Position numbers and translations under genes: made by a program
The notes under the pieces: model-generated
The model's input: the letters and a program-made list of their open reading frames with translations, nothing else
Database searches by the model: none
Told to the model about the DNA's origin: nothing
Assembly: GCA_031257835.1 (NCBI GenBank)
Contig: JAIRNY010000020.1
Coordinates: forward strand, 78,884-142,883
DNA from: Candidatus Endomicrobiellum cryptotermitis
Lineage (GTDB): Bacteria; Elusimicrobiota; Endomicrobiia; Endomicrobiales; Endomicrobiaceae
DNA length: 64,000 nucleotides
Direction of reading: 5' to 3'
Shown here: positions 1-64,000 of the stretch, in pieces
How positions within the stretch are numbered: the first letter of the stretch is position 1
Layout: the number at the start of each line of letters is the position of its first letter

Positions 1-1044
1 ATACTTAACGTTTCTTGAGCAAGTAAAATTTGCTGTGGTTGCTGGGTTAACCATTTTAAAAAATCTATAGCTTTTTGTCTATTAACACTAGCTTTGTTTA
101 CATAAAAATATGTCCTTCCATCAATAAAACTTTTAACATCAACTTCTTTAGAAACTGGCGGTGGCAAAAAAACATCTAAGTTAATTTTCTCTTTACCTTC
201 TATATACATAGGTAATGCCCACGAACCGCCAAATATCCTTGCAACTTTCCTTAAAGAGAACTCTTTTTCTGCTTCATTGTTAGTCATATTCATTATACCT
301 AATGAAGGCGTAAAAAAATTATTGTCTTGCATATCTTTAAAAAGATTAAATATAGTAATCCATTTTTCACTTGTATATGGCCAGTTACCATATATTGTTT
401 GTAAAACACCATTTTCACCCAAAATAGACAATTCATACAATTTAGCAAAAGATCCCATAAACCAACCTTGAGCAAACCCACTAACAAAGGGCTTTATGTT
501 TGCTTTATTAATTTTTTCCAATCTCAATAAATTCTTGCCAGGTAGCAGGATGTTGTTGAGGGTTAAGACCTGCTTTAACGAATAAGTCTTTGTTGTAAAA
601 AATCATCAAAGATTGCATATCTAATGGAACACTATAAATTCCAGGTTCTATATTCCATTCATTTTTACTTTCCTAATAATCTTTTATTTTAATAGTGCTT
701 CAGAAAAAAATATTTCTCTCCAAGAACCTTCATTTAAATCTTTAGAAAGGTTAGCAACAATACCCTCTTGTATGAATGAAGCAACTTCTCTTTTATCTGC
801 TAAAGGATTAAAAATTTCTGGGAGTTCGTCAGAAGTTTGAGCTATTAATACTTTGTTTCTGTAAACATCTTTTGGATAATATTCTTTAAAAACTACTCTT
901 ATGCCAGTTTCCTGTAAATATTTTTTTGCAAGATTTTCAAAAGTTTACAGTAATATCAACTTGAGAACGTATAACACTTTTTCCACAAGAAACAAATAAA
1001 ACAAACATCAACGATAAACATATTATTTCTTTAAAATGACTCAT
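1..1044 (-). pseudogene. Degraded ABC sugar transporter family-1 solute-binding lipoprotein (truncated by window edge)
   Basis: Minus translation gives signal/lipobox MSHFKEIICLSLMFVLFVSCGKS and EWNIEPGIYSVPLDMQSLMIFYNKDLFVKAGLNPQQHPATWQEF, joined only across frameshifts near 940 and 670. Confidence 0.75.
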
Positions 1045-1071
1045 CGTTTTACTCCAATGTCATTATTTATT

Positions 1072-1737
1072 TTAACTATTTATTTTAGGATGGCGGATAT
1101 CCTTACCATGCACCATAAAAATAATGTCCTCACAAATATTTTTAGCATGGTCACCAATTCTTTCGATGCTTTTTGCAACAAAAATTAAATCTACAGCTTT
1201 TTGAATAACCTCAGGACTTGAAGAACTTACCATTATATTTTTAATATCGTCAATAACTTTATCTCTTAATTTATCGACTTCATCATCTTTTTTAAGTACT
1301 AAAAGAGCAAGATCAGTATCACTTGTGTTAAATGCTTTAATAGATTCTATAACCATATTCTCAACAGATAACACCATATTTGAAATATCCTCAAAAGACT
1401 TCAATTCTCCATATCTTATTAAATCTTTAGCCATTCTGCTAATATTTACAGCTTCATCACCCATTCTCTCAAGATCGCTATTAATTCTCATAGCAGAAGT
1501 AATAAACCTTAGATCAGTACCAACTGGTTGGTTTAATGCTATAAGTTTTAAGCATTTATCATCTATAACTATTTCTTGTATATTAACTTTTTTTTCTAAA
1601 GAATACGCTTTTTCTACTTGTTTTGAGTCTTCCCCTGAAAGTTCTCTAGAAGCAGCTCTAATCATCTCTTGAACAAGACTAGCCATATCAAGAAGACGAT
1701 TTTGCAAATCGTTCATTTCAATATCAAAATGACGCAT
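1072..1737 (-). CDS. phoU: Phosphate transport system regulator PhoU
   Basis: PhoU-type repeats (ERMGDEAVNIS, ERIGDHAKNICEDIIFMVHG); directly follows pst genes. Confidence 0.93.
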   Translation of the reverse strand: MRHFDIEMNDLQNRLLDMASLVQEMIRAASRELSGEDSKQVEKAYSLEKKVNIQEIVIDDKCLKLIALNQPVGTDLRFITSAMRINSDLERMGDEAVNISRMAKDLIRYGELKSFEDISNMVLSVENMVIESIKAFNTSDTDLALLVLKKDDEVDKLRDKVIDDIKNIMVSSSSPEVIQKAVDLIFVAKSIERIGDHAKNICEDIIFMVHGKDIRHPKINS

Positions 1738-1780
1738 AAATATCTCCTAAACGTAAGACTTTTTTAATTCAACTGCCAAA

Positions 1781-2536
1781 TTATCCAAATCTACCACTTA
1801 CATAATCATCTGTTTCTTTTTTAGACGGATTTGTAAAAATTTTGTCAGTTTTACTAAATTCTATAAGTTTGCCTAAAAGCATAAACGCTGTATCTTGAGA
1901 AATCCTAGCAGCCTGTTGCATGTTATGAGTAACTATTACAATCGTATAGTCATCTTTCAATCGTATCATCAACTCTTCTATTTCCCTTGTAGCAACAGGA
2001 TCTAAAGATGAACAAGGCTCATCTAACAAAATAATATGAGGAGCAACAGCAATGCCCCTTGCTATACAAAGCCTCTGTTGCTGTTCTAACGTTAAAGTAA
2101 GCGCTGATTTATGCAGCTTATCTTTCATATTATCCCACAACAATACAGATTTTAAACTCTTTTCAACTGTTTCATCGATAATTTCTTTACTTGATGCAAT
2201 TCTGTTAACCCTTAAACCAAAAGCAACGTTTTCATAAATTGAAATTGGAAATGGGTTAGGTCTTTGAAAAACCATACCAACATTTCTACGCAAAAAATCA
2301 ACATCGACATTGTCGTTGTAAATATTTACACCTTCTATATTTACTTCCCCTTCTGTTTTTACTCCTTCTATTGTATCATTAATTCTATTTATAGACCTCA
2401 ACAATGTAGATTTTCCACAACCAGACGGACCTATCATAGCTGTAATTCTCTTTTCTTCTATAGATATACTTATGTCTTTAAGAGCATGAAAGTTACCGTA
2501 ATAAAGATTAAAATTTTTTATTTCAATTTTTGACAT
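1781..2536 (-). CDS. pstB: PstB phosphate ABC ATPase, paralogue 1 (Walker A and H-loop intact, ABC signature degenerate LTLEQQQR)
   Basis: GPSGCGKST, VFQRPNPFPISIYENV, LLDEPCSSLDP, VTHNMQQAARISQ; signature reads LTLEQQQR. Confidence 0.92.
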   Translation of the reverse strand: MSKIEIKNFNLYYGNFHALKDISISIEEKRITAMIGPSGCGKSTLLRSINRINDTIEGVKTEGEVNIEGVNIYNDNVDVDFLRRNVGMVFQRPNPFPISIYENVAFGLRVNRIASSKEIIDETVEKSLKSVLLWDNMKDKLHKSALTLTLEQQQRLCIARGIAVAPHIILLDEPCSSLDPVATREIEELMIRLKDDYTIVIVTHNMQQAARISQDTAFMLLGKLIEFSKTDKIFTNPSKKETDDYVSGRFG

Positions 2537-3288
2537 TAGCCAAATCTTCCTGTTATATAATCTTCAGTTTGTTTTTCTTTTGGTGAAATAAATAATTTTT
2601 CTGTCTTATCAACCTCTATAAGTTTTCCCATAAGAAAAAAAGCAGTCCTGTCACTAACACGAGAAGCCTGTTTCACATTATTTGTTACAAGCAATATAGT
2701 ATACTTCCGTTTCAATTCTAACATAGACTCTTCAACTTTTGCGGTAGATATAGGGTCTAAACCTGAACAAGGCTCATCAAAAAGAATAACTTCAGGATCA
2801 ATAGCAAGGATCCTTGCTATACAAAGCCTTTGCTGTTGTCCTCCAGACATTTTCATCGCTGATGTATGTAATCTGTCTTTAACATCATTCCATAACGACG
2901 CATCTTTTAAAGATTGTTCTACAAGAATATCCATATCAGACTTTTTATTAACTAATCCAAGTCTTTTAGGAGCATATATAATATTGTTATATATACTCAT
3001 AGGAAGAGGAATAGGCATAGCAAAAAGCATGCTGACTCGCTTTCTTAAAAATTCCATATTCATATAAAAGATATTTTCTTCGTTAAGAAACACGTCACCA
3101 GTTCTTTTAAATGACACTTCCAAATCACTCATTCTGTTTAAAGTTCTTAAAAATGTCGTTTTACCACTGTTTGCAGGTCCTATTACACTCAAAATTTCAT
3201 TTTTTACAACGTTAATGGTCAAAGACTCCAAAACACACTTTTTGTTATAATAACAACTTAAATTTTTTATTTGAATTTTATCTACCAT
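2536..3288 (-). CDS. PstB-like phosphate ABC ATPase, paralogue 2 (signature intact MSGGQQQR, Q-loop and H-loop substituted)
   Basis: GPANSGKTT, LFDEPCSGLDP, MSGGQQQR; Q-loop LFAMPIPLP (Q to A), H-loop VTNNVKQA (H to N). Confidence 0.9.
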   Translation of the reverse strand: MVDKIQIKNLSCYYNKKCVLESLTINVVKNEILSVIGPANSGKTTFLRTLNRMSDLEVSFKRTGDVFLNEENIFYMNMEFLRKRVSMLFAMPIPLPMSIYNNIIYAPKRLGLVNKKSDMDILVEQSLKDASLWNDVKDRLHTSAMKMSGGQQQRLCIARILAIDPEVILFDEPCSGLDPISTAKVEESMLELKRKYTILLVTNNVKQASRVSDRTAFFLMGKLIEVDKTEKLFISPKEKQTEDYITGRFG

Positions 3289-4136
3289 TTTCTATGTTTC
3301 CTAAAATAAGCTCGTCCAAAAATTGCAACAAAGCTCATAGTTAAAACCATCATCATTAAAACTAAAGTCGTACCATATATAACATTCTTTGGCATATTAG
3401 GTATTTGTGTTGAAACAATATACAAATGGTAAGGCAAAGTCATTACTTGGTCAAATATTGAGTTTGGCAGATTAGGTACATAAAAAACTGCTACAGTAAA
3501 AAGTATAGGTGCAGTTTCCCCAGAAATCCTTGCAATACTAAGAATTGCTCCTGTTAAAATCCCAGGGAGCGCATTAGGAAGTACAACATATCTAATAGTC
3601 TGCCAACGAGTCACACCTAAAGATAAACTTGCTTCTCTAAAAGATTGAGGTACACTATTTAAAGCACCTTTAGCAGTAGTTATAATAACAGGAAGTTCCA
3701 TTATAGATAAAGTTAAAGCTCCAGCTATAATAGAAACACCCAGTTTTAAAAACATAACAAAAATTCCAAGGCCAAAAAGACCATAAACTACAGAAGGGAC
3801 TCCTGCTAAATTTACAATTGCAAGCTTGATTATCCTAGTAAGAAGATTATCTTTTGCATATTCGTTCAAATAAATTGCAGCACAAACACCTATGGGAAGA
3901 GTAATAATTATTGCACACACGACTATAGAAAAAGTACCTACTATTGCAGGAAGTATACCTCCAGCACGCATACCGTTTCTTGGCATAGAAGTTAAAAATT
4001 CCCAACTTATAGAAGAAGCCCCATTTTTTACAATAAAAAATATAATTACCAAAACTGGAATAATAGCTAGCATTGTTGCCATAAAAAGAAGTGTATATGA
4101 AAGTTTTTGAGACAATTTAGGATTAAGTTTTATCAT
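3282..4136 (-). CDS. pstA: Phosphate ABC transporter permease PstA
   Basis: Multi-TM permease with EAxxxLG loop (REASLSLGVTRWQTIRYVVLPNALPGILTG); operon position. Confidence 0.92.
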   Translation of the reverse strand: MIKLNPKLSQKLSYTLLFMATMLAIIPVLVIIFFIVKNGASSISWEFLTSMPRNGMRAGGILPAIVGTFSIVVCAIIITLPIGVCAAIYLNEYAKDNLLTRIIKLAIVNLAGVPSVVYGLFGLGIFVMFLKLGVSIIAGALTLSIMELPVIITTAKGALNSVPQSFREASLSLGVTRWQTIRYVVLPNALPGILTGAILSIARISGETAPILFTVAVFYVPNLPNSIFDQVMTLPYHLYIVSTQIPNMPKNVIYGTTLVLMMMVLTMSFVAIFGRAYFRKHRKW

Positions 4137-5002
4137 AAATTTTTATTTTTACCTAAAAATAAATCTGCTATAAAATTTACTATAAAAGTAATTAAAAAAA
4201 GCACTAGTCCTATTGCAAATAAAGACTTGTAATGCATACCACCACGTACAGTTTCACCCATTTCTGCAGCTATTGTGGAAGTCATTGTTCTTATTGGGTC
4301 AAAAATTGAGTGTGGCACATGAGCAGCATTCCCTGTTATCATCATAACAGCCATTGTTTCTCCTATTACTCTACCTATTCCAAGCATGATAGCGGCTATT
4401 ATTCCAGGCATTGCAGCTTTTAATACTATCCTTCTTAGTGTTTGCCACTTTGTAGCACCTAAGGCAAGAGCACCCTCTTTATATTGCCCAGGTACAGACC
4501 TTATAGCATCTTCAGATATAGTAACAATTGTAGGAACAGCCATAAAACCAAGCATTATAGAGCCAGAAAAGGCACTAAGTCCTGTTGGAAGATTAAAAAT
4601 ATTTTTAACTACAGGTACTATTGTTACCATTCCAACAAAGCCAATAACAACACTAGGGATTGCGGCCATAAGTTCAACTAGAGATTTTAGTATATCCCTA
4701 ACACCTTTAGGTGCAATTTCAGATATAAAGAGAGCAGTCATCACGCCAATTGGAACAGCTATTAAACAAGCTCCCAATGTAACCAAAACCGAACCACATA
4801 TTAAAGGCAGTATACCAAAAGACGGGATTTTAGAGTTTGGATACCAAAATTGGTTTGTAATAAATTTTATAAAACTAAAATCCTTAAAAAAAGACAAACC
4901 TTCTTTAAGTAAAAATGAAAAGATTAAAACAACAAAAATTATTGATAACATACCACATATAAAAATTATTGTTTCAATTATATAATCTAAAGACTTTCTC
5001 AT
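4133..5002 (-). CDS. pstC: Phosphate ABC transporter permease PstC
   Basis: Permease with KEGALALGATKWQTLRRIVLKAAMPGI; operon position. Confidence 0.92.
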   Translation of the reverse strand: MRKSLDYIIETIIFICGMLSIIFVVLIFSFLLKEGLSFFKDFSFIKFITNQFWYPNSKIPSFGILPLICGSVLVTLGACLIAVPIGVMTALFISEIAPKGVRDILKSLVELMAAIPSVVIGFVGMVTIVPVVKNIFNLPTGLSAFSGSIMLGFMAVPTIVTISEDAIRSVPGQYKEGALALGATKWQTLRRIVLKAAMPGIIAAIMLGIGRVIGETMAVMMITGNAAHVPHSIFDPIRTMTSTIAAEMGETVRGGMHYKSLFAIGLVLFLITFIVNFIADLFLGKNKNL

Positions 5003-5010
5003 TTTAAGTC

Positions 5011-5877
5011 CTAGTAATTCTTCTTAAGCGGAATAAAATCTGTATCAATAACAACTTTTTGACCTTCATTAGATAAAACATAATCAATAAATATTTCTAC
5101 TAAACCTTTAGGTTTTCCATCAGTGTACAAATATAAAGGCCTAGAAATTGGATAAGAACTATCAATAATTGTATCTGCTGTTGGATAAACATATTTATTG
5201 TTTTTATCTAAAGAAACAGATATTCCCTTTATTTTATTATTAACAAACCCCATGCCTACATATCCTAAAGCATTAGGGTTTTGTAAAACTTCATCATACA
5301 CAGCTTGAGATGACGACATCATTAAAGAATGTATAGTAAACTCATCAGAAGAATTTATATCATTATTTCTTATGACACGTTCCTTAAAAAACATATGAGT
5401 GCCAGAATTACTTTCTCGTGAAAGAACAACTATTGTTTTATCTTGACCACCCACTTCTTTCCAATTTGTAATTTTTGCCATAAAAATGTTTCTAAGTTCT
5501 GCTAAAGTCAATTTGCTTACAGGGTTATTTTTATTAACAATAACAACAAGCCCATCTAAACCTACTTTAAAACCTATAGGCTCAACATTATTTTGTTTAG
5601 CTAAAACAACTTCTTCCTCTCCTATTTCTCTAGAAGACATAGCAATATTACAAGTCTTATTTATTAAGGAAGCAAATCCTGTGCCAGAGCCACCACCTGT
5701 AACACTAATATTTAAATTTTGATGAGATTGTACAAAGTTTTCAGCCAAAACCTGTATAAGATTTATAATAGTATCAGATCCTTTTATCTGTATAGAATTT
5801 GTTTTAGCTTTATTATCATGCGCACAAGTAAAAAACAATGGAACAAACACTATAAAGCAGTAAACTAAATTTTTCAT
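5011..5877 (-). CDS. pstS: Phosphate-binding lipoprotein PstS
   Basis: Lipobox LFFTCAHD; IKGSDTIINLIQ, VTGGGSGTGFASL, SRESNSGTHMFFKE. Confidence 0.93.
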   Translation of the reverse strand: MKNLVYCFIVFVPLFFTCAHDNKAKTNSIQIKGSDTIINLIQVLAENFVQSHQNLNISVTGGGSGTGFASLINKTCNIAMSSREIGEEEVVLAKQNNVEPIGFKVGLDGLVVIVNKNNPVSKLTLAELRNIFMAKITNWKEVGGQDKTIVVLSRESNSGTHMFFKERVIRNNDINSSDEFTIHSLMMSSSQAVYDEVLQNPNALGYVGMGFVNNKIKGISVSLDKNNKYVYPTADTIIDSSYPISRPLYLYTDGKPKGLVEIFIDYVLSNEGQKVVIDTDFIPLKKNY

Positions 5878-7406
5878 TATTCCCATTCTATTGTCGCTGG
5901 TGGTTTATTAGAGATATCATAAACTACTCTGTTAATACCCTTAACTTCATTAATAATTCTTGAAGACATTCTTCCAAGTAATTCATAAGGCAACTTTACC
6001 CAATCTGCGGTCATCGCATCATCAGAACTTACAGCTCTTATAGCTATAACATATTCATAAGTTCTAGCATCACCCATTACTCCAACAGTTTTGACAGGCA
6101 ATATTATCGCAAATGATTGCCAAATTTTATCATAAAAACCAGCATTTATAATTTCTTCTACTACTATATTGTCTGCTTCTTTTAAAATATCTAACTTTTC
6201 TTGAGTTATTGCACCCACAGTTCTTACGGCTAAACCTGGCCCAGGGAAAGGTTGTCTATTTATAATTTCTACAGGAATTTTAAGTGCTAGTCCTAATAGT
6301 CTAACCTCATCTTTAAACAAAAATTTTAAAGGTTCTATTAGTTTTATTTTTATCTTTTCTGGAAGACCACCAACATTATGATGACTCTTAATCGGTAACT
6401 TTGTACCTTTTATAGAAGCACTTTCTATAATGTCAGGATAAATTGTACCCTGAAGTAAAAAGCCTATACCTTTAAGTTTTTTAGATTCTTTCTCAAAAAC
6501 ATCTATAAATGTTTTACCTATAATTTTCCTTTTCTGCTCAGGGTCAGTTACATCTTTAAGTTTTGATAAAAATATTTTTCTTGCATCAACAATTTTAAGA
6601 TTCTTACCAAATATTTTCCCAAAAACCTTTTTTACTCTTTGGCTTTCACCAAGCCTTTGAAGCCCATGATCAACATAAATACAAAAAAGTTGCTTTCCTA
6701 TAGCTTTATGCAACATAACTGCTGCAACTGAAGAATCTACCCCACCAGACAAAGCACATAAAACTTTACTTTTCCCTACTTGTTCTTTAATTTTTTTAAC
6801 TTCATCTACTATGTAAGACTTAATAGTCCAGTCCGGATTTGAACCACAAATTTTAAATATAAAGTTTTGGATAATTTTTTTGCCGTTTAGAGAATGTTTT
6901 ACTTCTGGATGAAACTGTACGCCATAAATATTTTTTGAAATATTTTCAATAGCTGCATAAGGTGAATTGCCAGATTTTGCAGTAACTTTAAAATCTTTTG
7001 GCATTTTTGAGAGTTTGTCACCATGACTCATCCACAGAACTTCTTTTGAACTCAAACCATCAAACAAGCAGCAGTGGCAATTTATGTTAACGTTTGCAAG
7101 ACCAAACTCTCTGTGTTTTGATGGGACAACTCTACCACCTAAATGTTGTGCAATAAGCTGCATACCATAGCAAATACCTAAAATAGGTACACCTAATTGC
7201 CAAATTTTTTGATCAGGCCAAGGAGCATTTTTAGAATAAACACTACTATGGCCACCTGAGAGAATTATACCCACCACATTCTTTAAATCTAAAAAAGAAT
7301 CTAAGGACTCATTTCCTGGATATATCTGGCAATAAACTTTTTCTTCTCTTATACGTCTTGCAATTAATTGCGTGTATTGAGAACCAAAATCTAATATTAA
7401 AATCAT
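5877..7406 (-). CDS. guaA: GMP synthase (glutamine-hydrolysing)
   Basis: GICYGMQ, FHPEVKHS, ALSGGVDSSVAAVML, RQPFPGPGLAVR, KPPATIEWE C-terminus. Confidence 0.97.
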   Translation of the reverse strand: MILILDFGSQYTQLIARRIREEKVYCQIYPGNESLDSFLDLKNVVGIILSGGHSSVYSKNAPWPDQKIWQLGVPILGICYGMQLIAQHLGGRVVPSKHREFGLANVNINCHCCLFDGLSSKEVLWMSHGDKLSKMPKDFKVTAKSGNSPYAAIENISKNIYGVQFHPEVKHSLNGKKIIQNFIFKICGSNPDWTIKSYIVDEVKKIKEQVGKSKVLCALSGGVDSSVAAVMLHKAIGKQLFCIYVDHGLQRLGESQRVKKVFGKIFGKNLKIVDARKIFLSKLKDVTDPEQKRKIIGKTFIDVFEKESKKLKGIGFLLQGTIYPDIIESASIKGTKLPIKSHHNVGGLPEKIKIKLIEPLKFLFKDEVRLLGLALKIPVEIINRQPFPGPGLAVRTVGAITQEKLDILKEADNIVVEEIINAGFYDKIWQSFAIILPVKTVGVMGDARTYEYVIAIRAVSSDDAMTADWVKLPYELLGRMSSRIINEVKGINRVVYDISNKPPATIEWE

Positions 7407-7442
7407 TGTCATCCTCTACATTTAGTAGGCCATTACATTGTA

Positions 7443-7991
7443 TCAAATTTTTGCCTGAGTTATAGTTTTTTGAGCTTGATACTTACCCTTTCTATCTGCA
7501 TAGGAAACTTCGCAAGTCTCACTTGCTTGTAAAAATAATATTTGCGCTATTCCTTCATTAGCATAAACTTTTACTGGCAAAGTCGTTGTGTTTGCTATAG
7601 AAAGTGTAGCATACCCTTCCCATTGTGGCTCAAAAGGGGTAATATTTACAAAAATACCACATCTTGCATAAGTTGACTTTCCAAACGCTATTGTAACAAT
7701 GTCCCTAGGTATTCTAAAGTATTCTACTGTTTTACCTAAAACAGTAGAATCTGGAGCTACTTCTATAAAGTCTTCAACTACAAGAGGGTTAAATATATCT
7801 ACAGCATTTTTAGGATCAAGAATATTAACATTTCTGTTCATAATCATAAACTCATTTGAAACACGCATATCATACCCATACGAAGAAGTTCCAAAAGAAA
7901 TGTTTCCTTCTCTAACTTGATTTGGCTCAAAAGGCTTTATTAATTCTTGTTCTAAAGCCATTTTTTTTATCCATTTATCATTTTTAACCAT
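7443..7991 (-). CDS. dcd: dCTP deaminase
   Basis: [45 protein letters not shown]. Confidence 0.93.
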
Positions 7992-8000
7992 TATATCCTC

Positions 8001-10280
8001 TTAAAAACACTTAGAATATCCACATTCTCTACAGACTACACAACCTTCAGAAAAAGTCAACATCTCTCCACATTCAGGACATTGTGGACAAGCACCAGAC
8101 ATATTTGCATCAGGGTCAGAAGAATATTGTTTTTTTTTTAAAGAGTTAGACACTGTTTCTTGCGTAAATAAATCCGGTGACATTTTTTCTTTATTATAAG
8201 CTTCTAACGCTTTTGCAACTGCATCTGCACAAGACAAAATAGCCCCACTTTCTGCAAGTGTAGGAGAAGGGCATCTTATTCCTTTTATTTGCTCTATAAT
8301 TGCTTGTTGATCAACACCAGAACTCAATGCTAAAGAAATTAAACGACTTATAGCTTCAGCTTGTGAAGATATACACCCTCCAGACTTTCCAAGTTGAGTA
8401 AATACTTCACATACACCATCATCATCTTCGTTTACTGTCACATACATTTTTCCACATCCAGTGCGCATAAGAAATGTAAAACCAACTGTTCTATTTGGAC
8501 GAACCCTAGGCTTTGCTTCCTTTGTTGATTGCAGTCCATCTTTTTTATTTGCAATATTTAAAACTTGTACTTCTCTACTTCCATCGCGATAAACAGTAAC
8601 ACCTTTACATCCCATTTTATAAGAAAGAATATAAACTTTTCTTACATCTTCTTTTGTAGCACTATTTGGAAAATTTACAGTCTTTGAAACAGCATTATCT
8701 GTAAATTTCTGAAAAGCAGCTTGCATCTTCACATGACTTTCCGGAGAAATATCATGTGATGTAATAAATATTTTTCTTATATCTTCAGGAATTTCAACAA
8801 AATTTTGAATACTCCCTTTTTGAGCAATCTTATCCATAAGTTCTTTAGAATAAAAGCCTTTTTCTCTTGCTATTTTTTCAAAATATGGGTTAATTTCATA
8901 CATTTCTTCATTATCTAAACATTGTGCTCTTTTGTAAACAAGCGCAAAAATAGGCTCTATCCCCCCTGAAGCAGAAGCAATAATACCAATGGTTCCAGTT
9001 GGAGCTATAGTGGTAGTTGTAGCATTTCTCATAAGTTTTCCATCTGAATAAACACTATTGTTAAAATTTATAAAAGCTCCTCTTTTCGTTGCTAACTCCT
9101 GCGAAAAAAGATGAGATTTACTTTGAATAAAGCACATAAGTTTTTCTGCTAAATTTAAAGAATCCTGGCTACCATAAGCAATCCCTAAACTCAAAAGCAT
9201 ATCAGCCCACCCCATCACACCAAGGCCTATCTTTCTATTAGAACGAGTAACTTCGTCTATTTTTTCTATGGGATAATTATTCATATCTATAACACTATCT
9301 AAGAAATGGACAGCAGTTTTAATTATTTTTTCTAATCTCTCCCAATCAACACCTTTATTAGTTACGAAATGTCCCAAATTAATAGAACCTAAGTTACAAG
9401 ATTCATAAGGAAGTAAAGGTTGCTCACCACAAGGATTTGTAGCTTCTATTTTACCTATTTTTGGAGTAGGATTTTTATCATTTATAGTATCGATAAAAAC
9501 TACGCCTGGCTCACCATTTTTCCAAGATTGCTCAACAATTTTATTAAAAACCGCTCTTGCACTTAAAACCCCCGAACTTTTGCCATTTCTTGGATTATAC
9601 AGATTATAATCTGTATTACTTTCTAATGCATCCATAAACTCTTTTGTTATAGCAACAGATATATTGAAGTTATTTAAACTATCATTTTTATCTTTACAAG
9701 ATATAAACTCTAAAATATCAGGATGATCTATACGAAGCATACCCATATTTGCTCCCCGTCTAGTACCACCTTGCTTTATAGCCTCTGTAGCAGAGTTAAA
9801 AACTTGTATAAAAGATACCGGACCTGAAGAGACACCACAAGTAGTTCTTACAACATCCTTGTTAGGGCGAAGTCTGGAAAAAGAAAAGCCTGTTCCTCCT
9901 CCAGATTTATGTATAAGAGCAGTATTTTTTAAAGTTTCAAAAATAGAATCCATAGAATCTTCTACTGGCAAAACAAAACATGCAGACAATTGCTGTAAAT
10001 GTCTACCTGCGTTCATTAACGTCGGAGAATTTGGCAAAAAATCTAAATCTGCCATTGCAAAATAAAATTCTTTTACAGTTACATTAATATTAACATTTTT
10101 ATCATAGTTAGTATCTGCTTTAGCAATGTTGTAGGCAACTCTAAAAAATAAATCTTCAGGGGTTTCAATTATATTTCCTTTCTCATCCTTTTTTAAATAA
10201 CGTTTTTGTAAAACTGTTAAAGCATTTTTTTCTAACTTTATTTTGTAATTTAGCAAATCATTTAATTTACTATTTGCCAT
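8001..10280 (-). CDS. nrdJ: Adenosylcobalamin-dependent ribonucleotide reductase (class II)
   Basis: NSPTLMNAGR, GGGTGFSFSRLRP, NPCGEQPLLPYESCNLGSINL; C-terminal Cys motif CPECGEMLTFSEGCVVCRECGYSKC. Confidence 0.93.
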   Translation of the reverse strand: MANSKLNDLLNYKIKLEKNALTVLQKRYLKKDEKGNIIETPEDLFFRVAYNIAKADTNYDKNVNINVTVKEFYFAMADLDFLPNSPTLMNAGRHLQQLSACFVLPVEDSMDSIFETLKNTALIHKSGGGTGFSFSRLRPNKDVVRTTCGVSSGPVSFIQVFNSATEAIKQGGTRRGANMGMLRIDHPDILEFISCKDKNDSLNNFNISVAITKEFMDALESNTDYNLYNPRNGKSSGVLSARAVFNKIVEQSWKNGEPGVVFIDTINDKNPTPKIGKIEATNPCGEQPLLPYESCNLGSINLGHFVTNKGVDWERLEKIIKTAVHFLDSVIDMNNYPIEKIDEVTRSNRKIGLGVMGWADMLLSLGIAYGSQDSLNLAEKLMCFIQSKSHLFSQELATKRGAFINFNNSVYSDGKLMRNATTTTIAPTGTIGIIASASGGIEPIFALVYKRAQCLDNEEMYEINPYFEKIAREKGFYSKELMDKIAQKGSIQNFVEIPEDIRKIFITSHDISPESHVKMQAAFQKFTDNAVSKTVNFPNSATKEDVRKVYILSYKMGCKGVTVYRDGSREVQVLNIANKKDGLQSTKEAKPRVRPNRTVGFTFLMRTGCGKMYVTVNEDDDGVCEVFTQLGKSGGCISSQAEAISRLISLALSSGVDQQAIIEQIKGIRCPSPTLAESGAILSCADAVAKALEAYNKEKMSPDLFTQETVSNSLKKKQYSSDPDANMSGACPQCPECGEMLTFSEGCVVCRECGYSKCF

Positions 10281-10300
10281 TGAAAAACTCCCTTAAGTAC

Positions 10301-10789
10301 TTAACCCATTATATTTCTATATTTTTTCCTTTTCACATGTTCTTTTTTTAATTTTTTTAATTCTTCCATAAAAGTATCTATATCAGTAAATTTTCTATAA
10401 ACAGATGCAAATCTTACATATGCTACTAAATCAATGTCCCAAAGCTTTTCTAAAATTTTTTCACCTATAATTGTAGACGGAATTTCCATTATATATTCAC
10501 TAAGGAGCTCATTTTCTACTTCACTTACAAGTTTATCTATAGTTTCGGCAGAAATTTGACATTTTTTACAAGCTCTATCTATACCTAGCCAAATTTTTTT
10601 TCTATCAAAGGGTTCTCTAGAGCTATTTGACTTAACAACCATGATGACTAATTCTTCCGGACGTTCAAAAGTAGTGTACCTTTTTTTGCAGCTAGAACAT
10701 TCTCTACGCCTTCTAACAGCTGATGTGTACTCTACGGGGCGAGAATCTAGTACTTGGTCATCAGTACTAGCACAAAAAGGACATTTCAT
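10301..10789 (-). CDS. nrdR: Transcriptional repressor NrdR
   Basis: MKCPFCASTDDQVLDSRPVEYTSAVRRRRECSSCKKRYTTFER zinc ribbon plus ATP-cone. Confidence 0.95.
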   Translation of the reverse strand: MKCPFCASTDDQVLDSRPVEYTSAVRRRRECSSCKKRYTTFERPEELVIMVVKSNSSREPFDRKKIWLGIDRACKKCQISAETIDKLVSEVENELLSEYIMEIPSTIIGEKILEKLWDIDLVAYVRFASVYRKFTDIDTFMEELKKLKKEHVKRKKYRNIMG

Positions 10790-10970
10790 ATTTTTTCCTT
10801 ACTTTTAGTTTAACAAAATACTATATGTTGTATTACAAACAATCCTACAACATACACATAGTTTTGTCAATCAACCTAAAGGACCTATTTCGTTATTGTT
10901 TTAACAAATATATATATAACAAAGAACTAAAAACTTTTTTTAAAAAATTTCATGGATTTTAAAATTAAAT

Positions 10971-10998
10971 AAAAAAAACCTCGCCATAATAGGCGAAG
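10971..10998 (-). terminator. Intrinsic terminator after the tRNA pair
   Basis: Minus strand CTTCGCC-tattat-GGCGAGG followed by T8. Confidence 0.75.
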
Positions 10999-11021
10999 AA
11001 TTTTACTTTAATTCATATAAA

Positions 11022-11094
11022 AGCCGATGAGAGGATTTGAACCTCCGACCCATTGCTTACGAAGCAATTGCTCTACCAACTGAGCTACATCGGC
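11022..11094 (-). tRNA. tRNA-Thr(CGU)
   Basis: Cloverleaf GCCGATG...CATCGGC; loop TTCGTAA, anticodon CGT; GGTTCAAATCC. Confidence 0.95.
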
Positions 11095-11107
11095 ACAAAT
11101 AGAAATA

Positions 11108-11180
11108 TGCTGAGGGACAGAATCGAACTGTCGACACCAGGTTTTTCAGACCTGTGCTCTACCAACTGAGCTACCTCAGC
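11108..11180 (-). tRNA. tRNA-Phe(GAA)
   Basis: Cloverleaf GCTGAGG...CCTCAGC; loop CTGAAAA, anticodon GAA. Confidence 0.95.
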
Positions 11181-11194
11181 ATAAAATACTTAAA

Positions 11195-11479
11195 CTAACC
11201 TTTACTATATTTTTCAAAAGCCTTTTTACCAGCATCAAAGGCTTCACTTATTTTATCTTTGTTGGACAAAACTTTTTCACGACCTTGCTCATACATTTTC
11301 TTTCCAGCTTTAGCAATATCCTCACTAAAATCATTCACATTGTCAACAATATCTTCACTTAATCTCTTAATATTTTTTCTAGTTTCTTTCCCAGATTTAG
11401 GAGCATATAAAATACCAATAGCTGCACCAACTATTCCCCCTAAAAGAAAAAGCAAAAATGTATCTTTATTATCACTCAT
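11195..11479 (-). CDS. YtxH-domain protein
   Basis: LLGGIVGAAIGILYAPKSGKETRKNIK; ATG at 11479 preceded by AAGGAGAAA. Confidence 0.8.
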   Translation of the reverse strand: MSDNKDTFLLFLLGGIVGAAIGILYAPKSGKETRKNIKRLSEDIVDNVNDFSEDIAKAGKKMYEQGREKVLSNKDKISEAFDAGKKAFEKYSKG

Positions 11480-11771
11480 TTTTTTCTCCTTGCACCTGTT
11501 TTTTCTTTTTATTAATACTAGATACAGCATAGAGAAGAAAAGAAATCATTGAAACAACTGGAGATGAAACCTTTTCAGTTATCAAAGCAACGTTATAAGA
11601 AACCTTATTTATAAGATCAAGTTCGATATTAATTTTAGTAGCTGCTACTTCAATTTCTACTGCCGCTTTCCTTATCTTAATCAAAGTTAAAACAAAACAA
11701 ACTACTCCGACAAGTACAGAGATAGTTAAAATAATAACTGAAATAGTTAATATCAAGTCGATAGATTTCAT
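11472..11771 (-). CDS. DUF948-like membrane protein
   Basis: N-terminal TM plus amphipathic helix; paired with YtxH gene, 8 nt overlap. Confidence 0.65.
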   Translation of the reverse strand: MKSIDLILTISVIILTISVLVGVVCFVLTLIKIRKAAVEIEVAATKINIELDLINKVSYNVALITEKVSSPVVSMISFLLYAVSSINKKKKQVQGEKNE

Positions 11772-11942
11772 TTTTTTGATTGTAACATAAACAAAAAAAC
11801 ATGTCAAATCTCATCTTAAAACAAAATTTACAAACATTCATTATTTAACTTGGCTTAACCCCTAGAGTTTAGTCTATAGTCAAATCAGATAGCTAGATAT
11901 GTTTATAAAGCAGATCTAGTTTAGAGCAATATCTGCTTAGTT

Positions 11943-12202
11943 TGTAAAAGTTCAAACACCTATTGGACTTTTAAAGTCACTTGGCACAGACATAGTTAGT
12001 TTGCTCTAGTGTAGAGCCTTATCTACGTTACTAGAGCAATCGCAACAAACATTTAATCAATTTAGCAAACTTGCAAAATGGTAAGACAAGAAAGACTTAT
12101 ATGTATTTTGCTTCAAACAATGCTAATTTGCAATATTAAATGTTTATTGCTCATAGAACGCTCTTTGAGCTAACTCCGATAAGATTCTAAACTAGACCAA
12201 AT
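11943..12202. repeat. Dispersed hairpin repeat copy A (conserved flank 11943-11998, core 11999-12202)
   Basis: Core shares most of its length with copies at 32206-32414 and 43815-44133; terminal inverted arms GTTTGSTCTAGT...TTATC. Confidence 0.85.
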
Positions 12203-12413
12203 TAAACTTAATAACACTTTATTTTGTCTACTCCTTAGTGTTAATCCGCTAAGTTCAGGATCAAATATAGCACAAACTATATCAAAAACTCATGAACAAA
12301 CACAAACAGTTATAACCGAAGTCCAAGAAGCAGCAACAAGTTGTTGCGCTTTTAATAGACTTCTTAAAAGCTTTACTCAACAGACATTAATAAAATATAC
12401 AAAGCCAAGCTGA
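12183..12413 (+). pseudogene. Open coding-like fragment of unknown protein downstream of repeat A
   Basis: No start codon; 76 open codons incl. LSSGSNIAQTISKTHEQTQTVITEVQEAATSCCAFNRLLKSFTQQTLIKYTKPS*. Confidence 0.4.
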
Positions 12414-12440
12414 TGCAAAAACTATCTAGCTTGGCTTTGT
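12399..12440 (-). terminator. Intrinsic terminator overlapping the uvrB 3' end
   Basis: Perfect 13 bp inverted repeat acaaagccaagct / agcttggctttgt followed by T-rich minus strand. Confidence 0.7.
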
Positions 12441-14441
12441 TTTACCAGACTTCATATCTTTAAGCTCTAACATCCTATCTCTTAAAATAGTAGCAGACTC
12501 AAAATCTAAATTTTCTGCTGCAGTTTTCATCTGCATTTCTATATCTTTAATTATTGAATCTATATTCTTTTTGGTAATTTTATAATCAAATTTTTCTTCT
12601 GACATCATATATGTAAGGGATTCTTTTTTTGATAAGTTTTTAAACTCTTCAAGTTCATAAACTGCTTTAATTATTGTTTTTGGCTGAATATTATTTTTTT
12701 TGTTGTACTCTAATTGCTTTGCTCTACGCCTAGCCATCTCTGTCAATGCTTTTTGCATTGAGCTTGTGATAATATCAGCATAAAATATTACACGTCCATC
12801 AACATTCCTTGCTGCTCTTCCACAAATCTGTATTAAAGTCGATTCAGAACGTAAAAAACCTTCTTTGTCTGCATCTAAAACCACAACTAGCGAAACTTCT
12901 GGTAAATCTAAACCTTCTCTTAAAAGATTTATCCCTACTAAAACATCAAATTTCCCAAGACGTAAATTTTTAAGTAACTCTATTCTTGTTAAAGCATCTA
13001 TTTCAGAATGTAAGTATTCCACTCTAAAACCCTTTTCTTTAAGGAAAACCGTCAAATCTTCTGACATTTTTTTTGTTAAGGTGGTTATCAAAACTCTCTG
13101 CTTTTTATTAACAGTTTTTTGAACTTCTTCCATCAAGTCACGTACTTGACCATTGATAGGTCGTACAACAACTTCTGGATCTACTAAACCTGTAGGTCTA
13201 ATAATTAAATCTACTATACTATTTTTGCTTCTTTCTAGTTCATACTTTCCTGGCGTGGCAGAGACCATCATAAACTTTCTTATTAAACTTTCAAATTCTC
13301 TAAACTTCATAGGTCTATTATCTAGAGCTGAAGGCAGTCTAAACCCAAAATCAACAAGAGTTTGTTTTCTGCTTCTATCTCCTTCATACATCCCTCTTAT
13401 CTGAGGTAACAAAATATGAGATTCATCTGCTATCATTAAAAAATCATCATTCTCTTGTAAAAAATAGTCTATCAATGTGGTTGGTCTAACTCCTGGCAAC
13501 TTCCCAGCAAGATGTCTTGAATAATTTTCAACACCATTACAAAAACCAGTTTCTCTCAACATTTCCATATCATACTTAGTTCTCTGTTTTAGACGTTGAG
13601 CTTCTAAAAGTTTATTTTGAGATTTTAACACTTTAAGATGTTCTTCTAACTCAATCTCTATACTTTTTATAGCTTTATCAATTTTTTCTTTACCTATTAC
13701 AAAAAGCTTTGCAGGATAAATATAAGATTGCTTTTTTTTAGAAATAATTTCTCTGGTAATTGGGTTAAACTCTTTTATACTTTCTATTGTATCGCCAAAA
13801 AATTCAACTCTTATTGCTGTCTCAAGATAAGCAGGAAAAATTTCTACAGTGTCACCCTTGACTCTAAACCTTCCACGAATAAACTCAACGTTGTTCCTCT
13901 CATACTGGCTAGATATAAGCTCATTTAAAAGATTGTCCATGGACTTGTCTTCCCCAGCCACTATTTTAATACACATATTTTGATAATCTTTAGGGGCCCC
14001 TAAATTATATATGCAGGACACCGAAGCTACTACTATAACATCTTTTCTTTCAAGCAGAGAAGTCGTAGCTTTAAGGCGTAATCTATCTATATGGTCATTT
14101 ATTGAAGCATCTTTTTCTATATATGTGTCACTTGAGGGTATATAAGCCTCTGGCTGATAATAATCATAATAGGATATAAAATACTCTACAGCATTATTAG
14201 GGAAAAACGATCTAAACTCTGCATAAGTTTGAGCAGCCAAAATTTTATTTGGCGACATTATCAGCGTTGGCTTTTGAAGTTTCTCGATAATATTTGCCAT
14301 AACAAAAGTTTTTCCAGAACCTGTAACGCCAAGCAAAACTTGAGATTGTTTATCATTTAAATAATTATTATAAAGCTTTTCTATTGCTTCTGGTTGGTCG
14401 CCTGAGGGCTCAAAGTTAGAAACTAACTTAAATTTTTCCAT
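12426..14441 (-). CDS. uvrB: Excinuclease ABC subunit B
   Basis: GVTGSGKTFVMANII, YYDYYQPEAYIP, DESH, LLREGLDLPEVSLV, C-terminal UVR motif. Confidence 0.97.
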   Translation of the reverse strand: MEKFKLVSNFEPSGDQPEAIEKLYNNYLNDKQSQVLLGVTGSGKTFVMANIIEKLQKPTLIMSPNKILAAQTYAEFRSFFPNNAVEYFISYYDYYQPEAYIPSSDTYIEKDASINDHIDRLRLKATTSLLERKDVIVVASVSCIYNLGAPKDYQNMCIKIVAGEDKSMDNLLNELISSQYERNNVEFIRGRFRVKGDTVEIFPAYLETAIRVEFFGDTIESIKEFNPITREIISKKKQSYIYPAKLFVIGKEKIDKAIKSIEIELEEHLKVLKSQNKLLEAQRLKQRTKYDMEMLRETGFCNGVENYSRHLAGKLPGVRPTTLIDYFLQENDDFLMIADESHILLPQIRGMYEGDRSRKQTLVDFGFRLPSALDNRPMKFREFESLIRKFMMVSATPGKYELERSKNSIVDLIIRPTGLVDPEVVVRPINGQVRDLMEEVQKTVNKKQRVLITTLTKKMSEDLTVFLKEKGFRVEYLHSEIDALTRIELLKNLRLGKFDVLVGINLLREGLDLPEVSLVVVLDADKEGFLRSESTLIQICGRAARNVDGRVIFYADIITSSMQKALTEMARRRAKQLEYNKKNNIQPKTIIKAVYELEEFKNLSKKESLTYMMSEEKFDYKITKKNIDSIIKDIEMQMKTAAENLDFESATILRDRMLELKDMKSGKTKPS

Positions 14442-15171
14442 TTTTAAACTTTAATCTCTTTAACAAATTAAAATTTGTTTGGTCTATTTGTAGCGGAGTA
14501 ACAGATATATATCCTTTGCCTATCATGTCAACATCTGTGTTTTTACTTTCGCCAGTAGCAACATATCTACCTGAAAGTCTGTAAAAAAAGTTACCTTTTT
14601 TATCTACAACTGTCTCAATATTTTCATCATAAGTTCTAAACCCTAACGGAACTATCTTTAGACCTTTATAATCGTTAGGTATATTAACATTTAAACAAAC
14701 ATTTTGAAACCTTTCTTTATTCTCTAATATTATCTCACAAATTCGCCTTGTAGCAATAGCAGAATGCGTATACTCTTTAGCATACATTTGACCAGCTGAC
14801 ACAGCTATTGATGGTATGCCGTTTAATGCTCCTTCCCGTGCAGCGCCTACAGTGCCAGAATAAATTACATCTTGGCCTAAATTAGGACAAGTATTTATAC
14901 CAGAAACAACTAAATCTATTTCAACTTTTAAAAATGAATAAAGTCCAAACTTTACACAATCAGCAGGCGTACCGCCTTTAATTACATAAAAATCTTTCTT
15001 TACCTTTTCTACCTTTTTATATTTTGAAAGAGTTATACAATGTCCTGCACCAGACATTTGATATTTTGGAACAATTACATAAACTTTGGCAATTTTAGAC
15101 AACTCCTCTACAAGAGGTAAAAGACCTGGACCTCTCATACCATCATCATTAGAAATTAGGATTTTATACAC
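14428..15171 (-). CDS. surE: 5'-nucleotidase SurE
   Basis: ILISNDDGMRGPGL, VSGINTCPNLGQDVIYSGTVGAAREG. Confidence 0.96.
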   Translation of the reverse strand: MYKILISNDDGMRGPGLLPLVEELSKIAKVYVIVPKYQMSGAGHCITLSKYKKVEKVKKDFYVIKGGTPADCVKFGLYSFLKVEIDLVVSGINTCPNLGQDVIYSGTVGAAREGALNGIPSIAVSAGQMYAKEYTHSAIATRRICEIILENKERFQNVCLNVNIPNDYKGLKIVPLGFRTYDENIETVVDKKGNFFYRLSGRYVATGESKNTDVDMIGKGYISVTPLQIDQTNFNLLKRLKFKNGKI

Positions 15172-16238
15172 TGGACTATTTCCTTAAATATTAAATCTTG
15201 AGATAACTTATAAGAAATGTTATGACTATTCAAATTTACATTTAAATGTAAATTTGAATATAAAACTTTTATAGCATTACCTAGATTTTGTTCATTTAAA
15301 TTTTTTTCTTCTATAACTATAATTTTTTCATCTTCTGCTTCTTTTGCGTTCCAATACTGATGGTTATCTGTCGCATATGGATATGGAATAAACACTGCAG
15401 GCTTATTTAAAGTTTTTACTTCAAAAACTGTTCCCGCTCCAGAACGGCATATAACAATATCACTAACAGCATAAGCATCATATATGTTATGCATGTATTC
15501 AAAAACTTTATAGTTCTTGTTTAGCTCTACTAATTTTAAAATTTCAGAATAGTTTTTATAACCAGTAATATGTATTACTTGCATTTGTTTATTTTTGGAC
15601 ATTTCTAAAAGAGTTTTACAAGCAACTTCGTTAAGTTTTATTGCACCTAAACTACCACCAAAAATTAAAACCGTAAAAATATTATCCATAAGATTTAATT
15701 TTTTTAATGCCATTAATTTAGATGTACGTAAAATTTCTTCTCTTATAGGATAACCAGAAAAGATAACGTTATCGCTTTTAAAATATTTTCTTGAATACTC
15801 AAAACTTATAAAAGTTTTGTCGACTATCTTACTTAAAATTATATTAGCTTTACCTGGTAAAGTGTTTTGTTCATGTATAAAAGTTTTTCTCCTTAAAATT
15901 TTTGCCACAAAAATAGTAGGCACAGACATATACCCGCCAGTCCCAATAACAGCTGCAGGCTTTAATATAAAAATATATTTTAACACTCTTAGTAACGACC
16001 ATTTTAGCTTAACTAAAAACAAAACTAATGAAAAAGAAATTTTTCTTGGCATGCCAGAAAGATTAAACAAAATATATTCAAAACCGTTATTTTTTAAAAT
16101 TTCAATAGAAACTTTATTATTAGTTATAAAAAAAATTGGATTATAACCATTCTTTTTAAATTCTTTTGCCAATGTAATGCCAGGGTAAATATGGCCACCA
16201 GTGCCACTTAAAGCAACAATTACATTTTTGTTCTTCAT
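15156..16238 (-). CDS. murG: UDP-GlcNAc transferase MurG
   Basis: GTGGHIYPGITLA, GTGGYMSVP, FGGSLGA, CRSGAGTVFE. Confidence 0.96.
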   Translation of the reverse strand: MKNKNVIVALSGTGGHIYPGITLAKEFKKNGYNPIFFITNNKVSIEILKNNGFEYILFNLSGMPRKISFSLVLFLVKLKWSLLRVLKYIFILKPAAVIGTGGYMSVPTIFVAKILRRKTFIHEQNTLPGKANIILSKIVDKTFISFEYSRKYFKSDNVIFSGYPIREEILRTSKLMALKKLNLMDNIFTVLIFGGSLGAIKLNEVACKTLLEMSKNKQMQVIHITGYKNYSEILKLVELNKNYKVFEYMHNIYDAYAVSDIVICRSGAGTVFEVKTLNKPAVFIPYPYATDNHQYWNAKEAEDEKIIVIEEKNLNEQNLGNAIKVLYSNLHLNVNLNSHNISYKLSQDLIFKEIVQCIKS

Positions 16239-16272
16239 AAAATCCTTACTTATAAACGATGCCTATATATAA

Positions 16273-17373
16273 CTATTTTAACCTAGAATATTGTGATAAA
16301 TTAATTAGTATACCGACAGCTGCCATATTAATAACCAAAGACGTACCTCCAAAAGAAATAAAGGGAAGCGGCAACCCCTTTGCAGGAAAAATACCCGTAG
16401 TAACAGACAAATTTATAATCGCTTGAAACACTATTAAACAAGTTATCCCTAAACACAGATACTTAGAAAAATTGTCTGGCATACATTTACTCATTTTCAA
16501 ACCTTTAAAAAATATATACATAAAAAAAATAATAACAAAACTTGCTCCAATAAATCCTAACTCTTCACCAATAACAGGAAAAATAAAATCAGTATGCACT
16601 TCCGGCAAATACATAAGTTTTATTTCGCTTTTACCAACACCTTTACCCAAAAAACCACCCGACCCTAACGCGTTTAAAGCTTGTTTCACCTGATACGAAG
16701 ATGCGTCAATGTTTATAAAAGAAGCAAGATAATCTTTAAACCTCAATAATCTATAAGGTTTTCTTACAATCTCCTCTGCCACTAAAATTATTATACTTAG
16801 TACTCCTAGCAGTACAGCTTTCATTCTAATGCCAGCACAAAAAAGCATCGCAAAACACACACATGCTATTAAAACAGGTGTACCTAAGTCCGGTTCTAAA
16901 ACTATCGGAACAAGCATTAATACTACAAGTAGGGTAGGAGCAAAAAGACCTATCCATTTATCTATTAAATCCTTTTTTCTTGATATAAAATCAGCCACTA
17001 TTACAACCATAGCAATTTTAGCAAGCTCTGATGGCTGTACTGTAAAAAAAGATACAGATAACCATCTTTTTGCTCCTAGTCTAGACACGCCAATAAATAA
17101 AACTACTACCACACACACCAATGTAAAAAAATATATTAGTTTAGAATACTTTTGATATATATTATAGTCTAGTAAAAAACCTGTAATAAACATAGTAACA
17201 AAACCTAAACAAACCCACAATATTTGCTTAACAAAAAACTTGTAAGGGCTTGCCCACTTTATGTCTGCCATTATAACACTGGAAGAAAATACCATAAAAG
17301 AACCAAAAATGATACCTATACAAATTATTATTATTAAAGTATAGTCGTACTTTGAAAAGTCAATTTTAAACAT
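16273..17373 (-). CDS. ftsW: SEDS protein FtsW
   Basis: RLGAKRWL, VQPSELAK, EPDLGT, FPVIGEELGFIGA, GLPLPFISFGGTSL. Confidence 0.95.
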   Translation of the reverse strand: MFKIDFSKYDYTLIIIICIGIIFGSFMVFSSSVIMADIKWASPYKFFVKQILWVCLGFVTMFITGFLLDYNIYQKYSKLIYFFTLVCVVVVLFIGVSRLGAKRWLSVSFFTVQPSELAKIAMVVIVADFISRKKDLIDKWIGLFAPTLLVVLMLVPIVLEPDLGTPVLIACVCFAMLFCAGIRMKAVLLGVLSIIILVAEEIVRKPYRLLRFKDYLASFINIDASSYQVKQALNALGSGGFLGKGVGKSEIKLMYLPEVHTDFIFPVIGEELGFIGASFVIIFFMYIFFKGLKMSKCMPDNFSKYLCLGITCLIVFQAIINLSVTTGIFPAKGLPLPFISFGGTSLVINMAAVGILINLSQYSRLK

Positions 17374-17380
17374 AAAAAAC

Positions 17381-18703
17381 CTATTTACCTAACTTATTTA
17401 CAAGAGATTTAAAAATGTTGCCTCTTTCTTCAAAATTTGTAAAACTGTCAAAAGATGCACAAGCAGGAGAAAATAAAACTATATCACCATCTTTAGAATT
17501 CATATAAGCCTGTCTTAAAGCTTGTTCTAAACTTTTAGAATCAAAAAAGGTACTAGCACCACGTAAATCCTTCTTAATTTTATTTGAAGCTTCCCCTATA
17601 AGAAATACTGCTTTTACTTTTTTCTTTATAAGCTGCTTTAATGGAGTATATGGAACCCCTTTATCTTGGCCTCCCATAATAAGATTAATATTTTTGTCAA
17701 AAGATTCTAGAGCAACCCTGGTAGAATCAACATTTGTAGCTTTTGAATCATTATAGTAACTAACACCATTTATAGCTTTTACAAACTCTATTCTATGAGG
17801 TACACCTTTATATTTTGAAATGATTTTTTCTATAGATTTTAAGTGTATTCCCGCAACATAAGTAGCTGCAAATGAAGCCAAAATATTTTCTATATTATGC
17901 ATTCCAACAATATTAATTCTAGGTTCTATTTGAAAATGTTTTTTGTCAATTTGTATAACTATTTTTCCATCGTTATAAAACACTCCACTTTTTAAAGGTT
18001 TTTTACTAAAAAATATTACTCTCGATTTGGCTTTTTTAGCTAAATTAGCGCATATTTTATCGTCATAATTTACTACTAAAAAATCGTTTTTAGTCTGGTT
18101 AACAAATATATTTTGTTTTGATTTTATATAAGCTCTCATCGTCTTATGATGGTTAAGATGGTCTGGAGTAATATTTAGAAGTACAGATATATTTGCTTTA
18201 AAATTAGGTGAATCCTCTAATTGATAACTTGAAAGCTCCATAGTTATGTAAGTATCTTTTGTAGTTTTTAAAGCTTTATCCGATAATGGAATGCCTATAT
18301 TCCCAACAACAATAGAATTTTTGTGTTCCGACTTTATTATCTTAGAAATTAAGTCAGCAGTTGTAGTTTTCCCATTTGTACCTGTAACTGCTATAATCTT
18401 TCTATACTTAGAGTTTAAAAGTGCAAAAGATAGTTCACTTAATATTTGTATTTTTTTACTTTGAGCTTTTTTTAAAATAGAAATGTCTGGACACAATCCT
18501 GGACTTTTAATAATGATATTTGAACTTAAAATTTTGTCAGAATGGCAACCACCAAGTTCCACTGAAACTTTTTTATTTAAATTCTCTAACTTTTTTGTCT
18601 TTCCAACATCGCTAGCAAAAACACTGTTCCCTAATTTAACCGCAAGGTTTGCTGCAGAAATTCCACTTTTTCCAAGTCCTAAAACGCTAATATTATTTTT
18701 CAT
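17381..18703 (-). CDS. murD: UDP-MurNAc-L-alanine:D-glutamate ligase
   Basis: VTGTNGKTTTADLI, LNITPDHLNHH, YNDSKATNVDST, LFSPACASFDSFTNFEERG. Confidence 0.95.
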   Translation of the reverse strand: MKNNISVLGLGKSGISAANLAVKLGNSVFASDVGKTKKLENLNKKVSVELGGCHSDKILSSNIIIKSPGLCPDISILKKAQSKKIQILSELSFALLNSKYRKIIAVTGTNGKTTTADLISKIIKSEHKNSIVVGNIGIPLSDKALKTTKDTYITMELSSYQLEDSPNFKANISVLLNITPDHLNHHKTMRAYIKSKQNIFVNQTKNDFLVVNYDDKICANLAKKAKSRVIFFSKKPLKSGVFYNDGKIVIQIDKKHFQIEPRINIVGMHNIENILASFAATYVAGIHLKSIEKIISKYKGVPHRIEFVKAINGVSYYNDSKATNVDSTRVALESFDKNINLIMGGQDKGVPYTPLKQLIKKKVKAVFLIGEASNKIKKDLRGASTFFDSKSLEQALRQAYMNSKDGDIVLFSPACASFDSFTNFEERGNIFKSLVNKLGK

Positions 18704-18707
18704 TAGA

Positions 18708-19793
18708 TTATCTCAATTTCAAAGAAGCAAAAGAAAGTATTGCAAGGATTATTCCTACAACCCAAAATCTTATTACAACTTTAGTTTCAGAAAGTCCAAG
18801 CATTTCAAAGTGATGGTGTATAGGCGTCATTTTAAAAATTCTTTTTTTAGTCCTTTTGTAATAAAAAACCTGAAGGAGTACAGAACAGGTTTCCACAACA
18901 AAAACGCCTCCAAGTAAAACTAAAATAAGTTCTTGTTTTATAAACACTGCTATCATCCCTAAAATTCCACCTAAAAACAAACTACCCGTATCTCCCATAA
19001 AAATTTCTGCTGGATGAGAATTATACCATAAAAAACCAAGTCCAGAACCTAAAATAGCACACGAAAATATTGCAATTTCTCCTGATCCTGAAACATGGAT
19101 TATTTTTAAGTAGTTAGCTATTTGTATATGCCCTGCAAAATAGGAAAACAATGTAAGACCAAAAGCAACAATTATTATATTGCCTATCGCAAGACCATCC
19201 AGACCATCTGTTAAATTAACAGCGTTAGAACTGCCTACAACTGTAATTATTACAAAAACTATATAAAAGAAAGAAAAGTTCACAAACAAACTTTTAAAAA
19301 AAGGAATATTGACAAGCGTTGCATAATCTGTATTTGAAGGGAAAAAGCTTAAATATGCGGCAAGCGTTGCAGCAAAAACAGTTTGTCCAAAAAGTTTACC
19401 TTTAGCAGAAAGACCATCAGAACTATGTTTCTTTAATTTTAAATAGTCATCACTCCAACCTAAAAAACCAAACCATAAAGTGCCACACAAAAGCCAAATA
19501 ATAAACCTATTGTCAAGTTTTGCCCACAGCAAAGTTGATATAACAACAGATATTATTATTAAAAGACCTCCCATAGTAGGAGTACCGTTTTTGCTTAAAT
19601 GTGGAATAGGACCATATTCTCTAACAATCTGTTTAATTTTAAAATTCTTTAGTTTTTTTATTATATATGGGCCAAATATAAAACATATTAAAAGGCTTGT
19701 TAAAATAGCTCCGCCACCTCTAAATGTAATGTAACCAAAAAGGTTAAAAGGAGTAAAAATGTTATTTAAATTATAAAATATATGGTATAACAT
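18708..19793 (-). CDS. mraY: Phospho-MurNAc-pentapeptide transferase MraY
   Basis: GTPTMGGLLI, NLTDGLDGLAIG, FMGDTGSLFLGG, MTPIHHHFEMLG. Confidence 0.96.
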   Translation of the reverse strand: MLYHIFYNLNNIFTPFNLFGYITFRGGGAILTSLLICFIFGPYIIKKLKNFKIKQIVREYGPIPHLSKNGTPTMGGLLIIISVVISTLLWAKLDNRFIIWLLCGTLWFGFLGWSDDYLKLKKHSSDGLSAKGKLFGQTVFAATLAAYLSFFPSNTDYATLVNIPFFKSLFVNFSFFYIVFVIITVVGSSNAVNLTDGLDGLAIGNIIIVAFGLTLFSYFAGHIQIANYLKIIHVSGSGEIAIFSCAILGSGLGFLWYNSHPAEIFMGDTGSLFLGGILGMIAVFIKQELILVLLGGVFVVETCSVLLQVFYYKRTKKRIFKMTPIHHHFEMLGLSETKVVIRFWVVGIILAILSFASLKLR

Positions 19794-19808
19794 TAATTGT
19801 TTTGCCTC

Positions 19809-21197
19809 TTATTGTAAGATATCGTAAAATTTTTCGTAGACTTCTTCTAACTGCATCCCTCTTGAAGCTTTAAATAAAAAAACAGAATTGTTTTCTGTAA
19901 GTCTTTTTAAATGCAACAAAAGAGATTCTTTATCTTTAGCATAAAAAACATTTTTACTATTTATTGCATTTGCGACATTTAAAGACTTATCTCCTAAAAG
20001 ACTAATAGAATTCACATTTTTGTTGCCAATAAATTTACCTAATTCAAAATGAAATTTATCAGAATTCTCCCCTAATTCAAGCATATCCCCTAAAACAAGA
20101 TTAATTTTCTTGTCAGGATATAGTTCTAAAATAGTTTCAATAGAAGCTTTCGTAGAACTTGGGTTTGCGTTATAAGCATCATTGATTAAAACAATTCCAC
20201 TAGAAGTTGTTATAGTGTCCATCCTCATTTTAGGACGGATAAAACTTTCCAAGCCCATTTTAATATTTGTAAGTGGCACATTTAAACTTATTGCGCAAGA
20301 GGCTGCAGCCAAAGCGTTTGAAACATTAAAAACACCCTTAGCTGGAATAAAAATATCTATTGAGTCGTCATTATAACAGATAGAAAAACTAGTACCATTT
20401 TGTGACATTTTTATATTGCTAGCATAAACATCTGAATTTACAGTTTTTAAAGAATATCTAACAATTGTTTTATTTTTAAAATTTTTATCTGATATATGTT
20501 TTAAATTTTCATCATCATTATTAACAACTAACACGCCCTTTTCTTTTACATTATAAAACAAATCTATTTTTTCTCTTAAAACTCCTTCTAAAGAATTAAA
20601 TTCTTCTATGTGAGAAAAACCTATATTTGTAATAACACCGACATCAGGTTTTATAATATTTGCTAATATTTTTATTTCTCCAAAAGCAGATGACCCCATT
20701 TCAAAAACGCTGTAGTTAACATATGAATCTAAATTAAATACAGATAAAGGAAGACCTATTCTATTGTTAAAGTTTCCCTTATTTGAAAGAGTTCCCCCTT
20801 TTGTTTTCAAAATTGAACTTAACATCTCTTTTGTAGTTGTTTTTCCATTAGAACCTGTTATGCCAACTTTTTTAATATTCTTAAATTTTTCAATATAAAC
20901 TCTAGCAATTTCTCCAAGAGTGACAACAGTATCTTTTGTTTTGATCACCGCAACTTTGTTTAAACTGCCAAAGTTTTGTTCATCAAAATGCATATCTTTT
21001 GAGTATATTATAGCGCACGCTCCTCTAGAAACAGCATCTTTTATAAAATCATGCCCATCATAACGTTTTCCTTTAATGGCAAAGTAAATATCATCTTTAA
21101 CTATAGTCCTAGAATCTACAGATACACCTTTTACTAAAACATTTTGGAAAGAAATACTTACATAAGGTAACAGTTCATCAAGATAACAAGATTCCAT
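19809..21197 (-). CDS. murF: UDP-MurNAc-tripeptide:D-Ala-D-Ala ligase
   Basis: ITGSNGKTTTKEML, VITNIGFSHIEEF, INDAYNANPSSTKASIE. Confidence 0.95.
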   Translation of the reverse strand: MESCYLDELLPYVSISFQNVLVKGVSVDSRTIVKDDIYFAIKGKRYDGHDFIKDAVSRGACAIIYSKDMHFDEQNFGSLNKVAVIKTKDTVVTLGEIARVYIEKFKNIKKVGITGSNGKTTTKEMLSSILKTKGGTLSNKGNFNNRIGLPLSVFNLDSYVNYSVFEMGSSAFGEIKILANIIKPDVGVITNIGFSHIEEFNSLEGVLREKIDLFYNVKEKGVLVVNNDDENLKHISDKNFKNKTIVRYSLKTVNSDVYASNIKMSQNGTSFSICYNDDSIDIFIPAKGVFNVSNALAAASCAISLNVPLTNIKMGLESFIRPKMRMDTITTSSGIVLINDAYNANPSSTKASIETILELYPDKKINLVLGDMLELGENSDKFHFELGKFIGNKNVNSISLLGDKSLNVANAINSKNVFYAKDKESLLLHLKRLTENNSVFLFKASRGMQLEEVYEKFYDILQ

Positions 21198-22726
21198 TAG
21201 AAGACAAACTCCTTTTGAGCATCAAGAGGCTGAGCATTTTCTTTTTGTTTTCTCAAATCAATATATTTTCTTGCTATTTCTACATCACTAAAATGTATTT
21301 TCTGTGTACCAATAGCTTGATAATTTTCGTGGCCTTTACCTGCAATTAAAACAACATCACCTTTAGCAGCCATAAAAACTGCCTTTCTTATAGCTTCTTG
21401 CCTATCTACTATAACTTTATAATTATTCTTATAAGACCTCTTTATACCAACTTCTATATCTAATAAAATATTGTTTGGATTTTCTGTTCTTGGATTATCT
21501 GAAGTAACAAAAACAAAATCACTCATTTCAACTGCAGTTTTACCCATTATAGGCCTTTTGGTTCTATCTCTATCACCACCACAACCAAAAACTGTAATAA
21601 TTCTTTTTGGTTTAACTTTTTTTATTGCAGATAAAACATTTTTTAATGCATCGTCAGTATGAGCATAATCTACGACAACCTCAAACTCTAAATCTTCAAC
21701 ATCAACTCTTTCAAGTCTACCAGGCGCTTGAGCTGCATTAGTTATGCCATTTATTGCTGCCTCAAAAGAAATACCACTACAAACAGCTGCACCAAAAGAA
21801 GCCAGAGCATTGTAAACATTATGTAGTCCAATATGTTTAATGCTAACTTTTCCTTTTAGTTCATTATAAATTAAATCAAAACTTGTCTCATTATTCTCAA
21901 CAATTATGTTTAATGCTTTAAAATCTGAATTTATATTTTTCCCTGTAGAATAAAACTTGATATGTGCATTTGTAACAAGACTTGCAAGTTTTTTACCGTA
22001 TTTATCATCAGCATTGATTATGGCATACTTTTGAGTAGTTTTATTGTTCTTACATAAACTTTCAAATAACATAGATTTTGCTTTAAAATATCCTTTCATA
22101 TCTTTATGAAAATCTAAATGGTCTTGTGTAAGGTTACTGAAAATTGCTATATCAAATTCTATACCATAAACTCTACCCAAACTTAACGCATGAGAAGACA
22201 CTTCCATTACTATATTTTTTATACCATTATTTACAACATCTCTCATAAACTTATAAATATCTAAAGATTGAGGAGTTGTGTTTGGCGCCTCTAATATATT
22301 TCCTTTATATCTATAATTAACAGTACCCATAACTGCACAATCTACACTAGATTGCTTGAATATGCTTTCTATCATATAAGAAACAGTAGTTTTTCCATTA
22401 GTACCAGTTACGCCTATAACATTTAAATGTCTATCTGGACAATTGTAAAATTTAGCGCAAAAAACTGCCATAAATTTTAAAATATCTACAACAACAACTT
22501 GTGTTATGTGACAATCTTTCTGTTTTTCAGTCGTAATAATTACGACTGCACCATTATTTATAGCTTCATGAATATATTTACTACCACTTATTTTATGTCC
22601 AGGTAAAGCAAAAAAAGCAAAACCAGATTCAACTTTTCTTGAGTCGTAAGAGACACCCAAAACTTCAACATCATTTTTACCAACAACGATCATATCAAAA
22701 ACTGGTAAAAGCTCTTTTAAATTCAT
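21197..22726 (-). CDS. murE: UDP-MurNAc-dipeptide:diamino-acid ligase MurE
   Basis: GVTGTNGKTTVSYMIE, NLTQDHLDFHKDM, DYAHTDDALKNVL, TSDNPRTENP (DNPR type usually linked to meso-Dap); start MNLKELLP taken over longer upstream ATG. Confidence 0.94.
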   Translation of the reverse strand: MNLKELLPVFDMIVVGKNDVEVLGVSYDSRKVESGFAFFALPGHKISGSKYIHEAINNGAVVIITTEKQKDCHITQVVVVDILKFMAVFCAKFYNCPDRHLNVIGVTGTNGKTTVSYMIESIFKQSSVDCAVMGTVNYRYKGNILEAPNTTPQSLDIYKFMRDVVNNGIKNIVMEVSSHALSLGRVYGIEFDIAIFSNLTQDHLDFHKDMKGYFKAKSMLFESLCKNNKTTQKYAIINADDKYGKKLASLVTNAHIKFYSTGKNINSDFKALNIIVENNETSFDLIYNELKGKVSIKHIGLHNVYNALASFGAAVCSGISFEAAINGITNAAQAPGRLERVDVEDLEFEVVVDYAHTDDALKNVLSAIKKVKPKRIITVFGCGGDRDRTKRPIMGKTAVEMSDFVFVTSDNPRTENPNNILLDIEVGIKRSYKNNYKVIVDRQEAIRKAVFMAAKGDVVLIAGKGHENYQAIGTQKIHFSDVEIARKYIDLRKQKENAQPLDAQKEFVF

Positions 22727-23014
22727 TTCTTCTATTCCAATATAATATTTAATTTTCTTATCGCTCTTGATTATAGTATTTTTTATGGTGTTTGTGCATC
22801 TTTTCGTATCGTCACACCTTAAACATTTTAGTATTTTAAAATCCAACTTGCTCGACAGAGTTTACTAGAACAACCAATTTTACAAGTAAATTACCAATAT
22901 TTCATTAAGAGTGGCCAAATCAGATGAATCCCCAAGACCAAAATATGCCACAAAGACATCTAGCTTCCCTTGCTATATCTAGCCATATCGCTACTGATAC
23001 TTACGGTATTTCCT

Positions 23015-23070
23015 GGCACAGACATAGTTTGTTTGGTCAGTTTAGTATCCTTATCTACGGTACTAGAGCA
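23015..23070. repeat. Truncated copy B of the hairpin repeat (flank + left arm only)
   Basis: tggcacagacatagtttGTTTGGTCAGTTTAGTATCCTTATCTACGGTACTAGAGCA, then divergence. Confidence 0.75.
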
Positions 23071-23289
23071 GATTTTATAAAAAGATTATTTTTCGACAGA
23101 GTTTATGAGAGATTTAGACATAAAATATTAGTTTTTTTAGAGGGGACCAAATAGATTAAAGCCTGACCGATTTTAAGGGAAAACTATGTAAAATATTTAT
23201 GATTTTAAATATACAAATTTAAAAAAGGTTTTCTATGAAAAAATTATATTAAAAGCTAACTCCGCCTTATTTTAGTGGGGCTATATTGA

Positions 23290-23556
23290 TTTTCAAGAAG
23301 AGAGAGTTCTGTTTTTTCGAAAGTTCGGATAGTTCCCCTTGTTTTCCTTCAATTTTTTGTTGATACACAAAACGTCCCTGCTCTATCACCTCTTTCGGCA
23401 AGATTTTATTTAGCAGTCCAGCTGTTGTTAATCTATCCTACAACTAATACGCAATCATAGCTATAAAATTTACAAAAAGCCAACCATCAATTACGAACCT
23501 ATTTTGCATATACGTTTTGTCTGCTTCCAAAAAATTCTTGTAACTATCAAACATTA
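23290..23556 (-). pseudogene. C-terminal remnant of IS transposase (IS1634/IS4-like)
   Basis: MFDSYKNFLEADKTYMQNRFVIDGWLFVNFIAMIAY*L*DRLTTAGLLNKILPKEVIEQGRFVYQQKIEGKQGELSELSKKQN; two in-frame stops. Confidence 0.65.
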
Positions 23557-23632
23557 CTCCTACCCACTAACTTGAGGCGAAGTTAGGGTTTAAAAGCTAA
23601 AGAAAGTAAAAGAATTAAAAACGGGAACTTAT

Positions 23633-25336
23633 TTATATTTTATTTTTACTAATATCATCTTTAGGAATTTCCAAATATTGAGCAATAGATTGCGCAATAG
23701 AAGAAAAAACAGGCGATGCAACAGAAGAACCATAGTAACTTCGCCCTTTAGGCTCGTCAATTATAACAAGTACAACAAATTCAGGTTCCATGGCTGGTAA
23801 CATCCCACAAAAAGAAGCTGTATAAAACTTTTTAGAGTAAGCTTTAGTTAAATGGTCTACCTTTTGAGAAGTGCCAGTTTTACCACCCACAGTGTATCCC
23901 ATAACTTTTGCACTTTTACCTGTCCCAAAATCAACTGAATTTTTTAATATTTTTTTCATCATATAAGCAGTTTCTTTAGAAACCACTCTTCTTATTTCCA
24001 TAGTATGAAAATTTTCTTGAGTATCATTTTCATTGTACTTACCTATTCTCTGAACTATATAAGGTTTTAAAAGTACGCCACCATTTGCAATAGCTGTAAA
24101 AACATTTATCATCTGCAAAGCAGTTACCCCTATACCTTGGCCAAAAGAAATCGTAGGAAGCGTTAAAGCGTTCCAATGTTTAACATCTAGCAAAAGACCT
24201 TTGGCTTCACCAGGCAAATCAATGCCTGTTAAAGAATAAAAACCAAACTTTCTTATATATTCGTAAAAATCGTTGACCCCCAATTTCTTTGCAATTTTTA
24301 TCATAGCAATATTAGAAGACATTTCCATTGCCTTGCTTAAAGACACCTTCCCTTCTATTTTATGGTCATCTCTTATAGTATGACCTCCTATTTTAAGTTT
24401 TCCATTTTCTAAATAAAAAGTATCTGAAAGTTTAGCTTTATTTTCTTCTAAAGCCGACGCAACTGTAACTATCTTAAATGTAGAGCCTGGCTCGTATATA
24501 TCACTAATTGCAGCATTTCTTAAAACTTTTAAATCTTTAATTTTTTCTAAATAGTCAAAATCTGGTAAAGATACCATAGCTAAAATGCTACCTGTTTTTG
24601 GGTTTTGTACAATGCATATTGCCTTTTTAGCTTGATATTTCTCAAAAGTTTTTCTAAGTTCTTGTTCTGCTATATATTGTATATTTCTATCTATACTTAA
24701 AATTACGTTTTGGCCACAAATTTTGGATTGGTCAATAACTTTATTCTGTATTATATAACCTCTTCCGTCTCTGTACGTACTTGCTATAACACTATTACCT
24801 AAAAGACAATTGTTACATGTTTTTTCTATTCCCTCTAATCCGTTACCATGATGGTCAGTTATACCTAAAATATTAGAAAGCATTTTACCTTCTGGATATT
24901 TTCTTACATATTTACTTTCAAAACCAACACCTCTCAACTTCATCATTTTTATATTATTTGCCACACTTGAGTCTACATCATAAGCAATAGGAACATAAGC
25001 TCTGTTTCCATAATCACTCAAGTTTTTCTCTTTAACTTGTATACCATTTTTTAATAAAACATCTTTTATATTAGAAAAATCTTCTATAATTTTAGGATCT
25101 AAAAAAATATTATATTTTTTTACGCTTGTAGCAAGTATATTGCCTTTTGCATCCAAAATATCGCCACGTTTTGGAACTTCTACAGTTTGACAATTTACCA
25201 TCCTACCTACACTGTGACTTATCTTATTATGTAAAAAAATTTGTATATATATAAGCTTTACAAACAAAACAAAAAAGACTGACAGCACTATAAATGCTAG
25301 AACAGTCTTTCTATTAAGAGATTTTTTTCTTTTCAT
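23633..25336 (-). CDS. ftsI: Division-specific penicillin-binding protein (FtsI/PBP3-like)
   Basis: GSTFKIVT (SxxK), SSN, GGKTGTSQKV (KTG); dcw position. Confidence 0.93.
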   Translation of the reverse strand: MKRKKSLNRKTVLAFIVLSVFFVLFVKLIYIQIFLHNKISHSVGRMVNCQTVEVPKRGDILDAKGNILATSVKKYNIFLDPKIIEDFSNIKDVLLKNGIQVKEKNLSDYGNRAYVPIAYDVDSSVANNIKMMKLRGVGFESKYVRKYPEGKMLSNILGITDHHGNGLEGIEKTCNNCLLGNSVIASTYRDGRGYIIQNKVIDQSKICGQNVILSIDRNIQYIAEQELRKTFEKYQAKKAICIVQNPKTGSILAMVSLPDFDYLEKIKDLKVLRNAAISDIYEPGSTFKIVTVASALEENKAKLSDTFYLENGKLKIGGHTIRDDHKIEGKVSLSKAMEMSSNIAMIKIAKKLGVNDFYEYIRKFGFYSLTGIDLPGEAKGLLLDVKHWNALTLPTISFGQGIGVTALQMINVFTAIANGGVLLKPYIVQRIGKYNENDTQENFHTMEIRRVVSKETAYMMKKILKNSVDFGTGKSAKVMGYTVGGKTGTSQKVDHLTKAYSKKFYTASFCGMLPAMEPEFVVLVIIDEPKGRSYYGSSVASPVFSSIAQSIAQYLEIPKDDISKNKI

Positions 25337-25346
25337 TTTATATTAA

Positions 25347-25610
25347 TTACTCAATATAGACAGTATTTTGTTCATCTGCAACAATGAAATTTCTTTCTTT
25401 AGCTATTTTATACATTTTGTCAAGAGCAAGCATAGAATTTATTTTTAACCGCAAATTATCATTTTCAGAAATAATATTATTATATTCACTCTGCAAAGCG
25501 CTAATCTTATACGCAAATCTTATTGAAGTGCTTTGTTGCCACAAATATACAAAAAAGCTAATAACTAAAAGTAAAATGAAAAAAAACGATTTATACATTA
25601 ATTTTCTCAC
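25347..25610 (-). CDS. FtsL-like short bitopic protein
   Basis: 87 aa, one TM, coiled coil; lies between rsmH and ftsI. Confidence 0.6.
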   Translation of the reverse strand: MRKLMYKSFFFILLLVISFFVYLWQQSTSIRFAYKISALQSEYNNIISENDNLRLKINSMLALDKMYKIAKERNFIVADEQNTVYIE

Positions 25611-26466
25611 AAGCTCTTATCTTTGAACTTCTACTTCTAGGATTTGCTTTTACTTCTTCATAAGCAGCAGTAATAACCTTTTTCGTAAGTAGTTTATATA
25701 TTTTATTATCTGCATTTTGTTTAAAATTTAATTTGACTATTCTATCTTCTAGAGAATGAAAACTTATTATTACAATACGTCCTTGAGAATTTAAAATTTC
25801 TGGAGCTTGCAATAATAAAAGCTCTAAATTTGAAAGTTCTTTATTAACAAAGATTCTTAACGCTTGAAACACTTTCGTAGCAGGGTTTATCCTGCTTTCT
25901 TGTCTTTTAACAGAACATACTATATCTTGCAATTCTACAGCTGTATTTATTATACCTCTTTGCCTTCTAACACAAATAGCATTTGCAAGCTGTCTTGCCA
26001 TATACTCTTGTCCATACTTATAAAAAATATCTGCTAAATCTTTACTAGAATAAGTGTTAATTATCTCTTTTGCTGTTAATGGATTTTTACTATCCATTCT
26101 CATGTCTAAAACATTAGCATTAAAAGAAAATCCTCTACTTAAATCATCAAGCTGTTTAGATGAAACTCCTATATCTGCTAAAATGCCATCAACTTTGTAA
26201 ACATCTATATTTGATAAAGCCTGTTTAATATTTTTAAAGTTGTCTTTTATAAAAGTTACTCTATTATTAAAACATTTTTTATTTTCAACAAATTGTTTAT
26301 AAGCATCTTCGTCACAGTCAAAAGCAATAATTTTTATGTTAGGAAATTTCTCAAGAAGATAAGCAGTATGTCCACCACCACCAAAAGTACAATCAACATA
26401 TAAACCATCTAATTTATTTACCAAACAATTTGACACTTCTAAAGGCATTACAGAAACATGGTACAT
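25591..26466 (-). CDS. rsmH: 16S rRNA (cytosine1402-N4)-methyltransferase
   Basis: YVDCTFGGGGHTAYLLE, ADIGVSSKQLDDLSRGFSF, ISFHSLEDRIVK. Confidence 0.96.
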   Translation of the reverse strand: MYHVSVMPLEVSNCLVNKLDGLYVDCTFGGGGHTAYLLEKFPNIKIIAFDCDEDAYKQFVENKKCFNNRVTFIKDNFKNIKQALSNIDVYKVDGILADIGVSSKQLDDLSRGFSFNANVLDMRMDSKNPLTAKEIINTYSSKDLADIFYKYGQEYMARQLANAICVRRQRGIINTAVELQDIVCSVKRQESRINPATKVFQALRIFVNKELSNLELLLLQAPEILNSQGRIVIISFHSLEDRIVKLNFKQNADNKIYKLLTKKVITAAYEEVKANPRSRSSKIRACEKINV

Positions 26467-26478
26467 TTACATTAAACC

Positions 26479-26832
26479 TTACTTGGATATAAATATCTTT
26501 ACAGCTGTAAATAATAGTACTACTGCAAAACATTTTTTTAAAATATTTTCTGGAAACATGTCAGCTACATTTGCTCCAAAAAAACCTCCTATCACAAAAC
26601 CTAGCCCTATCAAGCTAGCAACTGTAATGTTTACATACCCCTTTTTATAATATACTAACATAGAAAAAAAACTTAAAACTATTATCGCAAGAGATGTCCC
26701 CTGCGCTTGGTGCTGAGTCATCTTTAAAAGTATAACCATAAGAGGAATTAAAATACTTGCTCCTCCTACACCAAACAGTCCTCCAAAAAAACCTCCTAAA
26801 AAACCTATAACTACACAAACAATCATTTCCAT
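26479..26832 (-). CDS. Half-size TauE/SafE family membrane protein
   Basis: GGFFGGLFGVGGASILIPLMVILLKMTQHQAQGTSLA; only ~117 aa. Confidence 0.75.
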   Translation of the reverse strand: MEMIVCVVIGFLGGFFGGLFGVGGASILIPLMVILLKMTQHQAQGTSLAIIVLSFFSMLVYYKKGYVNITVASLIGLGFVIGGFFGANVADMFPENILKKCFAVVLLFTAVKIFISK

Positions 26833-26869
26833 AAAGCCACACCCTTAAAAACGATATTCAATGTACCCC

Positions 26870-27235
26870 CCTCCTAATAAAGATGAACTGTACACCGAAT
26901 TCTGTCTTTTAATAATTTAAAAGTGCAATCATTTCTCTGCCGTTAAAATTACTTTTAACGATCAAGCGGCCAACCTTAAGCCTTGCTTTCCGGTAAGGAT
27001 TTAACCGTTTCATCTTTCGCATTACTGCAAAACTTATCCTCTTGTAAGGATACTTTTTACATTTCTGTAAAAAGCGTCTCTGCTCGCACCTCTACTCTCA
27101 CAAGCGACAGGGATTACCTGCTACCGTTTACTATGCATCAATAAATGATACATAGTTAAAGTTCGGACTTTCCTCTTTAAGTCTGTATTAAACAACTACA
27201 GCATAAAGCGATTGCATATCCATCTTTATAGGAGG
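26870..27235 (-). ncRNA. rnpB: RNase P RNA (class A-like)
   Basis: Minus AGAGGAAAGTCCGAAC near 5' end, AGACAGAATTCGGTGTACAG near 3' end; P1 CCTCCTATAAAGATG / CATCTTTATTAGGAGG. Confidence 0.93.
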
Positions 27236-27237
27236 TT

Positions 27238-27948
27238 TCACTTTTTAAATAATATTCTAGAACAATTATCACAAAAAACTAGTTCTTGAGCTTTCTGAGT
27301 TTGATTAATTAGCTGTGGTCTTAGAACCATACCACAACCACCACAACTTTCTCCATCAACCAACACTAATCCAATACCGTCGCGTCCTTCTCTTAATCTT
27401 TCGTATTGTATAAATATAGACTTACTCACTTTAGATCCTTGTTCTTGTCTACTATTTTCTAATGCAACTATTTGCTTTTTTAAACTTTCAATTAAAGATT
27501 CTATTTCTGAAATATCAGTTTTTATTTTACTCTCAAAAATTTGCAAATCTCTTTCCAAATTTTTAATAACTAACATTTCTTTGTCAATTGTGTCCATAAG
27601 TTCTAAAATCTCATCTTCAATTACATCTTTATCTGCTTTTATTTTATCTATCTCCAGAAGAAGCGCTTTATATGTTTCATTAGATTTTACTTTGTTTAAC
27701 TCTAGAGAATGTTTAGATATTAGCTCTTCTTTAGAATTAAGAACAGCCTCTTTCTCTTTCCTTACAGAATTTATTTCAACAAAAGACTTTTTTTTGCTTT
27801 CAAAATCTATACGTTTATTTTGCAAATTTTTCTTTTTTTCTTCAATACTTAATAAAGCTTGTTGTATTTGTTTTTTAAAATTATCAATTTTAGTATCATA
27901 ACTTTGCAATTTGTATAATATTTCCAAATCTTGTCTCAAATTTTCCAT
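27238..27948 (-). CDS. Coiled-coil C4 zinc-ribbon protein (zf-RING_7 type)
   Basis: Long coiled coil ending CGGCGMVLRPQLINQTQKAQELVFCDNCSRIL. Confidence 0.8.
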   Translation of the reverse strand: MENLRQDLEILYKLQSYDTKIDNFKKQIQQALLSIEEKKKNLQNKRIDFESKKKSFVEINSVRKEKEAVLNSKEELISKHSLELNKVKSNETYKALLLEIDKIKADKDVIEDEILELMDTIDKEMLVIKNLERDLQIFESKIKTDISEIESLIESLKKQIVALENSRQEQGSKVSKSIFIQYERLREGRDGIGLVLVDGESCGGCGMVLRPQLINQTQKAQELVFCDNCSRILFKK

Positions 27949-28141
27949 TTATACCTCATTTACTAAAACAAATTAAAATTAACTATACTAAACGTTTTGA
28001 TTATAGCAAATTAATAAATACTTTATGATATTATAAAGATATATAAATTCATTAAACTAACAAATCATATATCATAAAAAATTTTGACTGAAGAGGTGTT
28101 AAATACAAGATTTGTGCAGACTAAGGGAAAGCTCATTAGAT

Positions 28142-28215
28142 TGGGCCTGGTAGGACTTGAACCTACGACCATTCGATTATGAGTCGAGTGCTCTAACCAA
28201 CTGAGCTACAGGCCC
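28142..28215 (-). tRNA. tRNA with CAU anticodon, probably tRNA-Ile2 (lysidine-modified) rather than Met
   Basis: GGGCCTG...CAGGCCC; loop CTCATAA; GACTCATAATCG context resembles E. coli ileX. Confidence 0.88.
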
Positions 28216-28292
28216 TTCAACAAGCAATAAGAATATTTTACAAAAATACAAATAAAATCAAACCAAATTTATTGTAAATATCTAAAAACCAA

Positions 28293-28378
28293 TGGGCGGA
28301 GAGGGAATTGAACCCTCACGGCTCTTGAAAGCCTCAGGATTTTAAGTCCTGTGCGTCTGCCAGTTCCGCCATCCGCCC
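28293..28378 (-). tRNA. tRNA-Leu(UAA)
   Basis: Class II tRNA with long variable arm; CAGGA-CTTAAAA-TCCTG, anticodon TAA. Confidence 0.95.
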
Positions 28379-28820
28379 AAAAGTAAAAAAACAACAAATA
28401 ACACATTATGATATTATATTACATTTTATTGTTTCTTTCAAGATAATGTATTGGCTATCATCTATATATACAATACTTTCCTTGTCCTTCAAATTTGAAA
28501 TATTAGCTGCAAGTTACTAGCTTAATTGTCTGTCCTGACAAACATAGACTCGGAAACAATAGCAGCAAAAAGAAAAAAATGACCCAATTTTAAATCCTGA
28601 CCAATTTTTATATGTTTTTTATTATTTTGTCTAGCTAGTCTTTTTACCAACGATATAAACTAAGATTAGCACATAAACTTTGTGTGTTTGGCAAGACTAT
28701 TGAGGCCTTCAGACTTATCAGCATTTTTAACATTAAATAATTTAAACATTACTACAACGGAGTATAAATCTGACTCTTTATTTGCATATACATGCAACGT
28801 TTTTAAATATAGTTAAAAAA

Positions 28821-30224
28821 TTAAAGGTTATCAAGTTCTATTTTAATTGCTTTAATTACTTTTGAAACTTCTTGTTTAGTAATTATAAGCGGCAAAAACA
28901 AAACAAGTACATCTCCTAGGTTTCTTATTATCATGCCATGCTTCCTCAGCTTATTACAGATTTGAGCACCTATTTTAAGTTTATAGTTATAAGGTTTGCA
29001 TGTTTGTTTATTTTCTACAATTTCTATCCCTACCATTACTCCACACTGTCTAATATTTCCTACTCTAATATGATTTAAAAGTCCCTCTAATCCTTTTTCT
29101 AAATGTTTAATTATATCATTTGTTTTTTCTAAGATGTTATCTTTTTTAAATATCTCAACAACAGCGTTTGCAGTTGCACAAGCTAAAGGGTTTGCAGTAT
29201 AAGAATGCCCGTGAAAAAATGTTTTAAACTCTTCATACTTACCTAAAAAAGCATTATAAATTTTGTTTGTAGTAACCGTAACTGCCAAAGGTAAATACCC
29301 ACCTGTTATGCCCTTTGATAAACACATAAAATCTGACTGCACATTTTCATGCTCTATAGCAAACATTTTGCCAGTCCTACCAAAACCTGTAGCAACTTCA
29401 TCACAAATCAAAAGAACATCGTACTTTTTACAAAGTTTTGCATACTCAGCCAAATATCCCTTAGGCATTACTATCATACCAAAAGCAGCTTGGTTTAAAG
29501 GTTCTATGATTGCAGCTGCAATCTTTTTTGAATGTTTAACTAAAATTTGTTCAACTTGTTTTATACATTCACCCTTACAACCAACTTGTACATTATGAGC
29601 CTTAAAATTTTTTGCTTTTTGAGGAAATGGTATATCTTTTGTTCTAAACTTGCACCTATAACAATACGGTGACATTGTAAAATAATTTTTGAAAAGTAAA
29701 GATTTAAATCTAGCATGAAATAAGTCTGTACCACCAACAGAAACTGCGCCTATAGTATCTCCATGATATGCATTTTTTAAAGATAAAAACATCGTTCTTT
29801 TTTCTTTTTTAAACTGCCAATATTGATATGCCATTTTTAAAGCAACTTCTACTGCCGTTGAGCCATTGTCAGAATAAAAAACTTTTTTTAAATTTTGAGG
29901 TAAAATAGTTAAAAGTTTTTCAGAAAGCTCTATCGCTGGCACATGCGTAAGACCTAAAAAAGTAGTATGAGCAACTTTGTCAATTTGCACTTTTATTGCT
30001 TTATCTATTAAACTATTTCTATGCCCTAAAATATTAACCCATAAAGATGAAACCCCATCAATATACTTTTTACCATCAACATCGTATAAATAAACGCCTT
30101 TTGCTTTATCAATAATTAAAGGCTCGTTAGGGTCATTATTTACCCAGTCTGCCATTTGCGTAAATGGATGCCAAATATTTTTCTTGTCAAGTTGAACGTA
30201 TTTTTCTTTTAACCTATTATCCAT
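28821..30224 (-). CDS. bioA: Adenosylmethionine-8-amino-7-oxononanoate aminotransferase
   Basis: WHPFTQMADW, DNGSTAVEVALKMAYQYW, ICDEVATGFGRTGKMFA, LSKGITGGYLPLAVT. Confidence 0.95.
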   Translation of the reverse strand: MDNRLKEKYVQLDKKNIWHPFTQMADWVNNDPNEPLIIDKAKGVYLYDVDGKKYIDGVSSLWVNILGHRNSLIDKAIKVQIDKVAHTTFLGLTHVPAIELSEKLLTILPQNLKKVFYSDNGSTAVEVALKMAYQYWQFKKEKRTMFLSLKNAYHGDTIGAVSVGGTDLFHARFKSLLFKNYFTMSPYCYRCKFRTKDIPFPQKAKNFKAHNVQVGCKGECIKQVEQILVKHSKKIAAAIIEPLNQAAFGMIVMPKGYLAEYAKLCKKYDVLLICDEVATGFGRTGKMFAIEHENVQSDFMCLSKGITGGYLPLAVTVTTNKIYNAFLGKYEEFKTFFHGHSYTANPLACATANAVVEIFKKDNILEKTNDIIKHLEKGLEGLLNHIRVGNIRQCGVMVGIEIVENKQTCKPYNYKLKIGAQICNKLRKHGMIIRNLGDVLVLFLPLIITKQEVSKVIKAIKIELDNL

Positions 30225-30862
30225 TTGTTTTTCCTTAAATCTATTTTTTCATTACAACCTAAACTTAAAACATTTAATTTTGTTATTCTTTTTATCAAAG
30301 CTGCATTTGTTTTAGATGATATGTCATCTTTATTTTTATTACCATTTAACACAATGCCCAATATTTTTTGATTATTCTTGGAACTTAATTCCTTTTTTAA
30401 CTGTTCTATCGTAAGAAGAGTATGGTTAATAGTACCCAAATTGTGTCTAGCAATAACAATGGTAGGTAAATTAAATTTTTTTATTAAGTCAACAACGAAA
30501 AAGTTATGTTTTAATGGAACAAGCACTCCTCCTACACCTTCAACTATTGTAAACTCATACTTGTTTAAGAAATATTCAAAATGAGAATAAACTTTTCTTA
30601 AGTTAAATCTTTTATTTTCAATTAAAGATGCCCCATACGGAGACATAGGATTTTTAAAAAATATAGGAGTAACCTTTTCTGCTGATTCTCTTATTTGAGA
30701 AGATTTAATTAATTCTTTTGCATCGTTTCTATCTCCACTAGAAACTGGCTTAAAAACACCAATGTTTATATTTAAATTTTTTAAAGCTTCTGCTATTTTG
30801 CAAGAAACATATGTTTTACCTACTTCTGTATCTGTAGCAGTTACAAACACACCTTTATACAT
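30209..30862 (-). CDS. bioD: Dethiobiotin synthetase
   Basis: FVTATDTEVGKTYVS, FKPVSSGDRND, VEGVGGVLVPL. Confidence 0.95.
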   Translation of the reverse strand: MYKGVFVTATDTEVGKTYVSCKIAEALKNLNINIGVFKPVSSGDRNDAKELIKSSQIRESAEKVTPIFFKNPMSPYGASLIENKRFNLRKVYSHFEYFLNKYEFTIVEGVGGVLVPLKHNFFVVDLIKKFNLPTIVIARHNLGTINHTLLTIEQLKKELSSKNNQKILGIVLNGNKNKDDISSKTNAALIKRITKLNVLSLGCNEKIDLRKNKWIIG

Positions 30863-31026
30863 TACACCTCCACAATGAAAAATATTTTAAAACTAATTAT
30901 TGTGTAAGTCAAATTATGTTATAAATAATGATTTTAAGATGGTTTAAAACACTTAGTGTCCCTATTTACAAATATCTTTTAGTAGCTTATAATTAATGAT
31001 ATGGAAAAATTAGTAATATATTTAAT

Positions 31027-31054
31027 AAGCACTCAATTAGTGACATGAGTGTTT
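31027..31054. promoter_or_regulatory. CIRCE-like inverted repeat in the ppi leader
   Basis: AAGCACTCa-N10-tGAGTGTTT 20 nt before the ppi ATG; spacer between GCACTC and GAGTG is 12 nt rather than canonical 9. Confidence 0.3.
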
Positions 31055-31075
31055 AATTTTAAGGAGAACACACCA

Positions 31076-31579
31076 ATGGATGCAATCATTGAAACATCTT
31101 TAGGAACAATTAAAATTAAACTTTTCCCTAAAAACGCACCGCTTACAGTTTCAAACTTTGTTGAACTTGCTTGTGGTACAAAAAAATTTACAGATCCTAA
31201 AACTGGCAAAAAGATAAAGAAAAAATTTTATGATGGTCTTACTTTCCATAGAGTAATACCAGAATTTATGATACAAGGTGGATGTCCTTTAGGATCTGGC
31301 AAAGGTGGGGCTGGATATAATCTTGAAGATGAAATAGACCCTAGTCTTAAATTTGATAAGCCAGGAATGCTTGCCATGGCAAATATTGGCCCTAACACAA
31401 GTGGTTCTCAGTTTTTTATAACTGAAACTGCTATACCTTGGCTTAATTACACCAACACAATTTTCGGCCAGGTTAAAGAAGGGTTAGACATTGTAAAAAA
31501 GATAGCCAGAGTAGAGGTAAATTTTTCAGATAAGCCTAAACACCCGGTAATAATAAAAACTATAACTATCCAACAATAA
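31076..31579 (+). CDS. Cyclophilin-type peptidyl-prolyl isomerase
   Basis: FHRVIPEFMIQGGCPLGSGKGGAGY, NTSGSQFFIT; AAGGAG upstream of ATG 31076. Confidence 0.93.
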   Translation: MDAIIETSLGTIKIKLFPKNAPLTVSNFVELACGTKKFTDPKTGKKIKKKFYDGLTFHRVIPEFMIQGGCPLGSGKGGAGYNLEDEIDPSLKFDKPGMLAMANIGPNTSGSQFFITETAIPWLNYTNTIFGQVKEGLDIVKKIARVEVNFSDKPKHPVIIKTITIQQ

Positions 31580-31597
31580 ACAATAAAAGAGGACCTT

Positions 31598-32107
31598 GTG
31601 AAAAAAGTTGTTTTTATCACTGCTCCAGATACTTTTAGAGATGAAGAATATTATAAACCTAAAGAAGTACTTGAAAATGCTAATGTTGAAGTTGTAACAG
31701 CAAGCACAAAGATAGGCAAGCTAACTGGAAAATTTGGATTCAAAACAGTTAGCACACTCTTAATTAGCAATATTATCCCTAACAATTTTAATGCAATAGT
31801 GTATATAGGAGGAGGTGGCTCAAGTATATTTTTTAATAATGGAAAAGCTTTAAGTTTATCCATAGAGTTTTTCAAACTTAACAAAGTAGTAGCTTCTATA
31901 TGTATTGCAGGAGTAATCCTTGCAAATTCAGGAATTCTAAAAGATAAAAAAGCAACTGTATTTGTAGATGGGAAAGACACATTAATAAATAAAGGCGCCA
32001 CATATACTGCTGCTCCTTTAGAGATTGATGGAAACATTATAACTGCAAACGGACCTGAGGTAGCTGAAGATTTCGGTAAAGCTATTCTAAAAGCAATAAA
32101 CCTATAA
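31598..32107 (+). CDS. DJ-1/PfpI family protein (GTG start)
   Basis: VYIGGGGSSIFF, ASICIAGVILANSGIL, ITANGPEVAEDFGKAIL. Confidence 0.87.
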   Translation: MKKVVFITAPDTFRDEEYYKPKEVLENANVEVVTASTKIGKLTGKFGFKTVSTLLISNIIPNNFNAIVYIGGGGSSIFFNNGKALSLSIEFFKLNKVVASICIAGVILANSGILKDKKATVFVDGKDTLINKGATYTAAPLEIDGNIITANGPEVAEDFGKAILKAINL

Positions 32108-32148
32108 TTACAACTCAAAAAAATAGAATTAGTACTAAGCCTATTTTT

Positions 32149-32414
32149 TTGTAAAAGTTCAAACACATGTTGTACTTTTAGACTCATTTGACACATAAAC
32201 AGTTAGTTTGGTCTAGTTTATAACCTTATCGAAGTTACCTAAAAGCGCGGCTTATGAGCAATAAAATAAACATTTAATATTTCAAGTTAGCATTGCCTGA
32301 ACCAAAATACATATAAGTCTTTCTTGTCTTATCATTTTGCAAGTTTGCTAATTCGTTTAAATGTTTGTTGCGATTGCTCTAGTAACATAGATAAGGTTAT
32401 AAACTAGACCAAAC
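32149..32414. repeat. Dispersed hairpin repeat copy C (flank 32149-32205, core 32206-32414, core inverted relative to flank)
   Basis: Reverse complement of the core aligns to copy A; near-perfect terminal arms GTTTGGTCTAGTTTATAACCTTATC. Confidence 0.87.
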
Positions 32415-32466
32415 ATCCGCTGCATTTATTTTGAGTTTTGAGTTACTATTTTATATAATCAGTCAA

Positions 32467-33312
32467 ATGAAAAATATAGACATGCTTATAAAACTTGCAT
32501 TAAAAGAAGACGGCGTTTTTAAAGATATTACCACAAAAGAGTTTATCCCAAAAGATAAAAAAGCAAGGGCTATATTGTTTGCTAAAAAACATGGTATTCT
32601 TTGCGGTATAGATATTTTTATAAAGGTGTTTAAAGAAGTTGATAAGAATTGTAAAGTTTCAATAAAATTGAAAGACGGTGCAAAAATTAAACCAGGCGAT
32701 AAGATTCTAGAAATTTACGGTTTAGCTAAATTAATTTTAGCAGCAGAAAGAACAGCTCTTAACTTTTTACAATATTTATCTGGAATTGCAACTTTAACAA
32801 ATCTTTTTGTACAAGCCATTAAAAATGGTAAACCAAAAATATACGATACAAGAAAAACACTGCCAGGTTATAGAGAACTTGCAAAGTATGCAGTAAAGTG
32901 TGGTGGAGGGTTTAACCACAGAATGGGGCTCTATGATATGGCATTAATAAAAGATAACCACTTAAAACTTACTACAGATTTAAAAACTAAAGTGGCAACA
33001 TTTAGAAAAACATACAATAAAATTCCTGTTGAAATTGAGTGTGAAACAATACAAGAAGTAAAACAAGCTGTTGACGCAAAGGCAGACATTATAATGTTAG
33101 ATAACACTTCTATCAGCAACACAAAAAAAATGATTAAACTTATAAGGAATAATTCTAACATACAGTATAAGCCAGAGATAGAAATTTCAGGGGGAGTAAC
33201 CTTAAAAGCTGCAAAAAGTTTCTCTAAGATTGACGCTGATAGGATTTCTGTAGGAATGCTTACGCATTCTGTTACAGCCTTAGATTTATCTTTAGAAGTA
33301 ACAATAAAATGA
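32467..33312 (+). CDS. nadC: Nicotinate-nucleotide pyrophosphorylase (carboxylating)
   Basis: AERTALNFLQYLSGIAT, YDTRKTLPGYRELAKYAVKCGGGFNHRMGLYDMALIKDNH. Confidence 0.96.
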   Translation: MKNIDMLIKLALKEDGVFKDITTKEFIPKDKKARAILFAKKHGILCGIDIFIKVFKEVDKNCKVSIKLKDGAKIKPGDKILEIYGLAKLILAAERTALNFLQYLSGIATLTNLFVQAIKNGKPKIYDTRKTLPGYRELAKYAVKCGGGFNHRMGLYDMALIKDNHLKLTTDLKTKVATFRKTYNKIPVEIECETIQEVKQAVDAKADIIMLDNTSISNTKKMIKLIRNNSNIQYKPEIEISGGVTLKAAKSFSKIDADRISVGMLTHSVTALDLSLEVTIK

Positions 33313-34256
33313 CAAACATTATTAAAATTCTAGATTCAAGCAACCGCATTTCCGGAAGCGAAATAGGAAATATGCTTGGTATATCTAAAGTAGCAGTTTA
33401 CAAGCAAATAAAAAATTTAAAACAAATTGGATACAATATAAAATCTTGTACAAAAGGGTACAAATTAATAAAAGGCAAAAAACTTTTTAATGAGTTTGAA
33501 ATAGAATTTAATCTCAACAAAAGTCTTGATGTATGTAAAATTATAAAATATTACAAAAAGTTACCTTCTACGCAAATTACAGTAAAAGCATTAGCTCAAA
33601 AAAACTTTAATGAAGGTACAGTGGTAATAGCAGAAAAGCAAACAAGCGGTTATGGACGCATTAAAAGAGTTTGGAACTCTAATCCTGGCGGGTTATGGTT
33701 TTCTATACTTTTAAAGCCATTTCTGCACCCTGAAGAATCTTCTAAACTGGCATTGGTATTAAGTATTGCTCTAAAGCATACTTTTGATTTGTACACTATC
33801 GACTCAAAAATAAAATGGCCTAATGACATTTTTATAAACAACAAAAAAATAGCTGGTATAATAATAGAAATGTCTGCAGAACAAAACATTATAAATTGGG
33901 CAGTTGCAGGTGTTGGAATAAATATTAATAATAAATTGCCAAAAGAAATACAAGAAACTTCTGTTTCTTTAAAAGAAATTGTAAACAAAGAAATAGACAG
34001 AACAGAGTTTATTTGTGAGTTTTTTATAAATTTTGAAAAACTGTACAACTCTTTTCAAAAAGAAGGGTTTAAACAGTTTTTAAGAGAGTACAATGACAAC
34101 CTTTTATATAAGAATAAACGTGTACTAATAGATACTGGTTACAATGTAATAGATGGAATAAATTTGGGCGTAGATGAAAACGGAATGCTTATAATTAATA
34201 CCGAAAACAAGTTAAAAAAAATAAGTTCAGGCACTTTAAGAGAGTACAAAAAATAA
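33309..34256 (+). CDS. birA: Biotin operon repressor / biotin-protein ligase
   Basis: N-terminal HTH; SGYGRIKRVWNSNPGGLWFSILLKP; KWPNDIFINNKKIAGIIIE. Confidence 0.95.
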   Translation: MTNIIKILDSSNRISGSEIGNMLGISKVAVYKQIKNLKQIGYNIKSCTKGYKLIKGKKLFNEFEIEFNLNKSLDVCKIIKYYKKLPSTQITVKALAQKNFNEGTVVIAEKQTSGYGRIKRVWNSNPGGLWFSILLKPFLHPEESSKLALVLSIALKHTFDLYTIDSKIKWPNDIFINNKKIAGIIIEMSAEQNIINWAVAGVGININNKLPKEIQETSVSLKEIVNKEIDRTEFICEFFINFEKLYNSFQKEGFKQFLREYNDNLLYKNKRVLIDTGYNVIDGINLGVDENGMLIINTENKLKKISSGTLREYKK

Positions 34257-34272
34257 ATTGTGGTAGGATTAA

Positions 34273-34467
34273 ATGAAAAAAATTAAAATATTTTTTTATA
34301 CTCTTTTTGTTTCAGATGTTATTGCAGGCTTTGTTGTAGGGGAATTTGTAAGTTTGACTGCTGCAATTATTACAATTTTAGTTCTTTTGTTTCTAAATTT
34401 TACTGTCTATGCTATAATTTTAAAACTCCATAAACAATTGGATAAGGTACGAAATGGAACAAAATAA
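34273..34467 (+). CDS. Small two-TM membrane protein
   Basis: 64 aa hydrophobic ORF within co-directional run. Confidence 0.5.
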   Translation: MKKIKIFFYTLFVSDVIAGFVVGEFVSLTAAIITILVLLFLNFTVYAIILKLHKQLDKVRNGTK

Positions 34468-34645
34468 AAAAGCAATTATTTATAAAAACTTGTTCTTAGT
34501 TTCAACTGCTTGTGGCGTTATAGGTATATATTTACTCTATAAACAATTTACTGTTTTAGGTTGGACACTTGTTTGTGTTTGGGCAGCACTTGCTATTTTA
34601 GTAAGAGTGTTAATAATACTAGACAAAAAATTTACACAAAAATAA
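34454..34645 (+). CDS. Small two-TM membrane protein
   Basis: 63 aa ORF overlapping previous by 14 nt. Confidence 0.5.
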   Translation: MEQNKKAIIYKNLFLVSTACGVIGIYLLYKQFTVLGWTLVCVWAALAILVRVLIILDKKFTQK

Positions 34646-34657
34646 AGGAGATTTTAA

Positions 34658-34957
34658 ATGGAATTGTTTAAGATGGCAAAAGAAGCAATTGCTATGAGAA
34701 GTAAATTAAGTGAAATGGATAAAAAGTTAAAGGCTAAAATTATTGAAATAGAGCATAAAGGTATAAAAATCCAAGTAAATGCCAAAAATGAATTTTTAAG
34801 TTTAAATATACCTGAAGACTTGCTTGCAGAAAAAAAAGAAAAATTAGAAAAACACATACTTACCGCTTTTCAAGAAGCTGGCAAAAAAGCGCAAACTGTA
34901 ATGGCTGAAGAAGCTAAAAGTTTAACCGGCGGTTTAAAAATACCTGGCTTAAATTAA
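34658..34957 (+). CDS. YbaB/EbfC nucleoid-associated family protein
   Basis: MAKEAIAMRSKLSEMDKKLKAKIIEIE...AFQEAGKKAQTVMAEEAKSLTGGLKIPGL; SD AAGGAG. Confidence 0.75.
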   Translation: MELFKMAKEAIAMRSKLSEMDKKLKAKIIEIEHKGIKIQVNAKNEFLSLNIPEDLLAEKKEKLEKHILTAFQEAGKKAQTVMAEEAKSLTGGLKIPGLN

Positions 34958-34983
34958 ACTTTTCTTTTTTGTAACAGAACTTT

Positions 34984-35020
34984 AAACAGATAATAGAGAT
35001 TTTATCTCTATTATCTGTTT
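34984..35020 (+). terminator. Strong hairpin between ebfC-like gene and hydE
   Basis: Perfect 17 bp stem AAACAGATAATAGAGAT-ttt-ATCTCTATTATCTGTTT then ATTTTT. Confidence 0.85.
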
Positions 35021-35041
35021 ATTTTTGGTATAATATCGAAA

Positions 35042-36100
35042 ATGAAACATAATATTGATTACATACTACAAAAGATTATAAGTTCACGTAATTTACATGA
35101 AGAAGAAATACTGTATCTTTTAAAAACTAAAGATACAAAAAAGCTTACTTCTTTTGCAGATATGGTAAGAAAGAAATATGTAGGTAATGAAGTACATTTA
35201 AGAGCATTAATAGAATTCTCAAATTATTGTAAACAAAACTGCCTTTATTGCGGCCTACAAAGAACCAATTTAAAGTTGGAAAGGTATCGTATAAAAGAAC
35301 AAGAGATAGTTAGCTTAGCAAAACAAGCAAAAGATTTCGGTTATAAAACTGTGGTTTTACAGTCAGGTGAAGACGAGTACTATAATGTAAACAAAATGAC
35401 ATATATAATATCTGAAATAAAAAAGTTAGATATTGCTATAACTTTAAGTGTTGGTGAAAAAACTTTTAATGAGTACAAAGCATACAAAGAAGCAGGTGCT
35501 GATAGGTACTTGCTTAGAATAGAAACCACAGACGAAGTTCTTTACAATAAACTTGACCCTGATATGAGCTTAAAAAATAGAATGATATGTCTTGAAAATA
35601 TTAAAAAACTCGGGTTTGAAGTAGGGTCTGGAATAATGGTTGGCTTGCCAGGGCAAACACTTGAAAGTATTGCAAAAGATATTGTGTACTTAAAATCTAT
35701 ACCTGTAGATATGGCGGGGATAGGACCTTTTATTTATAATCCAGATACTTCTTTACAATTTAAAAGTATAAATCAGTACGACAATTTTGATTTGTCTCTT
35801 AAAGTTATGGCTATTTTACGGTTAATTATGCCAGATATTAATATACCTGCCACAACTGCAATGGAAACTTTAAACCCTAATGGCAGACTTATAGCTTTAC
35901 AAAGTGGAGCTAATGTTGTTATGCCTAACGCTACAGAAACTATTTACAGAAAAAAATATGGAATATATCCAGGGAAAATCTGTTTAAACGATTCTCCTGG
36001 ACACTGTAGAGCTTGTATAGAAAATAAAATTAAATCTATAGGTAGGTTTGTTTCTAAAAGTAAAGGATTTCATAATCCTTATGTTAATGTTACAATATAG
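35042..36100 (+). CDS. hydE: [FeFe]-hydrogenase maturase HydE (radical SAM)
   Basis: LIEFSNYCKQNCLYCGLQRTN; VVLQSGEDEYY; GPFIYNPDTSLQ; C-terminal SPGHCRACIENKI. Confidence 0.9.
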   Translation: MKHNIDYILQKIISSRNLHEEEILYLLKTKDTKKLTSFADMVRKKYVGNEVHLRALIEFSNYCKQNCLYCGLQRTNLKLERYRIKEQEIVSLAKQAKDFGYKTVVLQSGEDEYYNVNKMTYIISEIKKLDIAITLSVGEKTFNEYKAYKEAGADRYLLRIETTDEVLYNKLDPDMSLKNRMICLENIKKLGFEVGSGIMVGLPGQTLESIAKDIVYLKSIPVDMAGIGPFIYNPDTSLQFKSINQYDNFDLSLKVMAILRLIMPDINIPATTAMETLNPNGRLIALQSGANVVMPNATETIYRKKYGIYPGKICLNDSPGHCRACIENKIKSIGRFVSKSKGFHNPYVNVTI

Positions 36101-36123
36101 TTAAATTTATAGAGAATTTTAGC

Positions 36124-37197
36124 ATGAAAAAGATTTTGGTTGCTTTAAGTGGTGGGGTTGACTCTGCTGTTGCTGCTTATTTATTAAAAAAACAAAAGTT
36201 CCAAGTAACAGGAGCTATGATGTCTATATGGGATAGTTCTTACCCTTCACCTAAAAACAAAAGTGTTGACGCTTGTTTTGGTCCAGAAGACGACGATATT
36301 GAATCTGTAAAAAAAATAACAGATTTTTTAGAAATACCTTTACATATATTAGATTGTAGAGAAGAATATAAAAAAGTCGTTATTGAAAACTTTAAAAACG
36401 AGTACAAACAGGGACGTACACCAAACCCTTGTGTATGGTGTAATGCTTATATAAAGTTTGGAGTTTTACCAGCCACAGCAAAAAGGTATAACATCTCTTT
36501 TGATAAATTTGCTACAGGGCATTATGCCAATATAAGATTTGATAATTCTACACAGATGTATCAACTGTGTAAAGCATTCGATGAAGGTAAAGACCAAACA
36601 TATTTTTTATATAGGTTAAACCAAAAAATCCTATCTGAAGTAATTTTTCCCTTAGGAGAACTAAAAAAAGAAGACGTAAGAACTATTGCAAAAGAAATCG
36701 GGCTTCCTATAGCGCAAAAGCCAGACAGTCAAGATTTTTATTGTGGTGATTATAATGACATTCTACAATTTCCTGTAAGTTATGGAAATATTGTAGACAA
36801 AAATGGAAAATTTTTAGGTAAACATAACGGCATTTGGAATTATACAATAGGCAAGCGTAAAAGGATAGGCTTATCTGGGGGAACAAAAGAACCTTTATAC
36901 GTAACAAACATTTTAGCTAAACAAAATGTTATAGTAGTTGGCACCAAAGAAAATTTATATTCAAAATCTTTAACTGTTACAAAAGTTGCTTGGGGATCCA
37001 TAAGTATACCTACACAACCTATACAAGCAACTGTAAAAATTAGGCAACAACATAAACCTACAAAAGCTACCATTATTCCTCTTGATAGCACGTCTGCAAA
37101 AGTCAAATTTGAAGAAGAACAAATGTCTATTACATCCGGGCAAAGTGCAGTGTTTTATAAAAGTGACGTAGTGCTTGGTGGAGGCATAATAGAGTAA
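36124..37197 (+). CDS. mnmA: tRNA 2-thiouridylase MnmA
   Basis: ALSGGVDSAVAAYLL, TPNPCVWCNAYIKFG, GKDQTYFLYRL, YTIGKRKRIGLSGG. Confidence 0.94.
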   Translation: MKKILVALSGGVDSAVAAYLLKKQKFQVTGAMMSIWDSSYPSPKNKSVDACFGPEDDDIESVKKITDFLEIPLHILDCREEYKKVVIENFKNEYKQGRTPNPCVWCNAYIKFGVLPATAKRYNISFDKFATGHYANIRFDNSTQMYQLCKAFDEGKDQTYFLYRLNQKILSEVIFPLGELKKEDVRTIAKEIGLPIAQKPDSQDFYCGDYNDILQFPVSYGNIVDKNGKFLGKHNGIWNYTIGKRKRIGLSGGTKEPLYVTNILAKQNVIVVGTKENLYSKSLTVTKVAWGSISIPTQPIQATVKIRQQHKPTKATIIPLDSTSAKVKFEEEQMSITSGQSAVFYKSDVVLGGGIIE

Positions 37198-37253
37198 TTA
37201 TCGTGTTTACTTCTCCTGACTTGACCGGTTTTAAGGAAAAATGGAAAATTTAA

Positions 37254-37300
37254 ACATAAAAATATAAGGTTGGGGTTCCCTCAACCTTATATTTTTATGT
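37254..37300. terminator. Bidirectional terminator between convergent mnmA and pta
   Basis: ACATAAAAATATAAGGTTG-gggttccct-CAACCTTATATTTTTATGT perfect 19 bp stem. Confidence 0.85.
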
Positions 37301-37413
37301 AATTTTGTATTAAACAAGGTTTTTTAAAGAAGTGTATATATTTATGTTGTCATCTGAGCTGTTTTGTAAATGCTTGATTAACATTAACTTAAACTCTAAC
37401 AACTTTTCCAACT

Positions 37414-38421
37414 TTATCTTTTATTTAAAAGCATTATAGCTGATATTAAGTAAATATCTTCAGCACTAGAGCCTCTGCTTAGATCGCTTACAGGAAGTGA
37501 TAACCCTTGCAGTATAGGGCCCAAAGCTTGAAATCCACCAAACCTTTCTGCTACTTTGTAGGATATGTTCCCAGCATTTAAGTCTGGAAAAATTAAAATA
37601 TTGGCATTTCCTGCAACTGGAGAATTTGGAGCTTTCCTTTTGCCCACATTTGGCACAATAGAAGCATCAAACTGCAATTCCCCATCAACATTTACAGAAC
37701 TGTCCCATTTAAAATATTCTTTTGTAAGTTGTGTAGCTTCTATTACTTTTGAAAGCATTTTATTTGTTGCACTCCCTTTAGTTGAAAAAGAAAGCATTGC
37801 AACGTTTACAGTTTTTCCTGGAAAAATTTTTTTGTAGTTTGCCACCGTGGCTACTGCTATATTCTGTAAACCTAGTGCTTGCGGCTCAGGATTTACAGCA
37901 CAGTCTGCAAACATTAGAGGTTCTTTTATTATAGGATGATTTTCAGGAGGAATCATAAGGAAATAAGAAGAAATCACCTTTATACCCTCTTGAGTACCAA
38001 TAACATAAATAGCCGCCCTCAAAACATCTGCAGTGTCATATACAGCACCACCCGCACATGCATCGCAGTTACCACTTTGAAGATACATCATAGAAAAATA
38101 TAAAGGATTTTTTAATAATTCTAAAGTATCTTGTTCAGACATCCCTTTTTTCATTCTTGCATCGACAAAAAACTTAACTTTAGTATCGTCCAATAAATAT
38201 CTATCTATAGGAATTATTTCCATGCCAGTTAAGTTGATACCTGCATCTTGGGCCATACTTTTGACTTCTTCTAAATCGTTTGTTGGCAAAACAACAGAAG
38301 CTATAGCATCCCTAACAAGCAGAGAAGCTGCCTTTAAAATCCTTATATCAAAACTTTCTGGGAAAATTATTTTACCTCTTATTTTTTTTGCAGTTTCTAA
38401 AATTTGTTTTTTAATGTCCAT
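37414..38421 (-). CDS. pta: Phosphate acetyltransferase
   Basis: KIIFPESFDIRILKAA, GGAVYDTADVLRAAIYVIG, SFSTKGSA, GNANILIFPDLNAGNISYK, PVSDLSRGSSAEDIY. Confidence 0.94.
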   Translation of the reverse strand: MDIKKQILETAKKIRGKIIFPESFDIRILKAASLLVRDAIASVVLPTNDLEEVKSMAQDAGINLTGMEIIPIDRYLLDDTKVKFFVDARMKKGMSEQDTLELLKNPLYFSMMYLQSGNCDACAGGAVYDTADVLRAAIYVIGTQEGIKVISSYFLMIPPENHPIIKEPLMFADCAVNPEPQALGLQNIAVATVANYKKIFPGKTVNVAMLSFSTKGSATNKMLSKVIEATQLTKEYFKWDSSVNVDGELQFDASIVPNVGKRKAPNSPVAGNANILIFPDLNAGNISYKVAERFGGFQALGPILQGLSLPVSDLSRGSSAEDIYLISAIMLLNKR

Positions 38422-38451
38422 CTTTCAGATCTCCTTAATAATCCATTGCCC

Positions 38452-40110
38452 TTACTTAACTGCATCAGCCTCTCTTATTTCTTTACGTTTTATTTTACCA
38501 CTTATTGTTTTTGGAAGTTCTGTTACAAACTCTATAATTCTCGGATATTTATATGGAGCTGTAACTTTTTTTACATGATTTTGCAGTTCTAAAACAAGCT
38601 CTGGACTTGGACTATACTCGTTACTAAGCACAACAGTAGCCTTAACAACCGCGCCTCTAATATCATCAGGAAAACCAGTAATTGCACACTCTAATACACT
38701 TGGATGCTCTAACAATGCGCTTTCGACTTCAAATGGCCCAATTCTATATCCAGAACTTTTTATAACATCATCCGAACGTCCTACAAACCAAATATATCCA
38801 TCTTCATCTTTATAGGCAACATCTCCAGTATCGTATATCCCATCTTTCCAAGTTTTTTCTGTCATAATATCATCTTTATAATAACCACAAAACAAACCTA
38901 CAGGTCTAGACTCTTTTGTTCTTATAACAAGACGACCTTCTTGACCTGGCTGACAAGAATTGTTTTGAGAATCTATAATATCTATATCCCAGCCCGGAGA
39001 AGGTTTCCCAAGAGAACCGGGTTTTACTTTCATCCAAGGGAAAGTTGCAATAAAAGCAACACTTTCTGTTTGACCAAAACCTTCTTTTATCTCTAAGTCT
39101 GTCATTTGTTTAAATTTTACAAACACTTCTGGATTTAAAGGTTCACCTGCAGTTTCAACATACTTTAAATTAGAAAAATCGTACTTAGAAAAATCCTCTT
39201 TTATCATATATCTATACACTGTAGGAGGAGCGCAGAAAGAACTCACCTTGTAATGTGCAATTTTTGATAATAAATCATGATAATCAAACCTTTCATAATC
39301 ATAAACAAAAATACATGCACCACATAGCCATTGTCCATAAATTTTGCCCCAAGAAGCTTTCCCCCAACCAGTGTCTGCAACTGTAAGATGTAAAGAACTT
39401 TCATCTAAATTTTGCCAAAATCGTGCAGTAATAATATGCCCTAAGGGATAAGAAAAATCGTGACAAACCATTTTAGGCATACCTGTAGTTCCAGACGTAA
39501 AATACAGTAAAAATTTATCTTTGGAACTTGTAGCTTCAGCATCAATATGTCTGCAAAACACATCTGAACATTTTTCAACCTCTTTTGAATACTCAATCCA
39601 ACCATCAACTTTACCTCTGACTGACACCACATGCTCTAATCCAGGCAAACCTTTTTTTGCTTCAGTTACTATATCTACAATTCTACTATCTGAAGCTGCT
39701 ACAATAACTTTTACACCTGCAGCTTTTACTCTATATTTTACATCTTTTGCTGTTAGCAAATGCGTAACTGGTATTAGTAAAGCGCCTATCTTATGTAAAG
39801 CAACTGCACAATGCCAATACTCATAATGTCTTTTAAGCATAAGTATAACTGAATCACCTTTACTTATCCCTAAAGACTTAAAAAAATTTGCCACTTTATT
39901 GCTTTCTTTTTTTATGTCTTCAAAAGTAAAAGTTTTTTCTTTTCCTTCAGGATTACACCAAACCATAGCTTTTTTATCAGGCTCAGATTTTGCTATTTCG
40001 TCAACAACATCAAATCCAAAATTAAAATTATCCGGAACAGAGATTTTACAATTTTGTATAAAGTCTTCATAAGACTTATAATTAGTTTTCACAAACTTTT
40101 CAGCTATCAT
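38452..40110 (-). CDS. AMP-forming acyl-CoA synthetase (acetyl/medium-chain type)
   Basis: [74 protein letters not shown]. Confidence 0.93.
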
Positions 40111-40153
40111 TCTTACTCCCTTTTTTAGGACATATATTATTAACTTATTTTAA

Positions 40154-40435
40154 CTAAAAAACTTCAGCTTTCTTTTTAGCAAACTCATAAGCTAAATCTT
40201 GATATTTATACTCTTCCCTTCTAGTTACAGTTATACCTTCACCTTTTTTAACAACAGACAATGATTTATAAGTGAGGTTCTTGTCCTGTTAAAAGAGCAG
40301 TTAACTCTTTTCATAAAGGCTTCAATATCTAACTAAGTTAACGCTTTTTGAAAACGTTTCTGACGATAAACCTGCAATTTCTCTAACAGCTTTAATACGC
40401 ATCCCTATTTGCTTTAAAATATCATTACAATGCAT
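40154..40435 (-). pseudogene. XRE-family HTH + cupin regulator, truncated and frameshifted
   Basis: MHCNDILKQIGMRIKAVREIAGLSSETFSKSVN (HTH start) and KNLTYKSLSVVKKGEGITVTRREEYKYQDLAYEFAKKKAEVF* (cupin) with the middle deleted. Confidence 0.65.
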
Positions 40436-40455
40436 CTTCCCTCCAACAATCAATT

Positions 40456-41235
40456 CTAGTTTTTAGAATTTGACATACTTGCACTAAATACAACTTTACC
40501 ACTATGGTTTATAGCTTTTATAGCGTCAAAAGAAACTTTATATTTAGTGACGTAATCTTTGAGATCTTTTTGTAAAGCATCTTGAATTATAGGCTCCACT
40601 ATAGAGTCTACTATCCCTAAAACTAACAAATAAAGTTCATTGTCTCTTATTCCTATATAGTGCATTTGCATTGCAGCTATTAAAGCACGATAAAAAGGGT
40701 TTGTTCTAGCCATCATATTAATTTGGGACGCTATAAGCCTTCCAACAAACTCATCTTTTGTTATATCATGTTTATCATTTATCATTATTGGAGCTAAAGA
40801 ACTTCCCACAAGCTCTATAAGACTTCTTGATTCATAATCTGAACGAGATATACGCATATAAAAATAACTTTTTATATCTTCAATGTTTTGAACAACTCTA
40901 AAAGCCAAAACTTTATTTTGATCAAAAGCTGTTGCAACCACATACTGTATATTAGAATCACTACTTAACACAACTCTAACAACAGCAAGATTTGCAGTTT
41001 GTATTGTGCGCATTGTTTGTGCAAAAACTTTAGTGTCATTAGAAATAAGACCATCTATAATTATATCCAAATAGAGAGTTTTGCCGACAACAAAAGCTTT
41101 TGAATCCAAACCACACTCTTTTTTTATAAGCGTTTGCAAATCTTGTGATATTTCTCCCTTCTTATAACTAACCCCACAAGAAACAAACAAAAAAACTATA
41201 ATTACTAGAATCAATGGAATTTTAAAGTTTTTCAC
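40456..41235 (-). CDS. Conserved hypothetical lipoprotein
   Basis: VKNFKIPLILVIIVFLFVSCGVSYKKG lipobox; intact ORF upstream of the regulator relic. Confidence 0.65.
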   Translation of the reverse strand: MKNFKIPLILVIIVFLFVSCGVSYKKGEISQDLQTLIKKECGLDSKAFVVGKTLYLDIIIDGLISNDTKVFAQTMRTIQTANLAVVRVVLSSDSNIQYVVATAFDQNKVLAFRVVQNIEDIKSYFYMRISRSDYESRSLIELVGSSLAPIMINDKHDITKDEFVGRLIASQINMMARTNPFYRALIAAMQMHYIGIRDNELYLLVLGIVDSIVEPIIQDALQKDLKDYVTKYKVSFDAIKAINHSGKVVFSASMSNSKN

Positions 41236-41277
41236 AATTACAATTTTTCCCTTGTGATAGTTATAGTTTGACAAGCT

Positions 41278-42924
41278 TTACTCTTTACTGGAAAAATCTG
41301 AAATTATAGAGTTTTCAGTTTTAGGCTTTTTTTTGCCGACAGCTTCCATAACTTCTTCTAGTTCATCAAAATCAAGTTCTTTGTCTTTAACAAGTCTCTT
41401 TGCGAGTGCATCCACAGCATTCCAATTTGATTTTAAAAATTCTTCTACTTTAGAGTAACAAGAATTTATTATAGATATTGTCTCATTATTTAATTTTTCT
41501 TTTAAACTTTGAGACATTTCTTCCTTAGGTATAACAGAAAAGTTTCCAACCATACCATTGTTTCCCATACCAACCTTCCATACCATTGTATTTGCTGTTG
41601 CCATAGCTCTAGAAAAGTCGGCATAAACACCTGTAGTCGTGTTATTGTATTCAATTTTTTCTGCAACATATCCTGCAAGAGACACCATAATATCTGCAAG
41701 TAACTCATCTTTGTTTTCACTATGCAGTTCCTCTTTAGGCAGAGGAGCAACAAGCCCTAACGAACCTTGGTGTGACCTTACAGTAACTTTAAACACATCG
41801 TCAGTTGGATGCATTAAATATATGGCTACAGCATGCCCTGCCTCGTGATAAGACGTCATCTCAAGTTCTTTTGGTGTCATATCCAGATGTATTTCCATAC
41901 CTAAATCTATCCTATCCATAGCTTCTGATATATCTTTCATATCTATTTCTTCTTTATTTTTTCTTGTGGCAATTAGAGCTGCTTCTTTAACGATATTTTC
42001 AATATCAGCTGGCGACTTATAGACGGCCTTTCTCGCAAGTCTATCAATTTTTACCTCAGAAGATATTTTTACTTTTTTTAGATAATACTCAAACAGTTCT
42101 TCTCTTTCTTTTAAGTTTGGGAAAGTAATAGAAATTTTTCTATCAAACCTACCAGGCCTAAGCAAAGCTCTGTCTAAAACAGTCTCATCAGCATTTGTTG
42201 CAGCTATAACAATAACATTGCTCTTTTTATTGTCTAACCCATCCATTTCTACAAGCAACTGATTTTGAGTACTATTTGTCTCTTCACCGCCACCCATATA
42301 AGAAAATTTTCTACCTCTACCTATAACCTCAATTTCATCTATAAAAACTATACAAGCTCCATCAGTATAAGCATATTCTCTAGCTTTTTTAAAAAGATTT
42401 CTCACTCTACTTGCACCAACTCCAACAAACATCTCGACAAACTCACTACCAGCCATAGAAATAAAAGGTATTTTGCATTCTGCAGCTATAGCTTTTGCTA
42501 TTAAAGTTTTTCCACAGCCAGGAGGGCCTATTAAAATAATACCTTTAATTATTTTACCACCAATTTTTTGAACTTGCTTTCTATCTTTAATAAGTTTTAC
42601 AACTTCTAAAGCCTCTTTTTTTGCATTTTCAAGCCCTATAACATCTTTAAAAGAAACTTCAATACCTCTAGCTTGAATTCTCTTCTTTCTTAAATTACTA
42701 AAACCGTCTCTTGTAAATACAGTCATATACATAAACACAAAAACAGCTGCATTTGCAAATGCTAGCAAAAGCTGTATTGGCATAGTTGCAAGGGTCGTCA
42801 CTCTATAAAAAGACTCTAAATTACTTAGTCCATACACAGACAACCCTATAAGGCCAATAACAATAGTACCAACAATAAACCATATTTTGTTGTTTATAAA
42901 ATATAATTTAAACTTTCGTAGCAT
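41278..42924 (-). CDS. ftsH: FtsH-family AAA+ zinc metalloprotease
   Basis: [43 protein letters not shown]. Confidence 0.95.
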
Positions 42925-42944
42925 GCAAAACCCCTTATCTCTAT

Positions 42945-43691
42945 TTATTTTGCTTTTCCTTGATTTGCAACAGCTTCCATAGCTTTTTTGACAGCCTCCT
43001 GATCACCTAAGTAGTAATTTTTTATAGGTTTTAAATTTTCGTCAAGTTCATAAACTAAAGATATAGCTGTAGGTATATTTAAATTTACAATATCATTAGC
43101 ATTTATATTATCTAAATATTTAACTAAAGCTCTTAAACTATTCCCATGCGCTGCAATTATAACTTTTTTACCTAATTTTATTTGAGGAACAATTTCTTTT
43201 TCCCAATAAGGGACAACTCTTGCTACTGTATCTTTTAAGCATTCTGTCAGAGGAAGCTCTTCTTTAGAAAGTCCAGCATATCTTTTATCTTTTCCTGGGT
43301 ATCTCTCATCAGTTTCTTCTAAAGGCATTGGAGGCACATCATAACTTCTTCTCCATATTTTTACTTGATCCTGCCCATACGTTGCTGCAATTTCAGATTT
43401 GTTTAAACCTTGTAACGCACCATAATGTCTTTCGTTTAATCTCCAATTTTTTATAACCGGTATCCAAACCAAATCCATTAGATTTAAAACATTCCATAAA
43501 GTTTTTATTGCTCTTGAAAGCACAGATGTATAAGCTAAATCAAAAGTAAACCCATCTTTTTTTAGCTGCTTACCAGCATCTAATGCTTCTTTGTAGCCTT
43601 TTTCAGACAAATCTATATCTGTCCAACCAGTAAATTTATTTTCTTTATTCCAAACACTTTCTCCATGCCTAATTAAAACAATTTTATACAT
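42945..43691 (-). CDS. gpmA: 2,3-bisphosphoglycerate-dependent phosphoglycerate mutase
   Basis: [55 protein letters not shown]. Confidence 0.96.
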
Positions 43692-43814
43692 TGAACTCCT
43701 CCACAATTTTAGGACAATTATATTACATTTAAATCGAACACTCAAATCCTTGTATAATCTTGTAACTATTAAAATTTTTTAACATGTACGTTTGAGGTAC
43801 ACTAAATTTTATAA

Positions 43815-44133
43815 AGCTGACTTAAGTTTAGTATTATCTATGTTACTAGAGCAATCGCAACAAACATTTAAACAAAATAGAAAACTACCAAAATGGTAAG
43901 ACAAATAAAGACTTAAATGAATTGGGTCTGTCTAAAAACCTTACTGCTGCGTTAAAAAACTTGTGTTTATCACACTATAAACCCTGCGTTTTTTGCCTTG
44001 CAGTGTCAAAAAATTCACAGCAATTATAGGCATTAGGGTTTTTTATACAGACCCCTTTTGCAATATTAAAAGTTTATTGCTCAGAGAATGCTCTTTAAGG
44101 TAACATAGATAATACTAAACGTTAAGTCAAGCT
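43815..44133. repeat. Dispersed hairpin repeat copy D (interrupted by nested element)
   Basis: Arms AGCTGACTTAAGTTTAGTATTATCTATGTTAC / rc of GTAACATAGATAATACTAAACGTTAAGTCAAGCT; inner arms match copy A. Confidence 0.85.
43924..44055. mobile_element. MITE-like element nested in repeat D
   Basis: ~131 bp with termini GGGTCTGTCTAAAAACC and (rc) GGGGTCTGTATAAAAAACCC; breaks alignment of copy D to copy A. Confidence 0.65.
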
Positions 44134-44138
44134 ATTCC

Positions 44139-45498
44139 TTATGAAGAGTGAAGAATCTTATTTATTATAACTTCAAGACTAATTCTTTTAAGCTCACTAT
44201 CTATTTTCAAAACTTTAACTTTTAAAGTGTCTCCTACAGAGACAACATCATACGGGTTTTTAACAAATTTTGAACTTAACTTTGATTTGAAATGTGTACA
44301 AGTCCATCTTGATGAACACCAATATCTACAAAAGCCCCAAAGTTAGTAACATTTGTAACAGTCCCTCCAAGTATTATATTTTCTTTTAAGTCTTCCAAAG
44401 TATTGATATCGTCACTAAATTCTGCTGTTGAAAAATCTTCTCTTGGGTCAATACCTGGCTTTTTTAGTTCAGCAACAATATCATTTAAGGTTAACAATCC
44501 TATGTCTTGAGTAACATATTTTTTAGGGTCTATTTTCTTTACAAGTCCTTCATTGCCTATCAAACCACTAACATCTACAGATAAATCTTTTGCCATTTGC
44601 TCTACAACAGAATAACTTTCAGGGTGAACTGCAGAATTATCTAGCGGATTTACACCTCCAGCAATCCTTAAAAAACCCGCACATTGTTTAAATGTCTTTT
44701 CTCCAAATAGTGGAACTTTCATAAGATCATTTTTATCTTTTAAAGATAGGTATAAATGTCTCTCATATGCAGTTTTTACAGCAGTGTAAAGTTCAGGATA
44801 AAACAAAGATCTATTATTTACTGCAACTTTTGAAAGTATTAAATCTATAGCATCTTGATCTTCTACAACTATCTTCCATGATAAAACTTGTTCTTTGGAA
44901 CCACGTCTTATTGCAAGTAATCTATGACCTAAGACACTTTTTAAAGATTCACTATAATCATAGTACATATCATACTTTGTTTTTAAATTTTGAGCAGCTT
45001 TAGTAACTTTAGAACAAATACTACCTGTTGAAATTATAAAATTCCTCAAAACTCCTCTAATATTTGCGTCGTCTGACAACTGTTCTGCGACAATATCTAT
45101 GCCCCAGAAACCGCCTTTTCAATAGTGTCAATACCTTTTTTCGGATTTAAATACTTATTTACAATACTGTCTCTATTTTCTTTCATAGACAGTTTCTGTG
45201 ATAAAATTTCTACAGCAAGCGCCTCTAAGCCATTAGCCTTTGCAATCGTTGCTTTAGTTTGTCTTTTTGGTTTATAGGGAAGATAAATATCTTCTAACTT
45301 TGTTTTTCCTTTACACAATTCTATTTGTTTTTTTAGCTCAACTGTAAGTTTTTTTTGTTCTTGTATGCTACTTAAAATACTTTCTTTTCTTGTCTGAAGT
45401 TCAACATAATATTGCAACTTATCTGAAATATTTCTAACACCAATGTCAGGTAAACTTAAATCTGTTGAGATCCAATCGATTATTTTATCTGCACTCAT
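44139..45498 (-). pseudogene. tex: Tex-family RNA-binding protein, internally deleted and frameshifted
   Basis: N-terminus (45097-45498) and C-terminal GVNPLDNSAVHPESY + S1 domain (44276-45079) in separate frames; text jumps from LYLSLKD to KVPLFGEKTFKQCAGFLRI. Confidence 0.87.
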
Positions 45499-45533
45499 AT
45501 CGTCTCTCCAATTCTTGCAACAAAAATTATTTT

Positions 45534-46481
45534 TTAATGTTCTCTAAATTTACATGCTTTTATTAAACATCCTTCTTGACACTTTAACGTGCATGTATTA
45601 TCACAAGGTTCCACGTGAATTGTAACAGTAATATTTTCAAGTTGTTTAGAAATTTGATATTCCATTTGCCTTGTTATCTCGTGAGATTGCAAAACGCTCA
45701 TTTGAGGTCTAACAAGTATGTGGAACTCAACAAACCTTTTATTGCCTGACTTACGAGTTTTTAAATTATGATAACCGCAAATGTCTGTACTTGCCTTTAT
45801 TATTTCTCCCATAAGCTTAACTTCAGTATCAGGAAGACTTATATCAAATAAATCTTTAGAAGACTTAACGATAAGTTTATAAGCGGTTTTAATAATAGCT
45901 ATAGCAATAACAATAGCAACGATTGGATCTATCCAATAAATATTTATCTTTGGATAAAAAAGTCCAAATAGAGTAATTATAAACAATACAGACATAACAC
46001 CTAAAGAAGTATAGACATCCGTTCTTAAATGCCAAGCGTCTGCTTCTATAGCAACAGAGTCTGCTTCTTTTGCTGCAACAAAAAGTTTTTTTGAGACAAA
46101 AAAATTGACGCCTGCAGAAAAACACATAATTAAAACGCCTATTATAGGCAATTGTATTTTTAAAGGATGTAAAAGTTTATCTACAGCTTCATAAATAATA
46201 TAAATAGCAGCTATAAAAATAAGAGTAGCTTCGATTGTGCCTGAAACATTTTCAAACTTCCCATAACCGTAAGGATGTTGTTTATCTTCAGGTTTTGAAG
46301 ATTCTTTTACAGCAAAATATGCTATTAGCGAGGCAACTAAATCTACCAATGAATGAACAGCCTCAGAAATAATTGATATCGAACCCACATATACACCAGC
46401 AAATAGTTTACCAATACTTAATGAAATATTAGAAAATACAGAAAGTCTTGCTGTCTTTATTGCCTTTTTTAAAACACTCAT
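45534..46481 (-). CDS. Cation diffusion facilitator family transporter
   Basis: SEAVHSLVDLVASLIAYFAVKESSKPEDKQHPYGYGKFENVSGTIEA, ADAWHLRTDVYTSLGV. Confidence 0.93.
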   Translation of the reverse strand: MSVLKKAIKTARLSVFSNISLSIGKLFAGVYVGSISIISEAVHSLVDLVASLIAYFAVKESSKPEDKQHPYGYGKFENVSGTIEATLIFIAAIYIIYEAVDKLLHPLKIQLPIIGVLIMCFSAGVNFFVSKKLFVAAKEADSVAIEADAWHLRTDVYTSLGVMSVLFIITLFGLFYPKINIYWIDPIVAIVIAIAIIKTAYKLIVKSSKDLFDISLPDTEVKLMGEIIKASTDICGYHNLKTRKSGNKRFVEFHILVRPQMSVLQSHEITRQMEYQISKQLENITVTIHVEPCDNTCTLKCQEGCLIKACKFREH

Positions 46482-46492
46482 TAAAAAATTCC

Positions 46493-47257
46493 TTATCTTT
46501 TATTACTAAAAAATGTCAATTTTGCAGATACTACACCTATATTACTTTCAACCTTTATATAAATAGGTAATCTTTTTGCATCTGCAGTAATCCAGATTAA
46601 TATTTTACCACCTAAATCAATTGTATTATTTTCATACAATAAAGGTTCTAAAACAAAACAGTTACGTTGACCTAAAAAAGTAGTATTTAATTGTTCCTTT
46701 TTTAAAACCAAAACAGATATCGACACAGAAACATCTTGAAAATATAAATTTAAAATATATTTACGCCCTACTTTTAAATCAAGCGTTCTAATACAATATA
46801 GAGTAGCTAAAATATCTTTTACATTTTTTAACGTTTTCCCTTCTTTTATAATTCCATTATTATTTAATCTATAGTTTTGCTCTTTTGGCTCAAATACAAT
46901 ATGCTCATATCTTTCTTTACCATCCTGAAGCATTTTTGAAACAAATTCAAAAGAATACGTACCATTATATTCAAACAAAGATTCAAAATAAGCATTAAGA
47001 TAAAACATAGAAGACAAAAAATCATTTGTTGTTACATTTAAACGAGCATAACGAGTTTTTATTCCGTTCATATCTTTAAACCCTTTAAACTCTAAGCTTG
47101 CATCCCCAATAGTAAGCATATTCCATGTTAAAGTGTAATCTATTTTTTCAAATTCTGGTATTTGTGTTACATTCACCTGTTTTGCAGATAAATTTTTTGC
47201 AAAAAAACAAAATATGCATACAAAAAACAAAAATGGTAATTTAATTTTCTTTAACAT
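46493..47257 (-). CDS. DUF3108-like periplasmic protein
   Basis: Signal peptide; KIDYTLTWNMLTIGDASLEFKG...WITADAKRLPIYIKVES. Confidence 0.7.
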   Translation of the reverse strand: MLKKIKLPFLFFVCIFCFFAKNLSAKQVNVTQIPEFEKIDYTLTWNMLTIGDASLEFKGFKDMNGIKTRYARLNVTTNDFLSSMFYLNAYFESLFEYNGTYSFEFVSKMLQDGKERYEHIVFEPKEQNYRLNNNGIIKEGKTLKNVKDILATLYCIRTLDLKVGRKYILNLYFQDVSVSISVLVLKKEQLNTTFLGQRNCFVLEPLLYENNTIDLGGKILIWITADAKRLPIYIKVESNIGVVSAKLTFFSNKR

Positions 47258-47823
47258 TTTTCAGCATCTTTAATAATTAAATTAACAGCTTGTTTTAAAT
47301 CCCTACATATAGCAAAAGGTTGCATCATTTCATGGCTTATTTCTTTTTGTTGCTTCTTTCCATGGCCAGTAAGCACCAAAACACCTTTCCCGCCAATATT
47401 ATAACCTAACGAATAATCTCTGATACTGTCACCAACCACATAAGATTTTTTTAGATCTATATTAAAATCTTTAGCACCTTGTACAGCCATACCTGTTTTT
47501 GGCTTTCTACATTCACACTTATCTTCATCTAAATGAGGACAAAAATATATACCATCAACAGTTGTACCGGCTTTTTTTAAAAGAGATAAAAATTTTTTAT
47601 GAATTTTGTTTAAATCTTCCAATGTAAACATACCTTTTGCAACACCTGACTGATTTGTTACAACTATTACCTTAAAACCAGCTTTTTTAAGTTTGTTTAT
47701 ACTTGCTGCAGCATAAGAATAAAGTTTAACTTGATCAGGAGAACTTAAATAATTTTTATCATAAATAAGTGTACCATCTCTATCTAAAAAGACCGCAGGA
47801 TACTTAATATACTTTTTTCCCAT
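47251..47823 (-). CDS. gmhB: D-glycero-manno-heptose 1,7-bisphosphate phosphatase
   Basis: FLDRDGTLIYDKNYL, VVTNQSGVAKGMF, CPHLDEDKCECRKPKTGM. Confidence 0.9.
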   Translation of the reverse strand: MGKKYIKYPAVFLDRDGTLIYDKNYLSSPDQVKLYSYAAASINKLKKAGFKVIVVTNQSGVAKGMFTLEDLNKIHKKFLSLLKKAGTTVDGIYFCPHLDEDKCECRKPKTGMAVQGAKDFNIDLKKSYVVGDSIRDYSLGYNIGGKGVLVLTGHGKKQQKEISHEMMQPFAICRDLKQAVNLIIKDAEKC

Positions 47824-48797
47824 TGATTCTTTCCTGTTATAAATTTTGGAAGTACTTTTAAAACGATAACTTTTCTTTTAATACTTTCATCAATATTTTC
47901 AAATTTTACAGCATCTTTAGCTGTAACAATAAAATAAGTATTTCTGTATTTTTTATTGACTATATTGTTTAAAAATTTATTGTCAAAATTACTATGATCT
48001 CTTAAAATTATACTACCTTTTATTTTTAACCCAGATTTTAGAATGGAATTTTTAAATCCACCTGTAAAACCTATTGCACTTAAAGAGTACAAACTCATTT
48101 CATTTAAAACTTTAATGTCAAAATCTGTTTTTAAATCTAAGGTTCTATATTCAAAACTGTTATAGCAAGTTACTATAGCAGTCTTTCCTGTTAAATTTAG
48201 TATTTTGCTCTGCAAATTTTCCAATTTTGTCTGATTTATCATATCGGAATTTGTAAGTATTAGAATATCAGCTCTTCTTAAAGCATTTACAGGTTCCCTT
48301 AAAATTCCTGCCGGTATTAACATGCCATTACCAAAAGGGTTAAAAGCATTTATACAAACTATATCTAAATCTCTCTTTATATTCCAATGTTGAAACCCAT
48401 CATCTAAAACATAAACATCTGTGTTCACTTTATTTGCAAATTTTATAGCATTAGTATATCTATCTGCTCCGACAATAACGCTAGCTTCTGGAACACTTTT
48501 AGCTATTAACACCGGCTCATCACCACTTACAGAAATATCTACATTTATAACACCATTTTTTAATATTACTGTTTTTTTAGTTTTTCTTAAATATCCTCTA
48601 GTTAAAACTGTAGGATTTAGTTCATTTTTAACTAACAATTTCAAAAGTTCTATTACTATAGGCGTTTTTCCTGTACCACCTAAAGTTATATTACCAACGC
48701 TTATCACAGGTTTATGTAACTTTTTTGACTTACTAAAACTCCTATCTAACTTATACAAAAAAGAATAAATTAAAGATAATGGGTATAAAGCTCTCAT
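47784..48797 (-). CDS. lpxK: Tetraacyldisaccharide 4'-kinase
   Basis: VGNITLGGTGKTPIVIELLK, LTRGYLRKTK, DDGFQHWNIKRDLDIV. Confidence 0.93.
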   Translation of the reverse strand: MRALYPLSLIYSFLYKLDRSFSKSKKLHKPVISVGNITLGGTGKTPIVIELLKLLVKNELNPTVLTRGYLRKTKKTVILKNGVINVDISVSGDEPVLIAKSVPEASVIVGADRYTNAIKFANKVNTDVYVLDDGFQHWNIKRDLDIVCINAFNPFGNGMLIPAGILREPVNALRRADILILTNSDMINQTKLENLQSKILNLTGKTAIVTCYNSFEYRTLDLKTDFDIKVLNEMSLYSLSAIGFTGGFKNSILKSGLKIKGSIILRDHSNFDNKFLNNIVNKKYRNTYFIVTAKDAVKFENIDESIKRKVIVLKVLPKFITGKNQWEKSILSILRSF

Positions 48798-49546
48798 TTA
48801 TTTTCTAGTTCCCAAAGTTTTACATATTTCATTAAAGTGTAGAATGAAGAATAAAGCAAAGCAAGGATCAAACCTGTAACGCCATCTAAAAAACCTTTTT
48901 TTAATATATACATCTTAACAAACATAACAGTAGGATTTACTATTAAATTTATAATTTTAAACTTTTTATCTCTTTGAAACATTTCTTTTGAACGTAAATC
49001 ACTATAAAAGTCAGATTTTTTAATAAAACTTTTTATACTGTCATACGGATAATGCAAAATATCGCCTTTAAAATAAAACTTTTTACCTTTATAATCTACC
49101 TCTTCATGGACCAGTTGATCTTGATATCTTACTTTACGTTTGTTAAACAAAATAGGATGTCTATAATCCGGATACCAACCAGAATGCACAATCCACTTAT
49201 TTATAAATTTACTTTTTCTTGGTGCAATATAAACATCAAAATCTAGAGACTTTTTGAGTTCATATTCTATTTCTTTTCTTAAATGTTGAGATACTCTTTC
49301 GTCTGCATCAAGACACACAACCCATTGGTAAGCGCAATGTTCTAAAGCAAAATTTCTTTGTTTACCAAAACATTCTAATTTATTCTCTATAACTTTACAT
49401 CCAAAAGATTTAGCAATTTCTACAGTATTATCTGTACTATAATCGTCAACAACTACAATTTCATCAACCCACTTAATACTTTCTATACAATCTTTAATAT
49501 GCTTTTCTACATTTTTAGTTAACACGTAAGCTGAAACTTTGTTCAT
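48794..49546 (-). CDS. GT2 glycosyltransferase (WaaE/KdtX-like)
   Basis: VSAYVLTKNVEKHIKDCIESIKWVDEIVVVDDYSTDNTVEIA, VCLDADERVS. Confidence 0.88.
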   Translation of the reverse strand: MNKVSAYVLTKNVEKHIKDCIESIKWVDEIVVVDDYSTDNTVEIAKSFGCKVIENKLECFGKQRNFALEHCAYQWVVCLDADERVSQHLRKEIEYELKKSLDFDVYIAPRKSKFINKWIVHSGWYPDYRHPILFNKRKVRYQDQLVHEEVDYKGKKFYFKGDILHYPYDSIKSFIKKSDFYSDLRSKEMFQRDKKFKIINLIVNPTVMFVKMYILKKGFLDGVTGLILALLYSSFYTLMKYVKLWELENK

Positions 49547-49575
49547 TTTAAGCCACCTTTTAAAAAAATAATATG

Positions 49576-50682
49576 TTAAATACTTTTTAGTATTCTTTCA
49601 TACACTCCTAAAGTATTTTTGATTGTATTTTTTAAAACAAATTTTTCTTCAACATACTTCTTACCTGCTATACCCATCTGCTTTGCAAGATGCGGATTTA
49701 AAATAAGGCTTCTTATTGCATTTGCAACTTGAACAGAATTTTTAGAGTCCACCATAAGACCAGTAACACCATCTATAAAAGCTTCAACGTTGCCTCCAAT
49801 GTTTGTAACAATTACAGGTTTTTCTAAAGATTCTGCTTCCACAACAACGTTTGGCATACCTTCAGTATCCCAGGCAAGCAAACAAAAAATGTCCATAGAC
49901 AAAATGTATTTAGGAACATTGTCTTGATAACTTGAAAAATAAACTATATCATCAATATTAAGTTTTTTTGCATACTCTTTTTGCTCTTGTAGTCCTTTAC
50001 CTGATCCTACTATTAAATATCTTAAATCAGGAAAATCTTTTCTAAGCATCTGGGCGGCTTCCATAAGATATATTTGACCTTTACCTCTAAAATCCACAAT
50101 TTGAGAAACTGTACCTACAACCTTTTTCCCCTCTAAAGAATACTCTTTTATAACATCACTATAATCTATATTTTTATTAAATTTTTCAAAATTTACACCA
50201 TTATAAACTACTGTAATTTTTTTAGGATCAACTTTTTCGTATTTTATTAAACCATTGGCAACAGCTTGTGACACAGTTATAATAGCATCTGCAAATTTAT
50301 AATGATTTTTGCTTATAAAGCTATGCCTAGTATCTTGCCTTCTATGAAAAACTACTTTAATTTTATTTAAACACAACAACTTTACTATAATAGAAGTCCA
50401 ATAAAGTTTACCTTGATGAACATGCAATATATTTATATTATTTTTTTTTATAAGTTTTATAAGTTTTATAATGCCACAAGGGTCAAAAGAGTTAACTGCT
50501 TTAAAATTTACAACTTTAATATTTCTTTTTTCTGCTTCTTGGTACATTTGACTATCACAAGGTAGTGCAACTATATTATCAGTACCTCCAAATTTTTGTA
50601 AATTTTCAGCCAAAAGAAGCGTAGTTTTCTCTGCACCACCAAAAGAATAAGATGAAAAAATGTGTAAAATTCTATATCTCAT
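49576..50682 (-). CDS. GT4 glycosyltransferase
   Basis: SSYSFGGAEKTTLLLAE...LAWDTEGMPNVVVEAESLEKPVIVTNIGGNVEAF. Confidence 0.92.
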   Translation of the reverse strand: MRYRILHIFSSYSFGGAEKTTLLLAENLQKFGGTDNIVALPCDSQMYQEAEKRNIKVVNFKAVNSFDPCGIIKLIKLIKKNNINILHVHQGKLYWTSIIVKLLCLNKIKVVFHRRQDTRHSFISKNHYKFADAIITVSQAVANGLIKYEKVDPKKITVVYNGVNFEKFNKNIDYSDVIKEYSLEGKKVVGTVSQIVDFRGKGQIYLMEAAQMLRKDFPDLRYLIVGSGKGLQEQKEYAKKLNIDDIVYFSSYQDNVPKYILSMDIFCLLAWDTEGMPNVVVEAESLEKPVIVTNIGGNVEAFIDGVTGLMVDSKNSVQVANAIRSLILNPHLAKQMGIAGKKYVEEKFVLKNTIKNTLGVYERILKSI

Positions 50683-51377
50683 TTAAATATTTTACTCCAT
50701 AAAGATATATATTCTTGATACATCATGCCACGCTCTTTAATTTCACCCCAATACTGATTCAAACCTTGAGCAATTTTTATATAATCTCTTGTGGCAAGTT
50801 GAGTTTTATAACATTCTATTGCCTGCCTTTTGACATCCCATTCTTTACGTATATCAAACAAGCAATTTGGATTTAACGGTGACCACACAGAATAAGCATA
50901 AACCACAAAATTCAAATCCATCTTCTTTGCCAGTTTACTAATTGCCCAAGAAACAGCTATGTGGTCATTATGTTTATCAAAAAAGAAAGGCATAAACACT
51001 GCTTCTGGTTTTACGGAAATTAAAATAGCACCCAAACTTTCTTTAAAATCCTTATTCCCACTTAAGCTACGTGCAGGAAAATGCATATAATGATTTTTCT
51101 TAGAGCCTATTATTTCTACAGCTTTTTTAGATTCTTCCATTCTTGTTTGTGAACCATTTGTGCAAAAAACAATTTCTAAATGTTTCCCAGATTTTACATG
51201 TTTTATCAAAGTTCCAGCACAGCCAACAGTTTCATCATCTTGATGAGGAGCAATAGCTAAAACTTTATCTACATAAATGCTATCCTCATTGGGAATAGAA
51301 TAATTTATAAGAGGCTGAATATATTCATAAAGTCTAAATAAATGTCTATTTTTTAAACGTTTTATTATCTTCTCCAA
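50679..51377 (-). CDS. PIG-L/LmbE-family deacetylase
   Basis: LAIAPHQDDETVGCAGTLIKH, FFFDKHNDHIAVSWA. Confidence 0.9.
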   Translation of the reverse strand: MEKIIKRLKNRHLFRLYEYIQPLINYSIPNEDSIYVDKVLAIAPHQDDETVGCAGTLIKHVKSGKHLEIVFCTNGSQTRMEESKKAVEIIGSKKNHYMHFPARSLSGNKDFKESLGAILISVKPEAVFMPFFFDKHNDHIAVSWAISKLAKKMDLNFVVYAYSVWSPLNPNCLFDIRKEWDVKRQAIECYKTQLATRDYIKIAQGLNQYWGEIKERGMMYQEYISLWSKIFK

Positions 51378-51718
51378 AAGGACTTAGTCCCAAACTTAAA
51401 TTATAAACAAATAACTTAGATAGATAGTTTACTAAATTTTTAAGACGTAACATAATAAAAAATGTTAATATATTGACACATGCAGCAGCCACTGCTATCA
51501 TCTCTGGCAATTTCAAGATAAAAGTACATGACATTAGACTTGTTGCAAAATCCAAGTGAACAAGTATAGTAATACTCACTAGATTTCTTGTATAATTAGT
51601 AAACATACTCTATCTTTGTCCACACTTTCATCGCTGGTCATGGTGATGGAGCACAAGGTTCAATGTTTGTAAAAAAATATTATTTAATATTAAGTAGTTT
51701 TTATTTTGAAAATGAGCT

Positions 51719-51945
51719 TCACATATAAAACTCAAGTATTCTAACAAGAGTTTTATTAAAGCAAAAATCAAATAAATATATATATTTAAAAAATAAGTTT
51801 AAATTGTTTTTTAACACAGCTTCATCTATAATTTTTTTATATATAAATGGATCTACTAAAAAAACAATTGTAAAATTATGGTAGTAATAAATATATAAAT
51901 CTGTGATTTAATAAAATCTTTATTTAAAATTTTGAATTTTTTCAT
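51719..51945 (-). pseudogene. N-terminal remnant of ABC exporter (TMD)
   Basis: MKKFKILNKDFIKSQIYIFITTIILQLFF then frameshift at T7 run to LVDPFIYKKIIDEAVLKNNLNLFFKYIYLF; ATG overlaps SPASM stop (ATGA). Confidence 0.55.
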
Positions 51946-52880
51946 TTATTTGTTACCTTGTTTTCTAATTTTTTAATTTTAGTTTGGCGACAAACATTAG
52001 ATAGATCTTTACCTTTATATAAGTTTATAATAATAGGACATTCACAAAAGTCTTTAGATAAACATTTATTGCATTTTTCATCATATATATTATTTTCATT
52101 AAAATTATTACCTAATTTTAATAATAAATTTTCAATTCTCACTCTTTCAAATATATTAATTTTTTTTGTATTAGTAATTGGAATACAAGGTCTCATATCT
52201 CCATTAGGTAGGAGCAATTACAAAACTTTGTTTCCAAACTTCACATCTATTTTTTCTTTTTCCATAGACCCAATAGTGTTCTGTGTCATCTACTCTTAAA
52301 TTCATATTTTTAGTTAGATTTATCAGTTTCAGAAATTTGATATTGCAAACTTTTTAGATCTGTATTTAAAAGTGGAATTATTGAAGATTGAATAGCGTAA
52401 TTAAAGTTGTTTTTTAACATAAATCAATTATTAAATCATAGTTAAAATTAGTTTTCAAAGCTATATATTTAATAAAAAAATCTATGTTACTTTCCTGTAG
52501 GAATTTTAGACTTGAGTAGATAGTTTCAAAAACATTAAAAGAGGTTGTGTCTGTATATGTTTGACAATTGTAACCATATAAACTAATATTGAGATTAAAA
52601 GTATCTTAAGAATATCTAAGTTTTTAGTTTCTTCTACAATATATTTTATATTTTCTAAAGAAAGCTCAAGACTTTTATCTTGAGCTTTCTTATAAGAATT
52701 AAAACAATGTACACATTTAAAATTACAATTGTATGTTAATCTAATGTAATTTTAATATAACTATCTAAGCTCTGCATTTAAAATCACCCTATTACTAATT
52801 AACATTCTAATTATTTCTTTTTCACTATTATTTAATATTTCATAAAAATCTGTAAAGGGATTGTAGTATCTCTTAACTCA
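51942..52880 (-). pseudogene. Radical SAM/SPASM peptide-maturase-like protein, multiply frameshifted
   Basis: YYNPFTDFYEILNNSEKEIIRMLISNRVILN; CNFKCVHCFNSYKK (CxxxCxxC); CNKCLSKDFCECPIIINLYKGKDLSNVC (SPASM-like). Confidence 0.75.
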
Positions 52881-52937
52881 ACCCACCAGAAAAAGAAAAG
52901 GAAGAAAAAATAAAGCAAGGGGAAAAAATCAAGTATA

Positions 52938-53480
52938 TTATAAAAGAAATTTAAGCATAAAAGCTTTACAGCGGTTATTGCTCGCCATTTTTATGGCTTG
53001 TTTTATGCCTATCAGTATAAGAATTAACACTTTTAGAAAAAGCTTCAGAAAAAGTCTATTATCTTTTAACCTTTCAAGTATCATTTGTCTGCAGTTTTGA
53101 TAATGAGGATTTTCTTTTTCAGAAATACACTCTTTCCAGTCTTTAAGCGCAAAATTTATTAAATTCGGGTCGCATCTTTTTAACCAAGCAGACTCTTTTT
53201 CGTATCCTTTATTTATTGCCTGCTCAACTTCTTGCTCACACATTTCATCAAAATTTTTAAACATATAATTCCATCGACTCAAATATCCTGTACGCAACTC
53301 ATATTTCTCACAGGACTGCAAGTCAAAGTCTTTATACATTAGATCAATTGTGGCTTGGACAGATTCCTTTTCATCATGGTGGTCATCATGGCTTTCATAA
53401 AATAGATGACAGCATCCTCTACAGGCTTTTCTGGTGAAAAACTACGCCATGTAGCTAGCAGAGATTTAATACTACCAAAT
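52938..53480 (-). pseudogene. Orphan protein of unknown function; 133-aa ORF 52938-53339 plus frameshifted N-terminal part
   Basis: CKIFGSIKSLLATWRSFSPEKPVEDAVIYF (one frame) runs into ESHDDHHDEKESVQATIDLMYKDFDLQSCEKYELRTG... (next frame). Confidence 0.45.
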
Positions 53481-53537
53481 ATCTTGCATATTCTATCCTC
53501 CCTGTCTCACCCATATAGAAAGTTGTTTAAAATATCA

Positions 53538-54560
53538 TTAAAATTGTTTTAAAAACCTTAAATCATTTTCATAAAACAAACGTATATCATCTATACCGTA
53601 CTTAAACATCGTTATTCTTTCAACTCCTAACCCAAAAGCGTAACCTGTGTACTTTTCACTATTATAATTAACCGCCTTTAAAACATTTGGATGTACCATT
53701 CCACAGCCTAACAGCTCAATCCACCCCGAATTTTTACATATTCTACACCCTTTACCATTACAAAAAACACATTGCACGTCAACTTCTCCAGACGGTTCTG
53801 TAAACTGAAAGTGTGATGGCCTAAAACGTATATCTATGCCATACCCAAAAAATTCATGTGTAAAATCTGACAAGACTGCTTTCAAGTCAACAAAAGTTAT
53901 GTCCTCATCTACAGCCAGCCCTTCTATTTGATGAAAAGTTGAAAAATGAGTTGCATCTGGAGCTTCGTTTCTGTAAACTCTCCCAGGGACAATTACTTTT
54001 ACTGGAGGTTTTTGGCTTTCCATAACATGAATCTGGCCCGGAGAAGTGTGTGTTCTAAGAAGCTCTTCTGTCCCTTCAAGATAAAAAGTATCCTGAATAT
54101 CTCTTGCAGGATGACTTTTAGAAATATTTAAAGCTTCAAAATTATACCACTGCGTCTCTATTTCATGGCCTTGAGCAACAGAAAAGCCAAGCGATTTAAA
54201 AATAGAACTAATATCTTGTATTGTCTGCATTATAGGATGCAAGCTACCTTTAGAAAAAGGAAAATAAAAATCACTTGAATAGTCAAGCTTTTCTTTTCGC
54301 ACTTTTTCTTCTAATAACGTTTTTCTAAATGTTTCTTTTCTTGACTCTATTTCATTTTCTATAACACTTTTGGCACTGTTTGCTTTGGAACCTATATTTT
54401 TTCTATCTTCTTCAGAAAAGTTAGATAGAGATTTTAAAATTTGTGTTAAAGCTCCATTTTTTCCTAAATATTTAATTTTTATATTCTCAATAGCTTTTAA
54501 ATCTGCTGCTTTTATCTGCAATATAGCTTCTTTAACAATTTCTTCAATGTTATTATTCAT
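53538..54560 (-). CDS. pheS: Phenylalanyl-tRNA synthetase alpha subunit
   Basis: GSLHPIMQTIQDISSIF, HPARDIQDTFYLE, LRTHTSPGQIH, FHQIEGLAVDE, GCGMVHPNVL. Confidence 0.96.
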   Translation of the reverse strand: MNNNIEEIVKEAILQIKAADLKAIENIKIKYLGKNGALTQILKSLSNFSEEDRKNIGSKANSAKSVIENEIESRKETFRKTLLEEKVRKEKLDYSSDFYFPFSKGSLHPIMQTIQDISSIFKSLGFSVAQGHEIETQWYNFEALNISKSHPARDIQDTFYLEGTEELLRTHTSPGQIHVMESQKPPVKVIVPGRVYRNEAPDATHFSTFHQIEGLAVDEDITFVDLKAVLSDFTHEFFGYGIDIRFRPSHFQFTEPSGEVDVQCVFCNGKGCRICKNSGWIELLGCGMVHPNVLKAVNYNSEKYTGYAFGLGVERITMFKYGIDDIRLFYENDLRFLKQF

Positions 54561-54695
54561 TTATATACCTCACCACTATTAACGTAACCATTTATCAAGT
54601 TTATTAAAAACTCAAGTTTCGCTCACATAGAAAACCCATCTTCTAACTGGCAAATATAATTACTAAATTATTTAAGTATTGTATATTTTTTGTCC

Positions 54696-54920
54696 CTAGC
54701 GACAAGAACATCCACTACAACACTTATGCTTATTACTTTGCATGTTTTGGCAAAAATCATTATTAGAACAATTATTACTTTGAGATTTTGATGAAAAAGT
54801 CGAAAACTGTTTTACAAGGTCAACACTTTTACATTTTGGACATTTAACTTGATTACCGTTAAAAACAAGCGCCTCAAAATGTTCTTTACAACTATTGCAA
54901 ATAAATTCAAATAATGGCAT
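54696..54920 (-). CDS. FmdB-type zinc-ribbon protein
   Basis: MPLFEFICNSCKEHFEAL...VKCPKCKSVDLVKQFSTFS; Cys-rich tail. Confidence 0.85.
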   Translation of the reverse strand: MPLFEFICNSCKEHFEALVFNGNQVKCPKCKSVDLVKQFSTFSSKSQSNNCSNNDFCQNMQSNKHKCCSGCSCR

Positions 54921-54925
54921 GTCAT

Positions 54926-56614
54926 TTATCCTCTATTCCTTGAAATAGGACCTCTTTCAATTGAAAAACGTTTATTATTAAAATGTTTTTCCTTAGCAAA
55001 AGTGCTAGTTAACCCTTTTGCTAATTCTACAGATACTCTTTTACCCTTTATATTGCTAGAATGCAAAGCGTTTATTACATTGTCTGCATGTTCTGCGGGC
55101 ACTTCAACAAAAGAAAAAGCATCTAAAATTTTTATGTTACCGACCATATCGCCACTAATACCTGTTTCTCCCGCAATAGTTCCAACGAAATCTCCAGCTC
55201 TTACATTATCTTTCTTACCAATATTTATAAACAGTCTAACCATGCCTTTATCTCTAGCACCAGTATCACAATATCTGTCTTTTATATCTGCAAAAATGTC
55301 TGCTTTTTGCTCCTGCTCTTTTTTTTGAGCTGCAAACAACATTTTTAAAAGGGCAGATGCAACATCTAAAGAAGTTAAATTGTCAGAAATCAGAGATTCT
55401 ACAAGCCTTGAATATTTTTCTAAATCTTTTTCTTTTAAAGAGTCTCGTACCTTATCAAGCATAACTATCGTTTTTACATTTTCAACGTCTGACAAAGTAG
55501 GCACTTTAGTTCTTTTTATTGTCACTTTTGTATATTTTTGAATGTCTCTCAACTTATAGATATCTTTGCCGGAAACAAAACTATATGCTTTCCCTGTTCT
55601 GCCAGCCCTACCTGTTCTACCTATCCTGTGCACATAATCTTCATCATCTTTTGGAACATCATAATTAAACACCATATCTATATCATCTACATCTATACCT
55701 CTTGCTGCTACATCTGTTGCTACAAGCACTTCTATAGATCCGCTTCTAAACTTGGTCATAACCCTGTCTCTTTGAGATTGGTTCATGTCTCCATGCAAAG
55801 CATCCGCGCCATAACCTCTTGCTTGTAGAGAAGAAGTAACCTCGTCTACTCTTTTTTTAGTATTACAAAACACAATAGAAAGTTTTGGTGCATACATATC
55901 TAAACACCTTGCAAGAGCTTCTAATTTCTGGTGTTCTCTTAAATCAAAATAGTATTGCTCAATTAAAGGAACTGTTAATTTTTCGCTTATAACTTTTATT
56001 GTTGCCGGACTTTTTTGATATTTTTTTGTAAGAAATAAAAACTCTTTAGGCATTGTTGCAGAAAAGAAAACAGTTTGCCTTTCCTGTGGCATAGCTTTTA
56101 ATATTAGTTCTATATCGTCTCTAAACCCCATATCAAGCATTTCGTCAGCTTCGTCTAAAACTATAGTAGAAGCAGTCTGTAAATTTAATGTTTTGCGTCC
56201 TAGGTGGTCTATAACCCTACCAGGCGTACCTATAACAATTTGGGCGCCTTTAGAAAGAGCTAACATTTGCCTTTGTATTGGTTGCCCACCATAAACAGGT
56301 ACTATATTAATGCCCTTTTTATATTTAGAAAAAAGTTTTAACTCTTGCGCAACTTGTATTGCAAGTTCTCTTGTAGGGCACAAAATTATAGTTTGCACAC
56401 CTTTGTTTTTAGGATCAACTTTTTCCAAAACAGGTATACCAAAAGCTGCGGTTTTTCCTGTCCCTGTTTGAGCTTGTCCTATAATGTCTAGTCCTGACAG
56501 AAGTTTTGGTATAGATAAACTTTGTATTGGCGTAGCTTCTTCAAAACCTAAGTCTGCTACAGCTTTAATTATCTCGGCAGACAAGTTTAGTTCAGTAAAT
56601 TTTAATGTCGTCAT
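54926..56614 (-). CDS. deaD: DEAD-box RNA helicase with DbpA-type RNA-binding domain
   Basis: AQTGTGKTAAFGIP, VLDEADEMLDMGF, FSATMP, HRIGRTGRAGRTG. Confidence 0.94.
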   Translation of the reverse strand: MTTLKFTELNLSAEIIKAVADLGFEEATPIQSLSIPKLLSGLDIIGQAQTGTGKTAAFGIPVLEKVDPKNKGVQTIILCPTRELAIQVAQELKLFSKYKKGINIVPVYGGQPIQRQMLALSKGAQIVIGTPGRVIDHLGRKTLNLQTASTIVLDEADEMLDMGFRDDIELILKAMPQERQTVFFSATMPKEFLFLTKKYQKSPATIKVISEKLTVPLIEQYYFDLREHQKLEALARCLDMYAPKLSIVFCNTKKRVDEVTSSLQARGYGADALHGDMNQSQRDRVMTKFRSGSIEVLVATDVAARGIDVDDIDMVFNYDVPKDDEDYVHRIGRTGRAGRTGKAYSFVSGKDIYKLRDIQKYTKVTIKRTKVPTLSDVENVKTIVMLDKVRDSLKEKDLEKYSRLVESLISDNLTSLDVASALLKMLFAAQKKEQEQKADIFADIKDRYCDTGARDKGMVRLFINIGKKDNVRAGDFVGTIAGETGISGDMVGNIKILDAFSFVEVPAEHADNVINALHSSNIKGKRVSVELAKGLTSTFAKEKHFNNKRFSIERGPISRNRG

Positions 56615-56840
56615 TTTTCAAATCCTTTTGTTTTCTCTATTATCCTTTTTAAAAAAATAATATTTTTGGTATCGTTATATTAAAAAAATCTTGTTACTTT
56701 TAAAACAGTTCTTTTATTGTACTTGCTAATTAAAAATTTGCTAAATGTTTTTGGTCTAGACAAAAACGTATCCTACAACACTTACCAAATCATATATAGT
56801 TCTACTATTGTTTACTTACACAGCCTCATTCTTATACAAT

Positions 56841-57134
56841 TTACTCATTAGACTTTATTCCTATAAGTTTGTCTAGTCTTTCTTTTACTATCTTGTAGTC
56901 AGAGTTAATAGATAAAGCTCTCGAATACATTTCTTTTGCTTCGTCTATTAAATTTGAACTTTCTTTAATAAGGCCTATATTATAATAAGCTTCTGCATTT
57001 GCAGAGTTTATTTCTAAAACCTTTTTAAATTCTAAAATTGCCGCATCATATTTATTATTCAAAAAATAAAATTTGCCAAGCTCCATATACATCGCTTCTA
57101 AAGAAATGTTTGTTTTTAAATTTTCTTTGCTCAT
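56841..57134 (-). CDS. TPR-repeat protein
   Basis: KYDAAILEFKKVLEINSANAEAYYNIGLIKE... Confidence 0.8.
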   Translation of the reverse strand: MSKENLKTNISLEAMYMELGKFYFLNNKYDAAILEFKKVLEINSANAEAYYNIGLIKESSNLIDEAKEMYSRALSINSDYKIVKERLDKLIGIKSNE

Positions 57135-57829
57135 TCATTATCCTTTTTTATTTTTGCTAGACATTCTTCGGATCCAATAACAACCAAAACGTCGTTTTGA
57201 TTTATCTCGTCATATGGACCAGGCACCATATTAACTTCTTCTTTTATGTCGCTTTGTCCATCATCATTAATTACCGGAACCCGCTTTCGTATAGCAATAA
57301 TATTTATACCATAACTATTTCTTATATTTGAATCTCTTATAGTTTTGCCCCAGACAGATTTTGGAGCCACTATTTCAGCTAAATTATAATCTTTAGAAAG
57401 TTTTATTTGTTCTAAAATGTTTGGTGTTACTATATTTTCTACAAGTTTTTTTGACATTTCAAGTTCTGGATAAACAACTGTACTAGCTCCAAGTTTTGCT
57501 GCAACTTTTGAATGCCAATTACTTGCTGATTTAACAATAACATTCTTAACGCCAAGCTCTTTAACTATCAATGTTGCCAAAATGCTTGTTTCTATACTTT
57601 CTCCTATAGATATTATAACACTGTCACAATCTGCAACACCAGCTTCTAGCATAGCCTTTTCATCTGTTGCATCTACAACTAAAGCTTGAGTAACAAATTG
57701 GCTTATTCTATCAACTATTTCTGTATTAATATCAAGAGCTAAAACTTGAATGTTTTTACTTGCAAACTCCACTGCAACATTATAACCAAAAGTGCCAAGC
57801 CCAATAACTGCAAACTGCTTATTCTTCAT
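57131..57829 (-). CDS. ktrA: K+ uptake regulatory protein KtrA/TrkA (RCK)
   Basis: FAVIGLGTFGYNVAVEFASKNIQVLALDIN, VVDATDEKAMLEAG; TrkA-C region. Confidence 0.9.
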   Translation of the reverse strand: MKNKQFAVIGLGTFGYNVAVEFASKNIQVLALDINTEIVDRISQFVTQALVVDATDEKAMLEAGVADCDSVIISIGESIETSILATLIVKELGVKNVIVKSASNWHSKVAAKLGASTVVYPELEMSKKLVENIVTPNILEQIKLSKDYNLAEIVAPKSVWGKTIRDSNIRNSYGINIIAIRKRVPVINDDGQSDIKEEVNMVPGPYDEINQNDVLVVIGSEECLAKIKKDNE

Positions 57830-57839
57830 TGTAGCCTCT

Positions 57840-59147
57840 TTATCCAACTAAAATCCTTCCTTCAGGATACTTTATACTTTTCTTTTTATAACCAGGATCT
57901 AACATTAACACAAGTAACGTAAGTATTCCTATTCTACCTACCAACATTGCAATAATAATATAAATTTTGCTTGCTAAGGACAACTGTTCTGTAATACCCA
58001 AAGACATACCAACAGTAGCAAGTGCTGAAACTACCTCAAAAACAACAGCAATTGGCCTTAAGCTATCTTCATGCAAAATAACAATTGCAGAAAACAAAAC
58101 TATTAATGCAAAAAATATAATAAAAACTACTAATGCTTTTTTTATTAAGTCAAAAGGTATACGCCTTTTAAACAAAACATAATCATCGTCGCCAACAAGA
58201 ATGCTCTTTACAAATATAAACACAAGAGCAAGCGTAGTAATTTTTACACCACCAGCAGTACTACCAGGAGCTGCTCCTATAGACATTAAAAATATCATTA
58301 CAGATTCTGTAAACTCGTTAAACAAGTTTATAGGCACACTACAAAAACCTGCAGTTCTAGAAATGACCGCCTCAAAAAAAGAATTGTTTATTAAATAAAA
58401 AATGCCGTGTCCTGAAACAGACTTTGAAAACAAAAATACAAAAAAAGCAAAAACAGTAATACCTAAAGACATAAAAAGTACAACTTTGGTATGTATAGAG
58501 AAATGGAGTCTTTTTTCTTTATAGTAATCGTAAATATCTACTATTACAAAAAAACCCAGCCCTCCAAGCAGTACCAGAAACGAAACAATATACAACACTA
58601 TAGGGTTTGAGGAAAAAGATACCATGCTATCATTAAAAACACTAAAACCTGCATTACAAAAAGCCATTATTGAATAAAATATGCCTAAGTATACTGATTT
58701 TAAAAAGGGGAAATCTTTAAAAAAAACAATTGTTAAAGACAAAGCTCCTAAAAATTCTATTATTAAGACAAAAAATACAGCTTTTGATAAAAGTTTTTTT
58801 AAACCATTGAAAGAAGAAACATCAAACATATCTTGCATTATCCGTCTATCTTTCAAAGTAATCTTGCCTAAAAGCAATGTTAAAGCTGTAGAAACAAACA
58901 TATATCCCATACCGCTAATTTGTACCAAAAGCAAAATAATTATCTGCCCGAATTTAGAATAATAGTCTCCTATATTTACAATTGAAAGGCCAGTAACACA
59001 AACAGCAGAAACAGAAGTAAACAAAGTAGCTATAAAAGAATAGTTCCCCTTAGAATTATAAGAAGCAGGCAAAGACAAAAATACCATACCTGCTACTATA
59101 AGCCCAATAAAAAACAATACTAATGTTTTTGCTGGAGAATATTTCAT
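57840..59147 (-). CDS. ktrB: K+ transporter KtrB/TrkH
   Basis: SVSAVCVTGLSIVNIGDYYSKFGQ, AFCNAGFSVF, GAAPGSTAGGVKITT, ATVGMSLGIT, VGRIGILTL. Confidence 0.93.
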   Translation of the reverse strand: MKYSPAKTLVLFFIGLIVAGMVFLSLPASYNSKGNYSFIATLFTSVSAVCVTGLSIVNIGDYYSKFGQIIILLLVQISGMGYMFVSTALTLLLGKITLKDRRIMQDMFDVSSFNGLKKLLSKAVFFVLIIEFLGALSLTIVFFKDFPFLKSVYLGIFYSIMAFCNAGFSVFNDSMVSFSSNPIVLYIVSFLVLLGGLGFFVIVDIYDYYKEKRLHFSIHTKVVLFMSLGITVFAFFVFLFSKSVSGHGIFYLINNSFFEAVISRTAGFCSVPINLFNEFTESVMIFLMSIGAAPGSTAGGVKITTLALVFIFVKSILVGDDDYVLFKRRIPFDLIKKALVVFIIFFALIVLFSAIVILHEDSLRPIAVVFEVVSALATVGMSLGITEQLSLASKIYIIIAMLVGRIGILTLLVLMLDPGYKKKSIKYPEGRILVG

Positions 59148-59155
59148 TACCTTTC

Positions 59156-59503
59156 TTATGCTGATTTTGCAATTTCTATTAATTGTTTAAATGCAGGGTT
59201 ATCATTTACTGCGATTTCTGCAAGCATTTTTCTGTCTATGGCAACATTTGCCTTTTTTAGACCTGATATAAACCTGTTATAAGAAATACCTTCCTGTCTT
59301 ACTGCAGCATTTAAACGAACTATCCAAAGAGTTCTAAAATTTGCTTTGTTGTCTTTTCTTCCCACATAAGCATATGCAAGAGATCTTTCTACTTGTTGAA
59401 CGACCATTCTCCAACGGTTTTTCTTTGTAGCATAAGAACCCTTTGCTAACCTAAATATTTTTTTCTTTTTTTGTCTTGTATATACAGCACTTCTAGTACG
59501 CAT
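59156..59503 (-). CDS. rplT: Ribosomal protein L20
   Basis: MRTRSAVYTRQKKKKIFRLAKG..., RTLWIVRLNAAVRQEGISYNRFI. Confidence 0.97.
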   Translation of the reverse strand: MRTRSAVYTRQKKKKIFRLAKGSYATKKNRWRMVVQQVERSLAYAYVGRKDNKANFRTLWIVRLNAAVRQEGISYNRFISGLKKANVAIDRKMLAEIAVNDNPAFKQLIEIAKSA

Positions 59504-59536
59504 TTAAAATCTCCTTAGATTGTGTGAAGCCAGTAC

Positions 59537-59737
59537 CTAAAAACTGTAAGGCATAACTTTTTTTATAACTTTCATATCTGATTCTGCTACAATCACAGCT
59601 TTTCTAGACTTTCTATTCTGATTTCCAGAGTCACCTGTTAAAAGATGCCTTTGTCCTGGCTTTTTATATTTTGCTTTTCCTTTTCCTGTAACTTTAAACC
59701 GTTTTTTTGCACCTCTGTGCGTCTTCATTTTAGGCAT
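59537..59737 (-). CDS. rpmI: Ribosomal protein L35
   Basis: MPKMKTHRGAKKRFKVTGKGKAKYKKPGQRHLLT. Confidence 0.96.
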   Translation of the reverse strand: MPKMKTHRGAKKRFKVTGKGKAKYKKPGQRHLLTGDSGNQNRKSRKAVIVAESDMKVIKKVMPYSF

Positions 59738-59800
59738 TACTTTCTCCATTGTTTACAACAGCATTGTATACCGTTGAAATGATATTTAGTTTAGTTTACT

Positions 59801-60367
59801 TTACTTTATTCTCTTCTTTGAAACTAACGTTAAAAACATTCTTGTTCCCATAGAAGAAGTTCTGCCTTCTGTTTCTGCTATGTCAGACAAAGACTCTTTA
59901 ACTTTGTCCATAACCTTAACTCCTAAGTCTCTATGCTGCATTTCTCTTCCAGAAAACATTACTGTAATTTGAACTTTATTTCCATCTTCAATAAAACTTC
60001 TAGCATGTTTAATTTTTATTTCTAAGTCGTGCTCCCCAATGCGAGGCCTTATTCTAACTTCTTTTAGCTGGAAAACTTTTTGTCTCTTTTTTGCCTCTTT
60101 ACCTTTTTTATCCATTTCATACTTAAATTTAGAAAAATTAATTATTTTACACACAGGCGGACTTGCCTGTGGGGAAATTTCAACAAGATCTAAATCTAAA
60201 GTTTGAGCTTTAGACAAAGCCTCAACTGTTTTAACTATTCCTAACATAATTCCATCAGAGTCAATAAGTCTTACCTCTGGCACTTTGATAAACTGGTTTA
60301 TACGAATTTTCTTGTTTTCGACGATTCCTCCTCTTGTCTTTTTTAACCATAATTTATTAACAGACAA
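59801..60367 (-). CDS. infC: Translation initiation factor IF-3 (start codon uncertain)
   Basis: RINQFIKVPEVRLIDSDGIMLGI, DLDLVEISPQASPPVCKI, QVTVMFSGREMQHRDLG-like C-domain; only distal TTG or non-canonical starts near the AGGAGG. Confidence 0.93.
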   Translation of the reverse strand: MSVNKLWLKKTRGGIVENKKIRINQFIKVPEVRLIDSDGIMLGIVKTVEALSKAQTLDLDLVEISPQASPPVCKIINFSKFKYEMDKKGKEAKKRQKVFQLKEVRIRPRIGEHDLEIKIKHARSFIEDGNKVQITVMFSGREMQHRDLGVKVMDKVKESLSDIAETEGRTSSMGTRMFLTLVSKKRIK

Positions 60368-60373
60368 TCTTTA

Positions 60374-60406
60374 CAAAAAAATCAGGGCAGAATATTATCC
60401 GCCCCG
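60374..60406 (-). terminator. Intrinsic terminator/attenuator in the infC leader
   Basis: Minus GGGCGGA-taatat-TCTGCCC-TGATTTTTTT immediately upstream of infC. Confidence 0.7.
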
Positions 60407-60544
60407 TAAAACAACAAATCAAACATTATTTAACCTTTTCCCTTTTTTAAGCATTACTCGGTTAAGGTGAGCCGGGACGGCTTCTTTTATAGAATTTTAA
60501 CTTAATGCACTATTTTATAATAGCTATAAAAAATTGTCAAACAA

Positions 60545-60578
60545 AAAAGAGCCACTAAAAAACAAACGCGGCTCTTTT
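60545..60578 (-). terminator. Terminator downstream of small lipoprotein gene
   Basis: AAAAGAGCC / GGCTCTTTT inverted repeat plus T-tract on minus strand. Confidence 0.7.
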
Positions 60579-60625
60579 GAAACGCAGTCTTTAAAGTCTA
60601 TTCTGCCAACTATGTAATACTCAAG

Positions 60626-60826
60626 CTAGTATGCAGCTTGAGTATTAGCTGTTTCAGCAGATACTTCTGATGAAGACTGAGAAGTATTTGTGTCTACTTC
60701 AACCCCTGATTCTTCAACTGTTACTTGAGATTCTTCTTGAACTTGTTCTGTTTTCTTACCTGAACAAGATACCAAACCAAAAGTTAAAAAAAACGCCAGC
60801 GCTGCCAAAAACGAAACTTTTTTCAT
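60626..60826 (-). CDS. Small acidic lipoprotein
   Basis: MKKVSFLAALAFFLTFGLVSCSGKK lipobox then Glu/Ser-rich tail; SD AGGAG upstream. Confidence 0.7.
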   Translation of the reverse strand: MKKVSFLAALAFFLTFGLVSCSGKKTEQVQEESQVTVEESGVEVDTNTSQSSSEVSAETANTQAAY

Positions 60827-61046
60827 CTTACTTCTCCTTTTAATATGCGACTTACGGACCCATTCTATATCTTTTATATTTTTTTTGCAACATCTTACAA
60901 AATCTTACAAGCACAATGAGCTTTATTGACAAAGATCAACAAAAATTTATATACAAAAAAGTAAACAATAAAACACAAATTATCTCTTTATTGTCGCCAA
61001 ACACTATCGCTAACAAACTAACCTCCTTACTCTTGGACTTCTCATA

Positions 61047-61277
61047 CTAGTTCCATTTTCTTATCGGCCTCATCCCCTCTTCTCTCTTGCTTTCTATATC
61101 AATACCTTTATCTTTTGCGTACTTGATCTCTACCACCACTACACTTTCTTTGCCTTTTATCACTACATCTATCCTTCCTTTGTCAGTATGCACTTCTCCT
61201 TCTACTTCATATTCACTTATACGCGTCGCTAGTAAAAACAATGAATGATAGTAGGATTCTCTCTTTGTGTGCAACAA
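61047..61277 (-). pseudogene. PD-(D/E)XK nuclease-domain fragment of AAA-ATPase-like (DUF1703-type) protein
   Basis: YEVEGEVHTDKGRIDVVIKGKESVVVVEIKYAKDKG; short fragment. Confidence 0.6.
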
Positions 61278-61350
61278 GCAGTGTGTTTGACTTTAACATA
61301 CAAATATGGTATCCTACCACAAGTTTAAGACACTACAAACTTTTTATTTT

Positions 61351-61426
61351 GGGCAGTTAGCTCAGGTGGAAGAGCATTTCCCTTACAAGGAAGAGGTCGC
61401 GGGTTCAAACCCTGCACTGCCCACCA
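61351..61426 (+). tRNA. tRNA-Val(UAC), CCA encoded
   Basis: GGGCAGT...ACTGCCCACCA; loop CTTACAA, anticodon TAC. Confidence 0.95.
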
Positions 61427-61739
61427 TAATAAAAATCCAAGTAAGTTCCACAAAATCTACCTTTTGTTTCCAACCAACAAGTTACAAAATCCACTACAAC
61501 CTTTTCGTTTTAATGTTGGTTGTTTCACTTGCTTTTATGATTTTAGTTGCTATCGCCAAAATCAGCTTTGAATTTAGCAATCAATTTTTTTGCCAATCGA
61601 AAGTTAATTTTAATCTGCCTAAGAAAAACTTCATTACTTTTGGCTTATAACAAAATTTCAAACCGCCAATCATTTTGCGATTTTCAAACAACCAATGAAC
61701 TCTGTCCACAACAAATGACAGTTATGACATTGTAAACAC

Positions 61740-62283
61740 ACAGTGTGGCACTGCTAAACGCAATAATTCCATATTTGCCAAAAGGATTATTGCCACTTGG
61801 ATTAAAACCCTCTAGCAGCAAAAACTCCTCAACTTTACCACCTTTATCCAAAACGTGAGCTCGTGCTGTAGTGAAATGATGGTCCATTAGGACTGTAGAC
61901 CCTGTTGGGCTAAAACATTTTGTGATGTTTTCACAAGCACGCCCTTGATGTGCCCGCAAGAAAAACTTCATACCAAACACCTCTTGAATCGCCTTTTCTA
62001 AACGATAAAATGTGGTCGAACCTGCATAACTATCATCTGATTGCATCATAACTGCTTGTTACATATTTGCTCATCGCATTTACACCACTATCAGTGAACA
62101 TATCCAAAAAGTATTGGTCGTTGCGAAGCAAGAAAGTGTTGTTTCCTGCTTCGTTAATGGCTTTTAACCTATCAGCTAGTAGGATTAAGTTGAGCTTTTG
62201 CACAATTCTAACTTTGTGCATTTCTATTTGTGCATTTCTAATGGAATTTCCTTTCCGCTAAAGAACTTGATTTTGTCTGACAC
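61740..62283 (-). pseudogene. Tryptophanase / tyrosine phenol-lyase family, frameshifted and truncated
   Basis: MSDKIKFFSGKEIPLEMHK | VRIVQKLNLI...AINEAGNNTFLLRNDQYFLDMFTDSGVNAMS, MMQSDDSYAGSTTFYRLEKAIQEVFGMKFFLRAHQGRACENI; 14-bp tandem duplication 62213-62240. Confidence 0.87.
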
Positions 62284-62312
62284 AAAAAATGTCCTACTTG
62301 TAAGCAACGGGC

Positions 62313-62608
62313 AGACAAAAAAAACATTTTCTTCTCATGCAAAAAAATGCATGGGAAGAAAATGTTGTAGTTGTATATGAATTTACAAAAATTCTGCGGT
62401 ACCACCCTAATTACAGGCAAAAAAACCTGCCACTTCGGCTCAAACAAACCTAACCCTCTAACGACGGGAGTAACCCCTAACAAACTACTTGCAAAAAGCT
62501 TTCGTTTGCTCCATTCTAGAGTGTATTTACGCAACAGCTTGGCATCTGCTCGCTCCAATCGCAGACTCTTTCAAACACGAAGACTTGTTGCCTTTCTATC
62601 TTTCAATG
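62313..62608 (-). promoter_or_regulatory. T-box riboswitch leader (Tyr UAC specifier inferred)
   Basis: T-box AGGGTGGTACCGCA (62395-62408); terminator ACATTTTCTTCCCATGCA/TGCATGAGAAGAAAATGT + T8 (62313-62366); stem I with GTAAATACAC; -10 TATAAT upstream. Confidence 0.92.
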
Positions 62609-62745
62609 TGTTTATTATATTATACACAATTTAAATAAATTTGCTAAGCTTTTTTTAGATTTCTTTCACGCATTTAATTTCTACGATTAATTCCGGGCTT
62701 ATTATGTTAATTGTTTTTTTAGTTTATTTTTTTTATATTTAACAC

Positions 62746-64000
62746 ATGCATAAACCAATTCTTTTAAAAAATATAAGTTTACTTTTTGACAATCAAACAT
62801 ATTTTGAAAATTTTTCAATCCAAATTATGCCGGGTGCCCATATAGCAATAATCGGCGCAAACGGATCTGGAAAATCTTCTTTATTAAAAATTATCAAAGG
62901 GGACTTACTCCCTTCTAGAGGGACTATATACACCAACAAAAACATTGTTTTTGGATACGTGCCACAACTAATTTATGAGCATAACACTTTAAGTGGCGCA
63001 GAGAAATTTAACAAAGCGTTAAGCCTCGCTCTTTCTAATCAGCCAGACATTTTGCTTTTAGACGAACCAACAAACCATCTAGACTTAAAAAATCGTACTT
63101 CTTTAATGAAAATGTTAAGCTTTTACAAGGGGACATCAATAACAGTTTCGCACGATAAAGAACTTCTAAAAAACATATCCTCTTTTTGGCATATAGACAA
63201 CAAAAAGGTAACCGTCTTTACTGGAACCTACGATAATTATACTAATTTAACATTACAAAATTGTCAACATATTAAAGATGAACTTAAAACTCTTGTAAAA
63301 GAAAAAAAAGAAACTCACAAAGCACTCATGAGGGAACAAGAACGAGCAAAAAAAAGTAAAGATAGAGGCGAAAAGTTTGTTGCACAAAAAAAGTGGCTTC
63401 CATCTGTTGGCGAATTAAAAGCAAGTTACGCAAGAAAAGCTGCAGGGAAAAATCATGCCTACAACGCCACAAAGAGGAAACTGCTACATGAACGTCTTGC
63501 AGAGTTAAAGATTCTCGAACCGCTTAAACCTTCTTTTAGACTTAACTTTAAAGATACAAACTCAAAAACTATTGTCTCTATAAGTTCAGGATCTGTTGGA
63601 TATAAAGACAAACCAATCATAAAAGACGTTAATTTGTTTGTTAGAGGCAACGACCATTTAGCTATAGTAGGCAACAACGGAACCGGGAAAACCACACTAC
63701 TAAAAGCCATTTTAAACTGCCCTGAAATAATAAGAGGCGGGCTGTGGGACATACCAAATGAAAAAGATATAGGCTATTTAGACCAACATTATAGTTCTTT
63801 AGATAACACAAAAACTGTTCTAGAAGCAATAACAGACTCCTCACCTGGCAAAACATTTTCACAATTAAGATCATTTTTAAACGACTTTTTATTTAGAAAG
63901 AATGAAGAAGTAAACAGACATGTGTCTGTTTTATCCGGTGGAGAAAGGGCAAGACTATTACTTGCAAAAATAGCTATTAAAACGCCAAAACTATTACTGT
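62746..64000 (+). CDS. ABC-F family duplicated ATPase (runs off window end)
   Basis: GANGSGKSSLLKIIKG, LLLDEPTNHLDL, GNNGTGKTTLLKAI, LSGGERARLLLAKIAIKTPKLLL; no TMD. Confidence 0.92.
   Translation, partial: MHKPILLKNISLLFDNQTYFENFSIQIMPGAHIAIIGANGSGKSSLLKIIKGDLLPSRGTIYTNKNIVFGYVPQLIYEHNTLSGAEKFNKALSLALSNQPDILLLDEPTNHLDLKNRTSLMKMLSFYKGTSITVSHDKELLKNISSFWHIDNKKVTVFTGTYDNYTNLTLQNCQHIKDELKTLVKEKKETHKALMREQERAKKSKDRGEKFVAQKKWLPSVGELKASYARKAAGKNHAYNATKRKLLHERLAELKILEPLKPSFRLNFKDTNSKTIVSISSGSVGYKDKPIIKDVNLFVRGNDHLAIVGNNGTGKTTLLKAILNCPEIIRGGLWDIPNEKDIGYLDQHYSSLDNTKTVLEAITDSSPGKTFSQLRSFLNDFLFRKNEEVNRHVSVLSGGERARLLLAKIAIKTPKLLL

Follow-up and report, generated by a model that had tools for sequence, protein, structure and literature searches.

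Loss of recombination and of mobile DNA is the usual expectation for intracellular symbionts. Several described systems lie close to the repeat studied here. Bacterial MITEs and small mobile repeats (RU/ERIC-type, MITEAba12) are short, non-coding sequences with terminal inverted repeats, which exist in many intergenic copies, fold into hairpins and can carry a nested second element. REPINs and BIMEs with RAYT are paired inverted units in a hairpin and form tandem clusters with repeated flank segments (PMC3116915). Invertons and invertible promoters (PMC11892184, PMC8748976) are segments that lie between inverted repeats and occur at a single locus in either orientation. Where inverted repeats undergo template switching, the arms are homogenised and the spacer is inverted, as documented in yeast for very short spacers (PMC8604942). 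In the main texts of the Endomicrobia literature transposons are mentioned, and no passage on the present repeat was found there.

The DNA analysed, called the window below, is a stretch of 64,000 nucleotides from a Candidatus Endomicrobiellum endosymbiont of termite flagellates (genome G000), which was compared with the related genomes G001, G010 and G015 (E. roisinitermitis). Copy C of the repeat (32210–32410, + strand, short form, core '+'; terminal inverted repeat ends and HMM hit) is a MITE-like element of 201 bp with 33-bp arms and folds into a single hairpin (-44.7 kcal/mol, z -9 versus shuffles). The ends were taken from a scan at 5 errors; 7 errors were too permissive. The left arm (32206–32238, +) is 94% complementary over 33 nt to the right arm (32382–32414, −; match I4). 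Between them lies the interior (32239–32381, +), which the repeat search and ortholog alignment show in the opposite orientation to copy A and to the C locus in G015 and G010. Upstream of C is a DJ-1/PfpI family gene (31598–32107, +) and downstream is nadC (32470–33312, +), which matches named Endomicrobiellum and Endomicrobium genomes at 70–92%. Between the DJ-1/PfpI gene and C, a self-match reveals an inverted repeat of 36 bp (32116–32151), which looks like a transcription terminator of that gene but is absent from the terminator-scan list.

The original prediction held that copies A and C share a left flank in the same orientation, around a core inverted between them. The repeat search in the window bears this out. 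The flank matches directly over 91 nt at 82% identity (D2, 11941–12031 versus 32148–32238), and the interior matches in inverted orientation over 150 nt at 91% complementarity (I1, 11999–12148 versus 32265–32414), next to a further inverted match of 84% (I3, 12143–12205 versus 32203–32265). By BLAST, A and C give an inverted match of 212 nt (86%, E 6e-62). An insignificant flank similarity, named in advance as a sign against the prediction, did not occur; the similarity of A and C is well past chance, and the same pattern is found in dozens of copies genome-wide. The shared left flank of C (32148–32209, +; D2, flank classes and four-genome search) lies outside the arms and consists of a small hairpin (TTTGTAAAAGTTCAAAC..TTGTACTTTTA, 32148–32182) and a 22-bp segment (TTGACACATAAACAGTTAGTTT, 32188–32209). 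In other copies this unit occurs on either side of the core. The right-flank segment of C, AAACATCCGCTGCATTT (32411–32427, +), is the counterpart of AAATGCAGCAGATATT beside other copies (flank classes). Copy A itself spans 12003–12198 (−, core '−'; repeat search, terminal inverted repeats and HMM), with its shared flank at 11941–12002. The window also holds site B (22807–23589, no strand assigned; repeat search and HMM), a decayed copy with a fragment at 23014–23070, and copy D (43825–44120, −; HMM and site comparison), a long form with a nested second repeat.

Genome-wide, the element is a MITE-like hairpin of about 200 bp with terminal inverted repeats of about 33 bp, and no gene was recognised inside it. 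It is dispersed in at least 37 arrays in G000, and in at least 31–39 in each of the four genomes (BLAST and HMM). Only 4 of the 41 species of the genus carry it, and a wider family search added just one 26-bp match. In the long form, a second repeat of 162–174 bp with its own ends (GGGTCTGTCTAA..TTAGACAGACCC) is nested at one fixed position. In many copies this nested repeat, likewise MITE-like (L089:1153-1317 and similar, ends GGGTCTGTCTAAA..TTTAGACAGACCC), occupies one and the same position, and the composite therefore probably spread by copying once the nesting had occurred. G010 has many tandem arrays, of which 24 of 25 are uniform in orientation. In arrays such as G010:C17:1659-2328 the linkers are roughly 23–31 bp and built from the two flank segments, and the array size at one site varies between species.

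The element thus resembles bacterial MITEs in all the features listed above, but no parent transposase was found (the Y1 family being the one searched), no target duplication was identified, and the sites are common to species while the interiors flip and are exchanged. The likeness to REPINs and BIMEs lies in the paired inverted units and the tandem clusters with repeated flank segments; the unit here is far longer (~200 bp), and no Y1 (IS200-type) transposase was found in G000, G001 or G010. The sole Y1 fragment among the four genomes (G015:C17:688-1011) has two stops inside. The flank was considered as a mere target site. No junction of the two outer flank segments without the element was found in the four genomes by the empty-site search, so this is unlikely. 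Two element-less loci are imprecise deletions, and the flank list shows no target site duplication.

At the C locus the flanks align on both sides, and the core is '+' in G000 and G001 (L009, flanks 100% identical) and '−' in G010 and G015 (L010). The locus is without the element in E. cubanum. The site orthologous to copy A has the opposite orientation and the long form in G015, and copy D is opposite in G001, G010 and G015. In G015 and G010 the site orthologous to B has long-form or multiple elements. G015 thus carries A, C and D of the window in the opposite orientation, and in the aligned part it has an element at each of the four sites A to D and no further one. Among about 25 sites shared with both flanks (a grouping that is the analyst's reading of the site tables, the sites being a sample drawn from the copies listed), the orientation differs at 11. 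The difference is clear at 7 (C, A, D, L004/L162, L005/L218, L105/L148 and L135/L219) and less clear, in arrays or partial copies, at L098, L134/L162, L198/L159 and L216/L108. The inversion is real and recurrent. Inversion between the arms, as originally proposed, is supported, beyond what the window alone shows, by these opposite orientations at the same locus between conserved flanks, and a fixed orientation in all strains, the other sign named against it, was not seen.

An assembly artefact, produced by short-read assemblers that turned the segment round between its arms, has hardly any probability. In its favour, the named relatives were assembled from metagenomes and several contigs terminate in copies. 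Both states, however, occur in several independent assemblies, and flipped loci are different in sequence and in short or long form as well. Moreover, 'k119' in the contig names of L009, L010 and L011 suggests a k-mer longer than the 33-bp arms.

The nadC–birA tree pairs G000 with G010 and G001 with G015. Outside birA, the split that matches the C orientation is the least supported one (10 sites versus 28 and 29), and this distribution hints that C may have flipped at least twice. Almost all of the tree's signal lies in the gene birA (33312–34256, downstream of nadC), where 104 of the 109 informative sites give this pairing. The neighbouring blocks group differently, which looks like an exchange of birA alleles between the species.

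Two orientations at C, a segment flanked by inverted repeats and the presence of XerC and XerD would also suit a phase-variable inverton, whose site-specific recombinase would control neighbours such as nadC. The machinery and the promoter sites make this very improbable. No serine recombinase (PF00239) was hit in the four genomes, and the only tyrosine recombinases (PF00589) common to them are the housekeeping XerC and XerD. XerD adjoins a recN-like gene, and the XerC-like protein (best NCBIfam match XerC, 5 bits below the cut-off) adjoins a topA-like gene; both neighbour names are the analyst's reading of the translations. An extra tyrosine recombinase of 400 aa (G015:C10:1127-1645) was seen in G015 only. 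A dif-like character of the arms was rejected: they resemble dif at background level only, when compared with what we take to be the E. coli and B. subtilis dif sequences. The best promoter-like match for nadC (TTGAGT-17-TATAAT, 32431–32459) lies outside the element, promoter-like sites in the C region show no excess over shuffles, and we found no evidence of a regulatory switch at C. The likeness to published invertons ends with the bounded segment and its two orientations: here no dedicated invertase was found, no promoter logic is seen at C, and the interiors are replaced by paralogs rather than merely flipped. Of the two mechanisms proposed for the inversion, a homologous-type exchange fits and an invertase-like activity does not. 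The idea of an invertible DNA element holds for the inversion between arms, but a clean invertible element is not the rule, since the interiors are usually replaced by family members as well as flipped. For other machinery, recA is intact in all four genomes. The SbcC profile gave nothing over the cut-off in them, with 17–19-bit matches in two; the model passes the cut-off in only 1 of 14 control genomes, so SbcC may well be present all the same.

The interiors were compared between orthologous sites, whose flanks are 86–97% identical (averaging 91–93%). The identity of orthologous interiors is 0.878 in the same orientation and 0.887 when flipped, at a paralog median of 0.88, and the ranks of orthologs among the copies are scattered across the whole range. 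If the element only flipped, orthologous interiors would be as alike as the flanks. This is not seen, which argues that interiors have been exchanged between copies; most loci do not look like the outcome of simple in-place switching. Exceptions that keep their interior are L171/L124 (0.963) and L127/L130 (0.969), each the closest pair and in the same orientation. At L004/L150 an odd outer arm (TTACTCTAG..CTAGAGTAAT) survives in both species, around an interior that is flipped and has changed from the short to the long form.

Variation within the interiors was also mosaic. Both alleles are present in all four genomes at 14 of the 20 biallelic interior columns, and 162 of the 190 column pairs fail the four-gamete test. 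Linkage (r2) drops from 0.14 at 1–5 bp to 0.014 beyond 40 bp (0 of 2000 permutations), with the decay within about 15 bp. The inner ~9 bp of the arm is side-specific (0.917 versus 0.636), whereas the outer ~20 bp is side-neutral (0.848 versus 0.845). Shared polymorphisms, the four allele combinations, the linkage decay and the side-neutral outer arm together point to exchange of interiors between copies in either orientation.

Unrelated interiors and random orientation would follow naturally as well if mobile copies had inserted independently, or had been excised and re-inserted, at hot spots common to the different species. In favour of this, the G015 copy at site A of the window meets its flank differently, G000 seems to hold an extra unit beside an old end there, and array sizes vary between species. 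We nevertheless regard re-insertion as doubtful and rather improbable. At many sites the match is exact to the base and in both species the arm ends run on into conserved flanks, which show no strong consensus for a target. Where the window aligns with G015, every site is a shared one; a clean empty site with target duplication was not found, and an IS200-type transposase is absent in G000, G001 and G010.

With shared sites, both orientations, interiors no closer to orthologs than to paralogs, mosaic alleles with short-range linkage, a near lack of dedicated recombinases and an intact recA all observed, we lean towards ectopic gene conversion, RecA-dependent or replication-associated, by which interiors are exchanged between dispersed copies at old shared sites and flips arise as a by-product. 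On this reading the element is a non-autonomous, MITE-like hairpin repeat limited to one group of Ca. Endomicrobiellum species, with insertion sites that are old, fixed and common to the species. Exchange between dispersed copies would take hold in the outer arms, which are side-neutral: their ~20 bp are the same sequence on both sides, in inverted orientation, so that an interior may be copied in either direction and an exchange anchored there can flip it. The exchange is presumed to be gene conversion or break repair, which the hairpin might provoke, and to be neutral for the neighbouring genes. Several findings weigh against gene conversion between copies. Ordinary RecA conversion would be expected to leave linkage tracts longer than ~15 bp, arms of 20–33 bp at ~85% identity are short for RecA, and the outer arms show on average no conservation by locus (0.835 versus a background of 0.827). 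In addition, the flipped C interiors of G000 and G010 are 95% identical over 84 columns (rank 1 of 31), as a plain in-place inversion would give.

This last finding, together with the stable hairpin at C, would suit a flip in place by template switching between the arms of a single copy. The arms within one copy are also slightly more alike than expected (0.861 versus 0.841, 1 of 2000 permutations), and in the pair L171 (GGGCTAG/CTAGCCC) and its ortholog L124 (GGTCTAG) both arms have changed together, in line with the arm homogenisation documented in yeast. However, template switching as the whole explanation is unlikely. It leaves unexplained why orthologous interiors are as unlike as paralogs and why the short or long form changes at flipped sites, and flipped orthologous interiors are not nearest relatives at most loci. 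The documented spacer inversions are of a few bp, while the spacer here is ~140 bp and exchange takes place between dispersed copies. Since the arms within a copy are more alike than expected, template switching within copies probably contributes as a second process. At C, with its 95% match, interior exchange and within-copy template switching are not separable.

Beyond exchange of interiors by gene conversion, it may tentatively be imagined, as a speculative view of low probability, that the copies are a freely recombining pool of cassettes at fixed sites. The arms would anchor while the interiors are shuffled between sites and orientations, with orthology erased within 3–14% flank divergence, possibly through an uncharacterised process specific to the arms, in place of ordinary homologous recombination.

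A difference in orientation between inverted repeats is not necessarily the sign of a regulatory switch, and this calls for caution in reading such differences. With dozens of short hairpin repeats whose interiors are exchanged and flipped at fixed sites in several species, these symbionts offer a natural system in which ectopic gene conversion, and also hairpin-driven inversion, can be measured in a reduced genome.

What the first reader, a model, noticed from the sequence alone, without database searches (positions are those of the whole stretch)
62213..62608. Tyr-specific T-box controlling a tryptophanase/tyrosine phenol-lyase
Complete T-box features lie directly upstream of the lyase GTG (62283): stem I with GTAAATACAC (UAC followed by A), AGGGTGGTACCGCA, and a terminator with T8. 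A promoter TTAGCA-N17-TATAAT is placed correctly. T-boxes are typical of Firmicutes and rarer elsewhere, and normally serve synthetase, biosynthesis or transport genes. Tyr control of a beta-eliminating lyase would suggest TPL run toward tyrosine synthesis, or horizontal acquisition of the cassette.
Basis: partly seen in the sequence, partly recalled or inferred. Interest (0 to 1): 0.75.

Follow-up and report, generated by a model that had tools for sequence, protein, structure and literature searches.

The report
Decayed tyrosine T-box before lyase remnant
A termite-gut Endomicrobium carries the wreck of an acquired gene for a tyrosine phenol-lyase-type enzyme behind an RNA switch that reads uncharged tyrosine tRNA; the same pairing is intact in many gut Clostridia, often in genomes lacking the usual last tyrosine-making enzyme, which suggests that a supposed tyrosine-degrading enzyme is used there to make tyrosine.

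Summary
The T-box is real. Rfam's T-box model matches end to end (window 62615-62382, minus strand, E 3e-12, 59 bits, below the gathering score of 93). The specifier is UAC (Tyr): 28 of 28 T-boxes found upstream of relatives of this lyase have UAC at the aligned position, whereas the six T-boxes of the same genus, all before trpE, have UGG. The aptamer keeps its pairs through many compensatory changes, but the antiterminator's 3' strand is missing from its usual place, and the lyase is a pseudogene in three pieces with its middle deleted. So the switch now controls nothing intact here. The ~1.28 kb cassette sits at the 3' end of a tRNA-Val gene; four close relatives lack it there and no other genome of the genus searched has this lyase, so it is probably an acquired cassette. 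Intact relatives carry mostly TPL-type, not tryptophanase-type, specificity residues. Genomes with the T-box/lyase pair lack prephenate dehydrogenase (tyrA) far more often than lyase genomes without it (18/28 vs 5/46, p=3e-6), although the tree-corrected test is borderline. No paper in the library searched describes the pairing.

The parts
62619..62647 (-). promoter-like TTAGCA-N17-TATAAT
   Evidence: the -10 context AATTGTGTATAATATAA recurs elsewhere in related genomes
62382..62615 (-). Tyr T-box leader (Rfam RF00230, model 1-219)
   Evidence: E 3e-12, 59.1 bits, below gathering; nhmmer with a profile of lyase-linked T-boxes: 68 bits, E 7e-21
62512..62609 (-). Stem I, with apical AGAG/GCGAUUGG region and specifier loop
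62523..62525 (-). specifier codon UAC (Tyr)
   Evidence: aligned position in 28/28 lyase-linked T-boxes
62396..62408 (-). T-box sequence AGGGUGGUACCGC; UGGU at 62404-62401 matches tRNA-Tyr 3' end ACCA (discriminator A)
62317..62364 (-). intrinsic terminator hairpin plus T8
   Evidence: -20.6 kcal/mol; inverted repeat I1
61608..62283 (-). pseudogene of a TPL-type beta-eliminating lyase; GTG start at 62283; pieces match NF009709 positions 7-64 (62230-62057), 62-157 (62064-61780) and 402-459 (61781-61608)
62213..62240 (-). 14-nt tandem duplication that shifts the lyase frame
   Evidence: D3
61427..62705 (.). lineage-specific insertion holding lyase remnant, T-box and promoter; absent from the same site in four close relatives
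61351..61426 (+). tRNA-Val(UAC), left border of the insertion

Best explanation
This is a decayed copy of a recurrent cassette: a transcriptional T-box specific for tRNA-Tyr placed directly before a TPL-type beta-eliminating lyase gene. In intact copies, uncharged tRNA-Tyr should pair with UAC in stem I and, through its ACCA end, with the UGGU bulge; this stabilises the antiterminator, so the lyase is made when tyrosine is short. The Endomicrobium lineage acquired the cassette at the 3' end of tRNA-Val, probably from another gut bacterium. The gene then broke and the antiterminator degenerated, in a genome that also lacks tyrA and pheA and has a broken aroC. Shown here: T-box identity, specifier by homology, matching tRNA-Tyr, pseudogene, insertion site, recurrence of the pairing. 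Inferred: antitermination, transfer and its donor, lyase reaction, loss of function.
For: Full-length Rfam match. 28 lyase-linked T-boxes, all UAC at the aligned specifier. The window element scores 68 bits with their profile, against 12-21 bits for the genus's own trpE T-boxes. Window aptamer: 42 of 47 consensus pairs kept, with many double compensatory changes; across the family 34 of 63 pairs show compensatory change. tRNA-Tyr GUA with discriminator A in the same genome. Lyase pieces in more than one frame with the middle missing. Empty site in four close relatives; no such lyase in the other 42 genus genomes. Island GC 0.36 and T-box GC 0.42 against 0.31 for the window.
Against: The Rfam score is below the gathering threshold. 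The innermost pair below the specifier loop (G-C in relatives) is U-C here, so a purely positional reading of the loop would be one base off; UAC rests on homology. The antiterminator is weak (-3.9 kcal/mol against -8 to -14.5 in most relatives). The lyase remnant sits on a long branch, so the donor is not resolved. Other Endomicrobiaceae carry related lyases without a detectable T-box, so vertical descent with many losses is not fully excluded.
Confidence: 0.86

Rival explanations
1. The element is a Trp T-box, or a copy of the genus's own trpE T-box placed before a tryptophanase, with UGG or another codon as specifier.
For: The genus has Trp T-boxes before trpE; NF009709 is labelled 'tryptophanase'; an AUGG occurs downstream in the leader.
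Against: In the alignment UAC, not UGG, occupies the specifier position; the trpE T-boxes score only 12-21 bits with the lyase T-box profile against 68 for the window; specificity residues of intact relatives are mostly TPL-type.
Confidence: 0.03
2. The cassette was inherited vertically in Endomicrobiaceae and lost from every other sampled member of the genus, rather than acquired.
For: Related lyases occur in other Endomicrobiaceae and elsewhere in the phylum; the nearest are 50-74% identical to the window pieces.
Against: None of those examined has a detectable T-box (upstream contig truncated in one); 42 other genus genomes lack the lyase; the site is empty in the closest relatives; best identity to the remnant is a Clostridiales copy that bears the T-box (67%).
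Confidence: 0.12
3. The switch is still functional and drives an RNA or short peptide; the lyase loss is incidental.
For: Promoter and terminator look intact; the aptamer keeps most pairs.
Against: No intact gene follows on that strand before tRNA-Val, which runs the other way; the antiterminator is weak; an intrinsic terminator blocks read-through.
Confidence: 0.07
4. In intact copies the lyase is catabolic or has another substrate, and the Tyr T-box only signals general starvation. (This concerns the intact relatives and can be true together with the best explanation of the window.)
For: TPL is known as a degrading enzyme (established knowledge); 10 of 28 T-box genomes keep tyrA; the family differs from enteric TPL at the Met288 position (Phe here) and in the segment corresponding to TPL DATRCVEN (DASLLxDN here).
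Against: T-boxes switch genes on when the cognate amino acid is short, so destroying tyrosine at that moment makes little sense; tyrA absence tracks the T-box (18/28 vs 5/46).
Confidence: 0.4

Closest known systems
T-box riboswitch (Rfam RF00230), Tyr-specific transcriptional type as before tyrS or tyrosine biosynthesis genes (e.g. the Bacillus cereus group, PMC2494555)
   Same: Stem I with specifier loop, AGGGUGGUACCGC, terminator with T-run, UAC specifier
   Different: Downstream gene is a TPL-type beta-eliminating lyase; in the window the gene is dead and the antiterminator is degenerate
Tyrosine phenol-lyase (EC 4.1.99.2), Citrobacter freundii type
   Same: An intact relative scores best with TPL structures (410-423 bits against 284-320 for tryptophanases); relatives keep Thr124, Met379 and Arg381
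   Different: About 42% identical to plasmid-borne TPLs; Met288 position is Phe; placed under a starvation-responsive T-box, whereas enteric tpl is induced by tyrosine through TyrR (from memory)
Trp T-box before trpE in the same genus (L002-L007)
   Same: Same riboswitch class, same genus
   Different: UGG specifier, different stem I insert, intact biosynthetic target

Membership tests
T-box riboswitch (RF00230) | Covariance-model match over the whole element | tested here: met
   E 3e-12 over model 1-219, though 59 bits is below gathering 93
T-box riboswitch (RF00230) | Specifier codon in stem I matching a tRNA of the host | tested here: met
   UAC; tRNA-Tyr GUA present
T-box riboswitch (RF00230) | UGGN bulge complementary to the tRNA 3' end | tested here: met
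   UGGU against ACCA; discriminator A in L155
T-box riboswitch (RF00230) | Antiterminator (A1/A2) mutually exclusive with terminator | tested here: inconclusive
   Terminator -20.6 kcal/mol; canonical antiterminator strand absent, best alternative -3.9 kcal/mol
T-box riboswitch (RF00230) | Response to uncharged tRNA | not testable with these tools
   needs binding or transcription assay
Tyrosine phenol-lyase | Thr124, Met288, Met379, Arg381, Phe448 in place of TIL Asp137, Phe304, Val394, Ile396, His463 (PMC5805759) | tested here: inconclusive
   In intact relatives Thr124 in nearly all, and Met379 and Arg381 (MERG) in most by pattern search; the Met288 position is Phe; Phe448 judged from the alignment. 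In the window HFTTA keeps the Thr124 position; the 381 region is deleted
Tyrosine phenol-lyase | Tyrosine-phenol interconversion | not testable with these tools
   needs enzyme assay
Tryptophanase (TnaA/TIL) | Asp137 (FDTT) and Val394/Ile396 | tested here: not met
   FTTT and MERG in nearly all intact relatives

The most novel reading that the evidence does not exclude
A Tyr T-box/TPL cassette spread among gut and anaerobic bacteria is a genuine, phenol-dependent tyrosine biosynthesis route that replaces prephenate dehydrogenase: made on tyrosine starvation, it condenses phenol, pyruvate and ammonia to tyrosine. The Endomicrobium copy is a failed acquisition of that route.
Probability: 0.45. 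Interest if true: 0.8.

Novelty: new variant of a known kind. Interest (0 to 1): 0.58.

Why it matters
TPL is treated as a catabolic or industrial enzyme. Consistent placement under a switch that turns on when tyrosine runs out, and enrichment in genomes without tyrA, would mean that some anaerobes obtain tyrosine from environmental phenol, with consequences for predicting auxotrophy and cross-feeding in guts. It also suggests that T-box cassettes move between phyla, and shows T-boxes (native Trp, acquired Tyr) in a genus for which the searched literature reports none.

Tried and rejected
Rfam at gathering threshold misses the T-box. Looked for T-boxes upstream of lyases elsewhere in the phylum: none found. 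Looked for att-like repeats at the tRNA-Val insertion: none. The leader hairpin as a genus repeat: only short low-complexity matches. A first T-box tally by motif (19 loci) missed nine; the profile search raised it to 28, and with more genomes the tyrA test went from p=0.012 to p=3e-6. The tree-corrected test stays borderline (median p 0.0625), so co-occurrence is not treated as proof. pheA absence does not track the T-box significantly; aroC only weakly (8/28 vs 4/46, p=0.047). A search for Tyr-rich leader peptides gave 5 loci against 2.1 expected from shuffles, of which only three look real. Paper searches for T-box with TPL, tryptophanase or beta-eliminating lyase found nothing relevant.

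Full report
Setting. The window is part of a 1.05 Mb, 28-contig genome (87% complete). Close relatives of the lyase in the same family are named Candidatus Endomicrobium labiotermitis and Ca. Endomicrobium neocapritermitis, so the genome belongs to Endomicrobium-like Elusimicrobiota (inference); 42 further genomes of its genus could be searched.

The element. On the minus strand the Rfam T-box model matches 62615-62382 over its whole length (E 3e-12), but at 59 bits, below the gathering score of 93, and it is not reported at gathering level. It is the only T-box in this genome at E <= 0.001.

Specifier. Six other genomes of the genus carry T-boxes scoring 77-85 bits, all before trpE, with AAA-UGG-A at the specifier. 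The window has AAA-UAC-A. Among 80 lyase relatives fetched from named genomes, 18 have a T-box over gathering directly upstream; a motif hit and a profile search bring this to 28. At the aligned position 28 of 28 read UAC. They occur in termite-gut and anaerobic Clostridia, a Spirochaetaceae genome (L122), an Acholeplasmataceae genome (L120), Halanaerobium (L140), Acidaminobacter (L141) and Caloramator (L116). The window genome's tRNA-Tyr has anticodon GUA and discriminator A, matching the UGGU bulge.

State of the switch. Against the consensus structure of 13 lyase-linked T-boxes the window keeps 42 of 47 comparable pairs, with many double changes that keep pairing; a second alignment gives compensatory change in 34 of 63 pairs. 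So the aptamer was long under selection, probably in the donor lineage. The antiterminator is different: the UCGUCCCU strand is absent from its place, and the best constrained alternative is -3.9 kcal/mol against -8 to -14.5 for most relatives, while the terminator is -20.6. The pair below the specifier loop is U-C. The switch is probably locked off or dead (inference).

The gene. Three fragments match family NF009709 at positions 7-64, 62-157 and 402-459; the middle is deleted and a 14-nt duplication shifts the frame. An intact relative matches TPL structures better than tryptophanases. Of the five residues that distinguish the two activities (PMC5805759), a pattern search finds Thr124 in nearly all relatives and Met379 and Arg381 in most; the Met288 position is Phe as in tryptophanase, and Phe448 was judged from the alignment only. 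The segment corresponding to TPL DATRCVEN reads DASLLxDN. The enzyme is therefore TPL-type but not proven TPL.

Acquisition. In four close relatives tRNA-Val lies 7 to about 220 bp from the ABC-F gene; in the window about 1.28 kb (61427-62705) intervenes. No other genus genome has the lyase, and the island is richer in GC than the window. No flanking repeat was found. The donor is not resolved: the remnant is on a long branch near a clade rich in T-box-bearing termite-gut bacteria, with best identity 67% to L072, a Clostridiales genome with the T-box. The host genome has no tyrA or pheA hit and a broken aroC, so it has probably lost tyrosine synthesis in any case, though it is only 87% complete.

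Why a Tyr T-box before a TPL. T-boxes turn genes on when the amino acid is short (established knowledge). Among 74 lyase genomes with enough upstream sequence, tyrA (PF02153) is missing in 18 of 28 with the T-box and 5 of 46 without (p=3e-6); where chorismate synthase is present the counts are 10/20 and 4/42 (p=8e-4); chorismate synthase itself tracks only weakly (p=0.047 uncorrected, no trend on the tree). Pairs of relatives on the tree go the same way 6.2 times and the other way 0.6 (median p 0.0625). Most of these genomes are incomplete MAGs and tyrA calls rest on one Pfam model, so this is suggestive. It fits use of the lyase for tyrosine synthesis from phenol. In three loci a short reading frame beginning MDPYYY, MDPDYYY or MDDDYYYY stands between leader and lyase, a possible second tyrosine sensor.

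Verdict. The local copy is a fossil; the interest lies in the recurrent intact cassette it led to.

Noticed in passing
L002, L003, L004, L005, L006, L007: Trp (UGG) T-boxes directly upstream of trpE in six genomes of this genus; no paper in the library joins T-box and Endomicrobium.
   Followed up: partly
L116, L135, L105 (about 84-144 nt before the lyase match): Short reading frames with runs of Tyr codons (MDPYYYSKKK..., MDPDYYYRHLK..., MDDDYYYYLNKK...) between the T-box and the lyase: possible leader peptides giving a second tyrosine sensor.
   Followed up: partly
G000:C27:29595-30655 (L172): Chorismate synthase of the window's genome is in three pieces with stops; tyrA and pheA not found.
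   Followed up: partly
window 61047-61277, minus: Fragment of a PDDEXK_9 nuclease-like protein beside tRNA-Val, probably another remnant.
   Followed up: no
L132 260-2091, minus: A tyrA-like and a DAHP synthase-like reading frame (by eye) lie close to a T-box/lyase pair, on the other strand.
   Followed up: no
L067 (G090, 1,643,562 bp single contig): Lyase without T-box in a genome with no tyrA or aroC hit; the size suggests Elusimicrobium minutum (from memory).
   Followed up: partly
L008, L009, L010: Weak T-box-like matches (24-27 bits) in G026, G037 and G028, not examined.
   Followed up: no
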